DNA of 64,000 nucleotides from Terriglobus roseus DSM 18391 (GTDB lineage Bacteria; Acidobacteriota; Terriglobia; Terriglobales; Acidobacteriaceae): the NCBI RefSeq assembly GCF_000265425.1, contig NC_018014.1, forward strand, positions 3,844,001 to 3,908,000. Reading direction: 5' to 3'. Made by a program: the position numbers and the translations under genes. This document shows positions 1 through 64,000 of the stretch, in pieces (positions within the stretch are counted from its first letter, which is position 1; every line of letters starts with the position of its first letter). The notes below the pieces were generated by a model that was not told the origin of the DNA, made no database searches, and worked only from the letters and a program-made list of their open reading frames with translations.

Positions 1-2
1 CG

Positions 3-113
3 GCAGACCCCATTCTCGTGACTCCCAGAAACCCGGATGCGAAGGAACTTTACCCGATGATCAAGCAGGCCTGTCTTCTTAGGAAGCATGCGGCACCGAA
101 CACCGCACCTTAA
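3..113 (+). CDS. 3' end of an unidentified protein (partial)
   Basis: An open frame enters from the left edge and runs 36 codons to a TAA, reading ADPILVTPRNPDAKELYPM and ending in NTAP. It is too short to assign to a family. Codon use looks normal and the fragment could equally be the tail of a gene cut by the island. The next 180 bases (114-297) show no gene that I can support. Confidence 0.3.
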   Translation, partial: ADPILVTPRNPDAKELYPMIKQACLLRKHAAPNTAP

Positions 114-297
114 GCGCAGAAAATGGCCTGCCCATCACTTCCCATAATGCGACTTTCCCAAGCCAGTGCTAGTCGTCCGCTTTTAGGAAGTCGTGACACA
201 TCCGCGAAAGCCGTTCGGGAAGGTTGCGATTAGTCCTAGTACAACGCCGTTGTGGGAGGTTGGCCTTTGATGCGAATCCATTATTCCAGCAATGCGC

Positions 298-352
298 ATC
301 TCCTTCGCAGCTTCGGTGACGACCGACCAAATGGCCCAGTCGCGCCGATTTT
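298..352 (-). pseudogene. Short remnant of the array-type tyrosine recombinase
   Basis: About 50 bases match, at roughly 80-85% by eye, the segment of the intact recombinase at 14940-14992 that encodes SDWAIWSVVTEAAKE. Strand and reading frame agree, and the remnant reads DWAIWSVVTEAAKEM. Similarity stops abruptly on both sides, so this is a relic and not a gene. It lies left of the cassette array while a larger relic of the same gene lies right of it. Confidence 0.6.
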
Positions 353-390
353 GTTCGCAGGACTTGGCTCTGCAGCACCGTATGAAAACC

Positions 391-1122
391 CTATTGCTGC
401 GTCAAGCGCCGATAGTCTTCTTCGAGGTTGGACGGCAAAGTTGGTGCTTCCGGCTCAGGTAACCAAAAGGCGATACACCAGAACAGAAGGACACCCTGAT
501 ACACAGAGTTCCTCATATTTTCAAGGAGCCCGAAGTGCTCCGTTGTGCGCCAGTAAGCATGCAGCGTGTCAATAGCGAAGGCGGACAGCGTCCATACCGT
601 TAGCCCCAAACTCTCGCGCGCGATGTAGCTGCGCCAGTCCAGGCCAAGTTTCTGCATTGCACGAATCACTGCGACAAAGAGAAAACAGACCAGCACCGTG
701 GAGAAGAGGCTTGCGCGCGCCGCTAGGCCATCAAGAACATTACTCGCTGCTGGCGTTATCCATATCGTGAGCACAACCGCGAATGTTGGCCCGAGAGTAA
801 GGAACGGAATGAGCGTCTTCTTTGCGCCTTCCACCCATCGTCCATCTCGTTTGAGAGCAGATCGAGCTATCTCCGCTACGACTGCGATCTGGAGCAGGAA
901 GTCGCCCAAAGCTCCGATCCAATACACCACGCGGTAGTTTTCCTTGGATCCCAATCGGTACGCCAAGAAGCACGACAGCGTATAAAGCAAACCGTAAGCG
1001 ATCCAAGTGGCAAACCACGGCACGACCCGCCATCTGATCTTCAGCGTCAGCACGAGAACCAGGACCAAACGGAGCATCGGGTCGAGCGCCCAAAGCGCGA
1101 TGTCTAAAAGAGACAGCTTCAC
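391..1122 (-). CDS. Multi-pass membrane protein of unknown function
   Basis: This encodes 243 residues with about six hydrophobic segments (for example LRLVLVLVLTL, FLTLGPTFAVVLTIWI and STVLVCFLFVAVI) and a charged C-terminus. I place the start at the GTG at 1122 because GGAAGGGG sits 7 bases upstream; the open frame continues further upstream, but that part is antisense to the neighbouring gene at 1259-1501. It resembles an uncharacterised integral membrane family common in Acidobacteriota, and I cannot give it a function. It runs leftwards, away from the array, and no repeat arm is visible on its left, so it may be the first chromosomal-side gene and not a cassette. Confidence 0.7.
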   Translation of the reverse strand: MKLSLLDIALWALDPMLRLVLVLVLTLKIRWRVVPWFATWIAYGLLYTLSCFLAYRLGSKENYRVVYWIGALGDFLLQIAVVAEIARSALKRDGRWVEGAKKTLIPFLTLGPTFAVVLTIWITPAASNVLDGLAARASLFSTVLVCFLFVAVIRAMQKLGLDWRSYIARESLGLTVWTLSAFAIDTLHAYWRTTEHFGLLENMRNSVYQGVLLFWCIAFWLPEPEAPTLPSNLEEDYRRLTQQ

Positions 1123-1207
1123 CGATAGCCCCTTCCGTAAGGGTATCCGATCTGCTGTTTGCGCAGAAGTAGGGTTCCTCGGCCAGATCACGCATGGGCT
1201 TAGGACA

Positions 1208-1235
1208 GGTTCCGAAAACGCCGTTTTAGGGGAGC
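1208..1235 (+). repeat. Cassette-boundary site A (right arm only)
   Basis: This contains TTCCGAAAACGCCGTTTT, the right-arm motif of the array repeat, without a left arm. From AAAACGCC onwards it is identical to inverted site N, while the sequence to its left differs. A cassette boundary therefore lies at or next to the TTCC(G/C) motif. Confidence 0.8.
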
Positions 1236-1258
1236 AGCCCGACGTCTCCCGCGTTAGC

Positions 1259-1501
1259 ATGGCCGACATGGCGACATTTATCCGAGCAATCTTCTCAGTC
1301 CTAGTGGCGCTTGCAGCTTTCGTTGTCTCGTTTTTGGTAATCTTCGTTCCCATGCTGTTCCTAGACATGCACTACGCTCCCCATGACGGCCAGGGAGGGA
1401 TGAGCGGGTTCTTCATCGGTATTCCGGTTGCGACCATCGCCTCTTTGGTTGCTGGGCCGTTGTGCTACGTACATGCAAAGCGGAAAAAGTGGTTTGCATG
1501 A
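1259..1501 (+). CDS. Small membrane protein, cassette gene 1 (copy 1)
   Basis: This encodes 80 residues beginning MADMATFIRAIFSVLVA. It has one long hydrophobic stretch at residues 8-33 and a second around 50-68 (FFIGIPVATIASLVAGPL), and ends in a basic tail (AKRKKWFA). The family is unknown. It fills the unit between sites A and B. A second copy at 8939-9181, on the other strand, differs by a single residue (V/L), so the duplication is recent. There is no strong ribosome-binding site. Cassette genes of integrons are often small membrane proteins of this kind, but no function can be inferred. Confidence 0.7.
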   Translation: MADMATFIRAIFSVLVALAAFVVSFLVIFVPMLFLDMHYAPHDGQGGMSGFFIGIPVATIASLVAGPLCYVHAKRKKWFA

Positions 1502-1519
1502 ACGAAAGGCCCACGTGTA

Positions 1520-1550
1520 CGGTTTCCGGAAACGCCGTTTTGCGGGAGCT
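1520..1550 (+). repeat. Cassette-boundary site B (right arm)
   Basis: The core reads GGTTTCCGGAAACGCCGTTT and is followed by TGCGGGAGC. It lacks the AAAGTCGGG left arm. The sequence left of it, through TTTCCG, recurs next to the second copy of gene 1 at inverted site M, where it joins the right half of site F. Confidence 0.8.
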
Positions 1551-1553
1551 ATC

Positions 1554-2237
1554 TCACGGGGCGTCAGCTGACAACAAGGGCGCTTCAGTGTGATTGAAAT
1601 GCACAGACTTCACCACTTTCAGAAGAAGGGCTTCTATAGTGTGCGTTTGTTTTGCATCAGGATCCCGACCTGTCTCCGAGGAGGCGGTTGCCTTTGCGAT
1701 TGCTGTCTCGAAGAAAAAGCAGTTTGGACGCAGATAGAGCACGTAAAGCGTGCCTGAGTTCGATTGCATCATCCCGGATGAGGCTGTTTTGCGGACAGTG
1801 AGAGCGTGACTGCCCATGAGCACGGTTCGGAATTTAGATGTTCCCGATATAGACGTCGAGATCGATTCGCAAGCCATACGATTCGGGGAACGCACCGCGG
1901 CGTACACAACTCCAAAGCCCTCCAAGTTCGTCTCTGCGTAAGGACGTCCCACTTGCTCTCTCGGGAATCCTCCTACTTCGTAGCCAAAACCCGCTATGAG
2001 TTTCACTTGTTCAGATTGAGCTAGGGCGGCCGGTACATAGCCAAACTGCGTCTGGGCTTTCCAGGCGGAAGGATAGCGGAAGGAGACTCCATTCCTGCTG
2101 TCTGTATAGGTTGTCACTCCACTCTGCACCTCCTTACGCGCACGAGGAGTATCTATGGCCTGGATGTGATCTCCATGCGAGACCGGAGTAGACGGGCTAA
2201 GAACTAGCGAAGCAGCCACAACGATTCGGAACATCAT
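1554..2237 (-). CDS. Secreted protein of unknown function (cassette gene 2)
   Basis: This encodes 227 residues with an N-terminal signal sequence (MMFRIVVAASLVLSPSTPVSHG), then a soluble domain containing NGVSFRYPSAWKAQTQFGYVP. That motif resembles the PsbP/DUF1795-like 'YP..W' opening found in small periplasmic proteins, but the match is too short to name the family. GGAGAA lies 7-10 bases upstream of the ATG. The gene is transcribed against the direction of the flanking sites B and C, so it probably carries its own promoter. Confidence 0.7.
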   Translation of the reverse strand: MMFRIVVAASLVLSPSTPVSHGDHIQAIDTPRARKEVQSGVTTYTDSRNGVSFRYPSAWKAQTQFGYVPAALAQSEQVKLIAGFGYEVGGFPREQVGRPYAETNLEGFGVVYAAVRSPNRMACESISTSISGTSKFRTVLMGSHALTVRKTASSGMMQSNSGTLYVLYLRPNCFFFETAIAKATASSETGRDPDAKQTHTIEALLLKVVKSVHFNHTEAPLLSADAP

Positions 2238-2313
2238 CTGTATTCTCCGCGCGCTTTAATTCTTACCAAATCATCGCCACGATTGGTGATCAACTCGGTG
2301 TTCATTGGAGTCG

Positions 2314-2343
2314 ATCCCGCAAAGTCGCGTTTGCGGAAACAGT
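2314..2343 (+). repeat. Cassette-boundary site C (left arm only)
   Basis: This contains CCCGCAAAGTCGCGTTTGCG followed by GAAACAGT. It is a left arm with one substitution in the GGG run. No right arm follows it. Confidence 0.75.
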
Positions 2344-2352
2344 CCGATTACG

Positions 2353-2733
2353 TCAGCCCGAGAGCACGTCGATCCACTTCTTTCTGACCCAGCCGGATTG
2401 GCAGGTGGCTGTCCGACGCACATCCAGACCTTTTACCCACTCACTTCCACAAGGGGTTCTTGAGGCACCGAAACTGATCCGGTACCAATTGCGGTTTTCA
2501 TCACATACGTAAACTGCTTGCTTCGACGTCAGCAGGCCCACGGCTGGTGACTTGGAAAGAGGGCGCAAGTGCACGGTCAGCTTTCCGCGCTTCGCAGCGA
2601 CCGTGACTTTTGCAAAGTTGCACAAATAGGGCGAACCCGCCCTCGGCAAAGACTGAGCGTGTTCCGGTTGCTGGGCAAACAGAATCGAACAAGACATAGA
2701 AGCTAGAGCTGCGAATCCTGCGGCGCTTGTCAT
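2353..2733 (-). CDS. Secreted SH3b-like protein (cassette gene 3)
   Basis: This encodes 126 residues with a signal peptide (MTSAAGFAALASMSCSILFA, then QQ). A small domain follows, with the spacing of bacterial SH3 domains: LTVHLRPLSKSPAVGLL, then VYVCDENRNWYRI, then a C-terminal SGWVRKKWIDVLSG. Four cysteines (LCNF, VCDE, PCGS, TCQS) could form two disulphides. SH3b proteins usually bind peptidoglycan or partner proteins; the role here is unknown. The start at 2733 is chosen because it begins the signal sequence. The gene runs against the direction of the flanking sites C and D. Confidence 0.65.
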   Translation of the reverse strand: MTSAAGFAALASMSCSILFAQQPEHAQSLPRAGSPYLCNFAKVTVAAKRGKLTVHLRPLSKSPAVGLLTSKQAVYVCDENRNWYRISFGASRTPCGSEWVKGLDVRRTATCQSGWVRKKWIDVLSG

Positions 2734-2770
2734 TCGACAACATGTCTTGTGTCTATCAGAGGGTGCAGCT

Positions 2771-2834
2771 CCTGCAAAGTCGGGTTTGCGGAAACAGTGA
2801 CCTCGGAGCTGCCGAAAATGCCGTTTTCCGCGAA
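2771..2834 (+). repeat. Cassette-boundary site D (complete)
   Basis: The left arm is CAAAGTCGGGTTTGCGGAAA at about 2775-2794. A roughly 15-base spacer (CAGTGACCTCGGAGCT) follows, then the right arm GCCGAAAATGCCGTTTTCCG at 2811-2830. The arms are imperfect inverted repeats, so each strand can fold into a long hairpin with an unpaired loop. Confidence 0.85.
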
Positions 2835-2945
2835 TCATGCTCTCTCAAAACCATCAAGCTTGGGGGCGCGTTAGAACACGCGAGCTTTAATGTGGTTTTC
2901 TCACGGTCCCATGCTGAGTGAGCGCAGCTGTATAACGGGAACGCT

Positions 2946-3272
2946 ATGAAAACGACAAAGGCTAGAAAGCCAACGGCACCAGCGAGCAACCTGCAGCGTG
3001 CTTTGGACGATATCCAATTAGGACAACGAAACTCTACCTGGCCGGATGTTCTAAAAAGCAGCAAATCCGCTGATGAAGCCTTCTGGAAGGGCTCTCGCGA
3101 CGCGCCGTTGGTTCAACGGATCGGGGTCATGATCTTTGCACTCGCGTTTCTCATCACTGCAGTTGGCCTGATGTTCCTGTCTCACCAGGATGAAGAGCCG
3201 CTTATCGCAGTCTTCTCTCTCTTTCCCCTCGGAGTGGGATTGCTTTTCTTCAGGAATGCTCTCTTGCACTAA
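2946..3272 (+). CDS. Two-helix membrane protein (cassette gene 4)
   Basis: This encodes 108 residues. The N-terminal half is polar (residues 1-58), followed by two hydrophobic helices, one at about 59-79 (RIGVMIFALAFLITAVGLMF) and one at about 87-103 (LIAVFSLFPLGVGLLFF), giving a short hairpin topology. GGGAACG lies just before the ATG. It fills the unit between sites D and E and reads in the site direction. I recognise no family. Confidence 0.7.
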   Translation: MKTTKARKPTAPASNLQRALDDIQLGQRNSTWPDVLKSSKSADEAFWKGSRDAPLVQRIGVMIFALAFLITAVGLMFLSHQDEEPLIAVFSLFPLGVGLLFFRNALLH

Positions 3273-3388
3273 ATCACTGCAACCAAACGCGAGCCTGCTT
3301 CGAAGCGACAGCTGGTTCCAGAGAGCCGCGCGGCGCCAGGTGCAACCCTCACGGTCGCAGTGTCAAGTTTTTCCTCGTGGACCTGTCG

Positions 3389-3460
3389 CTTCCCGCAAGT
3401 CGGGTTTGCGGAAACTGCGGTCTGAGAGTTGCCGAAAACGCCGTTTTTCGTGAACGAAGC
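3389..3460 (+). repeat. Cassette-boundary site E (complete)
   Basis: The left arm is CCCGCAAGTCGGGTTTGCGG, the spacer is about 15 bases (AAACTGCGGTCTGAGAGTT), and the right arm is GCCGAAAACGCCGTTTTTCG. The extreme ends GCTTC and GAAGC also pair, extending the hairpin to about 72 bases. Confidence 0.88.
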
Positions 3461-3521
3461 AGTCCGAGGTACCCTGCCCAATCATAATCGGGCCTCAGCA
3501 CGATATGCTGTCACTCAAACT

Positions 3522-3956
3522 ATGTTGGCCAGGAATCAAATCACGTTTGGATCGCGCCCCAAGATCCTCTTTGTCAGGATCTCCCAATGTGCTGTAGCGC
3601 TCTGCTTTATCGCTGTCCTGTTTGGCGGACAGAGCGTCGCTTCTTGGTTTTTGATGGGCATTCCATTGCTGCTTTTCGAGACCTACATGTCCGGCATGGT
3701 GCTCGCCCGCTTGAGTGAAGACGGACTTGCGTATAAGCGTTTGGGAACGTGGAAGGAGGTGAGGTGGACAGAGTTCGCTTATGGCGGCGTTTCACCCGTT
3801 GGGACGATCCGGTTGAAGCTGCCAAATCAGCCCATTTGGCGACGCTATCTCCTGCTCTTAGTTCCTGACCCGCCACTCGAAGACCAAGAGGCATCCTTAC
3901 CCGGAGCACGTCGTTTCTGCGAAATCATGGAACCTCCCAGCGGGCGAACCAACTGA
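3522..3956 (+). CDS. Membrane protein with PH-like C-terminal half (cassette gene 5)
   Basis: This encodes 144 residues. Two hydrophobic segments (ISQCAVALCFIAVLF and SWFLMGIPLLLF) are followed by a soluble part, EDGLAYKRLGTWKEVRWTEF. The 'YKRLGTWKEVRW' pattern is typical of short bacterial PH-like domains attached to a membrane hairpin; this is a resemblance, not a family assignment. I choose the ATG at 3522 because the upstream extension lies inside site E. It fills the unit between sites E and F. Confidence 0.6.
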   Translation: MLARNQITFGSRPKILFVRISQCAVALCFIAVLFGGQSVASWFLMGIPLLLFETYMSGMVLARLSEDGLAYKRLGTWKEVRWTEFAYGGVSPVGTIRLKLPNQPIWRRYLLLLVPDPPLEDQEASLPGARRFCEIMEPPSGRTN

Positions 3957-3979
3957 CAGCGTGCGTGTTGCAAGCCCGA

Positions 3980-4051
3980 CGCTCTTGTAAGTCTGGTTTT
4001 CAGAAAACACTGTTCTAGAACTTCCGCAAACACCGTTTTTCGTGACAACGC
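3980..4051 (+). repeat. Cassette-boundary site F (complete)
   Basis: The left arm is AAGTCTGGTTTTCAGAAAAC, the spacer is ACTGTTCTAGAA, and the right arm CTTCCGCAAACACCGTTTTT is followed by CGTGACAACGCT. The right half, from TTCCG onwards, is exactly the sequence present at inverted site M beside the second copy of gene 6. Confidence 0.85.
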
Positions 4052-4110
4052 TCTGCAGTCATAGACTGAACGAGGGATACGCTCATGTTCGACAAGCCGA
4101 GACGACTGGG

Positions 4111-4485
4111 ATGCTAGACAGGCTTTCAGATGCTCTCTACAAGTGGAGAGGCATTGCTGGCTGGCCAGAATCAGAAGCTCTCGTGTCTGCGTGCATCTGG
4201 ACACCGGACGCGGAACTGGGCGGCGGCGTCGGCAATTATCGAGTTCTGTTCTCGTATCCCGTGAAAGATGGGGTCCAGACGGCAAAGCTAGGCATCAATG
4301 GCGTGAACGGGCGTTCTCCCTTTCGAGTTGGCGATACCTTCACCCTGCGATATCACCCGAAGCATCCAGCCCGTTTTTACTATGCGAACGAGATGTCCCA
4401 GATGGCTCGAGTCGGCCTGGTCGCAATTTTCCTGCTTGTCGGTGGGCTGGCCGCGCTCCTCGTTATAGGGCTTGATCTGAAATAG
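4111..4485 (+). CDS. DUF3592-like membrane protein (cassette gene 6, copy 1, 5' end shifted)
   Basis: About 125 residues match the copy at 8458-8853. The domain order is a short N-terminus, a beta-rich core with the DUF3592-like pattern (NYRVLFSYPV, then FRVGDTFTLRYHPKHPARF), and a C-terminal membrane helix (VGLVAIFLLVGGLAALLVIG). Relative to copy 2, one base is missing in the run after ATGTTCGACAAG at 4084. The start homologous to copy 2 therefore reaches a stop after ten codons, and translation would have to begin at the ATG at 4111 or further upstream in the shifted frame. A single-base difference also changes the C-terminus (IGLDLK instead of IGLI). It may be a decaying copy. Confidence 0.6.
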   Translation: MLDRLSDALYKWRGIAGWPESEALVSACIWTPDAELGGGVGNYRVLFSYPVKDGVQTAKLGINGVNGRSPFRVGDTFTLRYHPKHPARFYYANEMSQMARVGLVAIFLLVGGLAALLVIGLDLK

Positions 4486-4492
4486 ACGCAGC

Positions 4493-4590
4493 CTTCCTTG
4501 AAAGTCGGGTTTGAGGAAGTCGGGTTTGAGGAAACAGCTTGCCGGGCCTCGACCGACGGCCGTTTCCAGAATCCCGTTTTAGCATCCCAA
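4493..4590 (+). repeat. Cassette-boundary site G (duplicated left arm, degenerate right arm)
   Basis: A 15-base unit, AAGTCGGGTTTGAGG, is present twice in tandem (about 4502-4516 and 4517-4531), followed by AAACAGC and then a degraded right arm (CCGTTTCCAGAATCCCGTTT). It is the only site with a tandem arm, probably from slippage or a double recombination event. Confidence 0.75.
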
Positions 4591-4644
4591 AGACTGCGAT
4601 GGACCGCGTCCTATACGCTCAGAACTCTGAATGGTGGTAAGGAA

Positions 4645-4932
4645 ATGAGCATCTTCCAAAGGGCGTGGAAAATCACTGGCTTCGCGCTGGGCTGTGTGGG
4701 GCTTGCAGGGATCATCTGGACTGCGATTCTTTGGGGGAACCAGCTGAACGACTTGCCACGACATCCTGAGGATACATCGGGAAGGGTCTACCCAAGAAAT
4801 ATTCATGGAGTGGTTGTGTATCAAAACCGATCCGAATACCGCTTCTTGGAGACTGTCCAATACTGTGCGATGACAGTGTTCGCATCCAGCGTCCTGATGT
4901 CAATTCTCTATAAGGCGACGTGGGAGCGATAG
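4645..4932 (+). CDS. Small membrane protein, 'NIHGVVVYQ' family (cassette gene 7)
   Basis: This encodes 95 residues: an N-terminal membrane helix (FALGCVGLAGIIWTAIL), then a loop with GRVYPRNIHGVVVYQ, then a second helix (AMTVFASSVLMSIL). It is a clear homologue of the gene at 7268-7546, sharing the loop motif 'R.(Y/H)PRNIHGVVVYQ' and the same layout. GGTAAGGAA precedes the ATG. The family is unknown. The loop between the two helices is the most conserved part, which suggests that the loop is the functional surface. Confidence 0.7.
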   Translation: MSIFQRAWKITGFALGCVGLAGIIWTAILWGNQLNDLPRHPEDTSGRVYPRNIHGVVVYQNRSEYRFLETVQYCAMTVFASSVLMSILYKATWER

Positions 4933-5000
4933 CTCCCACGTCTTGAACCCGAACCCCGGTAGACGAATCGGATGGCTACCTTGTAGTTTGAGAAATTATC

Positions 5001-5177
5001 TGTCGTAGATTTTGAGGTGATATTTGTCGTACGAACCACACCTCTCAATGCCGGGGCAATCGCTCAAGAACCCCCTAACTCTTTGTGGCGAAGGCACTTG
5101 GGATTCGATGAGGTGCAATCTAGGACGCTCCCACGCACCAGCCCTACGACAACTATCGGCACAAAATCTACGACAAC
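5001..5177. repeat. Nested inverted repeats (possible small non-autonomous element)
   Basis: The outer arms are TGTCGTAGATTTTG (5001-5014) and its exact complement CAAAATCTACGACA (5162-5175). Inner arms of 8-9 bases, TTGTCGTA at about 5024-5031 and TACGACAA at about 5145-5152, lie 8-9 bases inside. The interior, about 110 bases, has no gene. Paired outer and inner arms are a common layout at ends of mobile elements that bind a recombinase at two sites. The whole non-genic stretch 4940-5284 is otherwise featureless. Confidence 0.5.
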
Positions 5178-5284
5178 GAAATACTCACGCTACAGACCAA
5201 GAACAAGCGAGCTAACCACGTCATCCTCTGTCTCCCAGGATACGAGAAGTGTTCAGATTGCTGTCATCCAGCAGGTTAGACTCC

Positions 5285-5654
5285 ATGCGCCCTGTTCGCA
5301 AACCGGCGTGGGATCAAGCTCAGGGACGCCGTACCGAACGTGCGCCAGTTCCTGTTCGAGCCGCAGCCCTCGTAGCCGCAAAAGCGCAAGGAACGAAGCT
5401 CAGCGGTCGCCGCGTCTCGGCTGAGCGCCTTGCAGAGATCGTAGCTGCAACGCGCAAGGCGCGTAGCCAGAAAGTGAGGCAGGTACGCTCGGAACTCCTT
5501 CCGACGATCACAGCCATACAGGCCCCCCGGCGCGAGCTCGCTCCGCGCGATCGCAGCAGAACTCAATACTGGCGAGGTCCCAACGCCTCGAAGACTTGGG
5601 GAATGGTCTGCGGTCCAAGTCCAGAGGGTGATGGAAAGAGAGATAGCAGACTGA
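5285..5654 (+). pseudogene. Serine recombinase (resolvase) C-terminal fragment, frameshifted
   Basis: One frame reads ALVAAKAQGTKLSGRR and then LLPTITAIQ. After a run of C residues near 5523 the similarity continues in another frame as SSLRAIAAELNTGEVPTPRR, then LGEWSAVQVQRVMERE and a stop. Both parts match the linker and DNA-binding C-terminus of resolvase/invertase-type serine recombinases ('A.AAAKARG.KLG', '..I.A.GA.SLRAIA..LN..G..TPRG..W....V.RV..R'). The catalytic N-terminal domain is absent. This is a relic of a mobile element. Confidence 0.6.
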
Positions 5655-5682
5655 AACGTCTTTTTGCTCGGCTTACGGGCGC

Positions 5683-6549
5683 TTACTTGCCGGTCTGAGA
5701 AAGGAAATCTTTACGGCAGGGGGCGGCGGCCAATGCCGTAGTGTTCGCGGGTGGAGAAGCTGAAGTAGGTTTCGCTAAAGCTAGAATGCCGTCGACTACG
5801 CCGAATCGGGCAAGGCTGGCATCGGGGTAGATGCCAAAGGGACGGCTCTTATCCTTGTCCGGAACTCCTCCCGAAAATGCGCCGCAGCCTTTATCGTTCA
5901 TCATCCAAGCTTGCCCTCCGGCACTCGTCACCTGCATTGAAAATAGCTGGTCGGTAGGCAGGTACATCGCTGCAGTTTTATGACCTAACTTTGGATCTTT
6001 CAAGCTATGAACGTTGCCCGTCAGGACCAAGACAAGATCCTGAGGCTGTGTGCTTTCCAGAGTCCGAACGGCGTGACCCATTGCTTCATCATCTGCTGTT
6101 GGTGATGAGGCAAAGGCATCAGGATCAACGATCGCCACTACTCGCAACGCAGCGTACTGAGTCTTGAGCTTACGAAGCTTAAATAGTAGTTCCAGCATTG
6201 CTTGACTGGTGCGTCCATCGTAACTCTCGCGCCAGTCTGGCTGGTCGAGAAGCGCACGCTCGACTGCTGTCTGATCTCCGGAACCAACGACAGCATCGAT
6301 TGCAACCTGCTCTGTATTCGGTCGCTCAAGAGCCACTGTGACATGCCGGCCGTGAGCAAGAGCGTCGCACACTAGATCGCCGAATACGGCGGGAGTCTCG
6401 ACCGTGCCATGCGATTCGCCTAGCCACACCCAGCGTATGGAGGAACGAGACCAGAGGTTCGCTGCCCCGGGTACGGGTGTACATGTGGCGAAAACCGGGG
6501 AAGCAGTCGTAACGAACAAACCAACAGCCAGTGCTAGCGCATATCTCAT
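5683..6549 (-). CDS. Secreted Tiki/ChaN-superfamily-like protein
   Basis: This encodes 288 residues with a signal peptide (MRYALALAVGLFVTTASPVFA). The mature part has WVWLGESHGTVETPAVFGDLV near its start, then TVALERP, and later LVLVLTGNVHSLK. An early 'GE.HG' followed by 'ALE.P' and a late 'TGN.H' are hallmarks of the Tiki/ChaN/EreA-like superfamily (metal-dependent hydrolases and haem-binding lipoproteins). The substrate is unknown. Its upstream end abuts inverted site H at 6623-6653. There is no obvious site on its left apart from the relics at 5.0-5.65 kb. Confidence 0.65.
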   Translation of the reverse strand: MRYALALAVGLFVTTASPVFATCTPVPGAANLWSRSSIRWVWLGESHGTVETPAVFGDLVCDALAHGRHVTVALERPNTEQVAIDAVVGSGDQTAVERALLDQPDWRESYDGRTSQAMLELLFKLRKLKTQYAALRVVAIVDPDAFASSPTADDEAMGHAVRTLESTQPQDLVLVLTGNVHSLKDPKLGHKTAAMYLPTDQLFSMQVTSAGGQAWMMNDKGCGAFSGGVPDKDKSRPFGIYPDASLARFGVVDGILALAKPTSASPPANTTALAAAPCRKDFLSQTGK

Positions 6550-6622
6550 GGAATGTAATCCTGGTCAGCTAGCGTAAACGAAAGTCTCCACTGTTTGCCC
6601 ACGACAGCTACGGTTGTCAGAG

Positions 6623-6653
6623 ACTGTTTCCGAAAACCCGACTTTGCGGGAGC
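6623..6653 (-). repeat. Cassette-boundary site H (inverted, left arm)
   Basis: This reads GTTTCCGAAAACCCGACTTT followed by GCGGGAGCC, the exact complement of the left-arm motif. From here to 9233 all sites are in the opposite direction to sites A-G. Confidence 0.85.
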
Positions 6654-6693
6654 CATTGTGCGAACAAGGTGTTCGTGGGCCTAAACTTCACAA

Positions 6694-7179
6694 ATGCAAG
6701 TGCTGAATCCAGAGGACGCAAAGCGATTCCTCATTGCCAACAATCTAGGTGAACACCTGACTCGCCTTGCACCTGACACCTTCCGAACCGAGGTCACGAA
6801 GGATGTGGGCAGACGGTGTGCCTACGCGAACATGCTTACCAATCACCTCGTCACGAGCGAAAGTGCTATCGCCTGCCTAGACATCACTGATTGGGATGTA
6901 TGGCCCTCGGCACAGAACTTGGATCTGTTCTATTCGTACCGCCGCTACTTGGGTGAGCATCGCTCGTTGAAAGACGCTCACTTCCACGTCTTCACGGCTG
7001 CTGAGGCGAATGAGTTTCGGAACATCCTCCATCTCGGTTTGATTTCGCTCTTCGATGTGGCAGGCGCGAGCACGACAACAGACTTTCGCTTCTATGCCTC
7101 GCATGACGAGTGGATTCAGGTGGCTTGGCACGAGGACGTTGAGTGGCGAGAAACAACTGAATGGTTCTTCGCCCCGTAG
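6694..7179 (+). CDS. Soluble protein of unknown function (cassette gene 9)
   Basis: This encodes 161 residues with no signal or membrane segment. It is rich in aromatic and acidic residues (ITDWDVWPSAQNLDLFYSY; WHEDVEWRETTEWFF at the end). I recognise no family; it could be an immunity-type or stress-related soluble protein, but nothing in the sequence proves that. It lies between inverted sites H and I and is transcribed against the site direction. No clear ribosome-binding site precedes the ATG. Confidence 0.6.
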   Translation: MQVLNPEDAKRFLIANNLGEHLTRLAPDTFRTEVTKDVGRRCAYANMLTNHLVTSESAIACLDITDWDVWPSAQNLDLFYSYRRYLGEHRSLKDAHFHVFTAAEANEFRNILHLGLISLFDVAGASTTTDFRFYASHDEWIQVAWHEDVEWRETTEWFFAP

Positions 7180-7181
7180 AG

Positions 7182-7252
7182 GTTCTCCCGAGAAACGGCG
7201 TTCTCGGAAGCTCTGGCACGCAGTTTCCGAAAACCCGACCTATCGGGAACGA
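7182..7252 (-). repeat. Cassette-boundary site I (inverted, complete)
   Basis: Read on the minus strand: CCCGATAGGTCGGGTTTTCG, GAAACTGCGTGCCAGAG, then CTTCCGAGAACGCCGTTTCT. Both arms are present. The inner stem TTTTCGGAA/TTCCGA(G)AA has one mismatch. Confidence 0.87.
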
Positions 7253-7267
7253 ACTCAGCTGTAAGCT

Positions 7268-7546
7268 TTACGCCTGCCACTTGCCTTTGTAATAGGCAGA
7301 CAGAATGGCACTCAAACCGAAGGAGGCCAGTGCCGTATTTTGGATAAGATCCAAGGCGTCTTGCTCACGTGCAGTCTGGTAAACCACCACGCCATGAATG
7401 TTCCGCGGGTGTATCCGCCCGTTCGCTAGGTCTGGCGCTCTCGGAAGGTCTCTGAACTGTTGAGACCAAAGAATTGCCGCAGCCAGCAATCCGAGAAGCC
7501 CTATCGCACCAAGGAAAACGCCCGCAAATCGGCAGATTGGCTTCAT
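7268..7546 (-). CDS. Small membrane protein, 'NIHGVVVYQ' family (cassette gene 10)
   Basis: This encodes 92 residues: an N-terminal helix (FLGAIGLLGLLAAAILW), a loop with RIHPRNIHGVVVYQTAREQD, and a C-terminal helix (ALASFGLSAILSAYY). It is homologous to gene 7 (4645-4932) but clearly diverged outside the loop, so the two cassettes are paralogues and not a recent duplication. It sits between inverted sites I and J and reads in the site direction. Confidence 0.7.
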   Translation of the reverse strand: MKPICRFAGVFLGAIGLLGLLAAAILWSQQFRDLPRAPDLANGRIHPRNIHGVVVYQTAREQDALDLIQNTALASFGLSAILSAYYKGKWQA

Positions 7547-7614
7547 AGGATTCGGAGACGGGATAGCGTCTTCGCTCGGCCAAATGGTATCAGTTGCAGC
7601 TTAGAACCGTTAAC

Positions 7615-7683
7615 GCTTCCCGCAAAACGGTGTTTTCGGAAGTTCTAGGTCACAGTTTCCGAAAACCCGACTTTCCAGGAGGT
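7615..7683 (-). repeat. Cassette-boundary site J (inverted, complete; best example)
   Basis: Read on the minus strand: AAAGTCGGGTTTTCGGAAAC, TGTGACCTAGAA, then CTTCCGAAAACACCGTTTTG. The inner 9-bp stem TTTTCGGAA/TTCCGAAAA is perfect. Next come one bulged base, CGG/CCG, a mismatch, AAA/TTT, and an outer CC(T/C)G/CGGG pairing. It folds like an attC site, with an unpaired loop and a bulge, but has no GTTRRRY core. Confidence 0.9.
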
Positions 7684-7711
7684 TCCTGGTTGTTCCTTTT
7701 AGAATTGGGAG

Positions 7712-8089
7712 ATGACCTCAACGAATTGGCAGATCGTTCGGTGGTGGGAATACAGGCGCTTACCGTTTAACGCTGCTCTGCTTTGCGTCGGTCTCCTCTC
7801 GATAGGAGTCTTCGAGTGGTTGATGGACAAGGTCATTCCCCGTGGCGAGGATGCCGTCGAGCCCATGGTTCTGATTCTCGGAATTGGTCTGTACGGCCTC
7901 ACGGCGAATCTTTGTTACACGTTAGGCTGGGTGTACGAGTTGCGGAGCCAATCCTCGCCCTCTGCCCGAGAGCGACATAAGGCCAAGCGATTGTTTCGGG
8001 ATGGACTACTGGCTTCCTGCGTCCTGACATCAGCGCCACTGTGGTTTGGCTTCCTTTACTACCTGACCCATCCACGTCTGAATCAGTGA
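7712..8089 (+). CDS. Three-helix membrane protein (cassette gene 11)
   Basis: This encodes 125 residues with hydrophobic segments at about 20-37 (NAALLCVGLLSIGVFEWL), 50-72 (VLILGIGLYGLTANLCYTLG) and 100-118 (LLASCVLTSAPLWFGFLYYL). The family is unknown. It lies between inverted sites J and K and runs against the site direction. Its last codons (YLTHPRLN) and following bases recur at 17789-17825, showing that the same cassette once existed elsewhere in the island. Confidence 0.7.
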   Translation: MTSTNWQIVRWWEYRRLPFNAALLCVGLLSIGVFEWLMDKVIPRGEDAVEPMVLILGIGLYGLTANLCYTLGWVYELRSQSSPSARERHKAKRLFRDGLLASCVLTSAPLWFGFLYYLTHPRLNQ

Positions 8090-8156
8090 TCTGGAATCAC
8101 CGACACACACTGGTCTGGCGAAACTGGTATCACCACGGCGTCTCCAGCAACGCCGC

Positions 8157-8190
8157 AGCACTGTTTCCGAAAACCCGACTTTTCAGGCGT
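8157..8190 (-). repeat. Cassette-boundary site K (inverted, left arm)
   Basis: This contains CTGTTTCCGAAAACCCGACT followed by TTTCAGGCG, a left arm only. Confidence 0.83.
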
Positions 8191-8234
8191 TCGATGCCAA
8201 GCGTCTGCCAGTGGGGCTCTGCTATGGTGCTGCC

Positions 8235-8399
8235 ATGAGCACTCAGTACAAGCCCTCTGAATGGCGCGGGAAGCGGGCTGTCTATCAGTCCACGGATCCG
8301 GCTGAGCCGAAGAGGCAGACAAGAAGAACGCTTTGCTTCATAGCATTTGTTCTCATCGCGGTTGCGTTGTTTGCGCTTATCGCGTTCCGCCCAAGCTGA
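8235..8399 (+). CDS. Single-helix small protein (cassette gene 12)
   Basis: This encodes 54 residues: a polar, basic N-terminus (STQYKPSEWRGKRAVYQ) and one C-terminal membrane helix (LCFIAFVLIAVALFALIAF), the layout of a tail-anchored protein. An upstream GTG at 8211 is an alternative start. It is bounded by inverted left arms K and L. The function is unknown. Confidence 0.55.
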   Translation: MSTQYKPSEWRGKRAVYQSTDPAEPKRQTRRTLCFIAFVLIAVALFALIAFRPS

Positions 8400-8415
8400 G
8401 CAAGCGTGGCCCGCC

Positions 8416-8446
8416 CAGTTCCCGAAAACCCGACTTTCAAGGAAGG
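8416..8446 (-). repeat. Cassette-boundary site L (inverted, left arm)
   Basis: This contains CCCGAAAACCCGACTTTCAA then GGAAGGC. Read on the minus strand it is identical to site G through AAAGTCGGGTTT and then diverges, marking the 3' edge of the duplicated gene 6 unit. Confidence 0.83.
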
Positions 8447-8457
8447 CTGCGTCTATT

Positions 8458-8853
8458 TCAGATCAGCCCTATAACGAGGAGCGCGGCCAGACCACCGACA
8501 AGCAGGAAAATTGCGACCAGGCCGACTCGAGCCATCTGGGACATCTCGTTCGCATAGTAAAAACGGGCTGGATGCTTCGGGTGATATCGCAGGGTGAAGG
8601 TATCGCCAACTCGAAAAGGAGAACGCCCGTTCACGCCATTGATGCCTAGCTTTGCCGTCTGGACCCCATCTTTCACGGGATACGAGAACAGAACTCGATA
8701 ATTGCCGACGCCGCCACCCAGTTCCGCGTCCGGTGTCCAGATGCATGCAGACACGAGAGCTTCTGATTCTGGCCAGCCAGCAATGCCTCTCCACTTGTAA
8801 AGAGCATCTGAAAGCCTGTCTGGCATCCCAGTCGATCTCGGCTTGTCGAACAT
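8458..8853 (-). CDS. DUF3592-like membrane protein (cassette gene 6, copy 2, intact)
   Basis: This encodes 131 residues starting MFDKPRSTGMPDRLSDALYK. It has the same beta-rich core (NYRVLFSYPV; FRVGDTFTLRYHPKHPARF) and C-terminal helix as copy 1, but the start is in frame with the body, so this is the better-preserved copy. DUF3592 proteins are membrane proteins of unknown function. It is adjacent to the second copy of gene 1 through hybrid site M; in the left half of the array genes 1 and 6 are separated by four other genes. Confidence 0.72.
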   Translation of the reverse strand: MFDKPRSTGMPDRLSDALYKWRGIAGWPESEALVSACIWTPDAELGGGVGNYRVLFSYPVKDGVQTAKLGINGVNGRSPFRVGDTFTLRYHPKHPARFYYANEMSQMARVGLVAIFLLVGGLAALLVIGLI

Positions 8854-8888
8854 GAGCGTATCCCTCGTTCAGTCTATGACTGCAGAGC

Positions 8889-8921
8889 GTTGTCACGAAA
8901 AACGGTGTTTGCGGAAACCGT
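8889..8921 (-). repeat. Cassette-boundary site M (inverted; hybrid of sites B and F)
   Basis: Read on the minus strand: CACGTGTACGGTTTCCG as at site B, then CAAACACCGTTTTTCGTGAC as at site F. The switch lies inside the shared TTCCG. This is the product expected if sites B and F recombined and genes 2-5 were lost. Confidence 0.88.
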
Positions 8922-8938
8922 ACACGTGGGCCTTTCGT

Positions 8939-9181
8939 TCAGGCAAACCACTTTTTCCGCTTTGCATGTACGTAGCACAACGGCCCAGCAAGCAAAGAGG
9001 CGATGGTCGCCACCGGAATACCGATGAAGAACCCGCTCATCCCTCCCTGGCCGTCATGGGGAGCGTAGTGCATGTCTAGGAACAGCATGGGAACGAAGAT
9101 TACCAAAAACGAGACAACGAAAGCTGCAAGCGCCACTAGGACTGAGAAGATTGCTCGGATAAATGTCGCCATGTCGGCCAT
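8939..9181 (-). CDS. Small membrane protein, cassette gene 1 (copy 2)
   Basis: This encodes 80 residues, identical to the protein at 1259-1501 except for Leu in place of Val in IASLLAGPL. The flanks are also duplicated from site A/N to site B/M, so the duplicated block is the whole cassette and not just the coding part. It reads in the direction of inverted sites M and N. Confidence 0.72.
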   Translation of the reverse strand: MADMATFIRAIFSVLVALAAFVVSFLVIFVPMLFLDMHYAPHDGQGGMSGFFIGIPVATIASLLAGPLCYVHAKRKKWFA

Positions 9182-9204
9182 GCTAACGCGGGAGACGTCG
9201 GGCT

Positions 9205-9233
9205 GCTCCCCTAAAACGGCGTTTTGGGAAACT
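9205..9233 (-). repeat. Cassette-boundary site N (inverted, right arm; end of array)
   Basis: This contains CCCCTAAAACGGCGTTTTGG then GAAACTG. On the minus strand it equals site A from AAAACGCC onwards. The outside sequence differs, so N marks the right-hand edge of the recognisable array. Confidence 0.83.
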
Positions 9234-9254
9234 GCTGCGACCGCCTCTTCCCTA

Positions 9255-9731
9255 CTAGCTGTTTGTTCCGCCGAGAAGCTTCTGGCGCATCACAGCTTCC
9301 AGGTTCTCCGTGGAAACCAACTGACTTTGAGGCTGGATCGCGACAGCCTTGGTCGAGGATCCTGGTGCCATGTAAACCACCACTCCACTTGAGCGAGGTG
9401 CAGCAAGCGCTCGTGGTTCAGGAACAAATGCCTTGATGGTGCGACGATATTCCCGCTTTCGCTTTGGGGGCAATACCGTCACAGTTGCTCTCGGGATGCT
9501 TGCGAGCCCGCCGCTTGTTGTCGGTACAAGAGGGAGGCTTCGCAGGATAGCGGGCTCCATCGGCCTTACGGCTTGTCGCCGCACTGAAGCGATCCTTTTT
9601 GCACGTCGCTTCTTTGAACCGATGTGAGGAGCGAGGGACGCCGGCTCAACTATGCCTGCAAGGATCTTTCGTACCTGGAGTAGCTTGTTGAGCTCCGCGT
9701 CGATCTCGCGGAGGATTGCTGAATATTGCAT
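9255..9731 (-). CDS. Basic protein with N-terminal coiled coil, unknown function
   Basis: This encodes 158 residues: a short coiled-coil start (YSAILREIDAELNKLLQVRKIL), then a basic, proline-rich and probably disordered middle (KKRRAKRIASVRR, VLPPKRKREYRR), and an ordered C-terminus. The opening 'Y..ILREID.E...L...R.IL' followed by a lysine/arginine-rich tail resembles small proteins common in Acidobacteriota. The composition suggests nucleic-acid binding, which is an inference. It lies between site N and the decayed recombinase; no repeat separates it from the latter. Confidence 0.55.
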   Translation of the reverse strand: MQYSAILREIDAELNKLLQVRKILAGIVEPASLAPHIGSKKRRAKRIASVRRQAVRPMEPAILRSLPLVPTTSGGLASIPRATVTVLPPKRKREYRRTIKAFVPEPRALAAPRSSGVVVYMAPGSSTKAVAIQPQSQLVSTENLEAVMRQKLLGGTNS

Positions 9732-9793
9732 AGCTCAAGCATAAAGTCTTTAGCTCCTCAGCACCTGTGGGCCGCGATCACTAGCCTCGTGCC

Positions 9794-10153
9794 TTACAAC
9801 CCCAAACTGTCATTCAGTGAGATGGCAATGTCCTGTTCAGACCCGAGGTAGCGGTCCGTCGTCTGAATGGAGCTATGCCCCAGCAGGAACTTGATCTGCT
9901 CCAGGTCGCCGCCGGCTTTGCGGCAGAGCTTCGCGCAAGTCCTCCGGAGGTCGTGGGCGCAGAAGTGCTCGATGCCGATCTCCTTAGCGGCTTCAGTGAC
10001 CACGGACCAGATGGCCCAGTCGCTCAGGCTCTCCCCAACCTTCACGCCTTTCGAGATGGATCGCAGCAACGGCCCCTTCTCAACGGAGCCGGCCGCCGGC
10101 CAGGCATCGATCCCCTTCTTTACCTAGACGGTATCGCCACGGTCCGGACTGTC
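9794..10153 (-). pseudogene. Decayed copy of the array-type tyrosine recombinase
   Basis: The C-terminal third is well preserved: HDLRRTCAKLCRKAGGDLEQ, then LLGHSSIQTTDRYLG, including the catalytic HxxR, the H of LGH and the Tyr. An in-frame TAG interrupts the part corresponding to VAIPVW. Homology to the intact gene ends near 10150, where the nested inverted repeats begin, so an insertion or deletion removed the N-terminal two thirds. It could still express a C-terminal fragment from the start within 'MLRSISKG', but not a working enzyme. Confidence 0.8.
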
Positions 10154-10413
10154 GTTTTGCTAATTAAGTGGCCGACTTTGGTGCTAATTATCTGGCACAC
10201 AGCAAGCGGTGATGGCGGGGAAGCACGCGCGTACAAGCGCATATACAGCAACAGCTTAGCCGAGTTTGTGGTGGTTTCGTCGCCGAGGGCGGTCGGGTTT
10301 GGGGTCTTAAAAGCGCCAAAGTGCCAAATAGCGCGAACAGAACTTCGCCACTTAATTAGCAAAACAACACAAATGATGTGATGGAAAGTGTGCCACTTAG
10401 TTGGCTAATTTAG
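10154..10413. repeat. Nested inverted repeats (candidate non-autonomous mobile element)
   Basis: GTTTTGCTAATTAAGTGGC at 10154-10172 has an exact inverted copy at 10347-10365. Two related, less perfect units lie at 10182-10200 (TGCTAATTATCTGGCACAC) and, inverted, at 10388-10413 (GTGTGCCACTTAGTTGGCTA). All four share the pattern 'GCTAATTA..(C/G)TGGC'. Nothing inside (about 190 bases) looks coding. The element sits exactly where the recombinase relic is truncated. Its ends could be related to those of Tn554- or RIT-type tyrosine-recombinase transposons; I cannot confirm this from sequence alone. Confidence 0.6.
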
Positions 10414-10433
10414 AAGTTGTGGGATCCTAAAAA

Positions 10434-11356
10434 TTAGGCGGTCACCAGGTCAGCAGCGGCTACAACAGCCTGGTTGCGTCCATTGCGCTTGCCCTGGTAA
10501 AGACGACGATCTGCCTCTTCGACGACCGCTTCCGGTCCCCGATCAGCCATCTCCTGCACAAACGGTAAAGCCCCACAGCTGATCGTCAGATACAACGGCC
10601 CCACGCTCGTCTGCACCGGCAGAGACCGCACCGCATCACAAATTCGCGTGCTCACAGTAGCCAGGTGCTCCGGCCCGCAGCCATCCAGCAAGAGCAGAAA
10701 CTCTTCGCCGCCATAACGGCCGACAGTGCCATTCCGGACATTGTTCTTCAATCGCAGGGCAACTTCACGCAGCACTTCGTCGCCAACCGCATGCCCGTAT
10801 GTATCGTTGATCATCTTGAAATGATCTAAATCGCACAACATGACACTGAATTGCGCAGCTGGGATAGTCCGGTTGCTCATCTTTGCCGCCAACACATCAA
10901 ATATGGCGCCGCGATTTAGTAGTTGTGTCAGCGGATCCCGAGCCGCATGCTTGCGCATCTTCTCATGCGCCTCGATGAGGATGTCTTCTAGCTGCAGAAT
11001 CCGCAGTCCCGTGCGCAGCCGTGCCAGTAGCTCCTCTGGATGACAAGGCTTCGTCAGGTAGTCATCCGCACCGGCCTCCAATCCCGCCACCAAGTCTTCC
11101 TTTGAATCCTTCGAGGTGAGTAGCGCGATGTAAATGTATGCCTTCCGCAATCCGCCTCGGATGGCACGGCAAACCTCAAGCCCACTCAGTCCCGGCATCG
11201 TCCAGTCCAGCAGCACCAGCCGCGGTCCGTCGTCTCGCGAAAGGATCTGGATAGCCTCCAGGCCGTCCTTCGCAGTAATTACCTCGAAGTCTGTCGTTCG
11301 CAGCATCCGCTGCAGCAGCAGCCGGCTCACCGCGTCGTCATCTGCGACGAGGATCT

Positions 11357-11360
<4 letters not shown>
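10434..11360 (-). CDS. Response regulator with diguanylate cyclase output (REC-GGDEF)
   Basis: This encodes 308 residues. The receiver domain (about 1-120) has acidic DDD near the start, the phospho-acceptor Asp in LVLLDWTMPGLSG, Thr/Ser in ALLTSKD and Lys in YLTKPCHP. The GGDEF domain (about 140-300) has DLDHFKMINDTYGHAVGD and an active-site GGEEF (RYGGEEFLLLL), so it should make cyclic di-GMP. No RxxD inhibitory site is obvious. Its start overlaps the stop of the upstream hybrid kinase by 4 bases, which argues for co-transcription and for phosphotransfer from that kinase's HPt domain. Confidence 0.93.
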
Positions 11361-14485
<3,125 letters not shown>

Positions 14486-14621
14486 AACTGCTCCGCATCT
14501 GCGATGTCATAGCTCAAATGCAATATGCCCCGTCGCTTTGCTAGCGAAGCAGTCCCTGGGCCACGTGAGTCAAAACAGATCATCGCCGCACTAGCTCACA
14601 CAATACTGCCCTTTCAGCGCT

Positions 14622-14633
14622 GTGTACGTACAC
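14622..14633. promoter_or_regulatory. 12-bp perfect palindrome upstream of the kinase
   Basis: GTGTACGTACAC is a perfect dyad about 140 bases upstream of the kinase start, in the otherwise featureless stretch 14486-14755. It could be an operator, but a 12-base palindrome can occur by chance. Confidence 0.25.
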
Positions 14634-14755
14634 CGATGGTGTTAGCCGCCGCTCACTAAACTAATCAAGGAATACCGTTTCAACTCGGGTGTAAACGATG
14701 AGCTTTTGGATTCTAAAGTCGAGCGGATGCCTGGCTAATTCCACGTCGCCCGGAA

Positions 14756-15694
14756 TTACAGACCTAAACTGTCGTTCACCGCGATGGCGATCTCCTGCTC
14801 GGACCCGAGGTAGCGTTCGGTGGTCTGGATTGACGAGTGCCCCAGCAGAAACTTGATCTGCTCCAGGTCGCCGCCGGCCTTGCGGCAGAGCTTCGCGCAA
14901 GTCCGCCGTAGATCATGTGCGCCGAACCGCTCGATCCCGATCTCCTTCGCAGCTTCCGTCACCACAGACCAGATGGCCCAATCGCTCAGGCTCTCCCCGA
15001 TTTTGCCGCCCTTGGAGACCGACCGCAACAACGGGCCCTTTTCGATTGAGCCGGCCGCCTGCCAGGCATCGATCCCCTTCTTCACCCAGACCGGAATCGC
15101 TACCGTCCGGACCCGGCCACCCTTGCCGACGAGATCGATGATGACCCAGCGGTTCTCCCGCATCTGGATGTCCTCGACGGTGAGCGAAGCCAGTTCCCTT
15201 CTCCGCAGGGCGCAGCCGACCAGCAGAGCCAGGATCGCGTAGTCCCGCTTCCCTTTCAACGTCGAGCGGTCGGGAACGCCGAGCAGTTCCCTCGCCTGTT
15301 CCTTGGTCAGCCAGTTCCCCAGCCTAGTTCCCTTCTCCTTTACGTTCGGGATGTCGGTAAGGTTGGCGGCATCCTCGTGGGAGAGCATGCCGTTCTTCCG
15401 GGCTTCCGAGACCAGCTTCCGAACGGCCGCCAAACGCACGTTGACTGTTGAAGGCGCCAGGTCTTCCATCGAGGTTCGGAACTCGAGGAGCAACGCCCGG
15501 GTGAGAGGTCGGCTGGCAGCGAAGGCGAAGAGCAGGTCGAGAGCCTTGGCGTAGTTGCGCCGGGAGTGGGGCGAGGTGACGGAATCGAGCACCATCTGGC
15601 GGAGCTGGAGTTGGGCCGGCGTCAGGCCTGGCGCCTGTGAGGCCGTTTCCGGCTCCTGGGACACCCAAAGGGCGATTTCGGTGGATTCAGTCAC
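14756..15694 (-). CDS. Tyrosine recombinase, XerC/D-like, intact copy
   Basis: This encodes 312 residues. The N-terminal SAM-like core-binding domain spans about 25-115 (SPHSRRNYAKALDLLFAFA). The catalytic domain (about 130-310) has all expected residues: Arg in GCALRRRELASL, Lys in LVGKGGRVRTVAIP, HDLRRT, LLGHSSIQTT and the nucleophile Tyr in ERYLGSEQ. The protein is short, as in Xer and integron integrases, and lacks the arm-binding domain of phage integrases. I see no insertion like the extra helix of IntI between the second and third motifs. Decayed copies at 9794-10153 and 298-352 bracket the cassette array. I infer, without proof, that this enzyme acts on the array sites. Confidence 0.9.
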   Translation of the reverse strand: MTESTEIALWVSQEPETASQAPGLTPAQLQLRQMVLDSVTSPHSRRNYAKALDLLFAFAASRPLTRALLLEFRTSMEDLAPSTVNVRLAAVRKLVSEARKNGMLSHEDAANLTDIPNVKEKGTRLGNWLTKEQARELLGVPDRSTLKGKRDYAILALLVGCALRRRELASLTVEDIQMRENRWVIIDLVGKGGRVRTVAIPVWVKKGIDAWQAAGSIEKGPLLRSVSKGGKIGESLSDWAIWSVVTEAAKEIGIERFGAHDLRRTCAKLCRKAGGDLEQIKFLLGHSSIQTTERYLGSEQEIAIAVNDSLGL

Positions 15695-15701
15695 TAATTG
15701 A

Positions 15702-15737
15702 GTTTACCTGCGACAATTTGCATTGTCGGAGGTAAAC
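15702..15737. repeat. Hairpin just upstream of the recombinase (possible recombination or operator site)
   Basis: GTTTACCTGCGACAAT and ATTGTCGGAGGTAAAC form a near-perfect 16-bp stem (one G:G mismatch) around TTGC, ending 8 bases before the recombinase start codon. Inverted 7-8 base elements around a short centre are the layout of a tyrosine-recombinase core site. Equally it could be an operator or an mRNA hairpin controlling the gene. The region 15738-16004 to its right has no gene I can support. Confidence 0.55.
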
Positions 15738-16004
15738 CCACCCGGCCGAACGTGATGGAAATCACCAGAGTGCCATCAATTTCCGCGGTTTGCATGTTGG
15801 AAACTGTCAGAAGAAACTGACGTCAAGATCCCGAACAGATATAGGATGCACCAATTCCAAGTGAATGGTACTGGTGAAGTCTTTCCGAGATCATCCCTTG
15901 AGTTTCGGAGCGAACCCCATGCCTGCATGGTTCGCTCTGACTTGGCAACATTTTCGGCAGGGCATCCGCGAGCGTGTCCAACAGCGAGTTGGGAACGGTC
16001 AGGT

Positions 16005-16277
16005 CTAGATGGGCGGGGTACTGGCGAGCTGCCGTTCAACGGCGCAGCAAACCCAACCCGACACTCGGTCTGGAAGCTCTATCAACTTCATGTCGTAATG
16101 CGGGTAGAACGTGTGGCAAGATTCACAGCAGTCGGCAGTAGGAGTCAAGAAGTCACCGCACACTCGAAATTCTGTGTCTGGAAGACGCCTCCCCAGTTCG
16201 GCAATCGCGATCTCCACATAGTCCGGCGGACAGTTCATCTCGCTCAGTGTTGTCCGAATGATTTCGTAACGCTTCAT
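16005..16277 (-). CDS. Small cysteine-rich protein of unknown function
   Basis: This encodes 90 residues beginning MKRYEIIRTTLSEMNCPPDY. CCESCHTFYPHY in the middle and GWVCCAVE near the end give two close Cys pairs that could hold a metal such as zinc; this is an inference. A good ribosome-binding site (CAGGAGAAAGCG) precedes the ATG, which supports expression. There is no signal peptide. It lies between the recombinase and the phosphoesterase, in the island. Confidence 0.6.
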   Translation of the reverse strand: MKRYEIIRTTLSEMNCPPDYVEIAIAELGRRLPDTEFRVCGDFLTPTADCCESCHTFYPHYDMKLIELPDRVSGWVCCAVERQLASTPPI

Positions 16278-16422
16278 CGCTTTCTCCTGTCCGTTAAGAC
16301 TCCTTCTCTAAGTGTCCTTGGCATCCTCCAGGGAAAGCGAATCCGCCGCATAAGCATGGTGGCTCGGGCCTCTCGGAAAGGCAATCGATGCTCTGTCATG
16401 GTCATCCCACTGTTCATGATCA

Positions 16423-17082
16423 TCACAAGAGCCGCTCACTGATGTCGGTTCTTCTACTTCTCATCCGTAAAGCTGTTGGCGCTTGCACAAGGTCGCCAAG
16501 GTGTCCCATCAGGGCCACATTGGCGTATGTGACACCGTCTTGCTCAACAGAACCATGTGCTCCATGAACATGACCAAAAGCATGGAGTCTCAAAGATGGC
16601 AACTCTCTCACCCGATTGCGCAGCTCTGGATCGCCCATTCGCTCCGCCTGGTCAGGAGAAAGGTCGAGGATACCGAAGGGCGGTCCGTGTGTGACAAGCA
16701 CATGAGTGCTAACCGGCACCTTGCTCCAGTGGAGCTGGCGGTCTTTGGCGGAGGACATGCCGAACGCTGCTCCGCAGAGCGGGGTCATGGGCGAGCCATA
16801 GATGGTCAGCCCTTCGATCTCAATGCTCTCATCGATAAGCAGATTGGCATTGTCGAGGAGTGACCGCCGCTCAGGGTTCGCTTCTAAGAAGAACTCATGA
16901 TTACCGGGAACCACGATCTTATGACGGTGCGGAAGCTCCCCCAGCCACTCGTTGAAATCCTCGATCGCGGCCAGGTTCTTGCTGAACATCGTGAAGTCGC
17001 CCACGCAGATCAGAACGTCTCCTGCGGGTACGTCCACTTCGCGGTGAAGTTCATGCGTATCCCCGAATAAGACCAGCACCAT
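16423..17082 (-). CDS. Calcineurin-like metallophosphoesterase
   Basis: This encodes 219 residues. All core motifs of the fold are visible: FGDTHELH near the start (D-x-H), CVGDFT (GD), PGNHEFF (GNHE), VLVTHGPP and FGHVHG (GHxH). These bind two metal ions for phosphoester hydrolysis. Short proteins of this kind (MPPED-like) act on phosphodiesters or unknown substrates. The ATG at 17082 starts directly at the first beta strand (MVLVLFGDTH), so I prefer it to the upstream ATG at 17136. Confidence 0.85.
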   Translation of the reverse strand: MVLVLFGDTHELHREVDVPAGDVLICVGDFTMFSKNLAAIEDFNEWLGELPHRHKIVVPGNHEFFLEANPERRSLLDNANLLIDESIEIEGLTIYGSPMTPLCGAAFGMSSAKDRQLHWSKVPVSTHVLVTHGPPFGILDLSPDQAERMGDPELRNRVRELPSLRLHAFGHVHGAHGSVEQDGVTYANVALMGHLGDLVQAPTALRMRSRRTDISERLL

Positions 17083-17788
17083 ATTTGCCTTAAGACACCT
17101 TAGGCCAGAAGATATTGACCTACGTAATGGATCCAAGAGGAGCCATGTGTTTTAGCGATAGTGCGTGCCGTCGGCTGAGCTTGGTGCTTGTCCTATTCAG
17201 TCGGCGACGTCAGCGGAAAATGGTCCGCTGTATGCGAGGTGCACCTTCATGTGCCTCGACGCTTCCGCCAGAATGCGAATCGCCTGCCTGATCGGTTTGA
17301 GCTCACCTGTAGCCAGACCTCATGGAAAATTGGACACCCGAATCACTCCGGCACAGGAGGCGTAGAAGTGCTTTGTACTCAGCCGCGTCCCATCGATTAG
17401 TGGATCACCGCCGGGCCATCCTGAATTGGGATCGAGAAGAGGCCCGTTCTAATCCGCATTGGTCCGCGCTCCGCGGCTCAAAGGAGTGTCCAAATTTTCC
17501 CTGTTCATGTTTCCACCGCCTCCGCGGGGGCGAACTCACCAGTGCGATCGACCTTGCCACTTCATGTTATCTGCCGGGACGCTCGCGGGGTACAAGTCGT
17601 TGCGTGTCCGACAGAAAGCACGCCGGGCAGAGGAAGATTGGAGCAGCTGATCGGCCCTCACTGAGCTGACGGTCGCTGCAGTCGCGGCCTGCAGAACGAG
17701 TTTTAGAGCCCTCGTGTCGCTGACTCTACGTCGAAGAATCAGAAGAGCGCGTGCTTGCTCCACACTCAACCGCCCAGCTTTAGCATTT
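17083..17788. other. No supported gene; one weak inverted repeat
   Basis: About 700 bases with only short, unconvincing frames. GGAAAATTGGACAC near 17323-17337 and its inverted variant GTGTCCAAATTTTCC near 17487-17502 could be ends of a small element about 180 bases long, but the match has a one-base length difference and the interior is not coding. It is probably decayed island DNA. Confidence 0.4.
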
Positions 17789-17914
17789 GATACCTGACCC
17801 ATCCACGTCTTAACCAGCGATCTGGCGTATTGACGCCAACCGACTCGCGAGCAAACGTCAAAGGAAAGTTGAGCAACTCCGGGTCACTGTTTCCATAGCC
17901 CGATTCTCAGGGGC
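17789..17914 (+). pseudogene. Remnant of cassette 11 with decayed boundary site O
   Basis: Bases 17789-17825 match the 3' end of the gene at 7712-8089 (YLTHPRLN and the bases after it) with a few differences. At 17884-17914, CACTGTTTCCATAGCCCGAT then TCTCAGGGGC is a decayed inverted left arm, placed as site K is placed after the intact gene. The rest of the cassette is gone. This shows the array was once longer or had a second location. Confidence 0.65.
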
Positions 17915-17916
17915 AT

Positions 17917-18224
17917 ATGATCGTCACACACAACGATCCAGAGCAGTGTTCCGACGAGGTCGGGTATGCCGGGAAATCTAAGAAAGTAGTCATAGTCAGG
18001 CGAGCGGCAGCCGCGGGCCTTGGTCTTTATCTCTTTGCGCATGACCTTCTGATCCCTGTCCGCGCAATCGAGCCATACGCCGGCGGCCCGGCTGGTCTAA
18101 TCGTCGGGCCGTTCCTGGTTGCCACCGGTTCGATTGCGATCTCGTGGGCGATGAAGCGATCGGTCTTCTCGCGGTTGAGCGTTCAGAAACCTGTCTCCAC
18201 GGCTCCCGCAAACGGCGTTACTGA
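17917..18224 (+). pseudogene. Cassette-like membrane protein gene ending in decayed site P
   Basis: From ATG 17917 the frame reads a soluble start, then LGLYLFAHDLLIPV and GLIVGPFLVATGSIAISWAM (two hydrophobic segments), like other cassette proteins. There is no stop before site P (18201-18224: GGCTCCCGCAAACGGCGTTA, an inverted right arm). The frame runs on through the site into the IS110 remnant. The original stop has probably been lost, so any product would be a chance fusion. Confidence 0.5.
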
Positions 18225-18292
18225 GGTGGTCCGCCTCTCGATCTCTCCTCAAGGTGATCGATTTTGTAGGCAGGTTGTTCCAGGAGGCTTCG

Positions 18293-18670
18293 CTATGCAG
18301 ATTCGCTCGGTAGGCGTCGACCTTGGCAGGACGACCTTTCACCTCGTAGCCCTTGGCGATAACGGCGAGGTGCTGTTCAAGAAGAAGTTCACGCAGAAGC
18401 AGCTGATCACGTTTACAGCGAACATGCGGGCGTCGGTAATTGGGGATGGAGGCGTGTTCTGGAGAGCACTTTCTAGGCCGCGCGTTGCGGGCACAAGGCC
18501 ACGATGTGAAGCTGATATCAGCTCAGTTTGTGAAGCCTTTTGTGAAGTCGAACAAGAACTACTTCCTTGATGCTGAGGCAATTGCGGAAGCAGTGGATCG
18601 GCAGAACATGCGGTTCGTTCCGATCAAGACGGGCGACCAGCTCGACCTGCAGGCCTTACACTCACGAATG
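18293..18670 (+). mobile_element. IS110-family transposase N-terminal fragment, frameshifted
   Basis: It begins MQIRSVGVDLGRTTFHLVAL, the usual opening of IS110 DEDD transposases with the first Asp. The match continues in another frame (an extra G near 18434) as GMEACSGEHFLGRALRAQGH (the Glu), KLISAQFVKPFVKSNKN and DAEAIAEAV (the next Asp). Similarity ends near LQALHSR, so the C-terminal Ser-containing domain is missing. It cannot be functional. The stretch 18671-18958 after it shows no recognisable gene. Confidence 0.85.
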
Positions 18671-18958
18671 CGCAGTTTCACCTTCGGCGACGCTGACAAG
18701 ATCGAGGAGATGGCTCGGCGTGGCGGGCCGCTCAAAGATCTCGCGGGTAGTCAGGCGCTGGAGACGGGCATCAGGAATGGCGCTGGGCCTTTCAGATGGT
18801 TCTGATCGAGGCTCAGTTCTCCAAGGTGACGCTTGGGCGAGGATCATACTGTCCGAATTGGAGATCCCTTCCTCCAAAACCGCGCGGAATTGCGGGATTT
18901 TGAGGTCTCTGCGGTTCCCAACTGAATTAAGCGTTCCCAAACGATTTCGGTCGTATTA

Positions 18959-19201
18959 ATGGACGTGAAGACAGAAAAGAGCCATTCCAAGACCCTATCT
19001 ACCCTCCAGCTCGTCACCGAGACTGAAGCCGCCCGCCTCCTCGCCACGCCTCCCGGCACGCTCCGCTACTGGCGGCACCAAGGTAAAGGCCCGAACTTCG
19101 TCCGCCTAGGCGGGCGTGTTAAGTATGATCTTGTGGAGGTGATCGATTACGTTGATCGCCACCGTCATGGTTTCTCCGCGCGGGCAGCGAAGGGAGATTG
19201 A
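18959..19201 (+). CDS. Excisionase-like MerR-type helix-turn-helix protein
   Basis: This encodes 80 residues. LVTETEAARLLATPPGTLRYWRHQGKGPNFVRLGGRVKYDLVEVIDYVDRH is, in parts, the typical 'T..EAA..L...P.TL..WR..G.GP...RLG.RV.Y....V..Y' of Xis/AlpA-type proteins. It ends 1 base before the integrase start, so the two are almost certainly co-expressed. The likely job is directionality control or regulation of the neighbouring integrase. Confidence 0.85.
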   Translation: MDVKTEKSHSKTLSTLQLVTETEAARLLATPPGTLRYWRHQGKGPNFVRLGGRVKYDLVEVIDYVDRHRHGFSARAAKGD

Positions 19202-19202
19202 C

Positions 19203-20243
19203 ATGGCGCTCTACAAGCAGAACGGTAGCGATTTCTGGTGGTACGACTTCACGGTCGATGGGAAGCGCTACCGGGGCAGCACCAAGGAAGCACGAAAGAC
19301 AACAGCACTCACAATCGAAGCCGAGCTTCGGTTGCGGGCTCGGGAGAAGGGTCCGAACTTCATCCCGCAGAGACGGGCAATCACACTAAGGGAGCTTGCA
19401 CCACGCTTTCTTGGTTGGAAGGGAGATGCGCAGCTTGAGCCAAAGACCCAAATCTACTACGAGTATGGTTGGAAGCTCCTCGCGGCGACACCCCTAGCAT
19501 CCATGCAATTAGCGCACATCACGGCTGATGCGGTCGATGCAACCGTCTTTCGCAAGGCTGCACGCGACCAGCATGGGGAAGGACAGCTCGTCTCGCCCAA
19601 GTACGCCAATCAGGCGATCTGCACACTGAAGCGGATGTTGAGCAAGGCCAGAGAATGGCATCTGCTCTCAGAGGTGCCGGTCATCAAGCCGCGCAAGGCA
19701 TACGGACGCACTGGTCTCTTCACGGCTGAGGACGAAACGAAGTTGCTGGAACACGCTTCCCAGCCGTTGCGCGACATCCTCATGATTGCGATGGACACTG
19801 GCATGCGACCGTCAGAGATCTTCCGCATGCGTTGGGAAGACGTGCACTGGGAAGCGCTAGAGATCTTCATCCCAAAGTCGAAGACGGATGCTGGTCGTCG
19901 GCGAGTCCCGATGTCGAAGCGAATGCAGGCTGTTCTGTTGGGGCGGTGGACCGGAGATCGCTGCGGATGGTGCTTCCCCACCCGCAGCGCCGAGGGTCAC
20001 ATCAAGAGTGTGAAGACAGCCTTCAATAGGGCTCGAAAGAAAGCTGGACTAGACCCGCGTCTCGTTCTCTACTCGGCGAGACATACGTTTGGAACTTATT
20101 CGCTTGCTGCCACGAAGAACTTACCCGCGGTCATGCAAACTATGGGCCACGCCAATGTACGGAGTACCTTGCCGTATCAACATCATGGGTTCGAAAGTAT
20201 TCGGGCCGTCATAGAGAGTCGTAACTTGAAAGCTACGTCATAG
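19203..20243 (+). CDS. Tyrosine integrase of the tRNA-Asn island
   Basis: This encodes 346 residues. The start ATG follows AGGGAG. An N-terminal DUF4102/AP2-like start (MALYKQNGSDFWWYDFTVDG) is followed by a core-binding domain (about 70-165) and a catalytic domain with Arg in DTGMRPSEIFRMRW, Lys in SKTDAGRRRVPMS, SARHTFGTY, MQTMGHANV and Tyr in STLPYQHHG. It is longer than, and not closely related to, the array-type recombinase. Its 3' end faces the 3' end of tRNA-Asn 60 bases away, the standard position for an island integrase, so it probably inserted this island there. Confidence 0.92.
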   Translation: MALYKQNGSDFWWYDFTVDGKRYRGSTKEARKTTALTIEAELRLRAREKGPNFIPQRRAITLRELAPRFLGWKGDAQLEPKTQIYYEYGWKLLAATPLASMQLAHITADAVDATVFRKAARDQHGEGQLVSPKYANQAICTLKRMLSKAREWHLLSEVPVIKPRKAYGRTGLFTAEDETKLLEHASQPLRDILMIAMDTGMRPSEIFRMRWEDVHWEALEIFIPKSKTDAGRRRVPMSKRMQAVLLGRWTGDRCGWCFPTRSAEGHIKSVKTAFNRARKKAGLDPRLVLYSARHTFGTYSLAATKNLPAVMQTMGHANVRSTLPYQHHGFESIRAVIESRNLKATS

Positions 20244-20292
20244 TTTGCGACATAGCGATCTTGATCGCTACTGACTCGCTATGCGCAAACTA
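20241..20292. terminator. Long inverted repeat over the integrase stop codon
   Basis: TAGTTTGCGACATAGCGA and TCGCTATGCGCAAACTA form an 17-bp stem with one bulge around a 17-base loop. The stem starts at the integrase stop codon. It has no T-run, so it may be a factor-dependent terminator, an integrase arm site, or part of the attachment site beside the tRNA. Confidence 0.55.
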
Positions 20293-20302
20293 TTGATTCT
20301 TA

Positions 20303-20377
<75 letters not shown>

Positions 20378-20512
20378 ACAAGTCACGAGGTGCCGGCGGG
20401 CGGGCGCCGGCTCGACTCGCAATTCCTTTATAACAAACGCTGACCGCTGGGTCAAAGCGGAGGTCGTGCCCTATTCGCTTACGCCCCTGATTTCACACGG
20501 TTGCAGCGCATT

Positions 20513-21373
20513 TCAGCGATACAGCACCACAGCAATGTTGTAGCTGGTAAAGTCACTCTTCTCCGGCAACTCGCATGCCCCAACGGCCGCGCTGGTCACA
20601 TGCCCCTGCGCGATCCGATGCGTCAGTTGCGACGGCAACCGCTCCAAATCACCTGCCGTGAAGCGCATCACGAACGCCGGCCGGTCGCCGCTGAAGCCCG
20701 TGGACATGCGGCACATCTCACGCGCCTGCTGGCTCGGCTCTACGTTCGCGATGCCTGCGTTCATCATCAGCTCCGCAACGCGTGCCTCCTGCTGCAGGTA
20801 CGTCAGCACAACGACATCGCGCGCAAAGTCTTCAACACCCCAAAGCTGCCTGCCCGATTGCACGACCGAGATGCCGATCGAGTTCACCTTCGGATCAAGG
20901 ATGTTCTCGCGATGATGTGGCGAGTTCATCAGGGCTGTATGCATCTCGATGATGGATCCGCTTGTCGCAACGTTCTCTGCTACGCGTGAGAACTTGGTGC
21001 CTGTCGCCGCGGCACGCGCGGCCAGGTCCGGTTCGCCCTGGAACTGGTGTGAGATCGTCCCCAGGGAGCGCATCTGCACCGCGTGGTACTGCGCGGCATG
21101 GGTCAGCGGCCTGTTCCACATCAGTGGAGCCAGACCGTTCGCCGCACGTTCCTGGTTGATGGACTGAAACAGATACTGCTCCGCGATGGTGTGTTGCTGC
21201 GCATGCGCAACGGCAGGCAGCAGCATGCAACTGCAGAGGGCAAACAAGAAAAGCGAAGGCGCGCAATAAGAAGAGGAATCAGCGAACAGAGAGCGGAGAG
21301 CAATGACGAGGCGGCTGTCTGGGGTTGCCGTGCGTCCGCCCTCTTCCTTCTTAGTTTCAGCTCGCCAGTTCAC
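20513..21373 (-). CDS. Secreted CAP-domain (SCP/YkwD-like) protein
   Basis: This encodes up to 286 residues. After a hydrophobic signal (PSLFLFALCSCMLLPAVAHA) comes a CAP domain: LFQSINQERAANGLAPLMWN, LTHAAQYHAVQM, HQFQG (the usual 'H......'), RVAENVATSG and MNSPHHRENILDPKVNSIGI. These bacterial SCP proteins are secreted and often associated with the cell wall; substrates are unknown. The GTG at 21373 overlaps the end of fcl by 17 bases; a later start nearer the signal peptide is possible. A tail of about 110 residues has no known motif. Confidence 0.85.
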   Translation of the reverse strand: MNWRAETKKEEGGRTATPDSRLVIALRSLFADSSSYCAPSLFLFALCSCMLLPAVAHAQQHTIAEQYLFQSINQERAANGLAPLMWNRPLTHAAQYHAVQMRSLGTISHQFQGEPDLAARAAATGTKFSRVAENVATSGSIIEMHTALMNSPHHRENILDPKVNSIGISVVQSGRQLWGVEDFARDVVVLTYLQQEARVAELMMNAGIANVEPSQQAREMCRMSTGFSGDRPAFVMRFTAGDLERLPSQLTHRIAQGHVTSAAVGACELPEKSDFTSYNIAVVLYR

Positions 21374-22331
21374 TCCGTACCGCCTCCCACGTACGCATGA
21401 TTCCCTCTTCCAGCGCCACGCGGTGGTGCCAGCCCAGCCCGTGAATCAGGCTTACGTCCATCAGCTTCCGCGGAGTGCCGTCCGGCTTCGAGGGATCAAA
21501 GCGCAACACTCCCTTGAACCCCAGCACACGCGCAACAGTTTCGGCGAGCTCACGAATAGTTACGTCTTCGCCCGTACCAATGTTGATGAGCGGCGGAACG
21601 TCGTCACGCAGCAGCGTCCCGTACTTCTCTTCGGAAAGATTCAGCAGGTAGACACATGCCTCGGCCAGATCGTCGGAGTACAGCAGCTCGCGCTTCGGCG
21701 TGCCGCTACCCCAAACCTCGACTTCAGGCGCACCCTCTGCAACGGCCTTCGCCGTCTTGCGCATCAGTGCTGGCAGCACGTGCGACGTGTTCAGGTCGAA
21801 GTTGTCATTCGGACCGTACAGATTCGTCGGCATCGCCGCCAGGTACTTCGTGCCGTACTGCCGGTTGAACGACCAGCACATCTCAATACCGGCGATCTTC
21901 GCCAGAGCATACGCCCGATTGGTGGGCTCCAGCGGGCCTGTCAGCAGGCAGCTCTCCGGCATGGGCTGCGGCGCCATCTTCGGGTAGATGCAGCTCGATC
22001 CAAGGAACAGCAGGCGATCGACACCGTTGGCATAGCTCGCCTCAATGACATTGTTCTGGATGGCAAGGTTCTGCCGAATGAAGTCTGCCGGATACGTGTT
22101 GTTCGCCAGGATGCCGCCAACCTTCGCAGCAGCCAGCACAACAAACTTCGGCTGTTCCTTCAGGAAGAAGTCCGCAACCGCATCAGCGCTTAACAAATCC
22201 AGCTCGGCGCGCGAACGCGTCAACAGTCGGGTATAGCCCAACCGGCGCAGCTCACGCTCAATGGCCGACCCCACCAGGCCGCGGTGTCCCGCTATAAAAA
22301 TCGGTGCATCGAGCGGCATGTATCCAGACAT
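21357..22331 (-). CDS. fcl: GDP-L-fucose synthase
   Basis: This encodes 324 residues. It is a short-chain dehydrogenase-type epimerase/reductase with IFIAGHRGLVGSAIERELRR (NADP-binding GxxGxxG), LFLGSSCIYPK (catalytic Ser), YALAKIAG (YxxxK) and PTNLYGPNDNFD. It converts GDP-4-keto-6-deoxy-mannose into GDP-L-fucose. The start at 22331 follows GAGGAGAACGAAA. It works directly after Gmd, encoded upstream; the product feeds exopolysaccharide or LPS glycosylation. A perfect 11-bp stem hairpin lies between the two genes at 22393-22418, without a T-run. Confidence 0.95.
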   Translation of the reverse strand: MSGYMPLDAPIFIAGHRGLVGSAIERELRRLGYTRLLTRSRAELDLLSADAVADFFLKEQPKFVVLAAAKVGGILANNTYPADFIRQNLAIQNNVIEASYANGVDRLLFLGSSCIYPKMAPQPMPESCLLTGPLEPTNRAYALAKIAGIEMCWSFNRQYGTKYLAAMPTNLYGPNDNFDLNTSHVLPALMRKTAKAVAEGAPEVEVWGSGTPKRELLYSDDLAEACVYLLNLSEEKYGTLLRDDVPPLINIGTGEDVTIRELAETVARVLGFKGVLRFDPSKPDGTPRKLMDVSLIHGLGWHHRVALEEGIMRTWEAVRSELAS

Positions 22332-22392
22332 TTTCGTTCTCCTCAAGCGGTCACAAGCGAACGCCGTGACGCTGTTCTCTTCACTCGTTCGG

Positions 22393-22418
22393 AAGGGCAC
22401 GGCATAAGCCGTGCCCTT
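22393..22418. terminator. Hairpin between gmd and fcl
   Basis: AAGGGCACGGC and GCCGTGCCCTT pair perfectly around ATAA. No T-run follows on either strand, so it may be an mRNA-stabilising or partial-termination hairpin and not a strong terminator. Confidence 0.5.
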
Positions 22419-22442
22419 CGCAGGATCACATTCCGGTTCGCT

Positions 22443-23528
22443 CTAGGTCTCGCGGACGTTGAATGCCTTGTAGCCATGCTTGATCACCAGCGCATCGCGC
22501 TGAGCCGCGGAATAGTCAGCCTCGACCATCTCCTTCACCAGCTCCTCGAAGGTGGTGCTCGGCGTCCAGCCAAGCTCACGCTTCGCCTTCGACGGATCGC
22601 CAAGGAGCGTCTCAACCTCGGTCGGGCGGAAGTAGCGAGGATCCACGGCGATCACCACTTTGCCGTTGGTGTCGACAGCCGTCTCATCCACACCGCTCCC
22701 CTTCCAGGTCAGTTCCATCTCCAGCAGCTCCGCGCAGCGCATCACAAAATCGCGCACGCTGTACTGCACGCCGGTTGCAATGACGAAGTCCTGCGGCTTC
22801 TCCTGCTGCAGCATCAGCCACTGCATCTCGATGTAGTCGCGTGCATGACCCCAGTCGCGCTTGGCGTCCATGTTGCCCAGGTACAGTTCGCTTTGCAGGC
22901 CAACCTTGATGCGCGACAGGCCGCGCGTAATCTTACGCGTTACAAACGTCTCGCCGCGCAACGGGCTCTCATGGTTGAACAGGATGCCGTTGCACGCGTA
23001 CATGCCATAGGCCTCACGGTAGTTCACCGTAATCCAGTAGCCGTACATCTTCGCGACCGCATAAGGACTGCGTGGATAGAAGGGCGTGGTCTCCTTCTGC
23101 GGAATCTCCTGCACCATGCCATAAAGCTCGCTGGTGCTGGCCTGGTAGAAGCGCGTCTTCTTCTCGAGGCCGAGAATGCGGATCGCCTCTAACAGACGCA
23201 GAACTCCCAATGCGTCACTGTTCGCCGTGTACTCCGGCTCTTCAAATGACACCGCCACATGGGACTGAGCGGCCAGGTTATAGATCTCGTCCGGCTGCAC
23301 CTTCTGCACAATCTTGACGAGAGAAGACGAGTCCGTCATGTCGCCATAATGCAGGATGAAGTTGCGATGCGTCTGGTGCGGATCCTCGTAGATGTGATCG
23401 ATACGAGCTGTATTGAAGAGCGACGTCCGGCGCTTGATGCCATGGACCTCGTAACCCTTCTTCAGCAAAAACTCCGCAAGGTACGCCCCGTCCTGCCCGG
23501 TCACGCCTGTGATCAGTGCCTTTTTCAA
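22443..23528 (-). CDS. gmd: GDP-mannose 4,6-dehydratase
   Basis: This encodes 361 residues. [19 protein letters not shown] is the GxxGxxG NADP motif with the Gmd-typical 'GQDG'; [44 protein letters not shown] (YxxxK) and [21 protein letters not shown] are family signatures. It converts GDP-mannose to GDP-4-keto-6-deoxy-mannose. The start is a TTG (23526-23528) in context AGGAAAGAAG, matching the family N-terminus exactly. Confidence 0.96.
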
Positions 23529-23647
23529 ATGGGTCTTCTTTCCTGTTGTCGCTGGAGTAGGTTCATCTTACCCGACAGCTTGCAAAATTTGATGTAACGA
23601 ATCGATTGATTCGTATCGTCACGCAATATGTCAGCCTTCCGCCGACC

Positions 23648-25003
23648 TTATCTCGCCCCTTCGCGATACTCCGTCACCGCAGCCTTCAGGTCACGCTCAA
23701 ACTGCTCCAGGACTTTTTCTTTCCCCATGTGCTCTACGGCGAACCGCCTCGCAGCCGCACCCAACCGGGCTCGACGGGCAGGATCGGCGGCCAGATCACG
23801 CACCGCAACCACCAGCGCGGCCAGGTCACCTGCCGGCACCACAACGCCACACGGGTCGTGCGTCTGCACGTCCGCGCCAAGAGAAACGCCGCTGACCACC
23901 GCCGCCACCTGCGTTCCAATCTGGGCGGTGACGATTGCCGGGCGACCGCTGGACAGCATACCGGTCAGCTTTGACGGCATCACCAGGTCCGCTGCGTCCG
24001 CTCGCTGCGGTAGCAGATGTATGTCCGCACAATTCAACAGGTCGTTCAGCGCCTCCAGCGGCTGCAGCGGAAGCAGCGTGACGTTGTCCAGCCCCTCCAC
24101 CAGCGATTCCATCGTTGGCCGGAACGCTCCGTCACCGCAGAAGAGAAAGTGCACCGACGGGTCGTCAGCCAATGCGCGGGCCACCGCCGGCAGCAGTTCC
24201 AGCCCCTGCTTGCTTCCCATGTTGCCGCTGTACAGCAGCACGACCTTACCGCCCAGTCCTAGCTCCGACCGAAAGCGATTCGGCGAACCCTCCGGTGACG
24301 GCTGCACCTGATCCACATCGACCCAATTTGGAAACAGGACCGTGTGCGGCGCCGGAACTCCCTTCCGCAACAAGCGCTCCACCATGCGAATCGAAATGCT
24401 GGACACGCGGGCAAAGGCGCGGGTGAAAACGCCTTCCATCCCCACTGCTCCAGCGTGAATGCTCCCGTTCGGCGGCAGCAAGCCCAGGTCAAATGCAGCG
24501 TCCACCTCAAAGTCCTGCACATGCAGCCACGCGGGGGCCTGTGCAAGCGATGCCGCCGCCAGCGCCACGGGAGCACCGAAGAACGTAGGTTCCACCGTCC
24601 AGATCACATCAGGCCCCGCACCGCCGCCGCGAGGCAGGATCGCCTCGCGCAGCACAACCGGAGCCGCACTGGCAGCAAACGAGAACAGGTGCAGCACACG
24701 CTTCAGGCCGGTCGCCTTCGCGGGAACGTACAGCGGACACCGAAAGACCAGCGGCTCACCTACGCCATCGCCCGCCGGGCCACCGCCCTCCGTGACATAT
24801 CCTCTGCCCTGGTATTCATCGCTGACTCGCCACGCCGGATAGTACGGCGGTGCCGTCACAACGCGGACGGCGTGTCCGCGCGCTGCAAGCCAGGTGGCCA
24901 TTTCGCCCGTGTATTTACCAATGCCCGTTAACTCCGGGGCATAATTCAGGCCGAAGATCAAGATGCGCAAGAGACTCCGTACAGCAGTGGGCGATGGCAC
25001 CAT
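23648..25003 (-). CDS. wcaI: WcaI/WbuB-like glycosyltransferase (GT4)
   Basis: This encodes about 451 residues. The N-terminal Rossmann domain starts LLRILIFGLNYAPELTGIGK and TGEMATWLAARGHAVRVVTA; the C-terminal domain has VVLLYSGNMGSKQGLELL, FLFCGDGAFRP, DIHLLPQRADAADLVMPSKL (E/D-rich donor loop) and GMLSSGRPAI. The 'NYAPELTGIGKYTGEMA' opening is characteristic of WcaI/WbuB, which transfer fucose in colanic-acid-like polymers. With gmd and fcl nearby, GDP-fucose is the likely donor. The start is uncertain: 25003 or 25006 (two ATGs), or an internal TTG just before RILIF. Confidence 0.88.
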   Translation of the reverse strand: MVPSPTAVRSLLRILIFGLNYAPELTGIGKYTGEMATWLAARGHAVRVVTAPPYYPAWRVSDEYQGRGYVTEGGGPAGDGVGEPLVFRCPLYVPAKATGLKRVLHLFSFAASAAPVVLREAILPRGGGAGPDVIWTVEPTFFGAPVALAAASLAQAPAWLHVQDFEVDAAFDLGLLPPNGSIHAGAVGMEGVFTRAFARVSSISIRMVERLLRKGVPAPHTVLFPNWVDVDQVQPSPEGSPNRFRSELGLGGKVVLLYSGNMGSKQGLELLPAVARALADDPSVHFLFCGDGAFRPTMESLVEGLDNVTLLPLQPLEALNDLLNCADIHLLPQRADAADLVMPSKLTGMLSSGRPAIVTAQIGTQVAAVVSGVSLGADVQTHDPCGVVVPAGDLAALVVAVRDLAADPARRARLGAAARRFAVEHMGKEKVLEQFERDLKAAVTEYREGAR

Positions 25004-25065
25004 CATAGCTTCCGCCAAACGATGCCTCTGCCGTAAGCCCGGAGCAAGTGCCGTAGTATCTCCCC

Positions 25066-25872
25066 ATGCGTTCTCCCATCGCCTGGGCCGCCGTTGCCCT
25101 GCTGGCCGTCTTTGCTCTGGCCGCGTTGCTGGCGCCGTGGGCCGCCCCCTATGATCCTGCCGCGCTGCACCTGGAGCAGCGCCTGCTATCCCCCGGCCAT
25201 GGCTTCCTGCTGGGCACCGACGAGCTTGGTCGCGATATCTTCTCGCGCGTACTCTTTGGCGCACGCCTGTCGCTGCTGGTCGCGTTTACCGTCGTCGGCT
25301 GTTCGCTCATCCTCGGACTCATCGTCGGGTCCGTGGCGGGCTACTACGGCGGCTGGCGCGACACGCTGCTGAACGTCTACGTGATGAACGCCTTCATGGC
25401 GATGCCGGGCATTCTGCTGGCAATTGCGCTCGTAGCCTTCCTCGGCCCGGGTCTGCGCAATGTAATCCTGGCGCTGACACTCTCCGGATGGGTGAACTAC
25501 GCGCGGCTCGTGCGAGCACAAGTGATGTCGGCACGTGAACGCGAGTTCGTCGAAGCCGCACGTTCCCTCGGCGCAGGCGACCTCCGCATCCTCACACGCC
25601 ACATCCTTCCGAACATCGTGCAGCCCGTCATCGTGCAAGCGGCCATCGGCATGGCCGGTGCCGTACTGGCAGAGGCGACGCTCAGCTTCCTGGGCCTGGG
25701 AGTGCCGCCACCCGCGGCCAGTTGGGGCTCCATGCTGAACGACGCACGAGCCCATCTCTTCGACTCGCCGCACATGGTGCTGGCTCCCGCAATCGCCGTC
25801 ATGCTTTGCGTCCTGGCTTTTTCGTTTCTCGGCGACGCCCTGCGCGATTGGGCCGATCCGCGCACCCGCTGA
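25066..25872 (+). CDS. ABC transporter permease, DppC/OppC type
   Basis: This encodes 268 residues with six membrane helices. LLGTDELGRDIFSRVLFGAR is the classic DppC/OppC entry motif, and EFVEAARSLGAGDLRILTRHILPN is the EAA loop that docks with the ATPase. The N-terminal extension is short. It would move peptides, nickel or similar solutes, but the partner permease, ATPases and binding protein are not encoded next to it. It begins 62 bases from, and divergent to, the glycosyltransferase gene. Substrate unassigned. Confidence 0.9.
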   Translation: MRSPIAWAAVALLAVFALAALLAPWAAPYDPAALHLEQRLLSPGHGFLLGTDELGRDIFSRVLFGARLSLLVAFTVVGCSLILGLIVGSVAGYYGGWRDTLLNVYVMNAFMAMPGILLAIALVAFLGPGLRNVILALTLSGWVNYARLVRAQVMSAREREFVEAARSLGAGDLRILTRHILPNIVQPVIVQAAIGMAGAVLAEATLSFLGLGVPPPAASWGSMLNDARAHLFDSPHMVLAPAIAVMLCVLAFSFLGDALRDWADPRTR

Positions 25873-26045
25873 ACTTGATGCCATCAAAGTTCAGCACACC
25901 CGTGAAAAAGGAGAACGCCCGGATCTCGTTAAGAGATCGACGGGCGCCCGCAGACTAACCCTCCCCCAGGGTTGTCTACGTCTTAGAAATTAACATCGCG
26001 CAATGCAGACGTACAGCGCACTTCAGTAACAAAAAGGTAATCCAG
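25873..26045. other. Short intergenic region with small hairpins
   Basis: Between two convergent genes. AACCCTCCCCCAGGGTT near 25959-25975 forms a small stem, and GATCTCGTTAAGAGATC near 25922-25938 another. Either could help terminate the converging transcripts, but neither has a T-run. Confidence 0.35.
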
Positions 26046-26975
26046 CTAAGAAATCTTTGCCCCTAAGGCAACTTCTGTCGGCAACACAACACCCGCAAGT
26101 CGCTCACCCGACGTTAGGCACTCTTCGACCGCGTTTTTGGCCTGCTCAAAGTCGGCTACCGAGCGAAGAATCAAAAGTACCGACGGTCCGGCACCCGACA
26201 ACGCGACGCCAAGAATCCCGTGATGACCTGCCAGCGGCAGCAACTTCGGTAGAAGCGGGCACGCGGCGGACCGATACGGCTGATGCATCCGGTCATCCAT
26301 CGCCCGCGCCAGCAGATCGCCACGACCTTGCGCGAACGCGGCGGTCAACATACTTACGCGCTGTACGTTGGCAATCGCATCTGCCTTTGAGTAGCTCTCC
26401 GGCAGCAGCGCACGCGCCTTCTTCGTCGACAGCGACGCATCCGGCATCACCACCAGCAAAGGCCAGCGAACCGGCGGCGTGATGCTCAATGCATCGATGA
26501 TCGGCGGGCCATCATCGGGCGTCAGCATGCTCGACACGGTCAGTCCGCCAAGCACGCACGCCGCAACGTTGTCTGGATGTCCCTCGCGCAACGAAGCCTC
26601 TGTAAGCACCTGCTCGCGAGTCCATCCAAGGCCGCCGAAGTGCGATGCCAGCGCAACACCCGCAACCAGCGCAGCCGCGGACGAACCGCAGCCCATGCCA
26701 AGCGGAATTTCGTTGTTCAGATCCAAGTGCAACGGCATCGGATCGATCCCCTGCCCCGTCAGTACGCTCTTGTAAGTCTCAAGCACCAGCGAGTCGGCAA
26801 CATCGCCGGTCTGCGCGGCATTGCGACCGCTTGCCTTGATGGAGAAGCCCTCGCCTTCCGCGGCCTCACGCGCCTCGATGTGCAGCGCAAAGTCCATCGC
26901 CAGGCCCAGCGCATCGAAACCCGGCCCCAGGTTCGCCGACGTTGCCGGCAGCTTCAGCTTGATGGGCGATGCCAT
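26046..26975 (-). CDS. thrB: Homoserine kinase
   Basis: This encodes 309 residues of the GHMP kinase family: PATSANLGPGFDALGLAMDF near the N-terminus, EIPLGMGCGSSAAALVAG as the phosphate-binding loop (PxGxGxGSSAA) and a C-terminal GVALSGAGPSVLLIL. It phosphorylates homoserine for threonine synthesis. The start lies 2 bases after the thrC stop, so the pair forms a thrC-thrB operon, the reverse of the E. coli order. Confidence 0.95.
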   Translation of the reverse strand: MASPIKLKLPATSANLGPGFDALGLAMDFALHIEAREAAEGEGFSIKASGRNAAQTGDVADSLVLETYKSVLTGQGIDPMPLHLDLNNEIPLGMGCGSSAAALVAGVALASHFGGLGWTREQVLTEASLREGHPDNVAACVLGGLTVSSMLTPDDGPPIIDALSITPPVRWPLLVVMPDASLSTKKARALLPESYSKADAIANVQRVSMLTAAFAQGRGDLLARAMDDRMHQPYRSAACPLLPKLLPLAGHHGILGVALSGAGPSVLLILRSVADFEQAKNAVEECLTSGERLAGVVLPTEVALGAKIS

Positions 26976-26977
26976 CG

Positions 26978-28330
26978 CTAAACCTTTACCGCCATCTCGG
27001 CCTCAAGCGCACGCATCACTGCGGACTCATTCGGCTCCAATACGATGGGTGGCTTGCGGAACGGCGCAGCTTCCGGAATGTCGGTCGCCAGCAGATCCTT
27101 GTGGAAGTCGATGGTGTACTCCGGGTCCTTCAGCGTATGGCCGGTCAGCAGCAGGACGACACGCTCGCCCGTCTGCACATGACCCGACTTCAGCAGCTTC
27201 TTCAAGCCCGCCAACGTCACAGCAGAAGCCGGCTCGCAGCCAATGCCTTCGGCACCGATCTGCGCCTTCGCAAGAGCGATCTCGCTCTCACTCGCCTGCT
27301 CGCACCATCCGCCCGTGGCCTCGATGATGCGGGCCGCCTTGCGCCAGCTCGCCGGATTACCAATGCGGATCGCCGTCGCGCGCGTATCTGCGGTCACCGG
27401 ATGCAGCATCTTCTCGGCATTCGTGAACCACTGGAAGAGCGGGTTCGCGCCCTCCGCCTGGATCACCGAAATCTTCGGAATACGGTCGATAAAGCCAAGA
27501 TGCTTCAACTCGCCAAAGCCTTTGCCCAGCGCCGATCCGTTCGCCAGGTTGCCGCCCGGAACGATCACATGGTCCGGCACCTGCCAGTCCAACTGCTCGC
27601 AGATCTCGATCGCCGGCGTCTTCTGACCTTCCAGGCGATAGGGGTTCACGCTGTTCAGCAGGTAGATGGGATTCTTCTTGACCATGTCGGTCAGCATCTT
27701 CACGCAACCGTCGAAGTCCGTCTTTAGCTGCACGGTCACGGCGCCATAGTCCATCGACTGCGACAGCTTGCCCCAGGCGATCTTGCCCTCAGGGATGAAG
27801 ACAATCGCCCGCAGACCCGCGCGAGCCGCATAAGCAGCCATCGCAGCGCTGGTATTGCCCGTAGAAGCGCAGGCGACCCACTGGTAGCCACGCTCAGCCG
27901 CGACCGACAGCGCAGCCGTCATGCCCGTGTCCTTGAACGATCCCGTCGGGTTCATGCCCTGGTGCTTGGCCAGCAGAAAGTCCAGCCCAAGCGCCTTCGC
28001 ATTCCGCGGCAGGTCGTACAGCGGCGTGTTGCCCTCGCGCAGCGTAATCGCATGCGCGTCGTCGTTCAGAATGGGCAGCAGGTCGCGGTAGCGCCAGACG
28101 CCGCTCTGATCAATAGGCAGCGTCGAGTCGCGACGCTCGGCCCAAAGGTGACGAAGTGCGCTGGCGTTAGGCTTGTTTGTGGCTGCCGCATCGCCGCGTG
28201 ACTCACTCCACGGGTACTCGACCTCGTAAAGTTCGCCGCTGGCGGGATCGCGGAAGTCGCTACTAACTGTCTCGGGAGCGATCCGTTCGCCACTTCCGAT
28301 GCATCGAAGCTGATGTGAACGCAATGACAT
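26978..28330 (-). CDS. thrC: Threonine synthase
   Basis: This encodes 450 residues with a PLP enzyme fold: REGNTPLYDLPRNAKALGLD, the PLP-lysine in NPTGSFKDTGMTAAL, CASTGNTSAAMAAYAARAGL (phosphate-binding loop) and VIVPGGNLANGSALGKG. An N-terminal extension (LRCIGSGERIAPET, then LYEVEYPW) is a short version of the domain seen in other threonine synthases. It makes threonine from phosphohomoserine. The start at 28330 overlaps, head to head, the start region of modA, so the two genes share a very compact divergent promoter region. Confidence 0.95.
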   Translation of the reverse strand: MSLRSHQLRCIGSGERIAPETVSSDFRDPASGELYEVEYPWSESRGDAAATNKPNASALRHLWAERRDSTLPIDQSGVWRYRDLLPILNDDAHAITLREGNTPLYDLPRNAKALGLDFLLAKHQGMNPTGSFKDTGMTAALSVAAERGYQWVACASTGNTSAAMAAYAARAGLRAIVFIPEGKIAWGKLSQSMDYGAVTVQLKTDFDGCVKMLTDMVKKNPIYLLNSVNPYRLEGQKTPAIEICEQLDWQVPDHVIVPGGNLANGSALGKGFGELKHLGFIDRIPKISVIQAEGANPLFQWFTNAEKMLHPVTADTRATAIRIGNPASWRKAARIIEATGGWCEQASESEIALAKAQIGAEGIGCEPASAVTLAGLKKLLKSGHVQTGERVVLLLTGHTLKDPEYTIDFHKDLLATDIPEAAPFRKPPIVLEPNESAVMRALEAEMAVKV

Positions 28331-29175
28331 GGATGACTCTAGGGTACCGCACCGTACACAACACGGTGGCTCGCACCGCGCAGAACGCGGTGAACCGCAC
28401 CTCACGCCGTAGCTTCTCCGCGATGCTCGCCGCCGTTCTCCTGACGGCTGCAACGCCATTCGCACTGCATGCGCAGGAAAAGGTTGTCACCGTCGCCGCG
28501 GCCGCCGACATGGAACCGGTGCTGCAGGTCTTCGGCCCGATCTTCGAGAAAAAGACGGGCATCAAGCTCAAGGTCTCCTTCGCGTCGTCGGCAACGCTCT
28601 CGCAGCAGATCCAGAACGGATCGCCCGCCGACATCTTCCTCTCGGCCGATTTCTACTTCGCAGAACAGCTCGTCGCCAGCAGCCTGACCGAGACAAAGTC
28701 ACCGATCCCCTACGCGAAAGGCGTCCTCGTCCTCTGGACCAGCAACGGCTCTCGCTTCAAGCCGCTGACCATCGACAACCTCTCGCGCAAGGACCTCAAA
28801 TCCGTCGCCATCGCCAACCCCGACCGAGCGCCCTACGGCCGCTCCGCCGTCATCGTTCTCAAGCGTATGAAGCTGTGGGATAACGTCGCACCGCACATCG
28901 TGCAGGCTGAAAGCGTCTCACAGGCCGGACAATTCGCCCTCAGTGGCAACGCCGAACTCGCCCTGATGTCGCAGACCGTCGCAATGTCACCCGCCTACCG
29001 CAACAAGGGCAACTTCGTCCTCTTTCCCTTCAGCCAGTACCCCGAGATCATTCAAAGCGCCGTCATCCTGAAAAAGGGCGAAAATCGCGAAGGCGCACAC
29101 GCCCTGCTGAACTTCATCCTGAGTCCCCAGGTCCAGCAGAGCCTGCCCAAGTTAGGCCTGCAGTCCGTAAAATGA
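28324..29175 (+). CDS. modA: Molybdate-binding periplasmic protein
   Basis: This encodes about 283 residues. The signal peptide is RRSFSAMLAAVLLTAATPFA, cut near HAQ; the mature protein has VTVAAAADMEPVLQVFGPIF, VSFASSATLSQQIQNGSPAD (oxyanion loop), IFLSADFYFAEQL, ANPDRAPYGRSAVIV and ALMSQTVAMS. This is the ModA pattern for molybdate or tungstate. The start is unclear (GTG 28315, ATG 28324 or ATG 28333), because the region overlaps thrC's first codons. The cognate permease and ATPase lie 3.2 kb downstream. Confidence 0.9.
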   Translation: MTWMTLGYRTVHNTVARTAQNAVNRTSRRSFSAMLAAVLLTAATPFALHAQEKVVTVAAAADMEPVLQVFGPIFEKKTGIKLKVSFASSATLSQQIQNGSPADIFLSADFYFAEQLVASSLTETKSPIPYAKGVLVLWTSNGSRFKPLTIDNLSRKDLKSVAIANPDRAPYGRSAVIVLKRMKLWDNVAPHIVQAESVSQAGQFALSGNAELALMSQTVAMSPAYRNKGNFVLFPFSQYPEIIQSAVILKKGENREGAHALLNFILSPQVQQSLPKLGLQSVK

Positions 29176-29241
29176 ACCCCGCTACGAGCGCGGCCTTCCG
29201 CAACACGAAAAACGACAGGCAGGGCGGAGCAAGGAGGCAAG

Positions 29242-30176
29242 TTGAAGGCCTTTGCGTTGGGATCCAAAGCCGGTTCTTTCGATCTGAGAGAGATCGACAT
29301 CGCTGATCCGTCGCCGTCGACGGATCAGGTACTCGTTCGCGTGCACGCTGTGGGCGTCACCCCTACCGAGCTCCTCTGGTATTCGAGCACGCATAACAAG
29401 GACGGTTCAGCTCGTGCCAACGCTGTTCCGGGCCATGAGTTCAGCGGCATCGTCGAATCCATCGGCTCTCAGGCAACGGATTTCGTACCGGGCGATGCAG
29501 TCTTCGGCATGAACGACTGGTTCCTGGACGGAGCCACTGCAGACTTCTGCGTAGCCTCGGAGAAGGACATCGTTGCGAAGCCAGCGTCGCTTTCGCACAC
29601 CGACGCAGCAGCCATCCCAATCGCGGCACTGACGGGATGGCAAGGCCTCGTGGACCACGGACGTATCAAGGCTGGCGACCGAGTGCTCATCGTCGGTGCC
29701 GGCGGCAGCGTCGGCCTCATGGCGGTGCAGATTGCCGTCATGCACGGCTGCCGCGTTATCGCGTCCGCCTCCCCATCGCAGGCGGACACCCTGAAAGAGC
29801 TCGGGTGCGAACACGTGCTCGACTACAAGACGCAGGCTTTTGAAGACCACCTCAAAGATCTTGATGTCGTCTTTGACGCAATTGGTTCTGACACTCTTGC
29901 TCGAGCGAAACCGCTGCTCGTTGAAGGTGGTCGTATGGTCACCATCGCTGCCGATCCGAAAACAGCGACGATCCGTTGATCAAAGAAAGTTTCTTCATCG
30001 TCATTCCGTCGCGCGAACAACTCTCACATGTGGCGCAGTGGGTTGAGAACCATCAACTCAAGGTCTTCGTGAAGGGTGTGCTTCCACTCCGTTCAGCTCC
30101 CGCAGCTTATTCCACTGGCAGTGCGCCGGCCGCCCTGGGAAAGCTTGTTCTGATAGCGGAAGAGAGCTTGCGCTAG
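29242..30176 (+). pseudogene. Zinc-type NADP-dependent oxidoreductase (quinone reductase-like), frameshifted
   Basis: The first 245 codons encode the MDR fold: a GroES-like start (VRVHAVGVTPTELLWYSS), VPGHEFSGIVESIG and VLIVGAGGSVGLMAVQIA (NADP site). At 29977 a TGA ends this frame. The remainder continues in the next frame (LIKESFFIVIPSREQL, then GKLVLIAEESL), exactly what the family has at its C-terminus. One base is missing near CCGTTGATC. The true state may be a pseudogene or a sequencing error, since the rest is well preserved. Confidence 0.8.
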
Positions 30177-30248
30177 CAACTCATGCCGCAAATTCAGCGG
30201 AGGTGAAATCTGCGGAACATCGGATGGACGATCTGCGTAAGACCACCC

Positions 30249-30980
30249 ATGCGCCTACTCTTCCTTGCCGCCGGTCTGCTCTCCGCCTCCTGTGCCTTCG
30301 CACAGACCAACTTCGATGTAGCCACCGTCAAGCCGAGCAGCGGAGCGGTACAGTATGAACACGACGGCGAGACGACCGTCTCCCACGGCACCCTGCGGAT
30401 GCATGACGTTACGTTGCTCACCTCCATCAAGTGGGCCTATCAGGTGCAGCGCGTACAGATCGACGGGCCGGAAGACATTGGCCACCAGCACTACGACATC
30501 ATCGCCAAAGTTGACGGAGAGCCGACTGTGGAGCAGATGCGCGTCATGCTTCGCCAACTGCTCGCCGAGCGATTTGCGCTGAAGCTGCACCCTGGAACAA
30601 AGGAAGTGAATGCCTACAGCCTCACCATCGCACCCAAGGGATTGAAGAAGCTGAAAGCTTCAATACAGAAGGACGGCGAAGCCTGGCACCAGAACTCGTC
30701 GCTGGGCATGGTGGCGAAGAACTTCAGCATGCAGGACTTTGTGACGTACATGTCTGACCCGTTGGACGCACCTCTTGTCGACAAGACGAACCTGCCGGGC
30801 AGATACGACTTTGACCTCGACTTCCGTCCCTACGTGGACCAGGCGAGCGACATCCATGCAGACCCGAAGGCCGTGCTGAAAGCTGCGTTTGAAGGAGAAC
30901 TCGGATTGCGCCTGGTGCGCGAGCCCAGCACCATCACGACGCTCGTAATCGACCATGTCGGTCCACCCACTCCCAACTAG
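30249..30980 (+). CDS. TIGR03435-type secreted protein
   Basis: This encodes 243 residues with a signal peptide (MRLLFLAAGLLSASCAFAQ). Family hallmarks follow: FDVATVKPSS right after the cleavage site, HDVTLLTSIKWAYQV, YDIIAKVDGEPTVEQMRVML, QLLAERFALKLH, LVDKTNLPGRYDFDLDF and a C-terminal LVIDHVGPPTPN. This family is strongly expanded in soil Acidobacteriota and its role is unknown. It is the best taxonomic marker in the window. Confidence 0.93.
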   Translation: MRLLFLAAGLLSASCAFAQTNFDVATVKPSSGAVQYEHDGETTVSHGTLRMHDVTLLTSIKWAYQVQRVQIDGPEDIGHQHYDIIAKVDGEPTVEQMRVMLRQLLAERFALKLHPGTKEVNAYSLTIAPKGLKKLKASIQKDGEAWHQNSSLGMVAKNFSMQDFVTYMSDPLDAPLVDKTNLPGRYDFDLDFRPYVDQASDIHADPKAVLKAAFEGELGLRLVREPSTITTLVIDHVGPPTPN

Positions 30981-31082
30981 GGCGGACGGATGGTGGGGCC
31001 CATCCTACGGGTGCTGCGTCCGCGGAAGAGCACAGCGGGAAGAAGGCCTCCCTCGTTCTAACGCAGGACGGTCGTCGGCGCC

Positions 31083-32156
31083 TTACTCTGTCGACTCGAT
31101 TGCCAGGGGAGGCGTGGTATTGCGGTTCTTCAACCACTGCAGAGTCACGCCTTCCGGAGACTTCCTTGGCGGCAGCTTGTCCAGGTCTGGCATGTAAATC
31201 TCCAGGCCGGCCTTCTCTGTCATGCGCGTCGTCCCATAGACGAGTTGGGCCTGGTAGTTCACCAGGTCCAGGTCAAACCAGGTGTCCTTCGACGCGTCGA
31301 TCATCGTAAGGTCCACCTGGTGCATGGTGAGCTTGCCAAAGTCCAGATTGCCGCCCGAAAGCCGCAGGAAGTTATGCCATTGCGCAAGATTCCGCTCGTC
31401 GTGGCCTGCGTTGCCATAGATGACCGTCAGGTCGGAGTCCGAAGCAGTCACCGATGTGATGTGGCCGTGAATGTGGGGCGGGGGCAGCAGTCGCTGGGTA
31501 TCAAAGAAGATGTCGTTGTCGACGATCTGAACGCCGGGGGTCTGGGACTTCGAGACGAGATCGGCAAGGTCGACACGGAATAGGCCAAAGAGGCCCTTCA
31601 TCGGCACCTTGAGGACGTTCAGCTTGGTCAGGTGGTACTGAAGACGACCGTCCGGCAACGGCGTCAACGTGCCGTCGAGGCGCACCGGCAGCGAAACCAC
31701 CTTGCGAACCGTGCCCTGCAGGCGAATCTGTCCACCCTCATTGGAAATCTTGATGTTCTTCAACGGAGCCTTGCTCGACGCTTCGCCGTTCAGGAAGTCG
31801 GCGATGTCGGCGAGCTTGACGTTGATGACGCCCTTATCGATCTCCAGGACGAACGAGTTGGAATCGTCGAAGGATGGGTTGCGGGCTTCACTGGTGCGCA
31901 GCATGCGGCCCCGGATCCAGCGGACGTACACGCGAAAGTGATCCCCTTTACGCAGCAGCAGGTTGTGAGCGTAGACCATCGTGGGCTCGATGGGCGATTT
32001 GGGTGTCCTGGTGGAGGGGTCTGCCGGGATGTCGGTGTAAATGGTCGTGGGCGCGGGAGAAAGATGGCGGCCAAGATAGAAAGACAACGCGCACAGGACC
32101 AGGACGCCAGTGGTCCACAGGACGAACGCGGGAATAGATTTGATCTTGTCGAGCAC
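31083..32156 (-). CDS. Membrane-anchored protein of unknown function
   Basis: This encodes about 357 residues: one N-terminal helix (IPAFVLWTTGVLVLCALSFYL) and a large extracytoplasmic part. Repeated beta-strand patterns (VINVKLADIADFLNG, IRLQGTVRKVVSLPVRLDGTL, GKLTMHQVDLTMIDAS) resemble lipid-transfer or AsmA-like folds only loosely. The start is unclear: the GTG at 32156 (VLDKIKS) or the ATG at 32270, which has GGAGGA too close for normal spacing. The still longer frame overlaps modB on the opposite strand and is unlikely. Confidence 0.65.
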   Translation of the reverse strand: MLDKIKSIPAFVLWTTGVLVLCALSFYLGRHLSPAPTTIYTDIPADPSTRTPKSPIEPTMVYAHNLLLRKGDHFRVYVRWIRGRMLRTSEARNPSFDDSNSFVLEIDKGVINVKLADIADFLNGEASSKAPLKNIKISNEGGQIRLQGTVRKVVSLPVRLDGTLTPLPDGRLQYHLTKLNVLKVPMKGLFGLFRVDLADLVSKSQTPGVQIVDNDIFFDTQRLLPPPHIHGHITSVTASDSDLTVIYGNAGHDERNLAQWHNFLRLSGGNLDFGKLTMHQVDLTMIDASKDTWFDLDLVNYQAQLVYGTTRMTEKAGLEIYMPDLDKLPPRKSPEGVTLQWLKNRNTTPPLAIESTE

Positions 32157-32394
32157 GCTCAGAGGTAGATAGGTGCAGCGGCGGGGAGGGTTGTTTGGAG
32201 CGACCGGGATGAGGCGCCACAGAACGATTCCAGTGCGACATTGCCGCTCTGGCGCGGCCTGTAGGCTCATTCCTCCAAGAGCATCGAGAGGCTCTACAGC
32301 AGGCGCCTGCCGTCCCGGTAAATCACAGGACCTGCAGCCACTCGCAGGCCCATCCGTTTCCAATCGCATAAAATCGTAGAAAGGGGGCAATCGA

Positions 32395-33066
32395 CTGGAT
32401 CCCGAAGCTCTCTGGCTGACGCTGCGTCTCGCGGCTCTGACAACATTCCTCCTCCTGGTCATCGCCCTCCCGCTCGCCGGTTGGATCGCTCTCGCTCGCA
32501 CCCGCATCCGCTTCCTCGCCGAGGCCCTCATCGCGCTGCCGCTGGTGCTTCCACCGACCGTTCTCGGCTTTTACCTGCTCGTCGGCCTTGGCCCCACGAC
32601 GGCTCTCGGCCGCACCGTAACGGCGATGCTCGGCCACACCCTCGCCTTCTCCTTCACAGGATTGGTAGTAGGCTCCGTCCTCTACAGCCTGCCGTTTGCG
32701 GTGCAGCCCATCGTTGCGGGCCTACGTGCGGTGGACCCGGTATTCCTCGAGGCGGCAGCAACACTCGGAGCATCACCCATACGCCGGTACCTCCGCATCG
32801 CCATGCCGCTCGCGAAGGGCTCCATCCTGACTGCGGCTGTCCTCACCTTCACCCACACCGTCGGCGAGTTCGGCGTCGTCCTCATGCTCGGCGGCAGCAT
32901 TCCCGGCCGCACCAAGACACTCTCCATCGCGCTCTACAATCTGGTCGAGAACGGCGACTTCGCCTCCGCCTCGCACCTCGCCCTGCTGCTTATGGGCTTC
33001 TCAACCCTCGCGCTCGTGCTGCTCTACATGCGCCCGTCGTCGCGGCGAACGCGGGCCGTCACATGA
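32395..33066 (+). CDS. modB: Molybdate ABC transporter permease
   Basis: This encodes 223 residues. The frame is open after a TAG at 32377, and the first possible start is a CTG at 32395 with AAAGGGGG 8 bases upstream. This gives LDPEALWLTLRLAALTTFLL, the expected N-terminus of ModB; a start at the GTG at 32545 would delete the first two helices. Further motifs: LPPTVLGFYLL, VDPVFLEAAATLGASPIRRY (EAA loop) and HTVGEFGVVLMLGG. The stop overlaps modC (ATGA). Confidence 0.88.
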   Translation: MDPEALWLTLRLAALTTFLLLVIALPLAGWIALARTRIRFLAEALIALPLVLPPTVLGFYLLVGLGPTTALGRTVTAMLGHTLAFSFTGLVVGSVLYSLPFAVQPIVAGLRAVDPVFLEAAATLGASPIRRYLRIAMPLAKGSILTAAVLTFTHTVGEFGVVLMLGGSIPGRTKTLSIALYNLVENGDFASASHLALLLMGFSTLALVLLYMRPSSRRTRAVT

Positions 33067-33740
33067 AGGAACTCAAGATCAAATGCGATGCCCCCATCGG
33101 CGGCATTCGCCTTCGGGTGGACACCACGCTCTCCAATCCCTCGACGGCGCTCTTTGGTCCGTCGGGCTCGGGAAAGTCTTCCCTGCTGCGCATCGTCGCA
33201 GGCCTCTGGATACCAGCAGGTACCGAGGTAAGGCTGGACGGCGTCGACCTTACGCAACTCCCGCCGCACAAGCGCCGCATCGCACTCGTCGCGCAGGAGA
33301 CGGCCCTCTTTCCCCATATGAGCGTGGCTGAGAACATCCAGTTCGCCACTGGACCAAGGAGCGGCGAAGGCGGCTTCGAAACGGCTCTCCATCTCTTCGA
33401 CCTGCAGCCGCTGCAGAACGCCCGCATCGCCACACTCTCCGGCGGCGAACGCAAGCGCGTCGCCATCGCCCGCGCGCTCGCCAGCTTCCCGCGTGTGTTG
33501 CTTCTTGATGAGGTCTTTACCGGCATGCACCGCACGCAGCGCAACGACCTGATCCTGCGCGTGCGCGAACACTGTGCGCAGCGCGGTATCGGCATCCTCT
33601 CCGTCACGCACGAACCGACGGAAGCGCTGTTGTTGAATGACGAGACGCTCGCCATGGACGATGGAAAGATTACCGCACAGGGGCCGACGCGCGAGGTCCT
33701 CTCGAACGATCTCTCGCTGCTCGAATCAACACGGGACTAA
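33063..33740 (+). CDS. modC: Molybdate ABC transporter ATPase
   Basis: This encodes 225 residues: Walker A FGPSGSGKSSLLRIVAGLW, Q-loop VAQETALFPHMSVAEN, signature LSGGERKRVAIARAL, Walker B RVLLLDEVF and H-loop LSVTHEP. It lacks the C-terminal MOP (molybdate-binding) domain present in E. coli ModC (about 350 residues), so it is a short-form ModC. It overlaps modB by 4 bases. Confidence 0.92.
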   Translation: MKELKIKCDAPIGGIRLRVDTTLSNPSTALFGPSGSGKSSLLRIVAGLWIPAGTEVRLDGVDLTQLPPHKRRIALVAQETALFPHMSVAENIQFATGPRSGEGGFETALHLFDLQPLQNARIATLSGGERKRVAIARALASFPRVLLLDEVFTGMHRTQRNDLILRVREHCAQRGIGILSVTHEPTEALLLNDETLAMDDGKITAQGPTREVLSNDLSLLESTRD

Positions 33741-34813
33741 CCGACGCTGACCGGCTCCTGCTCCAACTCAATTTCGAACTGGGCTCGAACATCCGCAATG
33801 ATCCGTTCGCGCAGTGCGATCACGTCGGCCGCAGTCGCACCGCCACGATTCACCAACGCCAGCGTGTGCCGTGTCGAGATGCCCGCATTCCCCAGCGCGA
33901 AGCCACGGACAAAGCCGGCGCGCTCCAGCAGCCATGCAGCCGGCAGCTTCACCATTCCATCGCCCGCAGGCCAGTGCGGAACCGTATCGACGCCGACACC
34001 GGCCACCTCTGACGCGTGCAGCAGTGCCTCGTGCGAGACGATCGGATTGCGAAAGAACGAACCAGCCGACCGCGAGTTGGGATCGGCCGGATCGAAGACC
34101 ATGCCCTTGCCACGACGAATCGTCCGCACCGCCTCTGCAACCTCCGCCAGCGACGGCAAAGCCTGTGGTGTCGTCACATCCGACACGCCCGCAACGAGCA
34201 AGCCAAAGTGCTTCCGCAGATCTGCATAAGCCAGCTTCGGCGCGCCATCCGGCCGCAGGCGAAAGTCCACGCGAACAACGATGTAGCGCCCACGTTCTGT
34301 CGTATTGAAGATGCTGGTGCGATAGGCAAAGCCGCACTCCGCGTTCGATAGCTCCACGAACGCCTGTGTCTGCGTATCGAAGCAGCGCACCACCGCAATG
34401 GTCTCCGCGACCTCCTGCCCGTACGCTCCCACGTTCTGCACCGGCGTGCCGCCCACCGTACCGGGAATGCCCGCCAGGCACTCCATGCCGGCCAGATCCC
34501 GCTCCACGGCGAACTGGACAAGTCCATCCCACGACTCACCCGCACCTACCCGCAGCAGCGGGTGCCCTTCTGGCATCGCCTCCTGCTCCATGCGGCGGAT
34601 CGCCATATGCAGCACCACACCAGGAAATCCATCATCGGCGATCAGCAGATTGCTGCCACCCCCCAGGACGAAGAGAGGCAGATCGCACCCGCGCGCGAAT
34701 CTGACGGCCTCTGCGACGTCATCTTCGGACGTGACCGTCAGAAACCACTTGGCCGGGCCGCCGATCCCCAGGGTCGTGAACGGCGCGAGAGCTACATGTT
34801 CCTCGATAAGCAC
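33737..34813 (-). CDS. murB: UDP-N-acetylenolpyruvoylglucosamine reductase
   Basis: This encodes 358 residues, an FAD enzyme of peptidoglycan precursor synthesis. Motifs: APFTTLGIGGPAKWF, LFVLGGGSNLLIADDGFPG (FAD site), CLAGIPGTVGGTPVQNVGAY, AYRTSIFN and DPNSRSAGSFFRNPIV (the active-site Ser/acid region). It is of the longer MurB type. I choose the GTG at 34813 (VLIEEHVAL) from alignment with the family's usual N-terminus; an ATG at 34879 would add 22 atypical residues. Confidence 0.95.
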   Translation of the reverse strand: MLIEEHVALAPFTTLGIGGPAKWFLTVTSEDDVAEAVRFARGCDLPLFVLGGGSNLLIADDGFPGVVLHMAIRRMEQEAMPEGHPLLRVGAGESWDGLVQFAVERDLAGMECLAGIPGTVGGTPVQNVGAYGQEVAETIAVVRCFDTQTQAFVELSNAECGFAYRTSIFNTTERGRYIVVRVDFRLRPDGAPKLAYADLRKHFGLLVAGVSDVTTPQALPSLAEVAEAVRTIRRGKGMVFDPADPNSRSAGSFFRNPIVSHEALLHASEVAGVGVDTVPHWPAGDGMVKLPAAWLLERAGFVRGFALGNAGISTRHTLALVNRGGATAADVIALRERIIADVRAQFEIELEQEPVSVG

Positions 34814-34940
34814 GGATTTCAGCCTACCAGCGTCCACTCGGCCACATGACGCCGGGAACCGAAGCGGATGCCCGCGCATCCAGATAGAATCAATTCAACG
34901 AACTGCCGCGGGCTTTCACCCCGATTGGCATGGAGGAAGC

Positions 34941-35366
34941 ATGTATCCAGAGATTATGGTGATCCCGATGCGCGAAGAGCTGACGCGCGCAGGCATCAGC
35001 GAAGCACGCACCGCCGCCGAAGTGGACCAGGCCCTGGCCCAGTCCGGAACGACGCTTGTCGTCGTCAACTCCATCTGCGGTTGCGCAGCCGGCAAGATGC
35101 GGCCCGGCGTTCGCATGGCCATGGAGCACACCCAGAAGCCGGATCACGCCATCACCGTCTTCGCAGGCCAGGATCGTGAAGCAACTGATAAGGCACGTGG
35201 CTACTTCGGTGGACACCCGCCCACCTCGCCCGCCATCGCCATCCTGCGCGACGGCCAGCTCGTCTACCTGATGCAGCGCTCTGCAATTGAAGGCGCAAAT
35301 GCGCCGGCAATCGCACAGGAACTGGCGCGCGCATTCGACGCGTACTGCGCCAAAGCAAACGCGTAA
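34941..35366 (+). CDS. BrxA/BrxB-family bacilliredoxin
   Basis: This encodes 141 residues. The family signature is complete: MYPEIMVIPMREELTRAG at the N-terminus, the CGC active site in VVNSICGCAAGKMRPG, and HPPTSPAIAILRDG. These proteins remove bacillithiol or similar mixed disulphides, or have disulphide isomerase activity. GGAGGAAGC precedes the ATG. It is read divergently from murB. Confidence 0.93.
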   Translation: MYPEIMVIPMREELTRAGISEARTAAEVDQALAQSGTTLVVVNSICGCAAGKMRPGVRMAMEHTQKPDHAITVFAGQDREATDKARGYFGGHPPTSPAIAILRDGQLVYLMQRSAIEGANAPAIAQELARAFDAYCAKANA

Positions 35367-35390
35367 GCCACTAGGTACACGATTCACCGC

Positions 35391-35416
35391 AACGGGGAGG
35401 CTTCGGCCTCCCCGTT
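35391..35416 (+). terminator. Rho-independent terminator after the bacilliredoxin gene
   Basis: AACGGGGAGGC-TTCG-GCCTCCCCGTT is an 11-bp perfect stem with a UUCG tetraloop, 25 bases after the stop codon, followed by CGTTGTTTCG. It is a strong hairpin with a modest T-run. Confidence 0.8.
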
Positions 35417-35461
35417 CGTTGTTTCGCTCAACTTTCCGTTCCGTGCGCCGATAGGCCATGT

Positions 35462-35674
35462 GTGAGCACGCACACACAACATTCCGCGCCCACCAACGCC
35501 GCCGACCGCGTGGATCTGCGCGCCTGGCGGCTCGACGAAGTCGTTCGCGGCCATGTGCTCTCCACGTTGCAGCGATGCGACGGCAACAAGCTGCGAGCGG
35601 CCGAACTCCTCGGCATCAGCCGCTCGACGCTCTACCGCATGCTCGACACCTTCTCCGTGATGTCTCCCGCATAG
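35462..35674 (+). CDS. Fis-type helix-turn-helix protein
   Basis: This encodes 70 residues starting with GTG. The C-terminal half is a Fis/NtrC-type DNA-binding helix-turn-helix: [26 protein letters not shown]. The protein is the isolated DNA-binding unit without the AAA+ part of NtrC. It could be a small nucleoid-associated or regulatory protein. It ends 62 bases before the DUF885 gene. Confidence 0.8.
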
Positions 35675-35736
35675 CGCAAACCTGTACGCCGAGGCCGCAG
35701 GAGGCGGTACACTGCGGCTTCGGAGTGCTTTCATCC

Positions 35737-37530
35737 ATGCGTCTTCTTACCCCCGTTTTATGCGCCGCCCTGGCGCTTCCCGCGATCGCCTACACGCAGA
35801 TCGCCGCCTCACCCTCCGCCGCCGCCGCGCCGCAGGACGCGGCCTCGCGATCGCGCGCACTGAACAAGATCTTTGAGGACTACTGGCAGTTCACCCTCAA
35901 GTCTTCGCCGGAATCGGCCACCTTTTTCGGTGATGATCGCTACAACAACATCTGGAGCGACTACAGCGCCTCCGCCTTCAACACCCGCCTCGCCCGCGAG
36001 ATGGACTTCTTGACGCAACTCGGCGCCATCGACACTACCGGACTGCCCGAGCAGGAACAGCTCTCAGCCCAGCTGCTGATGCGCACCTTCCTCGACGACC
36101 AGGACGGCGCACGCTTCAAGCAGTGGCAGATGCCCGTAAGCCAGTTCGGTGGCCCACACCTCGACATGCTGTCGACATTGAACGCCATGCCCTTCGTGAC
36201 CGTGAAGGACTACGACAACTACATCGCGCGTCTCAACAAAGTCCCGACAGTCTTTTCGCAGGCACAGGAAGCAATGGACGCCGGCATCACTGACGGCCGC
36301 ACCGTCCCGCAGATGCTGATGGAAAAGGCCCAGGCGCAGGTCGTGAAGATTGCCACCACCAAGCCGGAAGAGTCGCCCTGGGCCGCTCCGCTCAAGAAGA
36401 TGCCCACCAGCTTTAGCGCTTCCGATCAGAAGCGCATCCGCACCGAGGCGATGGAAGCGATCACCAATCAGGTGCTGCCCAGCTACGACCGTTTCGGACG
36501 CTACCTGAAAGCGCAGTACATTCCAAAGGCGCGCAAGACGCTGGCAGCCACGGCGTTGCCAGACGGCCAGGCTTACTATGCCTACCTCGTCCGCACCAAC
36601 ACCACGACCACACGCACTCCAGACCAGATCCATCAGCTCGGCATGGAAGAGGTCAAGCGCGACGAAGCCGAGATGCTCGCCATCGCAAAAAAGCAGGGCT
36701 TCAACGACCTGAAGAGCTTCAATGCCTCCCTGAAGGCCGATCCCAAGCAGCACGCCACCTCTGCAGATCAGTTGCTCGACGCCTTCCGCAAGCCGCTGGT
36801 CGAGATGCAGGCACGGCTGCCCGAGTTCTTCGGTCGCCTGCCCAAGGCTCCTTTCAAGGTCCAGGCAACGCCCGCCTTCCGCGAGGCCAACTCAGCACCA
36901 GCCGACTATGAGCCCGGCACCCCTGACGGCAAGCGCGCCGGTGTCTTTAACGCAAACACCTATCACTACGCCGACCGCCCGATGTACACCGCAGAAGCCA
37001 TCGCCTTCCACGAAGGTGTCCCCGGCCATCACCTGCAGATCTCCATCGCGCAGGAACTCACCGGCATCCCCACCTTCCGCAAGCAGGGCGGCTACACGGC
37101 CTTCCAGGAAGGCTGGGGACTCTACGCTGAGCGCTTGGGTAAGGACGTCGGCTTCTACACCAATCCAAACGACGACTACGGCCGTCTCAATGCCGACGTC
37201 TGGCGCGCCATCCGACTCGTCGTCGACACCGGCGTCCACAGCAAGGGCTGGACACGCCAGCAGATGGTCGACTTCTTCCACGAGCACTCCGCCATCGACG
37301 ACAGCAGCATCGAGGCCGAGGTTGACCGCTACATCGCCATCCCAAGCCAGGCGCTCGCCTACAAGAGCGGCCAGCTCATGATCCTGGAGCTCCGCGAACG
37401 TGCAAAGGCCAAGCTGGGACCGAAGTTCAACCTGAAGGCCTTCCACGACGAGGTTCTGGACTCCGGTGCACTCCCCCTCGACGTCTTGGAGCACCGCGTC
37501 GACGCATGGATCGCAGCAGGCGGAAAATAG
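35737..37530 (+). CDS. DUF885-family secreted metallopeptidase-like protein
   Basis: This encodes 597 residues. The signal peptide is MRLLTPVLCAALALPAIAYT. The zinc-binding segment is AIAFHEGVPGHHLQISIAQE (HExxxGHHxQ), which is the DUF885 hallmark, followed by EGWGLYAERLG with the downstream Glu. These proteins resemble M32/M2-like peptidases and are usually exported. The substrate is unknown. The ATG at 35737 is preferred because it begins the signal peptide. Confidence 0.9.
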   Translation: MRLLTPVLCAALALPAIAYTQIAASPSAAAAPQDAASRSRALNKIFEDYWQFTLKSSPESATFFGDDRYNNIWSDYSASAFNTRLAREMDFLTQLGAIDTTGLPEQEQLSAQLLMRTFLDDQDGARFKQWQMPVSQFGGPHLDMLSTLNAMPFVTVKDYDNYIARLNKVPTVFSQAQEAMDAGITDGRTVPQMLMEKAQAQVVKIATTKPEESPWAAPLKKMPTSFSASDQKRIRTEAMEAITNQVLPSYDRFGRYLKAQYIPKARKTLAATALPDGQAYYAYLVRTNTTTTRTPDQIHQLGMEEVKRDEAEMLAIAKKQGFNDLKSFNASLKADPKQHATSADQLLDAFRKPLVEMQARLPEFFGRLPKAPFKVQATPAFREANSAPADYEPGTPDGKRAGVFNANTYHYADRPMYTAEAIAFHEGVPGHHLQISIAQELTGIPTFRKQGGYTAFQEGWGLYAERLGKDVGFYTNPNDDYGRLNADVWRAIRLVVDTGVHSKGWTRQQMVDFFHEHSAIDDSSIEAEVDRYIAIPSQALAYKSGQLMILELRERAKAKLGPKFNLKAFHDEVLDSGALPLDVLEHRVDAWIAAGGK

Positions 37531-37551
37531 CGGTCCGCGCATGCCCTGGCG

Positions 37552-38295
37552 CTACCGCGAGGCCAGGGCGCGCGAACTGCGCAGCCGATCTTCCAGATGA
37601 CGCTCCAGGATCGTGATCGCAAAGCGTCGTAACTGCAGGGTTGCGGCGCGCGGCCACTCCGCCTCCTCCATCAACTCGGGCAGCGGCTTGCGAAAGATGC
37701 GGGCAGCCGTCGCAACAGCCTCAGCCGGCAGCAGCACCGACCCGCTCGGACGGTACTTCGCCGCGAACACACCATCCCGCAAAGGCGAGTAGTACACGGC
37801 CTCCCGACGCAACGGCTCACCGCTGATCGCGCAACGGTTCAAGTCCGGCATCCAGCCCAGCAGACGCGTAATCCAGAGCGCAAAATAAGTCACCGGCAAC
37901 CCAAGATTCGTCCCCGTCAAATGGGTCGCTGCCGCCAGCGTCAGGCGGAAGACATCATCCTCCACGGCACGGTCCGGCAGCGCTCCCTCAAGCACCTCCG
38001 CGAGGAACGCGAGCGCCGCGGCGCGCGGATAGTCCACCGGATCCCGCAGCGGAGACCAAAGGATCTCAAACCGATCCAGGCGCACGACATCCTGCTTCGG
38101 CCGTTCTGCCCACTCCGCGCGCACATACGTCATCGGCTCCAGCGCACCGCCAAACCGCCGTCGCGATCGCATCGCATGCCGTGCCACACCGCGCACCACA
38201 CCCTGATCACGCGTGAAGACAGCAACCATCAGGTCCGCCTCACCAAACGGCCACGTACGCAGAACAATGCCCTCGGATTGTTGAACAGAAGCCAC
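37552..38295 (-). CDS. recO: DNA repair protein RecO
   Basis: This encodes 247 residues. An OB-fold N-terminus (SEGIVLRTWPFGEADLMVAVFTRDQGVVRGVARHA) in parts matches RecO, followed by the helical domain with LAFLAEVLEGALPD and a zinc-region remnant near LNRCAISGEPL, where only one Cys is kept. It loads RecA with RecF and RecR. No other rec gene is nearby. Confidence 0.92.
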   Translation of the reverse strand: MASVQQSEGIVLRTWPFGEADLMVAVFTRDQGVVRGVARHAMRSRRRFGGALEPMTYVRAEWAERPKQDVVRLDRFEILWSPLRDPVDYPRAAALAFLAEVLEGALPDRAVEDDVFRLTLAAATHLTGTNLGLPVTYFALWITRLLGWMPDLNRCAISGEPLRREAVYYSPLRDGVFAAKYRPSGSVLLPAEAVATAARIFRKPLPELMEEAEWPRAATLQLRRFAITILERHLEDRLRSSRALASR

Positions 38296-38298
38296 GGA

Positions 38299-38685
38299 TC
38301 AGACCGCGGCGATAAGCGAACTGTAAGCCGTAAGGCCCCCGTCCACTGTGAGTAAGCGGAGATCCTCCACAATGGCCTGCGCTACCAGCAACCGATCGAA
38401 AGGATCGCGATGGTGGAACGGGAGACCAGCGCTGGCAATCGCATGCTCGCTCGCAATGAGCAGTTCGAGGTACCCAAGTGAGAGCAACGATGACCGGAGC
38501 TTCGCCGCATCCGCAAAAAACGTCTGCGGATGCTTCGCAGACTTGATCGCAACTTCCCAGATGCTCGCGACGCTGAATACGAAGTCGTTAGAAGGGTCAA
38601 GCAGCAACTCTACCGCCGCAGGCGGAACACGCATTCGCTCGAAGACCGACCAAAGCAAAAGATTCGTATCAAGGAGAAAGGTCAT
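38299..38685 (-). CDS. PIN-domain toxin (VapC-like)
   Basis: This encodes 128 residues. PIN ribonuclease acidic residues: FLLDTNLLLW (Asp), SIWEVAIK (Glu), HHRDPFDRLLVAQAI (Asp) and LLTVDGGLTAY (Asp). 'HRDPFDR.L.AQA' is the pattern of the PIN subgroup that cuts RNA. Its start overlaps the antitoxin stop by 4 bases, typical for a toxin-antitoxin pair. Confidence 0.9.
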   Translation of the reverse strand: MTFLLDTNLLLWSVFERMRVPPAAVELLLDPSNDFVFSVASIWEVAIKSAKHPQTFFADAAKLRSSLLSLGYLELLIASEHAIASAGLPFHHRDPFDRLLVAQAIVEDLRLLTVDGGLTAYSSLIAAV

Positions 38686-38921
38686 GCTTTGCCGTAGAAC
38701 TCTTCCTCGATTTCGCTTCGTCCGAGTTCCTTCCAGTCCGCAGGAATGCGAGCCTGCCCCTCGAGCAGCCCGAGGCGGAACGACGCATCCAGAGGCCGCG
38801 GTAAGAGCGGAACCACGCGGGCGATCGCGCGACCATCATCCAGGAGTGTGATCTCCTCGCCCCGTCGAACTCCTGCGATCACGTCGGTCAGCGCAGCGTC
38901 TTTCACGTCCAAGGATTGCAT
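38682..38921 (-). CDS. Antitoxin of the PIN toxin (Phd/YefM-like)
   Basis: This encodes 79 residues. The N-terminus is MQSLDVKDAALTDVIAGVRR and then GEEITLLDDGRAIARVVPL, which is the Phd/YefM DNA-binding type ('A..KL..LL..V..GEEI.I...G.PVA.LVP'). The C-terminus, which would wrap the toxin, ends EEEFYGKA. It precedes the toxin gene. This kind of pair usually represses its own promoter. Confidence 0.85.
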   Translation of the reverse strand: MQSLDVKDAALTDVIAGVRRGEEITLLDDGRAIARVVPLLPRPLDASFRLGLLEGQARIPADWKELGRSEIEEEFYGKA

Positions 38922-38975
38922 TCCGGTCTCCCTGCAAAAAGTCTATGCCTGCCGCTGGAGGTTGGAAACAAAGAA

Positions 38976-38997
38976 ACGCGCAGCCGAAGCTGCGCGT
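38976..38997 (-). terminator. Terminator of the ferredoxin gene
   Basis: On the minus strand ACGCGCAGC-TTCG-GCTGCGCGT followed by TTCTTTGTTTCC, 24 bases after the ferredoxin stop codon. It has a UUCG loop and a T-rich tail. Confidence 0.8.
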
Positions 38998-39020
38998 CTC
39001 GTGATTCCTTCAACCAATAC

Positions 39021-39281
39021 TTACCGGCCGAAGTGTTCAGCGTTCTTCGTCGCGAAGTCGACCCACTTGTCCGGCAGATCGTCTGCTGCGTAGATGGCGG
39101 AAACTGGGCACACCGGCACGCAGGCGCCACAGTCGATGCACTCGACGGGATCGATAAAGAGCTGCTCGGCGGTGTCGTTCCCGTCCTCACCCTTCTTGGG
39201 ATGGATGCAATCTACGGGACAGGCATCGGCGCAGGCCGTGTCCTTTGTGCCGATGCAGGGTTCTGCGATGACGTATGCCAT
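39021..39281 (-). CDS. Two-cluster ferredoxin
   Basis: This encodes 86 residues: AEPCIGTKDTACADACPVDC is a first cluster site of the type seen in Thermus/Bacillus ferredoxins, and VECIDCGACVPVCPVSAI is a second CxxCxxCxxxCP site. The total of cysteines suits a [4Fe-4S] plus a [3Fe-4S] or [4Fe-4S] cluster. It is a single-gene electron carrier whose partner is unknown. Confidence 0.95.
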   Translation of the reverse strand: MAYVIAEPCIGTKDTACADACPVDCIHPKKGEDGNDTAEQLFIDPVECIDCGACVPVCPVSAIYAADDLPDKWVDFATKNAEHFGR

Positions 39282-39380
39282 GGTGCGTTGAATCCTTTCA
39301 AACAGAGCTGAATGTGTGGCTGCGAGACGATCATAACAGTTATCAAATTCGGACTTATCCGGACGTACTTGTGCGTCTTT

Positions 39381-40277
39381 TTACGAACCCGCCGCAGCCG
39401 CCTCGCGACGCCGGCGGAACTCCTCCGCCGTGGGAATCGGCGCAAGATTTCGGCCCGCGAACATATCCGCGAAGATCGCCCGCATCTCGCCACCGATCCT
39501 GCCATTGCTCGCCAGAATCTCGCGCGAATCCAGAAGAAAGGGCGACCCGTCAAAGCGCGTCACCTCGCCGCCCGCCTCTTCCACCAGCAGCAGGCCAGCC
39601 GCAGTGTCCCAGGGGTTCAGGTTGAACTCCCAGTAACCCTCCACGCGTCCCGCCGCCGTGTACGCCAGGTCAATTGCAGCGGCACCCGCCCGTCGCAGCC
39701 CATGCGACCGCAGCGTCAGCTCGTGGTAAAAGTGCGCATTCGGATTCTCGTGACGCTTGTGGGACGGAAAGCCCGTCGACAGCAGCGACTCTTGCAGCAA
39801 GGCAGTCTTTGAGACGGAGATCCGTCGCCCGTTCAGGTACGCACCCTTCCCTCGCTCCGCCAGGAACAGCTCATCGCGCAACGGCTCGTAGATCACGCCT
39901 GCAACAATGACGCCATCCGCATCCTCCGCCGTCCCTGCAGGCCGGTGCTCCAGGCCCATCGAAACGCAGAAAAACGGGAAGCCATGCGCAAAGTTTGTCG
40001 TTCCGTCCAAAGGATCCACGTACCAGCGATACTCCGAATCCAGCTTCTGCCGAGTGCCCTCTTCGCCGTAGATGCCGTGCTCCGGAAACAGCGTGTTCAG
40101 CCGCTCGCCGATCAGCTTTTCACTGGCACGGTCAGCTTCCGTGACGATGTCGACATCGCCCTTGAACTCCGCGGTGACGCCTTTTTCGTAGTAGTGACGC
40201 AGCAGCGCACCCGCCTCGCGCGCAATCTCAGCGGCTGGCGTGGCAAAGGAAAACTGGCTCGGATCAAAGTAGCTCAT
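39381..40277 (-). CDS. Inositol monophosphatase-family phosphatase
   Basis: This encodes 298 residues. Metal-binding motifs: the Glu in IYGEEGTR, YVDPLDGTTNFAHGFPFF and the C-terminal NPWDTAAGLLLVEEAGG. All residues for the Mg-dependent phosphatase are present. Substrate (inositol phosphate, histidinol phosphate or a nucleotide) cannot be told from sequence. A lysine-poor tail of about 30 residues follows the usual end. Confidence 0.9.
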   Translation of the reverse strand: MSYFDPSQFSFATPAAEIAREAGALLRHYYEKGVTAEFKGDVDIVTEADRASEKLIGERLNTLFPEHGIYGEEGTRQKLDSEYRWYVDPLDGTTNFAHGFPFFCVSMGLEHRPAGTAEDADGVIVAGVIYEPLRDELFLAERGKGAYLNGRRISVSKTALLQESLLSTGFPSHKRHENPNAHFYHELTLRSHGLRRAGAAAIDLAYTAAGRVEGYWEFNLNPWDTAAGLLLVEEAGGEVTRFDGSPFLLDSREILASNGRIGGEMRAIFADMFAGRNLAPIPTAEEFRRRREAAAAGS

Positions 40278-40319
40278 GCAGGCACAGGATACGCCGCCCG
40301 TATGACGATTGGCTCGCCC

Positions 40320-41270
40320 TCAGCGTGCATCGGCGTAGTAGCCGGTCCGGCTGCGCAACGCAAGCGACGCCGACTTCGCGGGATCCTTCAACGACACATT
40401 GATCTTGCGGAAGCTCGCATCCACACCACGCCGTGGAGCATAGTAGCCCAGCAGGTACTGCGTGCGCAGATCGTCTGACAGGTGCGCAAAGGCCGCCTTC
40501 AGATCTTCCTTTTCCGTCACATAGAAGTACTTGCCGCCGGTGTCCTCGGCCATCTGGATCAAGGCATGCTCGCCGCCCACGTTGCGGCCTGCGTCCGCCA
40601 GGATCGGCACAATGATGATCGGATAGATCGCCGCGCCCGCACGCTGCGCCTCGGCAACGGCCTTGGCATAGCCGATCTCTTTCCGGCTCGTGTTGTCGCC
40701 GCCATCCGTCACCAGCACCAGCACACGGCGGCGCGTGGCATCAGCCTTTGATTCGGTCAACCGCTCGCTCGCGACATACACCGCGTCATACAGAGCGGTG
40801 TCGTCGCCCTTGGTCAGTCGCTTGATGCCCTCGTCAATGCGGCGGGCATCGTTCGTATATGGCACCAGCTCCTGCGAGTCATACGAGAACGCAATCAGAT
40901 CCATCTCATCTTCCGGCCGCAGAATCTGCTCCGCAAAGCGTTTGGCCGCCGCGCGTTCCGTCTTGAACTGCGAGAAGACCGATCCCGAGGTGTCCACAGC
41001 CATCACGATCGACAGTGGCGTGCTCGCCTCGCGCTCAAAGATGGCAATCTTCTGCGTCCGCCCATCTTCCATCACGGTGAAGTCGTCCTGCGACAGGCCA
41101 CCGACCGCAACGCCGTGCCCATCGACCACGTTCACCGGCACATTGACCAGTCGCGTCTCGACCCGCAGAATCGGGGCGGAGTCCTGGCCCGCCTGTTGCG
41201 CGCGCGACGCCGCTGGCAGCGCACTGCAGATCGCGAGCACGCTTGCGGCGGTAATGACAAACCTGTTCAA
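40320..41270 (-). CDS. VWA-domain protein, TIGR03436-like
   Basis: This encodes 316 residues. The signal peptide is MNRFVITAASVLAICSALPA; ILRVETRLVNVPVNVVDGHG with LSQDDFTVMEDGRTQKI is the family-specific segment; the VWA domain has the MIDAS DTSGS in VMAVDTSGSVFSQF and VTDGGDN. It is common in Acidobacteriota, secreted, with unknown partners. Confidence 0.92.
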   Translation of the reverse strand: MNRFVITAASVLAICSALPAASRAQQAGQDSAPILRVETRLVNVPVNVVDGHGVAVGGLSQDDFTVMEDGRTQKIAIFEREASTPLSIVMAVDTSGSVFSQFKTERAAAKRFAEQILRPEDEMDLIAFSYDSQELVPYTNDARRIDEGIKRLTKGDDTALYDAVYVASERLTESKADATRRRVLVLVTDGGDNTSRKEIGYAKAVAEAQRAGAAIYPIIIVPILADAGRNVGGEHALIQMAEDTGGKYFYVTEKEDLKAAFAHLSDDLRTQYLLGYYAPRRGVDASFRKINVSLKDPAKSASLALRSRTGYYADAR

Positions 41271-41346
41271 GAAAATTCAGCTCCCGAAGGGAACGATATA
41301 CCGTTCGCACCCACTTGGACTGTGACGGAGCGATGGATGGTAGCGA

Positions 41347-41799
41347 CTACACTGCGGACGACGAGGGAGCAACAATGTCAGCCGGAAAGGGCTCGCCATC
41401 CGGCCACACCGCGCCGTCGACGAACACTTCCCTCTTCCAGATGGGTACCTGCTTCTTCAGCGTGTCGATCAGCCACCGGCACGCCTCGAAGGTGACACCG
41501 CGATGCGCCGATGCAACCGCGATCAGGATGCTCGTCTCGCCAACTTCCAGACGCCCAAGCCGATGCACGATCGCCACATCCCGAACGCCAAACTTCTCGA
41601 CCGCTGCCGCTGCAAGCGCACGCATCTGCTCCAACGCCATCGCATCGTAAGCCGTGTAGTCCAGGTGCAGCGTCTCGCGGCCACGCGTGTTGTTCCGCAC
41701 GATACCGTCAAAGACGGTTACCGCGCCGTCTTCCCCGGCCTTCAGTGCATCGGTAATCGCCTTGGAGTCAATAACGTCGTGCGTCAGTTCAATCTGCAT
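41347..41799 (-). CDS. moaE: Molybdopterin synthase catalytic subunit
   Basis: This encodes 150 residues. GAVTVFDGIVRNNTRGRET is the MoaE substrate loop, with LDYTAYDAMALEQM, IVHRLGRLEVGETSILIAVA, HRGVTFEACRWLIDTLKKQV (with the catalytic Lys) and IWKREVF. Its start overlaps the end of moaD by 11 bases. It uses the sulphur carried by MoaD to convert cPMP into molybdopterin. Confidence 0.94.
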   Translation of the reverse strand: MQIELTHDVIDSKAITDALKAGEDGAVTVFDGIVRNNTRGRETLHLDYTAYDAMALEQMRALAAAAVEKFGVRDVAIVHRLGRLEVGETSILIAVASAHRGVTFEACRWLIDTLKKQVPIWKREVFVDGAVWPDGEPFPADIVAPSSSAV

Positions 41800-42061
41800 A
41801 CGTATCCCGGGTAGATGCTCCACCGCTCACTGGCGGCAGCAGCGCCACTTCATCCTCTTCCATCAGTACGTGCTCGCGTCCAACGTATTCGCGATTCACA
41901 GCAACCGCAATGCGCGGCCACATCTCCGCAAGGTCTTCGCGCGAACGCTCTTCGAAGTACGTCAGCAAATCCGCGACGGTCGTCATATCGGCAACTTCCA
42001 CCGTCTCTGACGCGCCGATCGCCTCACGCAACACACCGAAGAAAAGCACATTCACCTGCAT
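41789..42061 (-). CDS. moaD: Molybdopterin synthase sulphur carrier, with C-terminal extension
   Basis: This encodes 90 residues of the ubiquitin-like fold: VNVLFFGVLREAIGASETVE, then IAVAVNREYV and EDEVALLPPVSGG. In normal MoaD proteins the Gly-Gly is the very C-terminus, because it is adenylated by MoeB and converted to a thiocarboxylate. Here nine residues follow (ASTRDTYAD) as the frame runs into moaE. It must be trimmed to work, or the annotation is affected by a sequence change. Confidence 0.9.
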   Translation of the reverse strand: MQVNVLFFGVLREAIGASETVEVADMTTVADLLTYFEERSREDLAEMWPRIAVAVNREYVGREHVLMEEDEVALLPPVSGGASTRDTYAD

Positions 42062-42080
42062 GACCCCAGCATAACGAAAA

Positions 42081-42111
42081 CAGCGAACGCCGCGGTCTGC
42101 GGCGTTCGCTG
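42081..42111 (-). terminator. Terminator after lon
   Basis: CAGCGAACGCCGC and GCGGCGTTCGCTG form a 13-bp stem around GGTCT. On the minus strand it is followed by TTTTCG. It lies 22 bases beyond the lon stop codon and ends the lon transcript before moaD. Confidence 0.82.
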
Positions 42112-42132
42112 CTGCGTAGCAACTTGTCGTTC

Positions 42133-44649
42133 TTATGCTGCGGTCGTGATCAGTTCCTCGCGAAGCTGCTCGTCTTGCACGGCGTCCTTCAGCGTGTGCG
42201 GAAGGGCAACGGCCAGCACGTCTTCAATACGTGACGCGTAGTGAATCGTGATGCCCTCGACCTGGTCGGCCGTGAGATCTTCCTCCACGTTCGCCTTCAC
42301 ATCGATCGGCAGGATCACGTCCTTCACGCCCGCACGCTTGGCCGCAAGGAACTTCTCCTTGATGCCACCCACCGGCAGCACGTTACCGCTCAGAGTGATC
42401 TCGCCCGTCATGGCCAGCAGCGGCCGGATGGGCCGATCGGTCAGCAGACTGACAAGGGCCGTAGCCATCGTCACACCAGCCGAAGGACCGTCCTTCGGAA
42501 TAGCGCCCGCCGGTACGTGTACGTGGATGTCGAGCTCTTCGAAGACCTTCTCGTCAATGCCGAGCATGGCCGCATTCGATCGAATCCACGTGTACGCTGC
42601 GTGCACACTCTCCTTCATCACGTCGCCCAGTTGTCCCGTGCGATCCAGCTTGCCCTTGCCCTTCATCTTGTTGGCTTCGATGAACAGCACATCGCCACCA
42701 ACCGGAGTCCATGCAAGTCCCACGGCAACACCACTGCGCTTGGTGCGCTCGGCGATCTCCGTATCCACACGCACCTTGTAACCGCCAAGGAACTGGTGAA
42801 TGATCTCGTCGGTCACGACCAGCGTCTCGGTCTTGCCCTCGGCGATGCGGCGCGCCTGCTTGCGGCAGACTGTGCCGATCAACTGCTCCAGCTTACGGAC
42901 ACCCGCCTCCCGCGTGTAGTGCCGCGCAATGATGCCCAACGACTCCTTCGGGAAGATGATGCGGGGCTCACCGGCAACCGGCTCCGGCAACTGCGACTCG
43001 GGCACCCCACCCTCTTCGGGCTTCGTCTCCTCCTTCGGCGCAGCAACCGGCTCAATCCCGTTCTCGCGGATCTGCCGCGGCACCAGGTACCGCTCCGCAA
43101 TGTTGACCTTCTCCTCTTCGGTATAACCCGTCAGTTCGATGATCTCCATACGGTCCAGCAGCGGCGCGGGAATTGGATCAAGCTGATTCGCCGTGCAGAT
43201 GAACAGCACCTTCGACAGGTCGAACGGCTGATCCAGATAGTTATCGCGGAACGTTCCGTTCTGCGCCGGATCCAGCGTCTCCAGCAGAGCCGATGCAGGG
43301 TCGCCACGGAAGTCGCGGCCCAGCTTGTCGATCTCGTCCAGCATGAAGACAGGATCGTTTGTCTCCACACGCTTCAGGTTCTGGATAATCTGTCCCGGCA
43401 TCGCGCCAATGTACGTGCGGCGATGTCCGCGGATCTCCGCCTCATCGTGCATGCCACCCAGTGAAATGCGAGCAAACTTGCGGCCAAGCGCGCGTGCAAT
43501 GCTCTTGCCCAGCGAGGTTTTACCCACGCCCGGAGGTCCGACGAAGCACAGGATCGGTCCCTTCATATCCGGCTTCAATCGACGGACAGACAGGTAGTCC
43601 AGGATGCGGTCCTTCACCTTCTGCAGACCATAGTGATCCTCATCCAGGAAGTCAGAAGCCTCCTTGATGTTGACCTCTTTACCGCTTGATTTAGCCCACG
43701 GTAGCGCTGCAAGCCACTCGATGTAAGTCCGCGCCATACCGTAGTCCGGCTGTGCGGGATTCATCCGTTGCAGGCGATTCAGCTCCTTCAGCGCTTCCTT
43801 CTTCGTCTCCTCCGGCATACCCGCGGCTTCGATCTTCTCGCGCAGCTCGGTGATGTGCTTGTTGCTGTCGTCGCCTTCGCCCAGCTCCTTGCTGATCGCC
43901 TTCATCTGCTCGCGCAGATAGTACTCGCGCTGCGACTGCTGCACCGCGTCCTGCACCTCGGTTTGGATCTTGGAGCGCAGCTGCTGCACCTCCAGCTCCT
44001 TCACCAGGTACTTGTTCAGCCGCTCCATGCGAGCGTTAACGTCCGTCGTCTCAAGCAATTCCTGCTTATCGACCGTCGTAAGAAACGGCAGAGAAGAGCT
44101 GATGAAATCAGCAAGACGGCCCGGCTCCTCAATGTTCAGCGCGATCGTCTGCAGATCGTCTGACAGCGTCGGCGATGCAGTGACGACCTGCTGGAACTGC
44201 GAGACGACATTGCGCTGCAATGCCTCCAGCTCGGGCGTCTTCCCCGGGTCAGCATCCGGAATACTCTCGTAGGTTGCCGTTAGGAAGGGCGTACTCTGCT
44301 CGAACTCGCCCAGCTTGATGCGCTCCGTGCCCTCCGTGAAGACGAAAAGCGACTGGTTCGGCATCTTCACGACCTTGTGAATGGTCGCAAGGGTGCCGTA
44401 CTGGTGCAGCTCGGTAGCCTCAGGCGAGTCCTGACGGGCATCACGCTGCGCCACGACAAGGATCGTCTTCTCCTCGCCGAGCGATTGGATCAATTGAATG
44501 GAGCTGTCGCGGCCAACGGTCAGCGGCAGAACGGCGTGGGGAAACAGCACGGTATCGCGCACCGGCAGAACAGGCAAAGCGCGGGAACTGCGCTTACGGT
44601 CCGGATCAGAGGCGGTGGGCTGAATCACGCTGACGAAGTCGTTTGGCAT
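42133..44649 (-). CDS. lon: ATP-dependent protease Lon
   Basis: This encodes 838 residues. N-terminal substrate domain ([20 protein letters not shown]), coiled coil, AAA+ module (Walker [14 protein letters not shown], Walker [11 protein letters not shown]) and the C-terminal Ser-Lys protease (catalytic Ser in [12 protein letters not shown]; Lys in [14 protein letters not shown]). An insertion rich in Pro and Glu ([20 protein letters not shown]) sits after [10 protein letters not shown] and is not in E. coli Lon. The start at 44649 follows GGAAGGACACTC. Degrades damaged and regulatory proteins. Confidence 0.97.
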
Positions 44650-44839
44650 TTGTGAGTGTCCTTCCATCAGATATTCACACATCTGATGCATCAAGTCACG
44701 GCCGGATTCAACCTTCGTCGGCGAGACCTGCTCCGTAAGGGCTTATCGGCGCACTACGGTTCAACTCCAATGGATGCCCCCCGCAACCGCAGGGAAGCAC
44801 GGCCAGAATGTCATTTCCTTAGACACCCAGGCGCAAACT

Positions 44840-44863
44840 GGATCGCATTGCGCAATGCGATCC
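44840..44863. terminator. 24-bp perfect palindrome downstream of pheA
   Basis: GGATCGCATTGC and its complement GCAATGCGATCC meet without a loop, 33 bases beyond the pheA stop and 190 bases upstream of lon. It could be an mRNA 3' hairpin for pheA or an operator for lon. No T-run is seen. Confidence 0.45.
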
Positions 44864-44895
44864 GGCGGCCCGTCAAACCTTTTAATATGAACTGC

Positions 44896-45747
44896 TTAGT
44901 TGACCTGCGGGCTTGAGAGAGAATGTGCCGCGTACCGGCCAAGTTCGGTCACATGAGCGCACACCGGCCGCAAGGTCGCCAGGATGCGATCTGCCGCAGC
45001 CGGCTCTGGCAGTCGCAGATCTACAAAGAAGATGTACTCCCAGGGCTTTCCGGGCACGGGCCGCGACTCAATACGCGTCAGGTCAGCGCCCTCGGCAGCC
45101 AGCCGCCGAAGCGCCTCCACCAGCGATCCAGGCTGGTGACGCAGATCGAACGCCAGGCTCATCTTGTCGACAGCCGCACCCGCCGGGCGAAGTCGCTCCG
45201 CATCCTCCGGCCGCGCCAGCAGAAAGAACCGCGTGAAGTTCAGCGGATCGTCCTCAAGATCGCGCGCCAGAATGTCTGCACCGTAGACGTGCGCAGCATG
45301 CGGCGCGGCAATCGCGGCAGCATCCTTCTCCCGCGTCGCCATCAGGTGTTTCACCGCACCGGCTGTGTCGTAAAACGGAACGGCCTGGATGCGCGGATGC
45401 CGTGCAAAGAACCGTCGGCACTGCGAAAGCGCCACAGGATGAGACAGCACACTGCGAACATCGGCAAGCGACACACCAGGCGCCGCCATCAGCGCATGCC
45501 GGATACGCAACGAAAGCTCCGCAACAATGATGACGCCATGTTGCAGGATCAGGTCCGAGTGATCGGCGACCGCGCCATGCAGACTGTTCTCCACCGGCAA
45601 TACCGCCGCATCCGCTTCGTGGGTGCGCGCCAGCTTTTCAAACACCTCTACCGAAAGAGCACACGGAACAAGAGAGACCTTGCCCAACATCTGTTCCGTT
45701 GCCATATGGCTATTCGAACCGGGTTCACCTTGAATTGCGATCTTCAC
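44896..45747 (-). CDS. pheA: Prephenate dehydratase
   Basis: This encodes 283 residues. PDT domain (IAIQGEPGSNSHMATEQM, LPVENSLHGAVADHSDLIL, SHPVALSQCRRFFARHP, NFTRFFLLAR) followed by a C-terminal ACT domain (KMSLAFDLRHQPGSLVEALRRLAAEGADLTRIESRPVPGKPWEY in parts), which normally binds Phe for feedback inhibition. There is no chorismate mutase domain. The start is a GTG at 45747 with GAGGAGA upstream. Last steps of Phe synthesis. Confidence 0.93.
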   Translation of the reverse strand: MKIAIQGEPGSNSHMATEQMLGKVSLVPCALSVEVFEKLARTHEADAAVLPVENSLHGAVADHSDLILQHGVIIVAELSLRIRHALMAAPGVSLADVRSVLSHPVALSQCRRFFARHPRIQAVPFYDTAGAVKHLMATREKDAAAIAAPHAAHVYGADILARDLEDDPLNFTRFFLLARPEDAERLRPAGAAVDKMSLAFDLRHQPGSLVEALRRLAAEGADLTRIESRPVPGKPWEYIFFVDLRLPEPAAADRILATLRPVCAHVTELGRYAAHSLSSPQVN

Positions 45748-45875
45748 GACGGCGTCTGATCTCCTCGCGCTACTTACACGGCGCACCATGCCCGCTGCTC
45801 ATGCGGATTCTGATTGCGTGTGAATGTTTTTTGAGCAAAGTACAACCTACTAAGTTTACGCGGCAACTATGTTGA

Positions 45876-45893
45876 TGTGACTGTATCGTCACA
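45876..45893. promoter_or_regulatory. TGTGAC-N6-GTCACA dyad between pheA and the lmo0937-like gene
   Basis: TGTGAC, TGTATC and GTCACA form a perfect interrupted dyad, 47 bases upstream of the small membrane gene and 129 bases upstream of pheA. The shape resembles CRP/FNR-family operators but the spacing (TGTGA-N8-TCACA) is wider than CRP's. A dimeric regulator site is likely; which regulator is unknown. Confidence 0.45.
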
Positions 45894-45939
45894 CATTTGA
45901 ACGCCCCGGCCGGAGGCCAGGGCATCTGGAGAGAAAACG

Positions 45940-46089
45940 ATGCTTTGGACTATCACCGTCATCCTGCTGGTGTTGTGGCTTGTCGGCCTTGTCAGTGGAA
46001 CCACCCTCGGTGGCTGGATCCACATCCTGATCGTGCTGGCCATCGTGTCGCTGATCTTCAACTTGATCAGCGGTCGCCGCGCACTTTAA
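45940..46089 (+). CDS. lmo0937-like small membrane protein
   Basis: This encodes 49 residues: MLWTITVILLVLWLVGLVSG followed by TTLGGWIHILIVLAIVSLIF. Two helices and a basic tail (SGRRAL). This is the family of short membrane proteins often induced by envelope or stationary-phase stress. CTGGAGAG precedes the ATG. It is followed by a terminator and then a CsbD gene, another stress-linked family. Confidence 0.88.
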   Translation: MLWTITVILLVLWLVGLVSGTTLGGWIHILIVLAIVSLIFNLISGRRAL

Positions 46090-46117
46090 CTGCGCATTCT
46101 ATTCAGTAAGACAACCA

Positions 46118-46147
46118 AAGCCACTCACCCCGCGTGAGTGGCTTTTG
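46118..46147 (+). terminator. Terminator of the lmo0937-like gene
   Basis: AAGCCACTCAC and GTGAGTGGCTT pair around CCCGC, followed by TTGTCTTG. It lies 29 bases after the stop codon. Confidence 0.82.
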
Positions 46148-46241
46148 TCTTGCCTCAGAGTGGTCGCAATCGAACCGATCTGCATCAGAACCGTGAGTAA
46201 GTGAAGCAGCGCGACGCACGCCGCTGCGGGAGGAGATCATT

Positions 46242-46592
46242 ATGGATAGCGATCAGATCAAGGGCAAACTGCAGGGCGCTTTTGGCAAGGTAGAAGAAGC
46301 AGTTGGTAAGGCGGTCGGCAGCAACGACCTGCAGAATGCCGGCACAGAAGACCGTCTTAAGGGCGGCGCAAAAGAGACCTGGGGAAACGCGAAAGACACG
46401 GCCCGCGAAGTGACCGACACGGCCCGCACGGACGCATCCGTCCACGCCGATCACGCAAGTGCAGAAGGTGAATCTCTCCGCAGCCGCATCGTCAACGGCG
46501 CCGAGAACCTGAAGGATTCGATCAACGCGAAGCTCGACAACGCGAAGGCAGACGAGCAGGCAAAGCGCGAAGAGATCCGTCGCGAAGCATAG
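46242..46592 (+). CDS. CsbD-family stress protein
   Basis: This encodes 116 residues. N-terminal CsbD motif: MDSDQIKGKLQGAFGKVEEAVGKAVG, then a second region with a similar amphipathic pattern (RLKGGAKETWGNAKDTAREV). It is highly charged, probably helical or disordered, and longer than the usual CsbD (about 65 residues). CsbD proteins are induced by general stress; the molecular role is unknown. GGGAGGAG lies upstream. Confidence 0.9.
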   Translation: MDSDQIKGKLQGAFGKVEEAVGKAVGSNDLQNAGTEDRLKGGAKETWGNAKDTAREVTDTARTDASVHADHASAEGESLRSRIVNGAENLKDSINAKLDNAKADEQAKREEIRREA

Positions 46593-46612
46593 TTCGAAAT
46601 CATCGCAAGATA

Positions 46613-46636
46613 AAGGCCCGCAGCAATGCGGGCCTT
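46613..46636 (+). terminator. Terminator between csbD-like gene and prenyltransferase gene
   Basis: AAGGCCCGC-AGCAAT-GCGGGCCTT followed by CTTGTTTTC, 20 bases after the CsbD stop. The convergent prenyltransferase gene ends close by, so it may serve both transcripts. Confidence 0.85.
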
Positions 46637-46659
46637 CTTGTTTTCACTACTGCACTTCC

Positions 46660-47571
46660 CTACCGCAGAACGCCGATCGCAGAATCAACGCCGGGACGAT
46701 GCAACATCACGTCTACCGCGATCGCACAGAAAAAGACAACAGAGATGACACCGTTCAGCGTGAAGAACGCAGCGTTCATGCGCCTCAGATCGGTCGGTGA
46801 AATCAGGCTGTGTTCATACAACAGCAGCATGGCCACAATGCCGATGCCAACATACGCAATCATCCCCAGGTGAAACAGCATCACCAGCCACACCAGCAAA
46901 CCGATCATCAGCAGGTGCATCGTACGAGCCAGCAGGAAAGCGCCCTGCAGACCGAACGCCTGCGGCACCGAGTTCAGGCCATGCGTACGATCATGCTCGA
47001 AATCCTGGCACGCATACAGCACATCAAACCCCGCGACCCAAAGCAGGACCGCCCCGGAGAGCACGATGATGCGCGCATCGAGACTGCCCCGCACCGCAAT
47101 CCACGCAGCCGACGGCGCAATGCCAAGTGCCAGGCCCAGCACCAGGTGAGACCAGCGCGTAATTCGCTTCATGTAGCTGTACGACAGCACCACCGCAATG
47201 GACAAAGGGCTCAGCAGCAGTGTCAGGTGATTCAGCGCGCCTGCGGCCGCAACGAAGATCGCAAGCGAAAGCAGCGTAAAAGCGCCGACAAAGCCCTTCG
47301 TCAGTAGCCCTGCTGGAATGGCACGCGTCGCCGTACGTGGGTTGATGCTGTCGATTTCGGCATCGGCCAGGCGATTGAATGCCATGGCCGCGGTACGCAG
47401 AGAGATCATGCAGACCACCACCAGCAGCAGCGTCCGCCAGCGCGGCCATCCACCCGCGGCCAGGACGGCGCCCGTAAGCGCAAACGGCAGCGCAAAGATG
47501 GAATGCTCCCACTTGATCATCTCAAGCGTGATGCGTGTACTGCGAAGCGTGTTCGAAAGGAGAGCGGCCAT
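46660..47571 (-). CDS. UbiA-family prenyltransferase
   Basis: This encodes 303 residues with about nine helices. The first Asp-rich motif is AFNRLADAEIDSINPRTATR (NxxxDxxxD) and the second is YACQDFEHDRTHGLNS (DxxxD). These coordinate the prenyl diphosphate. It could be 4-hydroxybenzoate polyprenyltransferase (UbiA) or MqnP of the futalosine menaquinone route; in Acidobacteriota, which use menaquinone, MqnP is more likely. That choice is an inference. The start ATG at 47571 follows GGTAGG. Confidence 0.9.
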   Translation of the reverse strand: MAALLSNTLRSTRITLEMIKWEHSIFALPFALTGAVLAAGGWPRWRTLLLVVVCMISLRTAAMAFNRLADAEIDSINPRTATRAIPAGLLTKGFVGAFTLLSLAIFVAAAGALNHLTLLLSPLSIAVVLSYSYMKRITRWSHLVLGLALGIAPSAAWIAVRGSLDARIIVLSGAVLLWVAGFDVLYACQDFEHDRTHGLNSVPQAFGLQGAFLLARTMHLLMIGLLVWLVMLFHLGMIAYVGIGIVAMLLLYEHSLISPTDLRRMNAAFFTLNGVISVVFFCAIAVDVMLHRPGVDSAIGVLR

Positions 47572-47640
47572 ACACCTACCAGTGTATGGCCGAGTCTCGA
47601 ACGCCGTGTACCGCGTGTCAGCAGCCAACGCTGCGCTTCC

Positions 47641-48411
47641 CTATTTGCCCTCAGACGACGTCGCAACCTGCAGGTTATTCGTCACGCTGAACACCCCGGG
47701 AACGCCGCGCGCCCGGATGTTCGCAGCATCCTTATCCGCCTCGCGGTCAACCACACCGGTCAGCGTCACATTGCCATTCACCACGGTGATCCGGATCGGC
47801 TTGGCGGGGTCGATCGCGTAGCGCTGCAGCGAAGGAAAGCCGTAAACAGCGCGTGCCGTCTCCAGTCGAATACGATCGTCATTCGGTGACAGCGGCGCGA
47901 CCTCGATGTTGTCGATCACATCCCGCACGCCCGGATAATGCTCGACCAGCGACAACGCCGAATCCTTGTCATAGGGTCCATATGCCACGCCACCCAGCGT
48001 GACCACGCCGCGCTGCACACCAATCGTGAAGCTATTGAACGCCGTGGTGCCATAGCCCACGCGGTCATATGCCAGCTTTTCTGCCAGTTTGTCACGTAAT
48101 ACGGTGTCCGCCACCTCGCCAACCTGCACGTTGATCAGGTTCCGAACGGCGATCACGCCCTTCTTATGGTGGATCTTATGTTCGGCGTCTTCCTTGGTCG
48201 CATACACATCCACGTTGCCGCTCAGCGTCACGATGCCATTCTTCACGGTCATGTGAACGTCGGCAAAGCGCTTGCCATCCAGCGTCTTTTGCACTTCAGC
48301 CTGCACCTGCGCATCGGGAACCTTCTCCTGCGCGCGCATCGGCAATGCGGGACCAGCGAGTACAACGGCAAGCGCCGCAAACGAAAACTTCTTCCAAATG
48401 TTGTTGCTCAC
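47641..48411 (-). CDS. Periplasmic triple BON-domain protein
   Basis: This encodes 256 residues. After the signal peptide (FSFAALAVVLAGPALPMRA) three BON domains follow, each with 'V...V..G.VTL.G.V': VKNGIVTLSGNVDVYATKED, VQRGVVTLGGVAYGPYDKDS and VNGNVTLTGVVDREADKDA. BON proteins (OsmY-like) protect the envelope under osmotic stress by binding membranes. Confidence 0.9.
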   Translation of the reverse strand: MSNNIWKKFSFAALAVVLAGPALPMRAQEKVPDAQVQAEVQKTLDGKRFADVHMTVKNGIVTLSGNVDVYATKEDAEHKIHHKKGVIAVRNLINVQVGEVADTVLRDKLAEKLAYDRVGYGTTAFNSFTIGVQRGVVTLGGVAYGPYDKDSALSLVEHYPGVRDVIDNIEVAPLSPNDDRIRLETARAVYGFPSLQRYAIDPAKPIRITVVNGNVTLTGVVDREADKDAANIRARGVPGVFSVTNNLQVATSSEGK

Positions 48412-48591
48412 GCGTTCTCCCTGTTCCGGGCAGACTCGTCGACAAATGCCGTTCGATCGCCCGGAGATGTTAGTTCAAGCAGTCGGCAGAAAGATAGCAG
48501 AAGCGGCTGCTGTGCGTTGATCGCCAGCAGCCACTTTGCCTGAAGAGTTCAATGATCCGCGCAAAGAGACGGCCGGCGCAGGCATCGGCCA

Positions 48592-51500
48592 CTACTTATA
48601 GCGCTTACGAATCTTGTACACCATCGAGAACACACCGTTTTCATCACGCGTCGCAACAATCGACTTGTTCGCGCTCAGTTGATACTGCAACTGAATCAAT
48701 TGCTGCGCGGACGAGTTCACGTTCGTAGCAAACGTAACGGTCACCTGCCGGGTCAACTGCTGTTCGACAGTGATACGCGCGGATGATGTTCCAAGCGTAC
48801 CCACGTAGGCAGGATCGATCTTCACCTTACCCGCGCCGCCGAAGAGCTTGTTCACACGGTTTGAGACGGTCGCATTCAATGCGCCACCCAGTAGCGCGTT
48901 CGTGGTCGGATCCTGACCCTGCTGCTGCAGCTGCTGCGTGTTCAACGCCGCCTCTTCCTGCGTACGGCCCAGCGCCAGCAGGTTGAAGATATCGGCCTGC
49001 GACAGTGGCGGCTCCGAGCGGTAGGTCAGCTTGAAGTTCTTCGACGTACCGTGAACGCCAATCGTGACGTCGTAGTTCTCCACGCGAGCCGTCGCATCCA
49101 GGTCAATGACCGGATCGATGCGGATCGGGTTGTTGAAATAGATTTGTCCACGCTGCAACTGGTACTGCGTGCTGGCGAAGGTCGCGGAACCATCATTGAT
49201 GATGACCTTGCCAAGGATCGTCGGTACCGCCGCTGTTCCGCGCACCGATAGATCGACCGTACCCGCAATACGCGCGTAGCTGTTCTGGAAGTCCAGCGCC
49301 GGCGACGACTGTACGCGGATATTCAGCCCGATCTTATTCAGCAGCGAATCCGGGTCTGGTGGCGGCGATACGTCGCCAGCACTGCCGGCAACCGAGGCGA
49401 AGTCAAACGTCTCCGCAAGCCCGAAGCGCGTGATCAACACATTACCGCTCACAGACGCTCCATCACCGGAACCCTGCAGGCGAACCGTAGCGTTCATCGT
49501 CGCGGACACGCCATAGTAGCGAACGCGCACCGCGGTCGCAGTCGCCGTCAGATCGGCAAACAAACCGTTGCGGAACTGCACGAACCCGCCAACCTTGATG
49601 CGTCCACCGCCAGAGGTAGCAGTGATGTTATCCATCACCAAGCGATCGTCCGTAAAGCTCGCAGTACCCGTAATGTTCGACAGTCCATTCGGGATCTGGT
49701 CATACGCCAGGTTCGTATTGCTGAAGATCACCTTGCCGCCAAGATTCGGCTTCGCCGTGGTGCCGGTCGCCGTCACGTCAAGATCGATCTTGCCGGATGC
49801 GATGATCTGCGGATTCAGACGGTGCGCAATCGCGACATCCAGCGTACCGGTAGCCTGCGCGTTGATGGCACCACCCTGCGCCGGCAACGGCTTGCCATCC
49901 TGCGAGAACACCTGCACCGTACCTGACGCCTTTAGGTCAGTGTCTGGCCCCGTAATGTGCAGGTTCTCTAGACGTACGACACCGCTGTTCAGCGTGGCAC
50001 GAACCGGCTCAGCCGATGCAAACTCAAGCCCCTGTGCCTTCACGCGCAACGGGTTCACGACGAGCGAGCCACTGAGCATCGCCGGCTTCTTCGCAGGACC
50101 GGTGACGTTCAGTTCGCCGGCGATAACCGAACTGGCGTCGAAGGTGGACCCCGTCAGTTGCAGCACGGGCGCAATGTCCAGATTGCTGAACGTCGCATGT
50201 GCCGTCATCGGATAGTCGCCAGCCAGTTGCACCTGGCCGTTGACATCCAGCTTGGCGGACAACAGGTCGCTATGCGCAGTCAGGAAGACGTTGTCGCGCT
50301 CGCTGTGTACATCCGCCGTCAACTGTCCGACTGCCTGCTTGTCATACGTGGCGCCAGCCAGCACCAGGTGCGCCTTCAGCCCTGGCTGCTCGACTGTTCC
50401 GTCAGCGTCTGCATTGAAGGTCAGAACACCATCAATCGGCGTTCCGGATTTCTTCACGGCGAGCAGGTTCGAAAGACGAACATCATTGCCCTGCAGGTGC
50501 GCGTGCAGATGCTTCGATGTCAGGTTGTAGCCGCCGTTGCCGGTGACCTCAACACCCTGCCCCTTCACATCCAGAGAGGTCGCAGTGATCTCCTGGCCGC
50601 GCACAAGAACATTCGCAGTAACAGCGTCGAACGGCTGGTCATAAGCCACGCCATTACGAAGCGAGAGAACACCGTCACCGGCCAGATTTCCGAAGGTACC
50701 GTTGACATTCGCGTTGACATTGACGATGCCGGAAACCGGCACCGCGCCCTGGCCCGCGATCTCAAGCACATCGTGGATCTGCGCCTCGGCGAGACCGACC
50801 TTCATGTTCACTTCGGCGTAATCGTCGAACTCGTAAGACACCACACCACGCTTCACGACGCGGTGCGGCTTCACGCCACCTGACACGTTCAGCACGGCGG
50901 TTCCACGGTGGATCGTAGAACTGGCAACGGTAACGCCAGCCGCGGTGTACTCAGCATCGGCCACAATCGAATCGATTGCAATATCGCCGGCACTGCCCAG
51001 GTGAGCCTGCAACTGGTTTGCCTGCAGATGCCCCTTAACGTCAATGTTCTTGATGGGACCAGATGCCGTGCCCTGGAAGTGCGCATCGCCATGCAGCACC
51101 ACAGGAAGCGCAGCACTGCCCTTCTTACCGTTGTTCTGATAGCCGACCGCGTTCAGGACCGAGTCAAACTCGCTCAGGTCGCGGAAGTCAGCAATCAGGT
51201 TCAGCTTCGTCAGCGCATCGCCGGTTCCAACGCCCAGCGTGCCGGTCGCCTGAAGATTGCTGGCGGGTGTGTGAAGCTCGGCCTTCTCAATCGCAACCGT
51301 TTCATTTGACCCGCGATAGGTCGCCTTCACCGTGCCATTCACAGGAATGTTCTGTGCAGCGCCGCGGCGCTTGATGCCCTGCGGCGACAACGTCAGATCG
51401 GCATTCGCAACCACCGAACTCGCAATATCACTCGCCGCACCACCCCACTCAACATGCACGGGTCCGTTCACCGCAGTGTCGATGCCGAGATCGTTGTAAT

Positions 51501-52977
51501 GCACCGGCTCCGTAATCTCATTGATTGTCCGGAGAGAAATGTTTCCAAGACGGACATCGACATAAGCGTGCGCGCGACCGACCGAATCAATCGACAGGTC
51601 ACCTGTCGCCGGGGCCTTCGCATTCGCAATCTTCGCCGTCGCATTCACGGTCTTCTGTCCCGCAACGATCGTGGCTGAAGTCTGTGCGGAGTCCGCAGGA
51701 ACCTCTCCCAGCCAGTTGTGGATGCGCATGTCGCCCGCGACCGTACCACCAGCCGGCAGGTTCAATGCAATTGCATTGAAGAGCAGTTCCGTCGGTGAGA
51801 CTCGCAGCGAGGCTCCGCCGTTTACATCGCGAACATTGACATACTCATCGCGATATCCAACCTGGTGCAGCTTCGCGTTTCCCGCAAGCAGGTAACCCTT
51901 CTCGCACTCGGGACTGGGTGGCAGTGCCTTGGTGCTGCCGGGGTTCTTCTCCGGATGACGGCGCTGCCAGAAACGTGGCTGCTTCTGTGCAACCTGTGGT
52001 GCAACCGCGCAGGAATGACCAGAGATATCAAGGTCCACCGTGCCCGCAGTAAGTCCCGGGAAGCCACTCAGTACCGAGATCTGCGGCACTTCGACATTAC
52101 CCTTCAACGAAACATTCCAGACAGGATTGTCGAAGTTTTCAATGTGCGCGTTGCCATCCAGGTGCGACGACTTACCCGTGTCGAACGCGAAGCTCTGCAG
52201 GCTGATCAGCTTACGCCCAACCTCAGCCTTCACCGTCAGCCGCGACTGCGCTTCCGGCATCTGCTGCATCTTCGTGCGCAGATCGCTAATCCCGATGTCG
52301 ATGCCATAGTGATCCAGTTTGGAGATATAACGAACGTTTACGCCAAGATCACGCGCAGCCAGGTCGAACGGGATTGCCTTGTCGTTCAGCAGTACGACGC
52401 CGCTCGCAAGCTCAACCTTCGAAGCCTGCAGATCAAGCAGCGTGTCCAGTACAGGTTCGGTGCTCGTGCTCTTCGTCTTCGGAACCGGCTGATTCGTGCT
52501 GCCATCTTTGTTGATGATCAGGTGGACCTGCGGCTTGTCCACGTGCAGCAGCGAAAGCGTAATGTACCGCATCGCGCCCTTGGAATCGGTCGCGTGCGAA
52601 AACAGACTCTTCAAAGTAATACGGACAAGAATGCGGTCCGCCGCAAGGTAAGGCGCCTGGTCCGGACCTTCGAGTCCATGGATCACAAGACCATCGGCCT
52701 CCACGGCCAGATGCATCAGGTTGAACTGCACCTTCGCCAAATCGACCTTGCCGCCGGTCGCATCTTCCAGCGTCGTGATAAGTGTCGACCGCACGCGATT
52801 CTGAAAGTCCTGCGTGGTCGAATAAAAACCAAGACCAACCACCAGCAGCACAACAAGCAGCGCCACGGAACCAACAGTCCACGCGACAATGCGTAGTGCG
52901 CGGTTCTTCTTCGGCGCAGTGGGTGTTGTCTCTTTCCGCTCGTCATTCGGCGGATTGTTTGCGTCCAGCAAAGCCAT
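48592..52977 (-). CDS. tamB: TamB-type translocation/assembly module protein
   Basis: This encodes 1461 residues. One N-terminal helix (IVAWTVGSVALLVVLLVVGL), a very long beta-rich region built of repeating AsmA/TamB strands, and a C-terminal DUF490 domain with FNLLALGRTQEEA and VTVTFATNVNSSAQQLIQLQ. TamB spans the periplasm and moves lipids or helps fold outer-membrane proteins with TamA/BamA. The gene ends the cluster bamA, surA-like, tamB; it overlaps the surA-like stop by 1 base. Confidence 0.93.
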   Translation of the reverse strand: MALLDANNPPNDERKETTPTAPKKNRALRIVAWTVGSVALLVVLLVVGLGFYSTTQDFQNRVRSTLITTLEDATGGKVDLAKVQFNLMHLAVEADGLVIHGLEGPDQAPYLAADRILVRITLKSLFSHATDSKGAMRYITLSLLHVDKPQVHLIINKDGSTNQPVPKTKSTSTEPVLDTLLDLQASKVELASGVVLLNDKAIPFDLAARDLGVNVRYISKLDHYGIDIGISDLRTKMQQMPEAQSRLTVKAEVGRKLISLQSFAFDTGKSSHLDGNAHIENFDNPVWNVSLKGNVEVPQISVLSGFPGLTAGTVDLDISGHSCAVAPQVAQKQPRFWQRRHPEKNPGSTKALPPSPECEKGYLLAGNAKLHQVGYRDEYVNVRDVNGGASLRVSPTELLFNAIALNLPAGGTVAGDMRIHNWLGEVPADSAQTSATIVAGQKTVNATAKIANAKAPATGDLSIDSVGRAHAYVDVRLGNISLRTINEITEPVHYNDLGIDTAVNGPVHVEWGGAASDIASSVVANADLTLSPQGIKRRGAAQNIPVNGTVKATYRGSNETVAIEKAELHTPASNLQATGTLGVGTGDALTKLNLIADFRDLSEFDSVLNAVGYQNNGKKGSAALPVVLHGDAHFQGTASGPIKNIDVKGHLQANQLQAHLGSAGDIAIDSIVADAEYTAAGVTVASSTIHRGTAVLNVSGGVKPHRVVKRGVVSYEFDDYAEVNMKVGLAEAQIHDVLEIAGQGAVPVSGIVNVNANVNGTFGNLAGDGVLSLRNGVAYDQPFDAVTANVLVRGQEITATSLDVKGQGVEVTGNGGYNLTSKHLHAHLQGNDVRLSNLLAVKKSGTPIDGVLTFNADADGTVEQPGLKAHLVLAGATYDKQAVGQLTADVHSERDNVFLTAHSDLLSAKLDVNGQVQLAGDYPMTAHATFSNLDIAPVLQLTGSTFDASSVIAGELNVTGPAKKPAMLSGSLVVNPLRVKAQGLEFASAEPVRATLNSGVVRLENLHITGPDTDLKASGTVQVFSQDGKPLPAQGGAINAQATGTLDVAIAHRLNPQIIASGKIDLDVTATGTTAKPNLGGKVIFSNTNLAYDQIPNGLSNITGTASFTDDRLVMDNITATSGGGRIKVGGFVQFRNGLFADLTATATAVRVRYYGVSATMNATVRLQGSGDGASVSGNVLITRFGLAETFDFASVAGSAGDVSPPPDPDSLLNKIGLNIRVQSSPALDFQNSYARIAGTVDLSVRGTAAVPTILGKVIINDGSATFASTQYQLQRGQIYFNNPIRIDPVIDLDATARVENYDVTIGVHGTSKNFKLTYRSEPPLSQADIFNLLALGRTQEEAALNTQQLQQQGQDPTTNALLGGALNATVSNRVNKLFGGAGKVKIDPAYVGTLGTSSARITVEQQLTRQVTVTFATNVNSSAQQLIQLQYQLSANKSIVATRDENGVFSMVYKIRKRYK

Positions 52978-53771
52978 TAGGGCGCCTCAACACCTTTCTG
53001 CATCATGCGTACATGGCCGCTGTCGCGCAGGGTTTTAAGCCACTGGTCCAGCAGGCTGCTCACCTCTTGCTGCAACAGCACCTCTTCTATGCGATCGCGA
53101 ACGGAGTCAAGCGGTGGCGCGGTCGCCTTCTGCTTTGCATACTCCGGCAGCATGGTGTTGTTGTAGAAGTCTTCGATCTGTTTGTCGGTGATGCGGACAC
53201 CATTGCGGAATCGCTGCTCGATAAAATGCAGCACGCTCTCACGTTCACGCAACCGTTCCCGCAACTCTTCCTGCGTGAACCCAACCTTCGTCAGAAAGTC
53301 CTTCCAGCCTGCGTTGCTTGTACAGTCCGCATGTGCACAGGCAGGCAAATCCTTCCGAAGATCGGCCTCGTCCTTCTTGATTTGCTCGTCGGTCACCGGC
53401 GTCATCGGATAACCTGCCTGCTGCTGTTCAATCAACGAGCGATCGATCAAGCGTGTAATCGCCTGCTCACGCAGCGGCTTACTGCTGTCCGTGGAATAGG
53501 GGTACAGCTTCGTAAAGCGTTCCTCGACTTCGACATCGCTCTCAAGCACCAGATCACCGTTGACGATCGCGACGATACGGTCGACCACGTCACCGCGTTC
53601 CGCAGGCAGTTTGTTCGAATCAGCCTTCGCCTGTTCCTTGGTGGCAGGCTTGCCCTCTGCTGCAGACTTAGGCGCAACGGCCTGCCCATGCAGCGACAGC
53701 GCGCAAAGACCAAGAGCAGCAACAGTCGTAGCTGCACGGAAGGCATCGGCGATGAAGAATCGTTTGCGCAT
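52977..53771 (-). CDS. SurA-like periplasmic chaperone (N-terminal domain only)
   Basis: This encodes 264 residues. It has a signal peptide (FRAATTVAALGLCALSLHGQ) and a SurA N-terminal domain: VVDRIVAIVNGDLVLESDVE, REQAITRLIDRSLIEQQQAG, GFTQEELRERLRERESVLHFI. The C-terminus is short and has no parvulin (PPIase) domain, so it is a chaperone-only form. It begins 2 bases after the bamA stop, consistent with assisting outer-membrane protein folding. Confidence 0.88.
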   Translation of the reverse strand: MRKRFFIADAFRAATTVAALGLCALSLHGQAVAPKSAAEGKPATKEQAKADSNKLPAERGDVVDRIVAIVNGDLVLESDVEVEERFTKLYPYSTDSSKPLREQAITRLIDRSLIEQQQAGYPMTPVTDEQIKKDEADLRKDLPACAHADCTSNAGWKDFLTKVGFTQEELRERLRERESVLHFIEQRFRNGVRITDKQIEDFYNNTMLPEYAKQKATAPPLDSVRDRIEEVLLQQEVSSLLDQWLKTLRDSGHVRMMQKGVEAP

Positions 53772-53773
53772 GG

Positions 53774-56700
53774 TTAGAAGCTCTGTCCGATGGAGAAGAA
53801 GAATTGGAAGCGACCACCCTGGCCCACGCGATGATTCGGCGTAGCCTGCGTGTAATCGTCGATGATGGGGTAGATGGGCGGGTTGAGGTTGTAAGCCGCA
53901 TCCACGCGGATCGGACCAACCGGCGTGTTGTATCGTGCACCCAGACCAAGCGCATGCGAGAAGTAAGCAAAGTCGCAGGTTCCCACCGTCTTGAAGCCAG
54001 TCACCTGACGGCATGTCTGCTGATTCGGCTGCTGGAAGCGCGCAATCGACTTGAACATATCGCCTGGGTGCAGGAACACATTGCCCATGTCATGGAAGAC
54101 CACGAACGACACGCTGTCACCCACGATCGGCAGCACCGGAGGCGGCATACGCAACTCCAGCGTGTTGACCAGAGCAGCCGATCCACCCACGGGGAAACCC
54201 GTCGTCAAATCGCGAGGTCCGGCCTGGTTGATACCAAAGCCACGATGCGATGTAGCGCCACCCGCATAAAGACGTTCCGGCAGCGGAATCGCATTGCACG
54301 ACGCATTCGTCGTCAGCAGTACACCTTCGCAGCCAAAGATCCCCGCATTCGGGTTCGCGCCCGACTGTGTCTCGATGCCGAAGCGCGTGCTGCGAGCAAA
54401 CGTGTACTTCCGCTTCTTACCCCACGAGTAGTAAGTGGAGAAGGTCGAGTCGATCTTATTGAAATTCGTCTGCGACCCAAACTTGCTGTTCGCCAGGAAG
54501 TCCGTCACTGAAAGATACATACCCTTCGTCGCGTCCAGCGGAGAAGGGCTGCGCGTGTCGTGGAACCACGTAAAGCCGGGACCACCCACACGCACCGGCT
54601 GCGAGAGCAACGGGATCAAATTCGCCGTGACCTGCAGGCTGTTCTGATCGACCGACACGCGGCGATAGGTGAAGTCGTAGATGAACGTATCCGTCTTCGG
54701 AACCTTTTGCGTCAGGCGGAACAGCCCCTGCAGCGTGCTCGCCTTGAAGGTCGAAATATTCTGGACATTCGAGTAGCCACCACTGAACTGCAGTGACAGA
54801 TTTTTATGTCCAACAAACTTCGGAACGTTGTAAGTCGCAGTAGCGATTCGCTCCAGCAATCCATAAGTGCTGTGGAAGGTGATGGACTGGTCCGTACCGA
54901 ACAGGTTGATACGTGTGACATCCGCAGACACGCGGAACGATGCGCCCGCGCGGCCTTCCGGTGTGCAACCGGAACCGGTTCCACCCAATGACTGCTGCGC
55001 GCGGCAATTTGTCTGCGGCGTCGAGAGCTGTGTTTCGAAGCCCGCGCCATACGTCACGTCCCAGCGCTTTGCCTCGCTCAACTGCACCAGCACATTCTTG
55101 CGGTCCGCAAGTCCCTCTGGGTTCTGCACGGCAACGTTGGCTTCGTTAAACAGCGCTAGATCGTAGTAGCGGCGCTGCATCTCAAGGATCGCCGACTCAT
55201 CAAGCGGATCGCCCGGCTTCAACAGTAACTGATCGTTCACCAGCTTCGCCCGAACATGGTGCCGGCCAGAGATCAACACACGGTCCACCGCCACCTGCTC
55301 ACCCTCGGTCACCAGGTAAGTAACGTCCGTGATCGTCGGGTCGTCCTTGTGCGGCGTCTGCCTTACTTCAACCTTCGCCTGGTCGAAGCCCTTCGATAAA
55401 TACTGCTGCAGAATATTATCGCGATCGTTGGACACATTGGCCAGAGCAAATGGCTGGTTCTTCTCGGCAGTAATCAGCGCCTTCATCGCATCGACGCGCG
55501 CAGCATTCGCGCCAGTCATGGTTACTTCGCCAAACTTCTGCTGCACACCCTCATCTATCGTGATGTTCACCGTAATGGTCGCGACCTTCTTATCCTGCGC
55601 GCCCTTCACTTCCTTACTGGTGATCTTCACTTTATTGAAGCCGTTAGCACGATAGAGCGAGGTAATCGAGTCAACATCGTTCGCCAGCAGCACCGGCGAA
55701 AAGCGGCCATTGCGAACGTACGCGTCCGCCTTCACCACCTGCATGCGCTCTTTGATATTGTCCGTCTCGAAGTACTTGTTACCCGTGACGTTGACCGCAA
55801 TCACCTTGTACTTCTTACCCGGTTCCGCGTGAAAGGTCACGGTCTCCGTCAGGTCACTGGGCGGCGGCAGCGGTGTGCCGTCGGCCGAATAAGACGGCGT
55901 ATCCGGAACGCCTTGCACTTTTTGCGTAACCTCAGCGTCAAAGTAACCCTGTCGCTGCAGAAACTCGCGGATATTATGCGCGCCTTCATTCAGCAGGTCG
56001 TTATCTACCGCACTCTCTTCATAGATCGGCAGCAGTTTCTTCCGGCGCGCATTAGAAACCTTTGTACCTTCAATCGTCACCTTCACGATCGGTCCTTGAT
56101 TGGCGCGGAAGGTGTAATCCAGCTGCTTGCGGTCCGAAGCGTATTCGCTCTTCTCCAGTGCGACCGCCGCCTCAAGCCGCTCCTTCTTCTGATAGAACTG
56201 CCGCAAATTCGTCAGCGCGTTGCCCGTTGTGTCGGTCGTGACCTTGTTCTTGCTCTTTAAGACGAACAGCGTCTTATTGACTTCCTTTAACTTGCCGCGC
56301 TTCCGGAACTCTTCGACACTGATGCCTGGGTCGCCGGTCAACGTAACTTTGCCCACCGTGGCCTTCACGCCCACGTTGATGGAATAGATGACGTCGACCT
56401 GCTTGCCATCGGGCAGGTGCTCCGTGGACGAGTGAATCAGCGGCTGATAATAACCGTTGCGTGCCAGCGTTTGCCGGATCCCGTCTTCGCCGTTCTTCAC
56501 CTGCGTATTCGTGAATGGCAGTCCAGGCTGCAGCTGCGTGGAGGACTCCAGCAACGACATCAACCGCTCCACCTTCACGCCCTGAATACGCACACGACCA
56601 ATAAAGAAGCGCGGTCGGCCGTCGAACGTCAACGTCACGCCGCCATCCGGCCCCGTGGAGCTGCGCACCTGGATGTCTCGATACAGCCCGGTCAAAAATA

Positions 56701-57205
56701 ACCGGCGCGTCGCCGCACGAATCTTCGCAGGGTCCAGCGTGTCGCCCGGCTTCAGGCCAAGCTCACCCGGCAGCGGATCGCCCTCGGCGTACTCCACTCC
56801 ATCAAAATTGATCGCCGTCAGCTTGCGTCCGCGCAGTGCGAACAGGCCGGAAGTGGCACTATCAGCCACCTGGGCAGCTTTTACCGCCTGCTGTTCTGCA
56901 TCCGTTTGCGCCACAACGCCGGATGTAGCCCCTGCCGTGCTGACACCGCTGCCAACCGAGCCTGCAGCACCCGTCAGCGAACCCTTTGCCTCGCCCGTCG
57001 CGGGCGCAGCAGGGGTGGTGCTCTGCGTGGTGGGCGTTGCAGATGCGGGCGTGTTCGCTCCGCTGGACGGTTGCCCGTTCGGCTCCTGTGCGTGCGCCAG
57101 CGCCGTTGTGCATGCGATTGCGGCGGCCAGCATCACCCTGCTACCCATCCGCATCAACTGTGCGCGTCCACTCTTCCCCTGTATCTTATGTTTCCGTGAC
57201 GCCAA
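53774..57205 (-). CDS. bamA: Outer-membrane protein assembly factor BamA
   Basis: This encodes 1143 residues. After a signal peptide (RVMLAAAIACTTALAHAQ) comes an unusual Ala/Thr/Ser-rich linker of about 70 residues (about 45-115), several POTRA domains (about 125-700, for example KLTAINFDGVEYAEGDPLPG) and an Omp85 barrel with the substrate-gate motif SHRGFG in YAGGATSHRGFGINQAG and a terminal Phe-rich strand FQFFFSIGQSF. It is longer than E. coli BamA (about 810). It folds and inserts outer-membrane beta-barrels. Confidence 0.95.
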   Translation of the reverse strand: MASRKHKIQGKSGRAQLMRMGSRVMLAAAIACTTALAHAQEPNGQPSSGANTPASATPTTQSTTPAAPATGEAKGSLTGAAGSVGSGVSTAGATSGVVAQTDAEQQAVKAAQVADSATSGLFALRGRKLTAINFDGVEYAEGDPLPGELGLKPGDTLDPAKIRAATRRLFLTGLYRDIQVRSSTGPDGGVTLTFDGRPRFFIGRVRIQGVKVERLMSLLESSTQLQPGLPFTNTQVKNGEDGIRQTLARNGYYQPLIHSSTEHLPDGKQVDVIYSINVGVKATVGKVTLTGDPGISVEEFRKRGKLKEVNKTLFVLKSKNKVTTDTTGNALTNLRQFYQKKERLEAAVALEKSEYASDRKQLDYTFRANQGPIVKVTIEGTKVSNARRKKLLPIYEESAVDNDLLNEGAHNIREFLQRQGYFDAEVTQKVQGVPDTPSYSADGTPLPPPSDLTETVTFHAEPGKKYKVIAVNVTGNKYFETDNIKERMQVVKADAYVRNGRFSPVLLANDVDSITSLYRANGFNKVKITSKEVKGAQDKKVATITVNITIDEGVQQKFGEVTMTGANAARVDAMKALITAEKNQPFALANVSNDRDNILQQYLSKGFDQAKVEVRQTPHKDDPTITDVTYLVTEGEQVAVDRVLISGRHHVRAKLVNDQLLLKPGDPLDESAILEMQRRYYDLALFNEANVAVQNPEGLADRKNVLVQLSEAKRWDVTYGAGFETQLSTPQTNCRAQQSLGGTGSGCTPEGRAGASFRVSADVTRINLFGTDQSITFHSTYGLLERIATATYNVPKFVGHKNLSLQFSGGYSNVQNISTFKASTLQGLFRLTQKVPKTDTFIYDFTYRRVSVDQNSLQVTANLIPLLSQPVRVGGPGFTWFHDTRSPSPLDATKGMYLSVTDFLANSKFGSQTNFNKIDSTFSTYYSWGKKRKYTFARSTRFGIETQSGANPNAGIFGCEGVLLTTNASCNAIPLPERLYAGGATSHRGFGINQAGPRDLTTGFPVGGSAALVNTLELRMPPPVLPIVGDSVSFVVFHDMGNVFLHPGDMFKSIARFQQPNQQTCRQVTGFKTVGTCDFAYFSHALGLGARYNTPVGPIRVDAAYNLNPPIYPIIDDYTQATPNHRVGQGGRFQFFFSIGQSF

Positions 57206-57414
57206 CGTCGTCTGCCCCTGCCTGTTTATGCCCGCAAAGATCGCCGGCGGATTCTGTCACGCGGGGGTTGGACGAAAGCGTAAGTCCAGACTTGGCCCCA
57301 GGGCACCTTGGTATGAAGCGGTTGGATGCGCAAAACGCGCGCCGGGTTCGCTAGCCGTTCCGCGCCGCCGCTAACTCCCCACCCTCGTACACTTATGAGG
57401 GTTCAGGAGTAGGC

Positions 57415-58494
57415 ATGAGCATTGATGCTATCGAAAATGCGCGCGGTAATGCCGCAGCAATGGGCTCGTCCTCGCTCGATGACCGGTATTCGCGCCAGCG
57501 TCTCTTCCCTCCCATCGGGACCAATGGCCAGCAAAGGCTGGCGGCCTCGCACGCAATCCTCGTCGGCTGCGGCGCCACCGGCGCCGCCTCGGCCGGCCTG
57601 CTCGCGCGTGCCGGCGTCGGCCATCTGACCATCATTGACCGCGATTTTGTCGAGCCATCCAACCTGCAACGACAGATGCTCTTCACCGAGGAAGATGCAC
57701 GCGAAGCACTCCCCAAGGCCGAAGCCGCGCGGCGCCGCCTGCTCACTATCAATAGCGAAGTCACCGTAACCGCGCACATCGCCGACCTCACGCCCGCCAA
57801 CGCGCGTGTCCTGCTCGCCGACGCAGACATCATCCTGGACGCAACCGACAACTTCGAGACGCGCTATCTCCTGAACGACCTCGCGGTCGAGACAGGCACG
57901 CCATGGATCTACGCCGCGGCCATCGGCTCCTACGCCGCCACCATGAACATCCTTCCCTCCGGCGACCATCGCACCGCATGCCTCGCCTGCATCTTTCCAG
58001 AGCCCCCGGGCGGCACTGTCGAAACCTGCGACACCGCCGGCATCTTAAACACCGCCGTCAATGTCGCCGCCTCCCTGCAAAGCACTGAGGCGATCAAACT
58101 TCTCACCGGTCAGCCCTCAGCCATGCGTCGAACGCTGCTCTCCATGGACCTCTGGACAGGCGAGCACTCAGAGATCTCCACCGCAAAGCCCCGATCCACC
58201 TGCAGCGTCTGCGGCCAGCGCGAATTTCGCCACCTCGCCGGTGAAGGCAGGCCGCACATCACCATGTGCGGGCGCAACTCCGTCCAGATCCATGAGCACA
58301 ACCGGCCTGTTGACTTCGCGTCACTCGCAGACCGCCTCCGCCCACTGGGAGAAGTCCGCTGGAACAGCATGATGTTGCGCTTCACCTACAGCGAATACAC
58401 CCTGTCCGTCTTCGCGGACGGCCGCACCGTCGTCCAGGGCACGGACCAGGTACCGCGGGCGCGCGCGCTCTACGCCCGGTTCATCGGCAGCTGA
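57415..58494 (+). CDS. ThiF/MoeB-family adenylyltransferase
   Basis: This encodes 359 residues. ATP-binding loop HAILVGCGATGAASAGLLAR, DRDFVEPSNLQRQMLF (Arg finger), LDATDNFETRYLLND, the candidate catalytic Cys in ETCDTAGIL, and zinc cysteines CLAC and CSVC. The C-terminal about 80 residues form a separate small domain (HITMCGRNSVQIHEHNRPVD) also seen in relatives. It could activate MoaD (here, oddly extended) or ThiS by adenylation of the C-terminal Gly; neither gene is adjacent. Confidence 0.9.
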   Translation: MSIDAIENARGNAAAMGSSSLDDRYSRQRLFPPIGTNGQQRLAASHAILVGCGATGAASAGLLARAGVGHLTIIDRDFVEPSNLQRQMLFTEEDAREALPKAEAARRRLLTINSEVTVTAHIADLTPANARVLLADADIILDATDNFETRYLLNDLAVETGTPWIYAAAIGSYAATMNILPSGDHRTACLACIFPEPPGGTVETCDTAGILNTAVNVAASLQSTEAIKLLTGQPSAMRRTLLSMDLWTGEHSEISTAKPRSTCSVCGQREFRHLAGEGRPHITMCGRNSVQIHEHNRPVDFASLADRLRPLGEVRWNSMMLRFTYSEYTLSVFADGRTVVQGTDQVPRARALYARFIGS

Positions 58495-58715
58495 GCACAC
58501 GCCAACGCCGGGTACCCGACGCCTGGAGAAGATTTATTCCTGGTGTGGACAAAAGTTATGTCAGACAGACAACCTTCGCCCTGGCAAATTCCCTCCCATT
58601 GGTGCATAACGACACTGCGAAACTACCGCAGACTGCTGTCCTGTATTCTTGTGGATAGCCTGCGGTCTTTCTTGGAAAGACGACGCGCCATACCGGTGCG
58701 TCAGACCGGAGTGCT
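58495..58715. other. Intergenic region upstream of the ECF sigma gene
   Basis: No gene recognised. It must carry the sigma operon promoter, but I cannot point to a clear -35/-10 pair. Confidence 0.3.
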
Positions 58716-59369
58716 ATGGAACTTCAGGGCTACGGAATGACACAGAACAACACGACGCCGCCCGCTGGTCACTTCAAACGGAATCCTCCGATTGCAGGTG
58801 AAGCGGACGCGCTGGAGCGCGCGAAGAACGGCGATCCAGACGCATTTTCGAAGCTCTACGCATTGCATAAGCGCCGCGTCTATACGCTGTGCCTCCGCAT
58901 GCTTGGCAATGTCTCTGAGGCAGAGGACATGACGCAGGAAGCCTTCCTGCACCTCTACCGCAAGCTTGGCTCCTTCCGTGGCGAGAGTGCCTTCTCCACC
59001 TGGCTGCACCGTCTCACGGTGAACCTGGTCTTGATGCATCTCCGCAAGAAGGGCCTGCAACTGGTCTCTCTCGAAGAGACCATCAACCCTTCGGAAGAAG
59101 ACGCACCAAAGCGAGACTTCGGGTCGCGCGATCCACGTCTCTCCGGTTCAGTCGACCGCGTTGCTCTCGAACGAGCTGTCGCAACGCTGCCTCCGGGCTA
59201 TCGCCTGGTCTTCGTGCTTCACGACGTCGAAGGGTACGAACATAACGAGATTGCCGGCATGCTTGAATGCTCGACCGGCAACAGCAAATCTCAGTTGCAT
59301 AAAGCGCGACTGAAATTGCGGGAAATTCTGCGGCAGAACGAACAAGCCGCCTTGGTGGAGTCGAAATAA
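58716..59369 (+). CDS. ECF-type RNA polymerase sigma factor
   Basis: This encodes 217 residues. Region 2 has DAFSKLYALHKRRVYTLCLR, EDMTQEAFLHLYRKLGSFRG and FSTWLHRLTVNLVLMHLRK; region 4 has LERAVATLPPGYRLVFVLHD, YEHNEIAGMLECSTGNSKSQ and LHKARLKLRE. It is of the group related to RpoE. The stop overlaps the ATG of the next gene, which is likely to code for its regulator. Confidence 0.94.
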   Translation: MELQGYGMTQNNTTPPAGHFKRNPPIAGEADALERAKNGDPDAFSKLYALHKRRVYTLCLRMLGNVSEAEDMTQEAFLHLYRKLGSFRGESAFSTWLHRLTVNLVLMHLRKKGLQLVSLEETINPSEEDAPKRDFGSRDPRLSGSVDRVALERAVATLPPGYRLVFVLHDVEGYEHNEIAGMLECSTGNSKSQLHKARLKLREILRQNEQAALVESK

Positions 59370-59650
59370 TGCCGGACAGAGAAGAAAAGCGTTGGACCTG
59401 CGCAGAGTTCGAAAAGGAACTGCCAGAACTCTTTGAGCGCGCCGACGGTGGCAAGCTGAGCGCTGACCCGCGCTTCGCCGAAATCCTGCGCGACTGCCCC
59501 CAGGCCGCCGAACTCGTACGCGATCTCGAATACATCGCAGAGACTGCACGCATGTTGATGGAGCCGGAAGGCGAAGTCCCAAGCCAGGACCTGTGGGCAA
59601 AGATCGAACGCGAAATCGAGATCACACCCAAAGACGACATCGTTCAGTAA
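59369..59650 (+). CDS. Small partner of the ECF sigma factor (probable anti-sigma)
   Basis: This encodes 93 residues, acidic and soluble with no membrane helix: CAEFEKELPELFERADGGKL, then CPQAAELVRDLEYIAE. It lacks the HxxxCxxC zinc motif of standard ZAS anti-sigma factors; only two cysteines are present. Its position (ATG overlapping the sigma stop) is the evidence for an anti-sigma role. I cannot exclude another role. Confidence 0.7.
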   Translation: MPDREEKRWTCAEFEKELPELFERADGGKLSADPRFAEILRDCPQAAELVRDLEYIAETARMLMEPEGEVPSQDLWAKIEREIEITPKDDIVQ

Positions 59651-59667
59651 GGCTCTCGAACAATCCG

Positions 59668-59695
59668 AAAAGGCGGGCCCTGGGGCCCGCCTTTT
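59668..59695 (+). terminator. Terminator of the sigma operon
   Basis: AAAAGGCGGGCCC and GGGCCCGCCTTTT pair around TG. This perfect stem ends in a T-run, 17 bases after the stop codon. Confidence 0.92.
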
Positions 59696-59700
59696 CTTGC

Positions 59701-59741
59701 TTGCCACAGCCGCCGAGACCGGTGTAAGCTCTCGCACAGAG
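59701..59741 (+). promoter_or_regulatory. Candidate promoter of the aroK leader
   Basis: TTGCCA (59701-59706) and TGTAAG (59723-59728) with 16 bases between them make a plausible sigma-70-type promoter. Transcription would start close to 59735, only a few bases before the leader ATG. It lies after the terminator of the previous operon, so a promoter is needed here. Confidence 0.45.
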
Positions 59742-59831
59742 ATGTCGCAGACCTTCCAGACCGTTTGCTTTACCTACCGCTACTGGTATCCAGTGGCGGC
59801 GACGGCGTTTCCTGCGAACTTTACGCTCTAA
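59742..59831 (+). CDS. Leader peptide rich in Phe/Tyr/Trp codons, upstream of aroK
   Basis: A 29-codon frame: MSQTFQTV then CFTYRYWYP and PANFTL before TAA. Codons 9-17 read Cys-Phe-Thr-Tyr-Arg-Tyr-Trp-Tyr-Pro, so five of nine are aromatic, directly before a hairpin (ACTGG-TAT-CCAGT, 59781-59793) and 31 bases before a terminator, then aroK. This is the layout of transcription attenuators for amino-acid biosynthesis genes (pheA, trpE leaders). No strong ribosome-binding site is visible; the transcript may start within a few bases of the ATG. Function is inferred. Confidence 0.6.
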   Translation: MSQTFQTVCFTYRYWYPVAATAFPANFTL

Positions 59832-59862
59832 GTAACAGCGCAAAGAACACTCGATCCTCCTG

Positions 59863-59893
59863 AGCCGCGTCCCCCTAAGGGCGCGGCTTTTTA
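59863..59893 (+). terminator. Terminator between the leader and aroK (candidate attenuator)
   Basis: AGCCGCGTCCC and GGGCGCGGCT pair, with one bulged T, around CCTAA and are followed by TTTTTA. It lies 31 bases after the leader stop codon and 42 bases before the aroK start, so readthrough decides aroK expression. Confidence 0.8.
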
Positions 59894-59934
59894 CTGTCCA
59901 ACCGCCCCACAAACCGGCTTCACCTGAGACCATC

Positions 59935-60507
59935 ATGACGAGCATGCTTGCCGAACCCACCACCGACAACATCACCCCCACCGCGCCCCTCTCCGCCGAC
60001 CGCATCGTGCTGACCGGCTTCATGGGCGCGGGCAAGAGCACCGTTGGACGCCTGCTCGCAGCAGAACTCGGCTGGCAGTTCGCCGATGTCGATGCCGAAG
60101 TGGAAGAGCGCTACGGTTCGACCATCGCGCAGATGTTCTCGGCTCTCGGCGAGGCGGAGTTCCGCCGGCGTGAATCAGCCGTCATCGCCCGCGCTCTCGG
60201 TCGCGGCAACGTCGTCATCGCCCTCGGCGGCGGAGCACCCGAGACCCTGACCAACCGCTTGCTGCTGGAACAGACCACACGCACCGCAGTCGTATTCCTC
60301 GATGCGCCGTTCGAAATCCTCTTCGACCGCTGCGTCCTGCAGGAAGGCGCAGCAGTCCGCCCGCTGCTCATGGACGCCGACGCCGCAGCACAGCGCTTTC
60401 GCCAGCGCGCCCCGATCTACCGCCGCTGCGCAAAGCATCACGTCAGCACGGCCGATCAGCATCCACAAGAGACAGTCACAGCAGTGCTCCGGCTCCTGCG
60501 CGCCTGA
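59935..60507 (+). CDS. aroK: Shikimate kinase
   Basis: This encodes 190 residues. Walker A GFMGAGKSTVGRLLAAELGW; substrate residues in DVDAEVEERYGSTIAQMF; ALGGGAPETLTNRLL (the GGG loop); VVFLDAPFEILFDRC; lid RPLLMDADAA; and RAPIYRRCAKHHVSTA. It makes shikimate-3-phosphate in aromatic amino-acid synthesis. It is preceded by the aromatic-codon leader and terminator. Confidence 0.95.
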   Translation: MTSMLAEPTTDNITPTAPLSADRIVLTGFMGAGKSTVGRLLAAELGWQFADVDAEVEERYGSTIAQMFSALGEAEFRRRESAVIARALGRGNVVIALGGGAPETLTNRLLLEQTTRTAVVFLDAPFEILFDRCVLQEGAAVRPLLMDADAAAQRFRQRAPIYRRCAKHHVSTADQHPQETVTAVLRLLRA

Positions 60508-60641
60508 CTTGGGGACTACGCTCAACATCCAGAAGCACCTTGAACAGCGCTCTCGAAACGCCACTGTTCAACCTTTCGACTGAACGAACAGTAAATCGAA
60601 AGATAGGATCAACGGCTTTTGTTTGTCGTGCATCAGACGCG

Positions 60642-61757
60642 ATGACTGCATATCTCTGTGCACGTATCCACTGGAGGCCACACCTGAACGCCGATCTCGA
60701 ACCCGCAGCATTTCCCTCGCGCCAATTCCGCGAAACACGCAAGCACATCGTCTTTACGATCGCTTTGCTGGTGCTGCTCGGTGTCTTTTGGACCATTCGC
60801 CACGTCCTCGGAATCGTCTATCTCTCAGGCCTCTTCGCAGTCGTCCTCAACCCGATCGTCACAAAAATCGGCAAGATCAGGATCCGCGAAAAGCACCTGC
60901 CCAAGGCAGCTGCCGTCACCGTTCTGGTGGTCGTACTCTTCACAGCCATCACGCTCTTCTTCTGGATCGGTATGCCGCCCGTAGTCCGCGACTTCCGTAA
61001 CTTCCTTAACGATTTGCCCAGTCGCATCCCGACACTCATCAGCAAGTTGCACAAGGTGCCCATGGCCGACAAGATCGGCATGAACGATCTGAACAACCAG
61101 ATCACGGGATCCCTGGGTCACTTCGCTTCTTACGTCGTCAGTTCCCTCCCCACATGGGCGGAACATCTGCTCGACATCCTGACCGCAGTCATCCTCACCG
61201 TCTACTTCATCCTTGAAGGCGAAGAGGTCTACAAGTTCTTCCTCTCTCTTGTAATTCCCAAGTCTCGGGTGCGCCTCGCAAACACGTTGCTGATCGCAGA
61301 AGAGCGCGTCTCCCGCTGGCTGCTCGGTCAATTGCTCCTGATGGCCTGCGTCGCGGCCTACAGCATCATCGCCTTCCGCATCATCAACGTCCGTTACTAC
61401 ATCCTGCTCGGTCTCATGATGGGTCTGACCAACATCATCCCCGTAGCCGGCAACCTCGTCACCATTCTGCTGGTGGCCCTCATCGCCGCAGCCGACAGCT
61501 GGACCAAGTGCGGCCTCGTCTTCGCCGCCTACGCCATCTACGTGCAGTTTGAGAACGCCTTCCTGACACCTCGCATCATGAAGTCCAGCGTCGATCTCAT
61601 GGGCGTCTCCGTTCTGATCGCCCTCCTCTGCGGCACGGCCATCAGCGGCATCCCCGGCGCCCTCATCGCCGTCCCAACCGCCGCAGTCATCGTCGTCTTC
61701 GCAGATGAATACCTCGTCCAGCACGAGGATCCCGAAAGGCTCTCCGTACTCGACTAA
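60642..61757 (+). CDS. AI-2E-family (PerM-type) membrane transporter
   Basis: This encodes 371 residues with about eight helices: HIVFTIALLVLLGVFWTIRH, VLGIVYLSGLFAVVLNPIV, LPKAAAVTVLVVVLFTAI, ILTAVILTVYFILEGEEVYK, GLTNIIPVAGNLVTILLVAL and GVSVLIALLCGTAISGIPGA. The 'LGLMMGLTNIIPVAGN.V' segment is the family hallmark. Members export AI-2 or act as antiporters; this one's substrate is unknown. The start ATG at 60642 is one of several; one at 60540 also fits the frame. Confidence 0.9.
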   Translation: MTAYLCARIHWRPHLNADLEPAAFPSRQFRETRKHIVFTIALLVLLGVFWTIRHVLGIVYLSGLFAVVLNPIVTKIGKIRIREKHLPKAAAVTVLVVVLFTAITLFFWIGMPPVVRDFRNFLNDLPSRIPTLISKLHKVPMADKIGMNDLNNQITGSLGHFASYVVSSLPTWAEHLLDILTAVILTVYFILEGEEVYKFFLSLVIPKSRVRLANTLLIAEERVSRWLLGQLLLMACVAAYSIIAFRIINVRYYILLGLMMGLTNIIPVAGNLVTILLVALIAAADSWTKCGLVFAAYAIYVQFENAFLTPRIMKSSVDLMGVSVLIALLCGTAISGIPGALIAVPTAAVIVVFADEYLVQHEDPERLSVLD

Positions 61758-61779
61758 AGAATGGGACAGCCAATTAACA

Positions 61780-61815
61780 AAGGGCATCTTCACCAACCTC
61801 GTGAAGATGCCCTTT
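61780..61815. terminator. Bidirectional terminator between transporter and acyltransferase genes
   Basis: AAAGGGCATCTTCAC and GTGAAGATGCCCTTT form a 15-bp perfect stem around CAACCTC, with TTCT after it and a matching A-run before it. It can end transcripts from both convergent genes. Confidence 0.92.
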
Positions 61816-61835
61816 TCTATGGACGCGACTTCAAA

Positions 61836-64000
<2,165 letters not shown>

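Follow-up and report, generated by a model that had tools for sequence, protein, structure and literature searches.

In the window, by which we mean the whole 64,000-nucleotide stretch of Terriglobus roseus DSM 18391 analysed here (NC_018014.1, positions 3,844,001 to 3,908,000), a short putative leader open reading frame (ORF) and two hairpins are found upstream of aroK, the gene for shikimate kinase (Table 1). The leader is preceded by an ECF-type sigma factor gene, identified by Pfam, and then a 93-aa ORF (58716-59650). The 93-aa ORF is without a Pfam match and is perhaps the anti-sigma factor of the adjoining ECF sigma factor. A hairpin with a T tract follows these genes and had been taken, in an earlier note made from the letters alone, for the terminator of the previous operon. 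The hairpin is present and was chosen as a terminator by a fold scan, but it is missing from the results of the other terminator scan.

Table 1. Features of the aroK leader locus (coordinates of the window).
Feature	Position	Strand	Description
Terminator-like hairpin with T tract, following sigma factor gene and 93-aa ORF	59668..59697	+	sequence; fold scan
-35-like TTGCCA	59701..59706	+	TTG plus -10-like hexamer, 15-19 nt apart, in 83/127 elements
Extended -10-like TGTAAGCT	59723..59730	+	TAAGCT at 59725-59730, TG at 59723-59724
Leader ORF (putative), ATG 59742 to TAA 59829-59831	59742..59831	+	29 codons, encodes MSQTFQTVCFTYRYWYPVAATAFPANFTL
Leader hairpin P1 (regions 1:2), CCGCTACTGG-TAT-CCAGTGGCGG	59777..59799	+	perfect 10 bp, loop TAT
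Region 2 core GCGGC, 5' strand of the predicted antiterminator	59796..59800	+	pairing with the region 3 core in 20-21/21 aligned elements
Terminator stem-loop (regions 3:4)	59862..59889	+	11 pairs; T tract to 59892
Region 3 core GCCGC, inside the terminator stem-loop	59864..59868	+	
aroK, shikimate kinase	59935..60507	+	PF01202, 8.2e-41; regulated gene in the proposed model
AI-2E family transporter	60540..61757	+	PF01594, 1.1e-46; start codon tentative

The leader ORF, as read from the window sequence, contains the aromatic codons F10, Y12, Y14, W15 and Y16, and we propose F10, Y12, Y14 and W15 as its control codons. The ORF overlaps P1, for which a folding energy of -16.5 kcal/mol (z -5.6) was predicted, better than all 200 shuffles. 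The terminator (fold of 59862-59894, -20.8 kcal/mol, z -4.5) likewise beat all 200 shuffles. A terminator scan over 2 kb found 2 such sites where 2.1 were expected by chance; the evidence for this terminator therefore consists of its fold and its conservation. The frame with Phe, Tyr, Tyr, Trp and Tyr in codons 10-16, the small hairpin overlapping it, and the terminator followed by shikimate kinase had all been pointed out in the earlier note, and all were confirmed.

The same note had placed a promoter-like pair just after the previous terminator. TTGCCA and TAAGCT are indeed present, separated by 18 nt, and the arrangement recurs in relatives. A TTG followed 15-19 nt on by a -10-like hexamer was found in 83 of the 127 elements described below, compared with 1.6% of shuffled upstream regions, and in these 83 the distance from the end of the hexamer to the leader ATG is 6-14 nt, mostly 9 or 10. 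However, a strict consensus promoter scan of positions 59000-61000 listed no promoter. A Shine-Dalgarno-like GGAG, GAGG or AGGA precedes only 7 of the 127 leaders. This conserved promoter-like motif lies so close to the leader, with its end some 10 nt upstream of the ATG, that the mRNA is probably almost leaderless and has a 5' UTR of very few bases at most. In the window, transcription would start near 59736-59738.

A search with the peptide sequence indicated that the leader is conserved in other genera (best non-self E 9.2e-6). Across 150 genomes of the family, 55 contained matches at E<=1, mostly weak ones. The best non-self matches had aroK, DAHP synthase or trpB downstream, and some reflected merely the P1 palindrome; several minus-strand matches were rejected as this palindrome read backwards. 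A hairpin pattern search, in which the reversed control yields chance matches too, was combined with inspection and provided 21 seed elements (5 before aroK, 5 before DAHP synthase, 11 before trpB), which form alignment A1. The covariance model R1, which comprises P1 plus the terminator, had matches at E<=0.01 in 250 of 398 family genomes (some chance matches included) and 130 of 349 class genomes (chance matches included), and at E<=1e-4 in 43 of 347 phylum genomes (again including chance matches); the three genome samples overlap. The best R1 match had an E of 1e-7 or less in 21 class genomes outside the family. A plasmid search with the window element gave no match. The aromatic codons of the small frame and the terminator are conserved in relatives, a point on which the earlier note had made its proposal depend.

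A subset of the R1 matches, 142 in all, was classified by the next downstream gene (tblastn, representatives named by Pfam), with loci repeating an already classified place counted once. The set consists of 82 matches (21 seeds, 60 further ones from the family, one from the own genome), of 40 picked mostly from other families and low scorers, and of 20 more. In 127 of the 142 the next gene belongs to the aromatic pathway, being aroK, trpB, DAHP synthase (DAHPS) or chorismate mutase/prephenate dehydratase (CM/PDT). The first 122 loci comprised 43 before TrpB, 29 before AroK, 18 before DAHPS, 23 before CM/PDT and 9 before none of these; the later 20 included 14 with an aromatic-pathway gene downstream. 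All 116 matches scoring at least 37 bits (21 of them seeds) lie before aromatic-pathway genes, and so do 11 of the 26 that score less. The remaining 15 of these 26 (9 + 6), which are not followed by an aromatic gene, were excluded when leaders were counted. Twelve further matches of at least 37 bits, outside the 127 leaders, precede TrpB (8) or prephenate dehydratase (3), or are cut by a contig end (1). The proposal of a candidate attenuator before aroK is thus supported by conserved codons, hairpin and terminator, but the element is not specific for aroK; it is also found before trpB, DAHPS and CM/PDT.

The three loci before prephenate dehydratase, L218-L220, which belong to a group outside the class, also have DAHP synthase further down; the peptide of their leaders, ..VDDRSRFYFYFYFPPSRGRGSMRAD, has many Phe and Tyr residues but no Trp. 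These three and L222, L224, L225 and L226 are from other groups of the phylum, and all seven have Phe/Tyr-rich leaders before CM/PDT genes; in L225 and L226 Trp is present as well.

The codon content of the leaders was compared in 113 elements. Between the ATG and the 5' arm of P1, 37.6% of the residues are F, Y or W, and a leader holds 5-6 of them on average up to the P1 arm, compared with 0.3-2.2 in the other two frames. In this segment Trp is encoded in 43/43 leaders before TrpB, 27/29 before AroK, 16/18 before DAHPS and 3/23 before CM/PDT. Counts over the whole leader, for the 127 elements, give a similar picture, with Trp in 32/32 (AroK), 43/43 (TrpB), 15/17 (DAHPS) and 1/7 (CM/PDT) leaders of family f1, and in 7/7 (DAHPS) and 7/21 (CM/PDT) leaders of other families. 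Leaders were filed by the first downstream gene, and many CM/PDT operons hold DAHPS too. The exceptions to the branch rule are the 8 of 28 CM/PDT leaders overall that contain Trp. Fisher tests for Trp in DAHPS versus CM/PDT leaders gave 0.0013 in f1 and 0.0058 in the other families, both values being too small, since the genomes are related and the counts as well as the tests therefore overstate independence. The proposed control codons match the regulated branch of the pathway. Aromatic codons are retained amid changing surroundings, as the upstream regions had been expected to show for an attenuator, and they vary with the downstream gene.

The seeds show that parts of the peptide itself are kept. 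Codon 15 is Trp in 21/21 seeds and codon 16 aromatic in 15/21, and the core F-T-Y/F-R-Y-W-x-P/T-V/I-A-A is strongly conserved, as would be expected of a functional peptide, which could be a small protein or could arrest the ribosome through its own sequence or through a bound free amino acid instead of slow decoding. However, the sequence after RYW shifts frame with the length of the P1 loop while the RNA stem stays, the residues before RYW vary yet remain rich in aromatics, and W is replaced before most CM/PDT genes. Because of these frame shifts, varying aromatics and exchanges of W, codon sensing combined with RNA pairing fits better than a fixed peptide, which we regard as unlikely.

Alignment A1 was used to count base pairs; a further alignment (A2) was left out, its structure being disrupted by insertions. 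In P1 plus the terminator 96.9% of the cells are paired and 5 pairs show two-sided, compensatory changes. The number of pair types (14) is not above that in shuffles (14.7). At one P1 pair, U-A replaces C-G in 7/21 sequences, a silent Tyr change (TAC/TAT) accompanying a change of Val GTA to Ile ATA. Variants in P1 loop length keep the stem and shift the reading frame of the 3' arm.

Region 2, which reads GTAGCGGCTC in many members, is similar to region 4 (GTCGCGGCTT); region 3 is complementary to both. The core of the predicted antiterminator, GCGGC with GCCGC, hardly varies in A1 and for this reason gives no covariation. Over the whole helix, 86.8% of the A1 cells pair, a value equalled by 148/500 shuffles, while slid versions pair in 28-52%; the covariation score of the whole helix was reached by 20/500 shuffles. 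Beyond the core, region 2 pairs with its own region 3 at 3.48 of 6 positions versus 2.98 in permuted combinations (82 distinct pairs). None of 5000 permutations reached this value, and the corresponding P values were 0.005 in f1 and 0.0002 in the other families. This test used 122 of the 127 elements, five without GCGG/CCGC anchors being left out. The uninterrupted antiterminator run in f1 was not above permutation (P 0.30). Folding of the emerging RNA was tried for 113 elements, six of which were left out with unparsed terminators, and joined regions 2 and 3 in all 107 elements with a parsed terminator; in 80 of the 107 the duplex z was below -1. In the window element, pairing of regions 2 and 3 is no stronger than in shuffles (duplex z -0.04; fold of 59790-59873, z +0.25). 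The antiterminator competing with the stretch 59863-59893, as suggested earlier, remains a candidate whose core is conserved, whose complementarity beyond the core is modest, and whose predicted strength in the window does not stand out.

A terminator with an alternative pairing would also suit a leader that is sensed by a protein or small molecule, as in a TRAP-like protein system, a T-box or a riboswitch, the ORF being incidental. The element matches no Rfam family at gathering score. In a search of the window with Rfam 15, the only match at gathering score was a tRNA elsewhere in the window, and 10 element loci gave 0 matches at gathering score. Matches listed by E-value were weak and unrelated. 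The aromatic codons, moreover, lie in one frame and vary with the pathway branch, and we consider a sensor of this kind very improbable.

At aroK the element is restricted. We inspected the 30 best AroK matches from 60 family genomes (57 had one), a sample that is not random and was chosen regardless of the leader. Five of the 30 loci carry the element: those of the four top-scoring matches, and one where the gene is incomplete at a contig end. The other 25 are without it, so aroK does not need the element. Several genomes without the element at aroK carry one at DAHP synthase or chorismate mutase. A search by AroK similarity alone found just two aroK loci among the contigs searched, both of uncultured Granulicella. 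Each of them has a leader rich in aromatic codons and a terminator recognised by eye, and R1 scores them at 48.4 and 32.1 bits. The assignment to Acidobacteriota is based on this similarity to Granulicella and on the earlier note. The 25 loci would fit an absence of regulation: the short ORF would be followed by a terminator that acts constitutively, or the hairpin would end a small RNA, and aroK would be transcribed from another promoter. This is hardly credible, as the element is present in several families and before more than one kind of aromatic gene. The strict scan listed no promoter-like site between the terminator and aroK, but it also missed the upstream TTGCCA/TAAGCT pair.

We conclude, with a probability of roughly 90%, that the element is a ribosome-mediated transcription attenuator of the trp/phe-leader type, which would sense charged Phe-, Tyr- and Trp-tRNA and control aroK. 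The parts of this model, their conservation, their association with genes and the branch-specific codons are read from the sequences; from these we infer where transcription starts, that the leader is translated and ribosomes stall on it, that the antiterminator forms in the cell, and how starvation acts, as follows. RNA polymerase would start slightly upstream of the leader ATG, by a few nucleotides. If aromatic amino acids are plentiful, the ribosome would run through the leader, and region 2 would be covered by the ribosome or held in P1. With region 2 unavailable, the terminator hairpin would form and transcription would stop before aroK. When charged aromatic tRNA is scarce, the ribosome would stall on F10, Y12, Y14 or W15 and cover the 5' arm of P1; the freed region 2 would pair with region 3 through their cores and prevent the terminator, and aroK would be transcribed. 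Without stalling, or without translation, P1 could hold region 2 and the terminator would form. The footprint of a ribosome usually extends about 15 nt from the P site, and a ribosome awaiting Trp-tRNA at W15 would, with such a footprint, just leave the GCGGC core free. Since the gene for the AI-2E family transporter lies directly 3' of aroK, it is possibly on the same transcript and so under the same attenuator.

The trp and pheA attenuators of E. coli, and that of pheST, consist of a leader ORF with control codons, a 1:2 hairpin, a 2:3 antiterminator and a 3:4 terminator. The element described here resembles them in its control-codon leader ORF, the 1:2 hairpin over the codons and the 3:4 intrinsic terminator, and would share the 2:3 antiterminator if the predicted pairing forms. 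Unlike them, one element family holds Phe, Tyr and often Trp codons together and stands before aroK, recurs with changed codons before several aromatic operons, and hardly ever has a Shine-Dalgarno sequence (7/127). The trp/phe-leader class as such is described in two sources (PMC1262725, PMC7298713). According to the latter, the RNA of Sinorhizobium meliloti trpL/rnTrpL starts at the leader ATG, i.e. is leaderless, and attenuates a trp gene (PMC7298713). The aroK element would share the leaderless start, to judge from its sequence, whereas rnTrpL as presented there responds to Trp only, belongs to Alphaproteobacteria and precedes trpE(G) (PMC7298713). The uORFC-13-1 motif upstream of aroF in Acholeplasma, a candidate uORF with Phe codon(s) and a terminator, is comparable by its description in having these parts before DAHP synthase, and by the same description differs in the organism, a ribosome-binding site and Phe as the only amino acid (PMC8632094). 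Candidate trp attenuators in Corynebacterium and Streptomyces, one of them before a trpB2A operon, are likewise classical attenuators outside Proteobacteria, but in the account given they have repeated Trp codons and belong to Actinobacteria (PMC1262725).

Attenuators have been predicted in Acidobacteria, reportedly with almost no associated functions (PMC2965389). The open-licence literature that was searched yielded no description of attenuation by aromatic amino acids in Acidobacteriota, and the earlier note knew of none for aroK there; a 2010 comparative survey (Lopatovskaya, Seliverstov, Lyubetsky) may hold some. The mechanism class is old. Possible novelties are its presence in this phylum, aroK as a target, a single scaffold used repeatedly with different codons, and a start of the message that is probably almost leaderless.

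With appreciably less confidence than for the attenuator itself, we favour the view that the elements represent a mobile attenuator module which has spread through several groups of a single phylum (probably Acidobacteriota). The same RNA scaffold, with its almost leaderless ORF, would have been placed before aroK, trpB operons, DAHPS and CM/PDT, and tuned for each branch by swapping Trp for other aromatic codons, so that all three amino acids would be sensed at genes of the common pathway, whereas the genes of the Phe and Tyr branches would respond to these two only. For a central pathway of the phylum, the elements offer a regulatory system that is concrete and can be tested, in which natural codon swaps predict the amino acid sensed by each copy. 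They also show one attenuator standing before different pathway genes from genome to genome, and may exemplify attenuation of an almost leaderless mRNA.

In the genome of T. roseus itself, the R1 matches L152, L154, L155, L156 and L159 were judged by eye to be chance matches. Its prephenate dehydratase domain lies within the window (45208-45741, minus strand; genome 3889208-3889741), and neither this gene nor the second DAHP synthase has an R1 match or, by eye, such a leader. A second element was found at 709899-710041, with the leader MTRAVSFWRFTFRYGAFSAAPKEHAL. Its score of 30.0 bits falls in a range where chance matches are common, but it is credible in view of its position and its leader. 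The genes behind it encode trpB, trpA, chorismate mutase, DAHP synthase, a dienelactone hydrolase and a prephenate dehydrogenase-like protein. This row of genes (709500-714500, L277) joins all three aromatic branches behind one leader.
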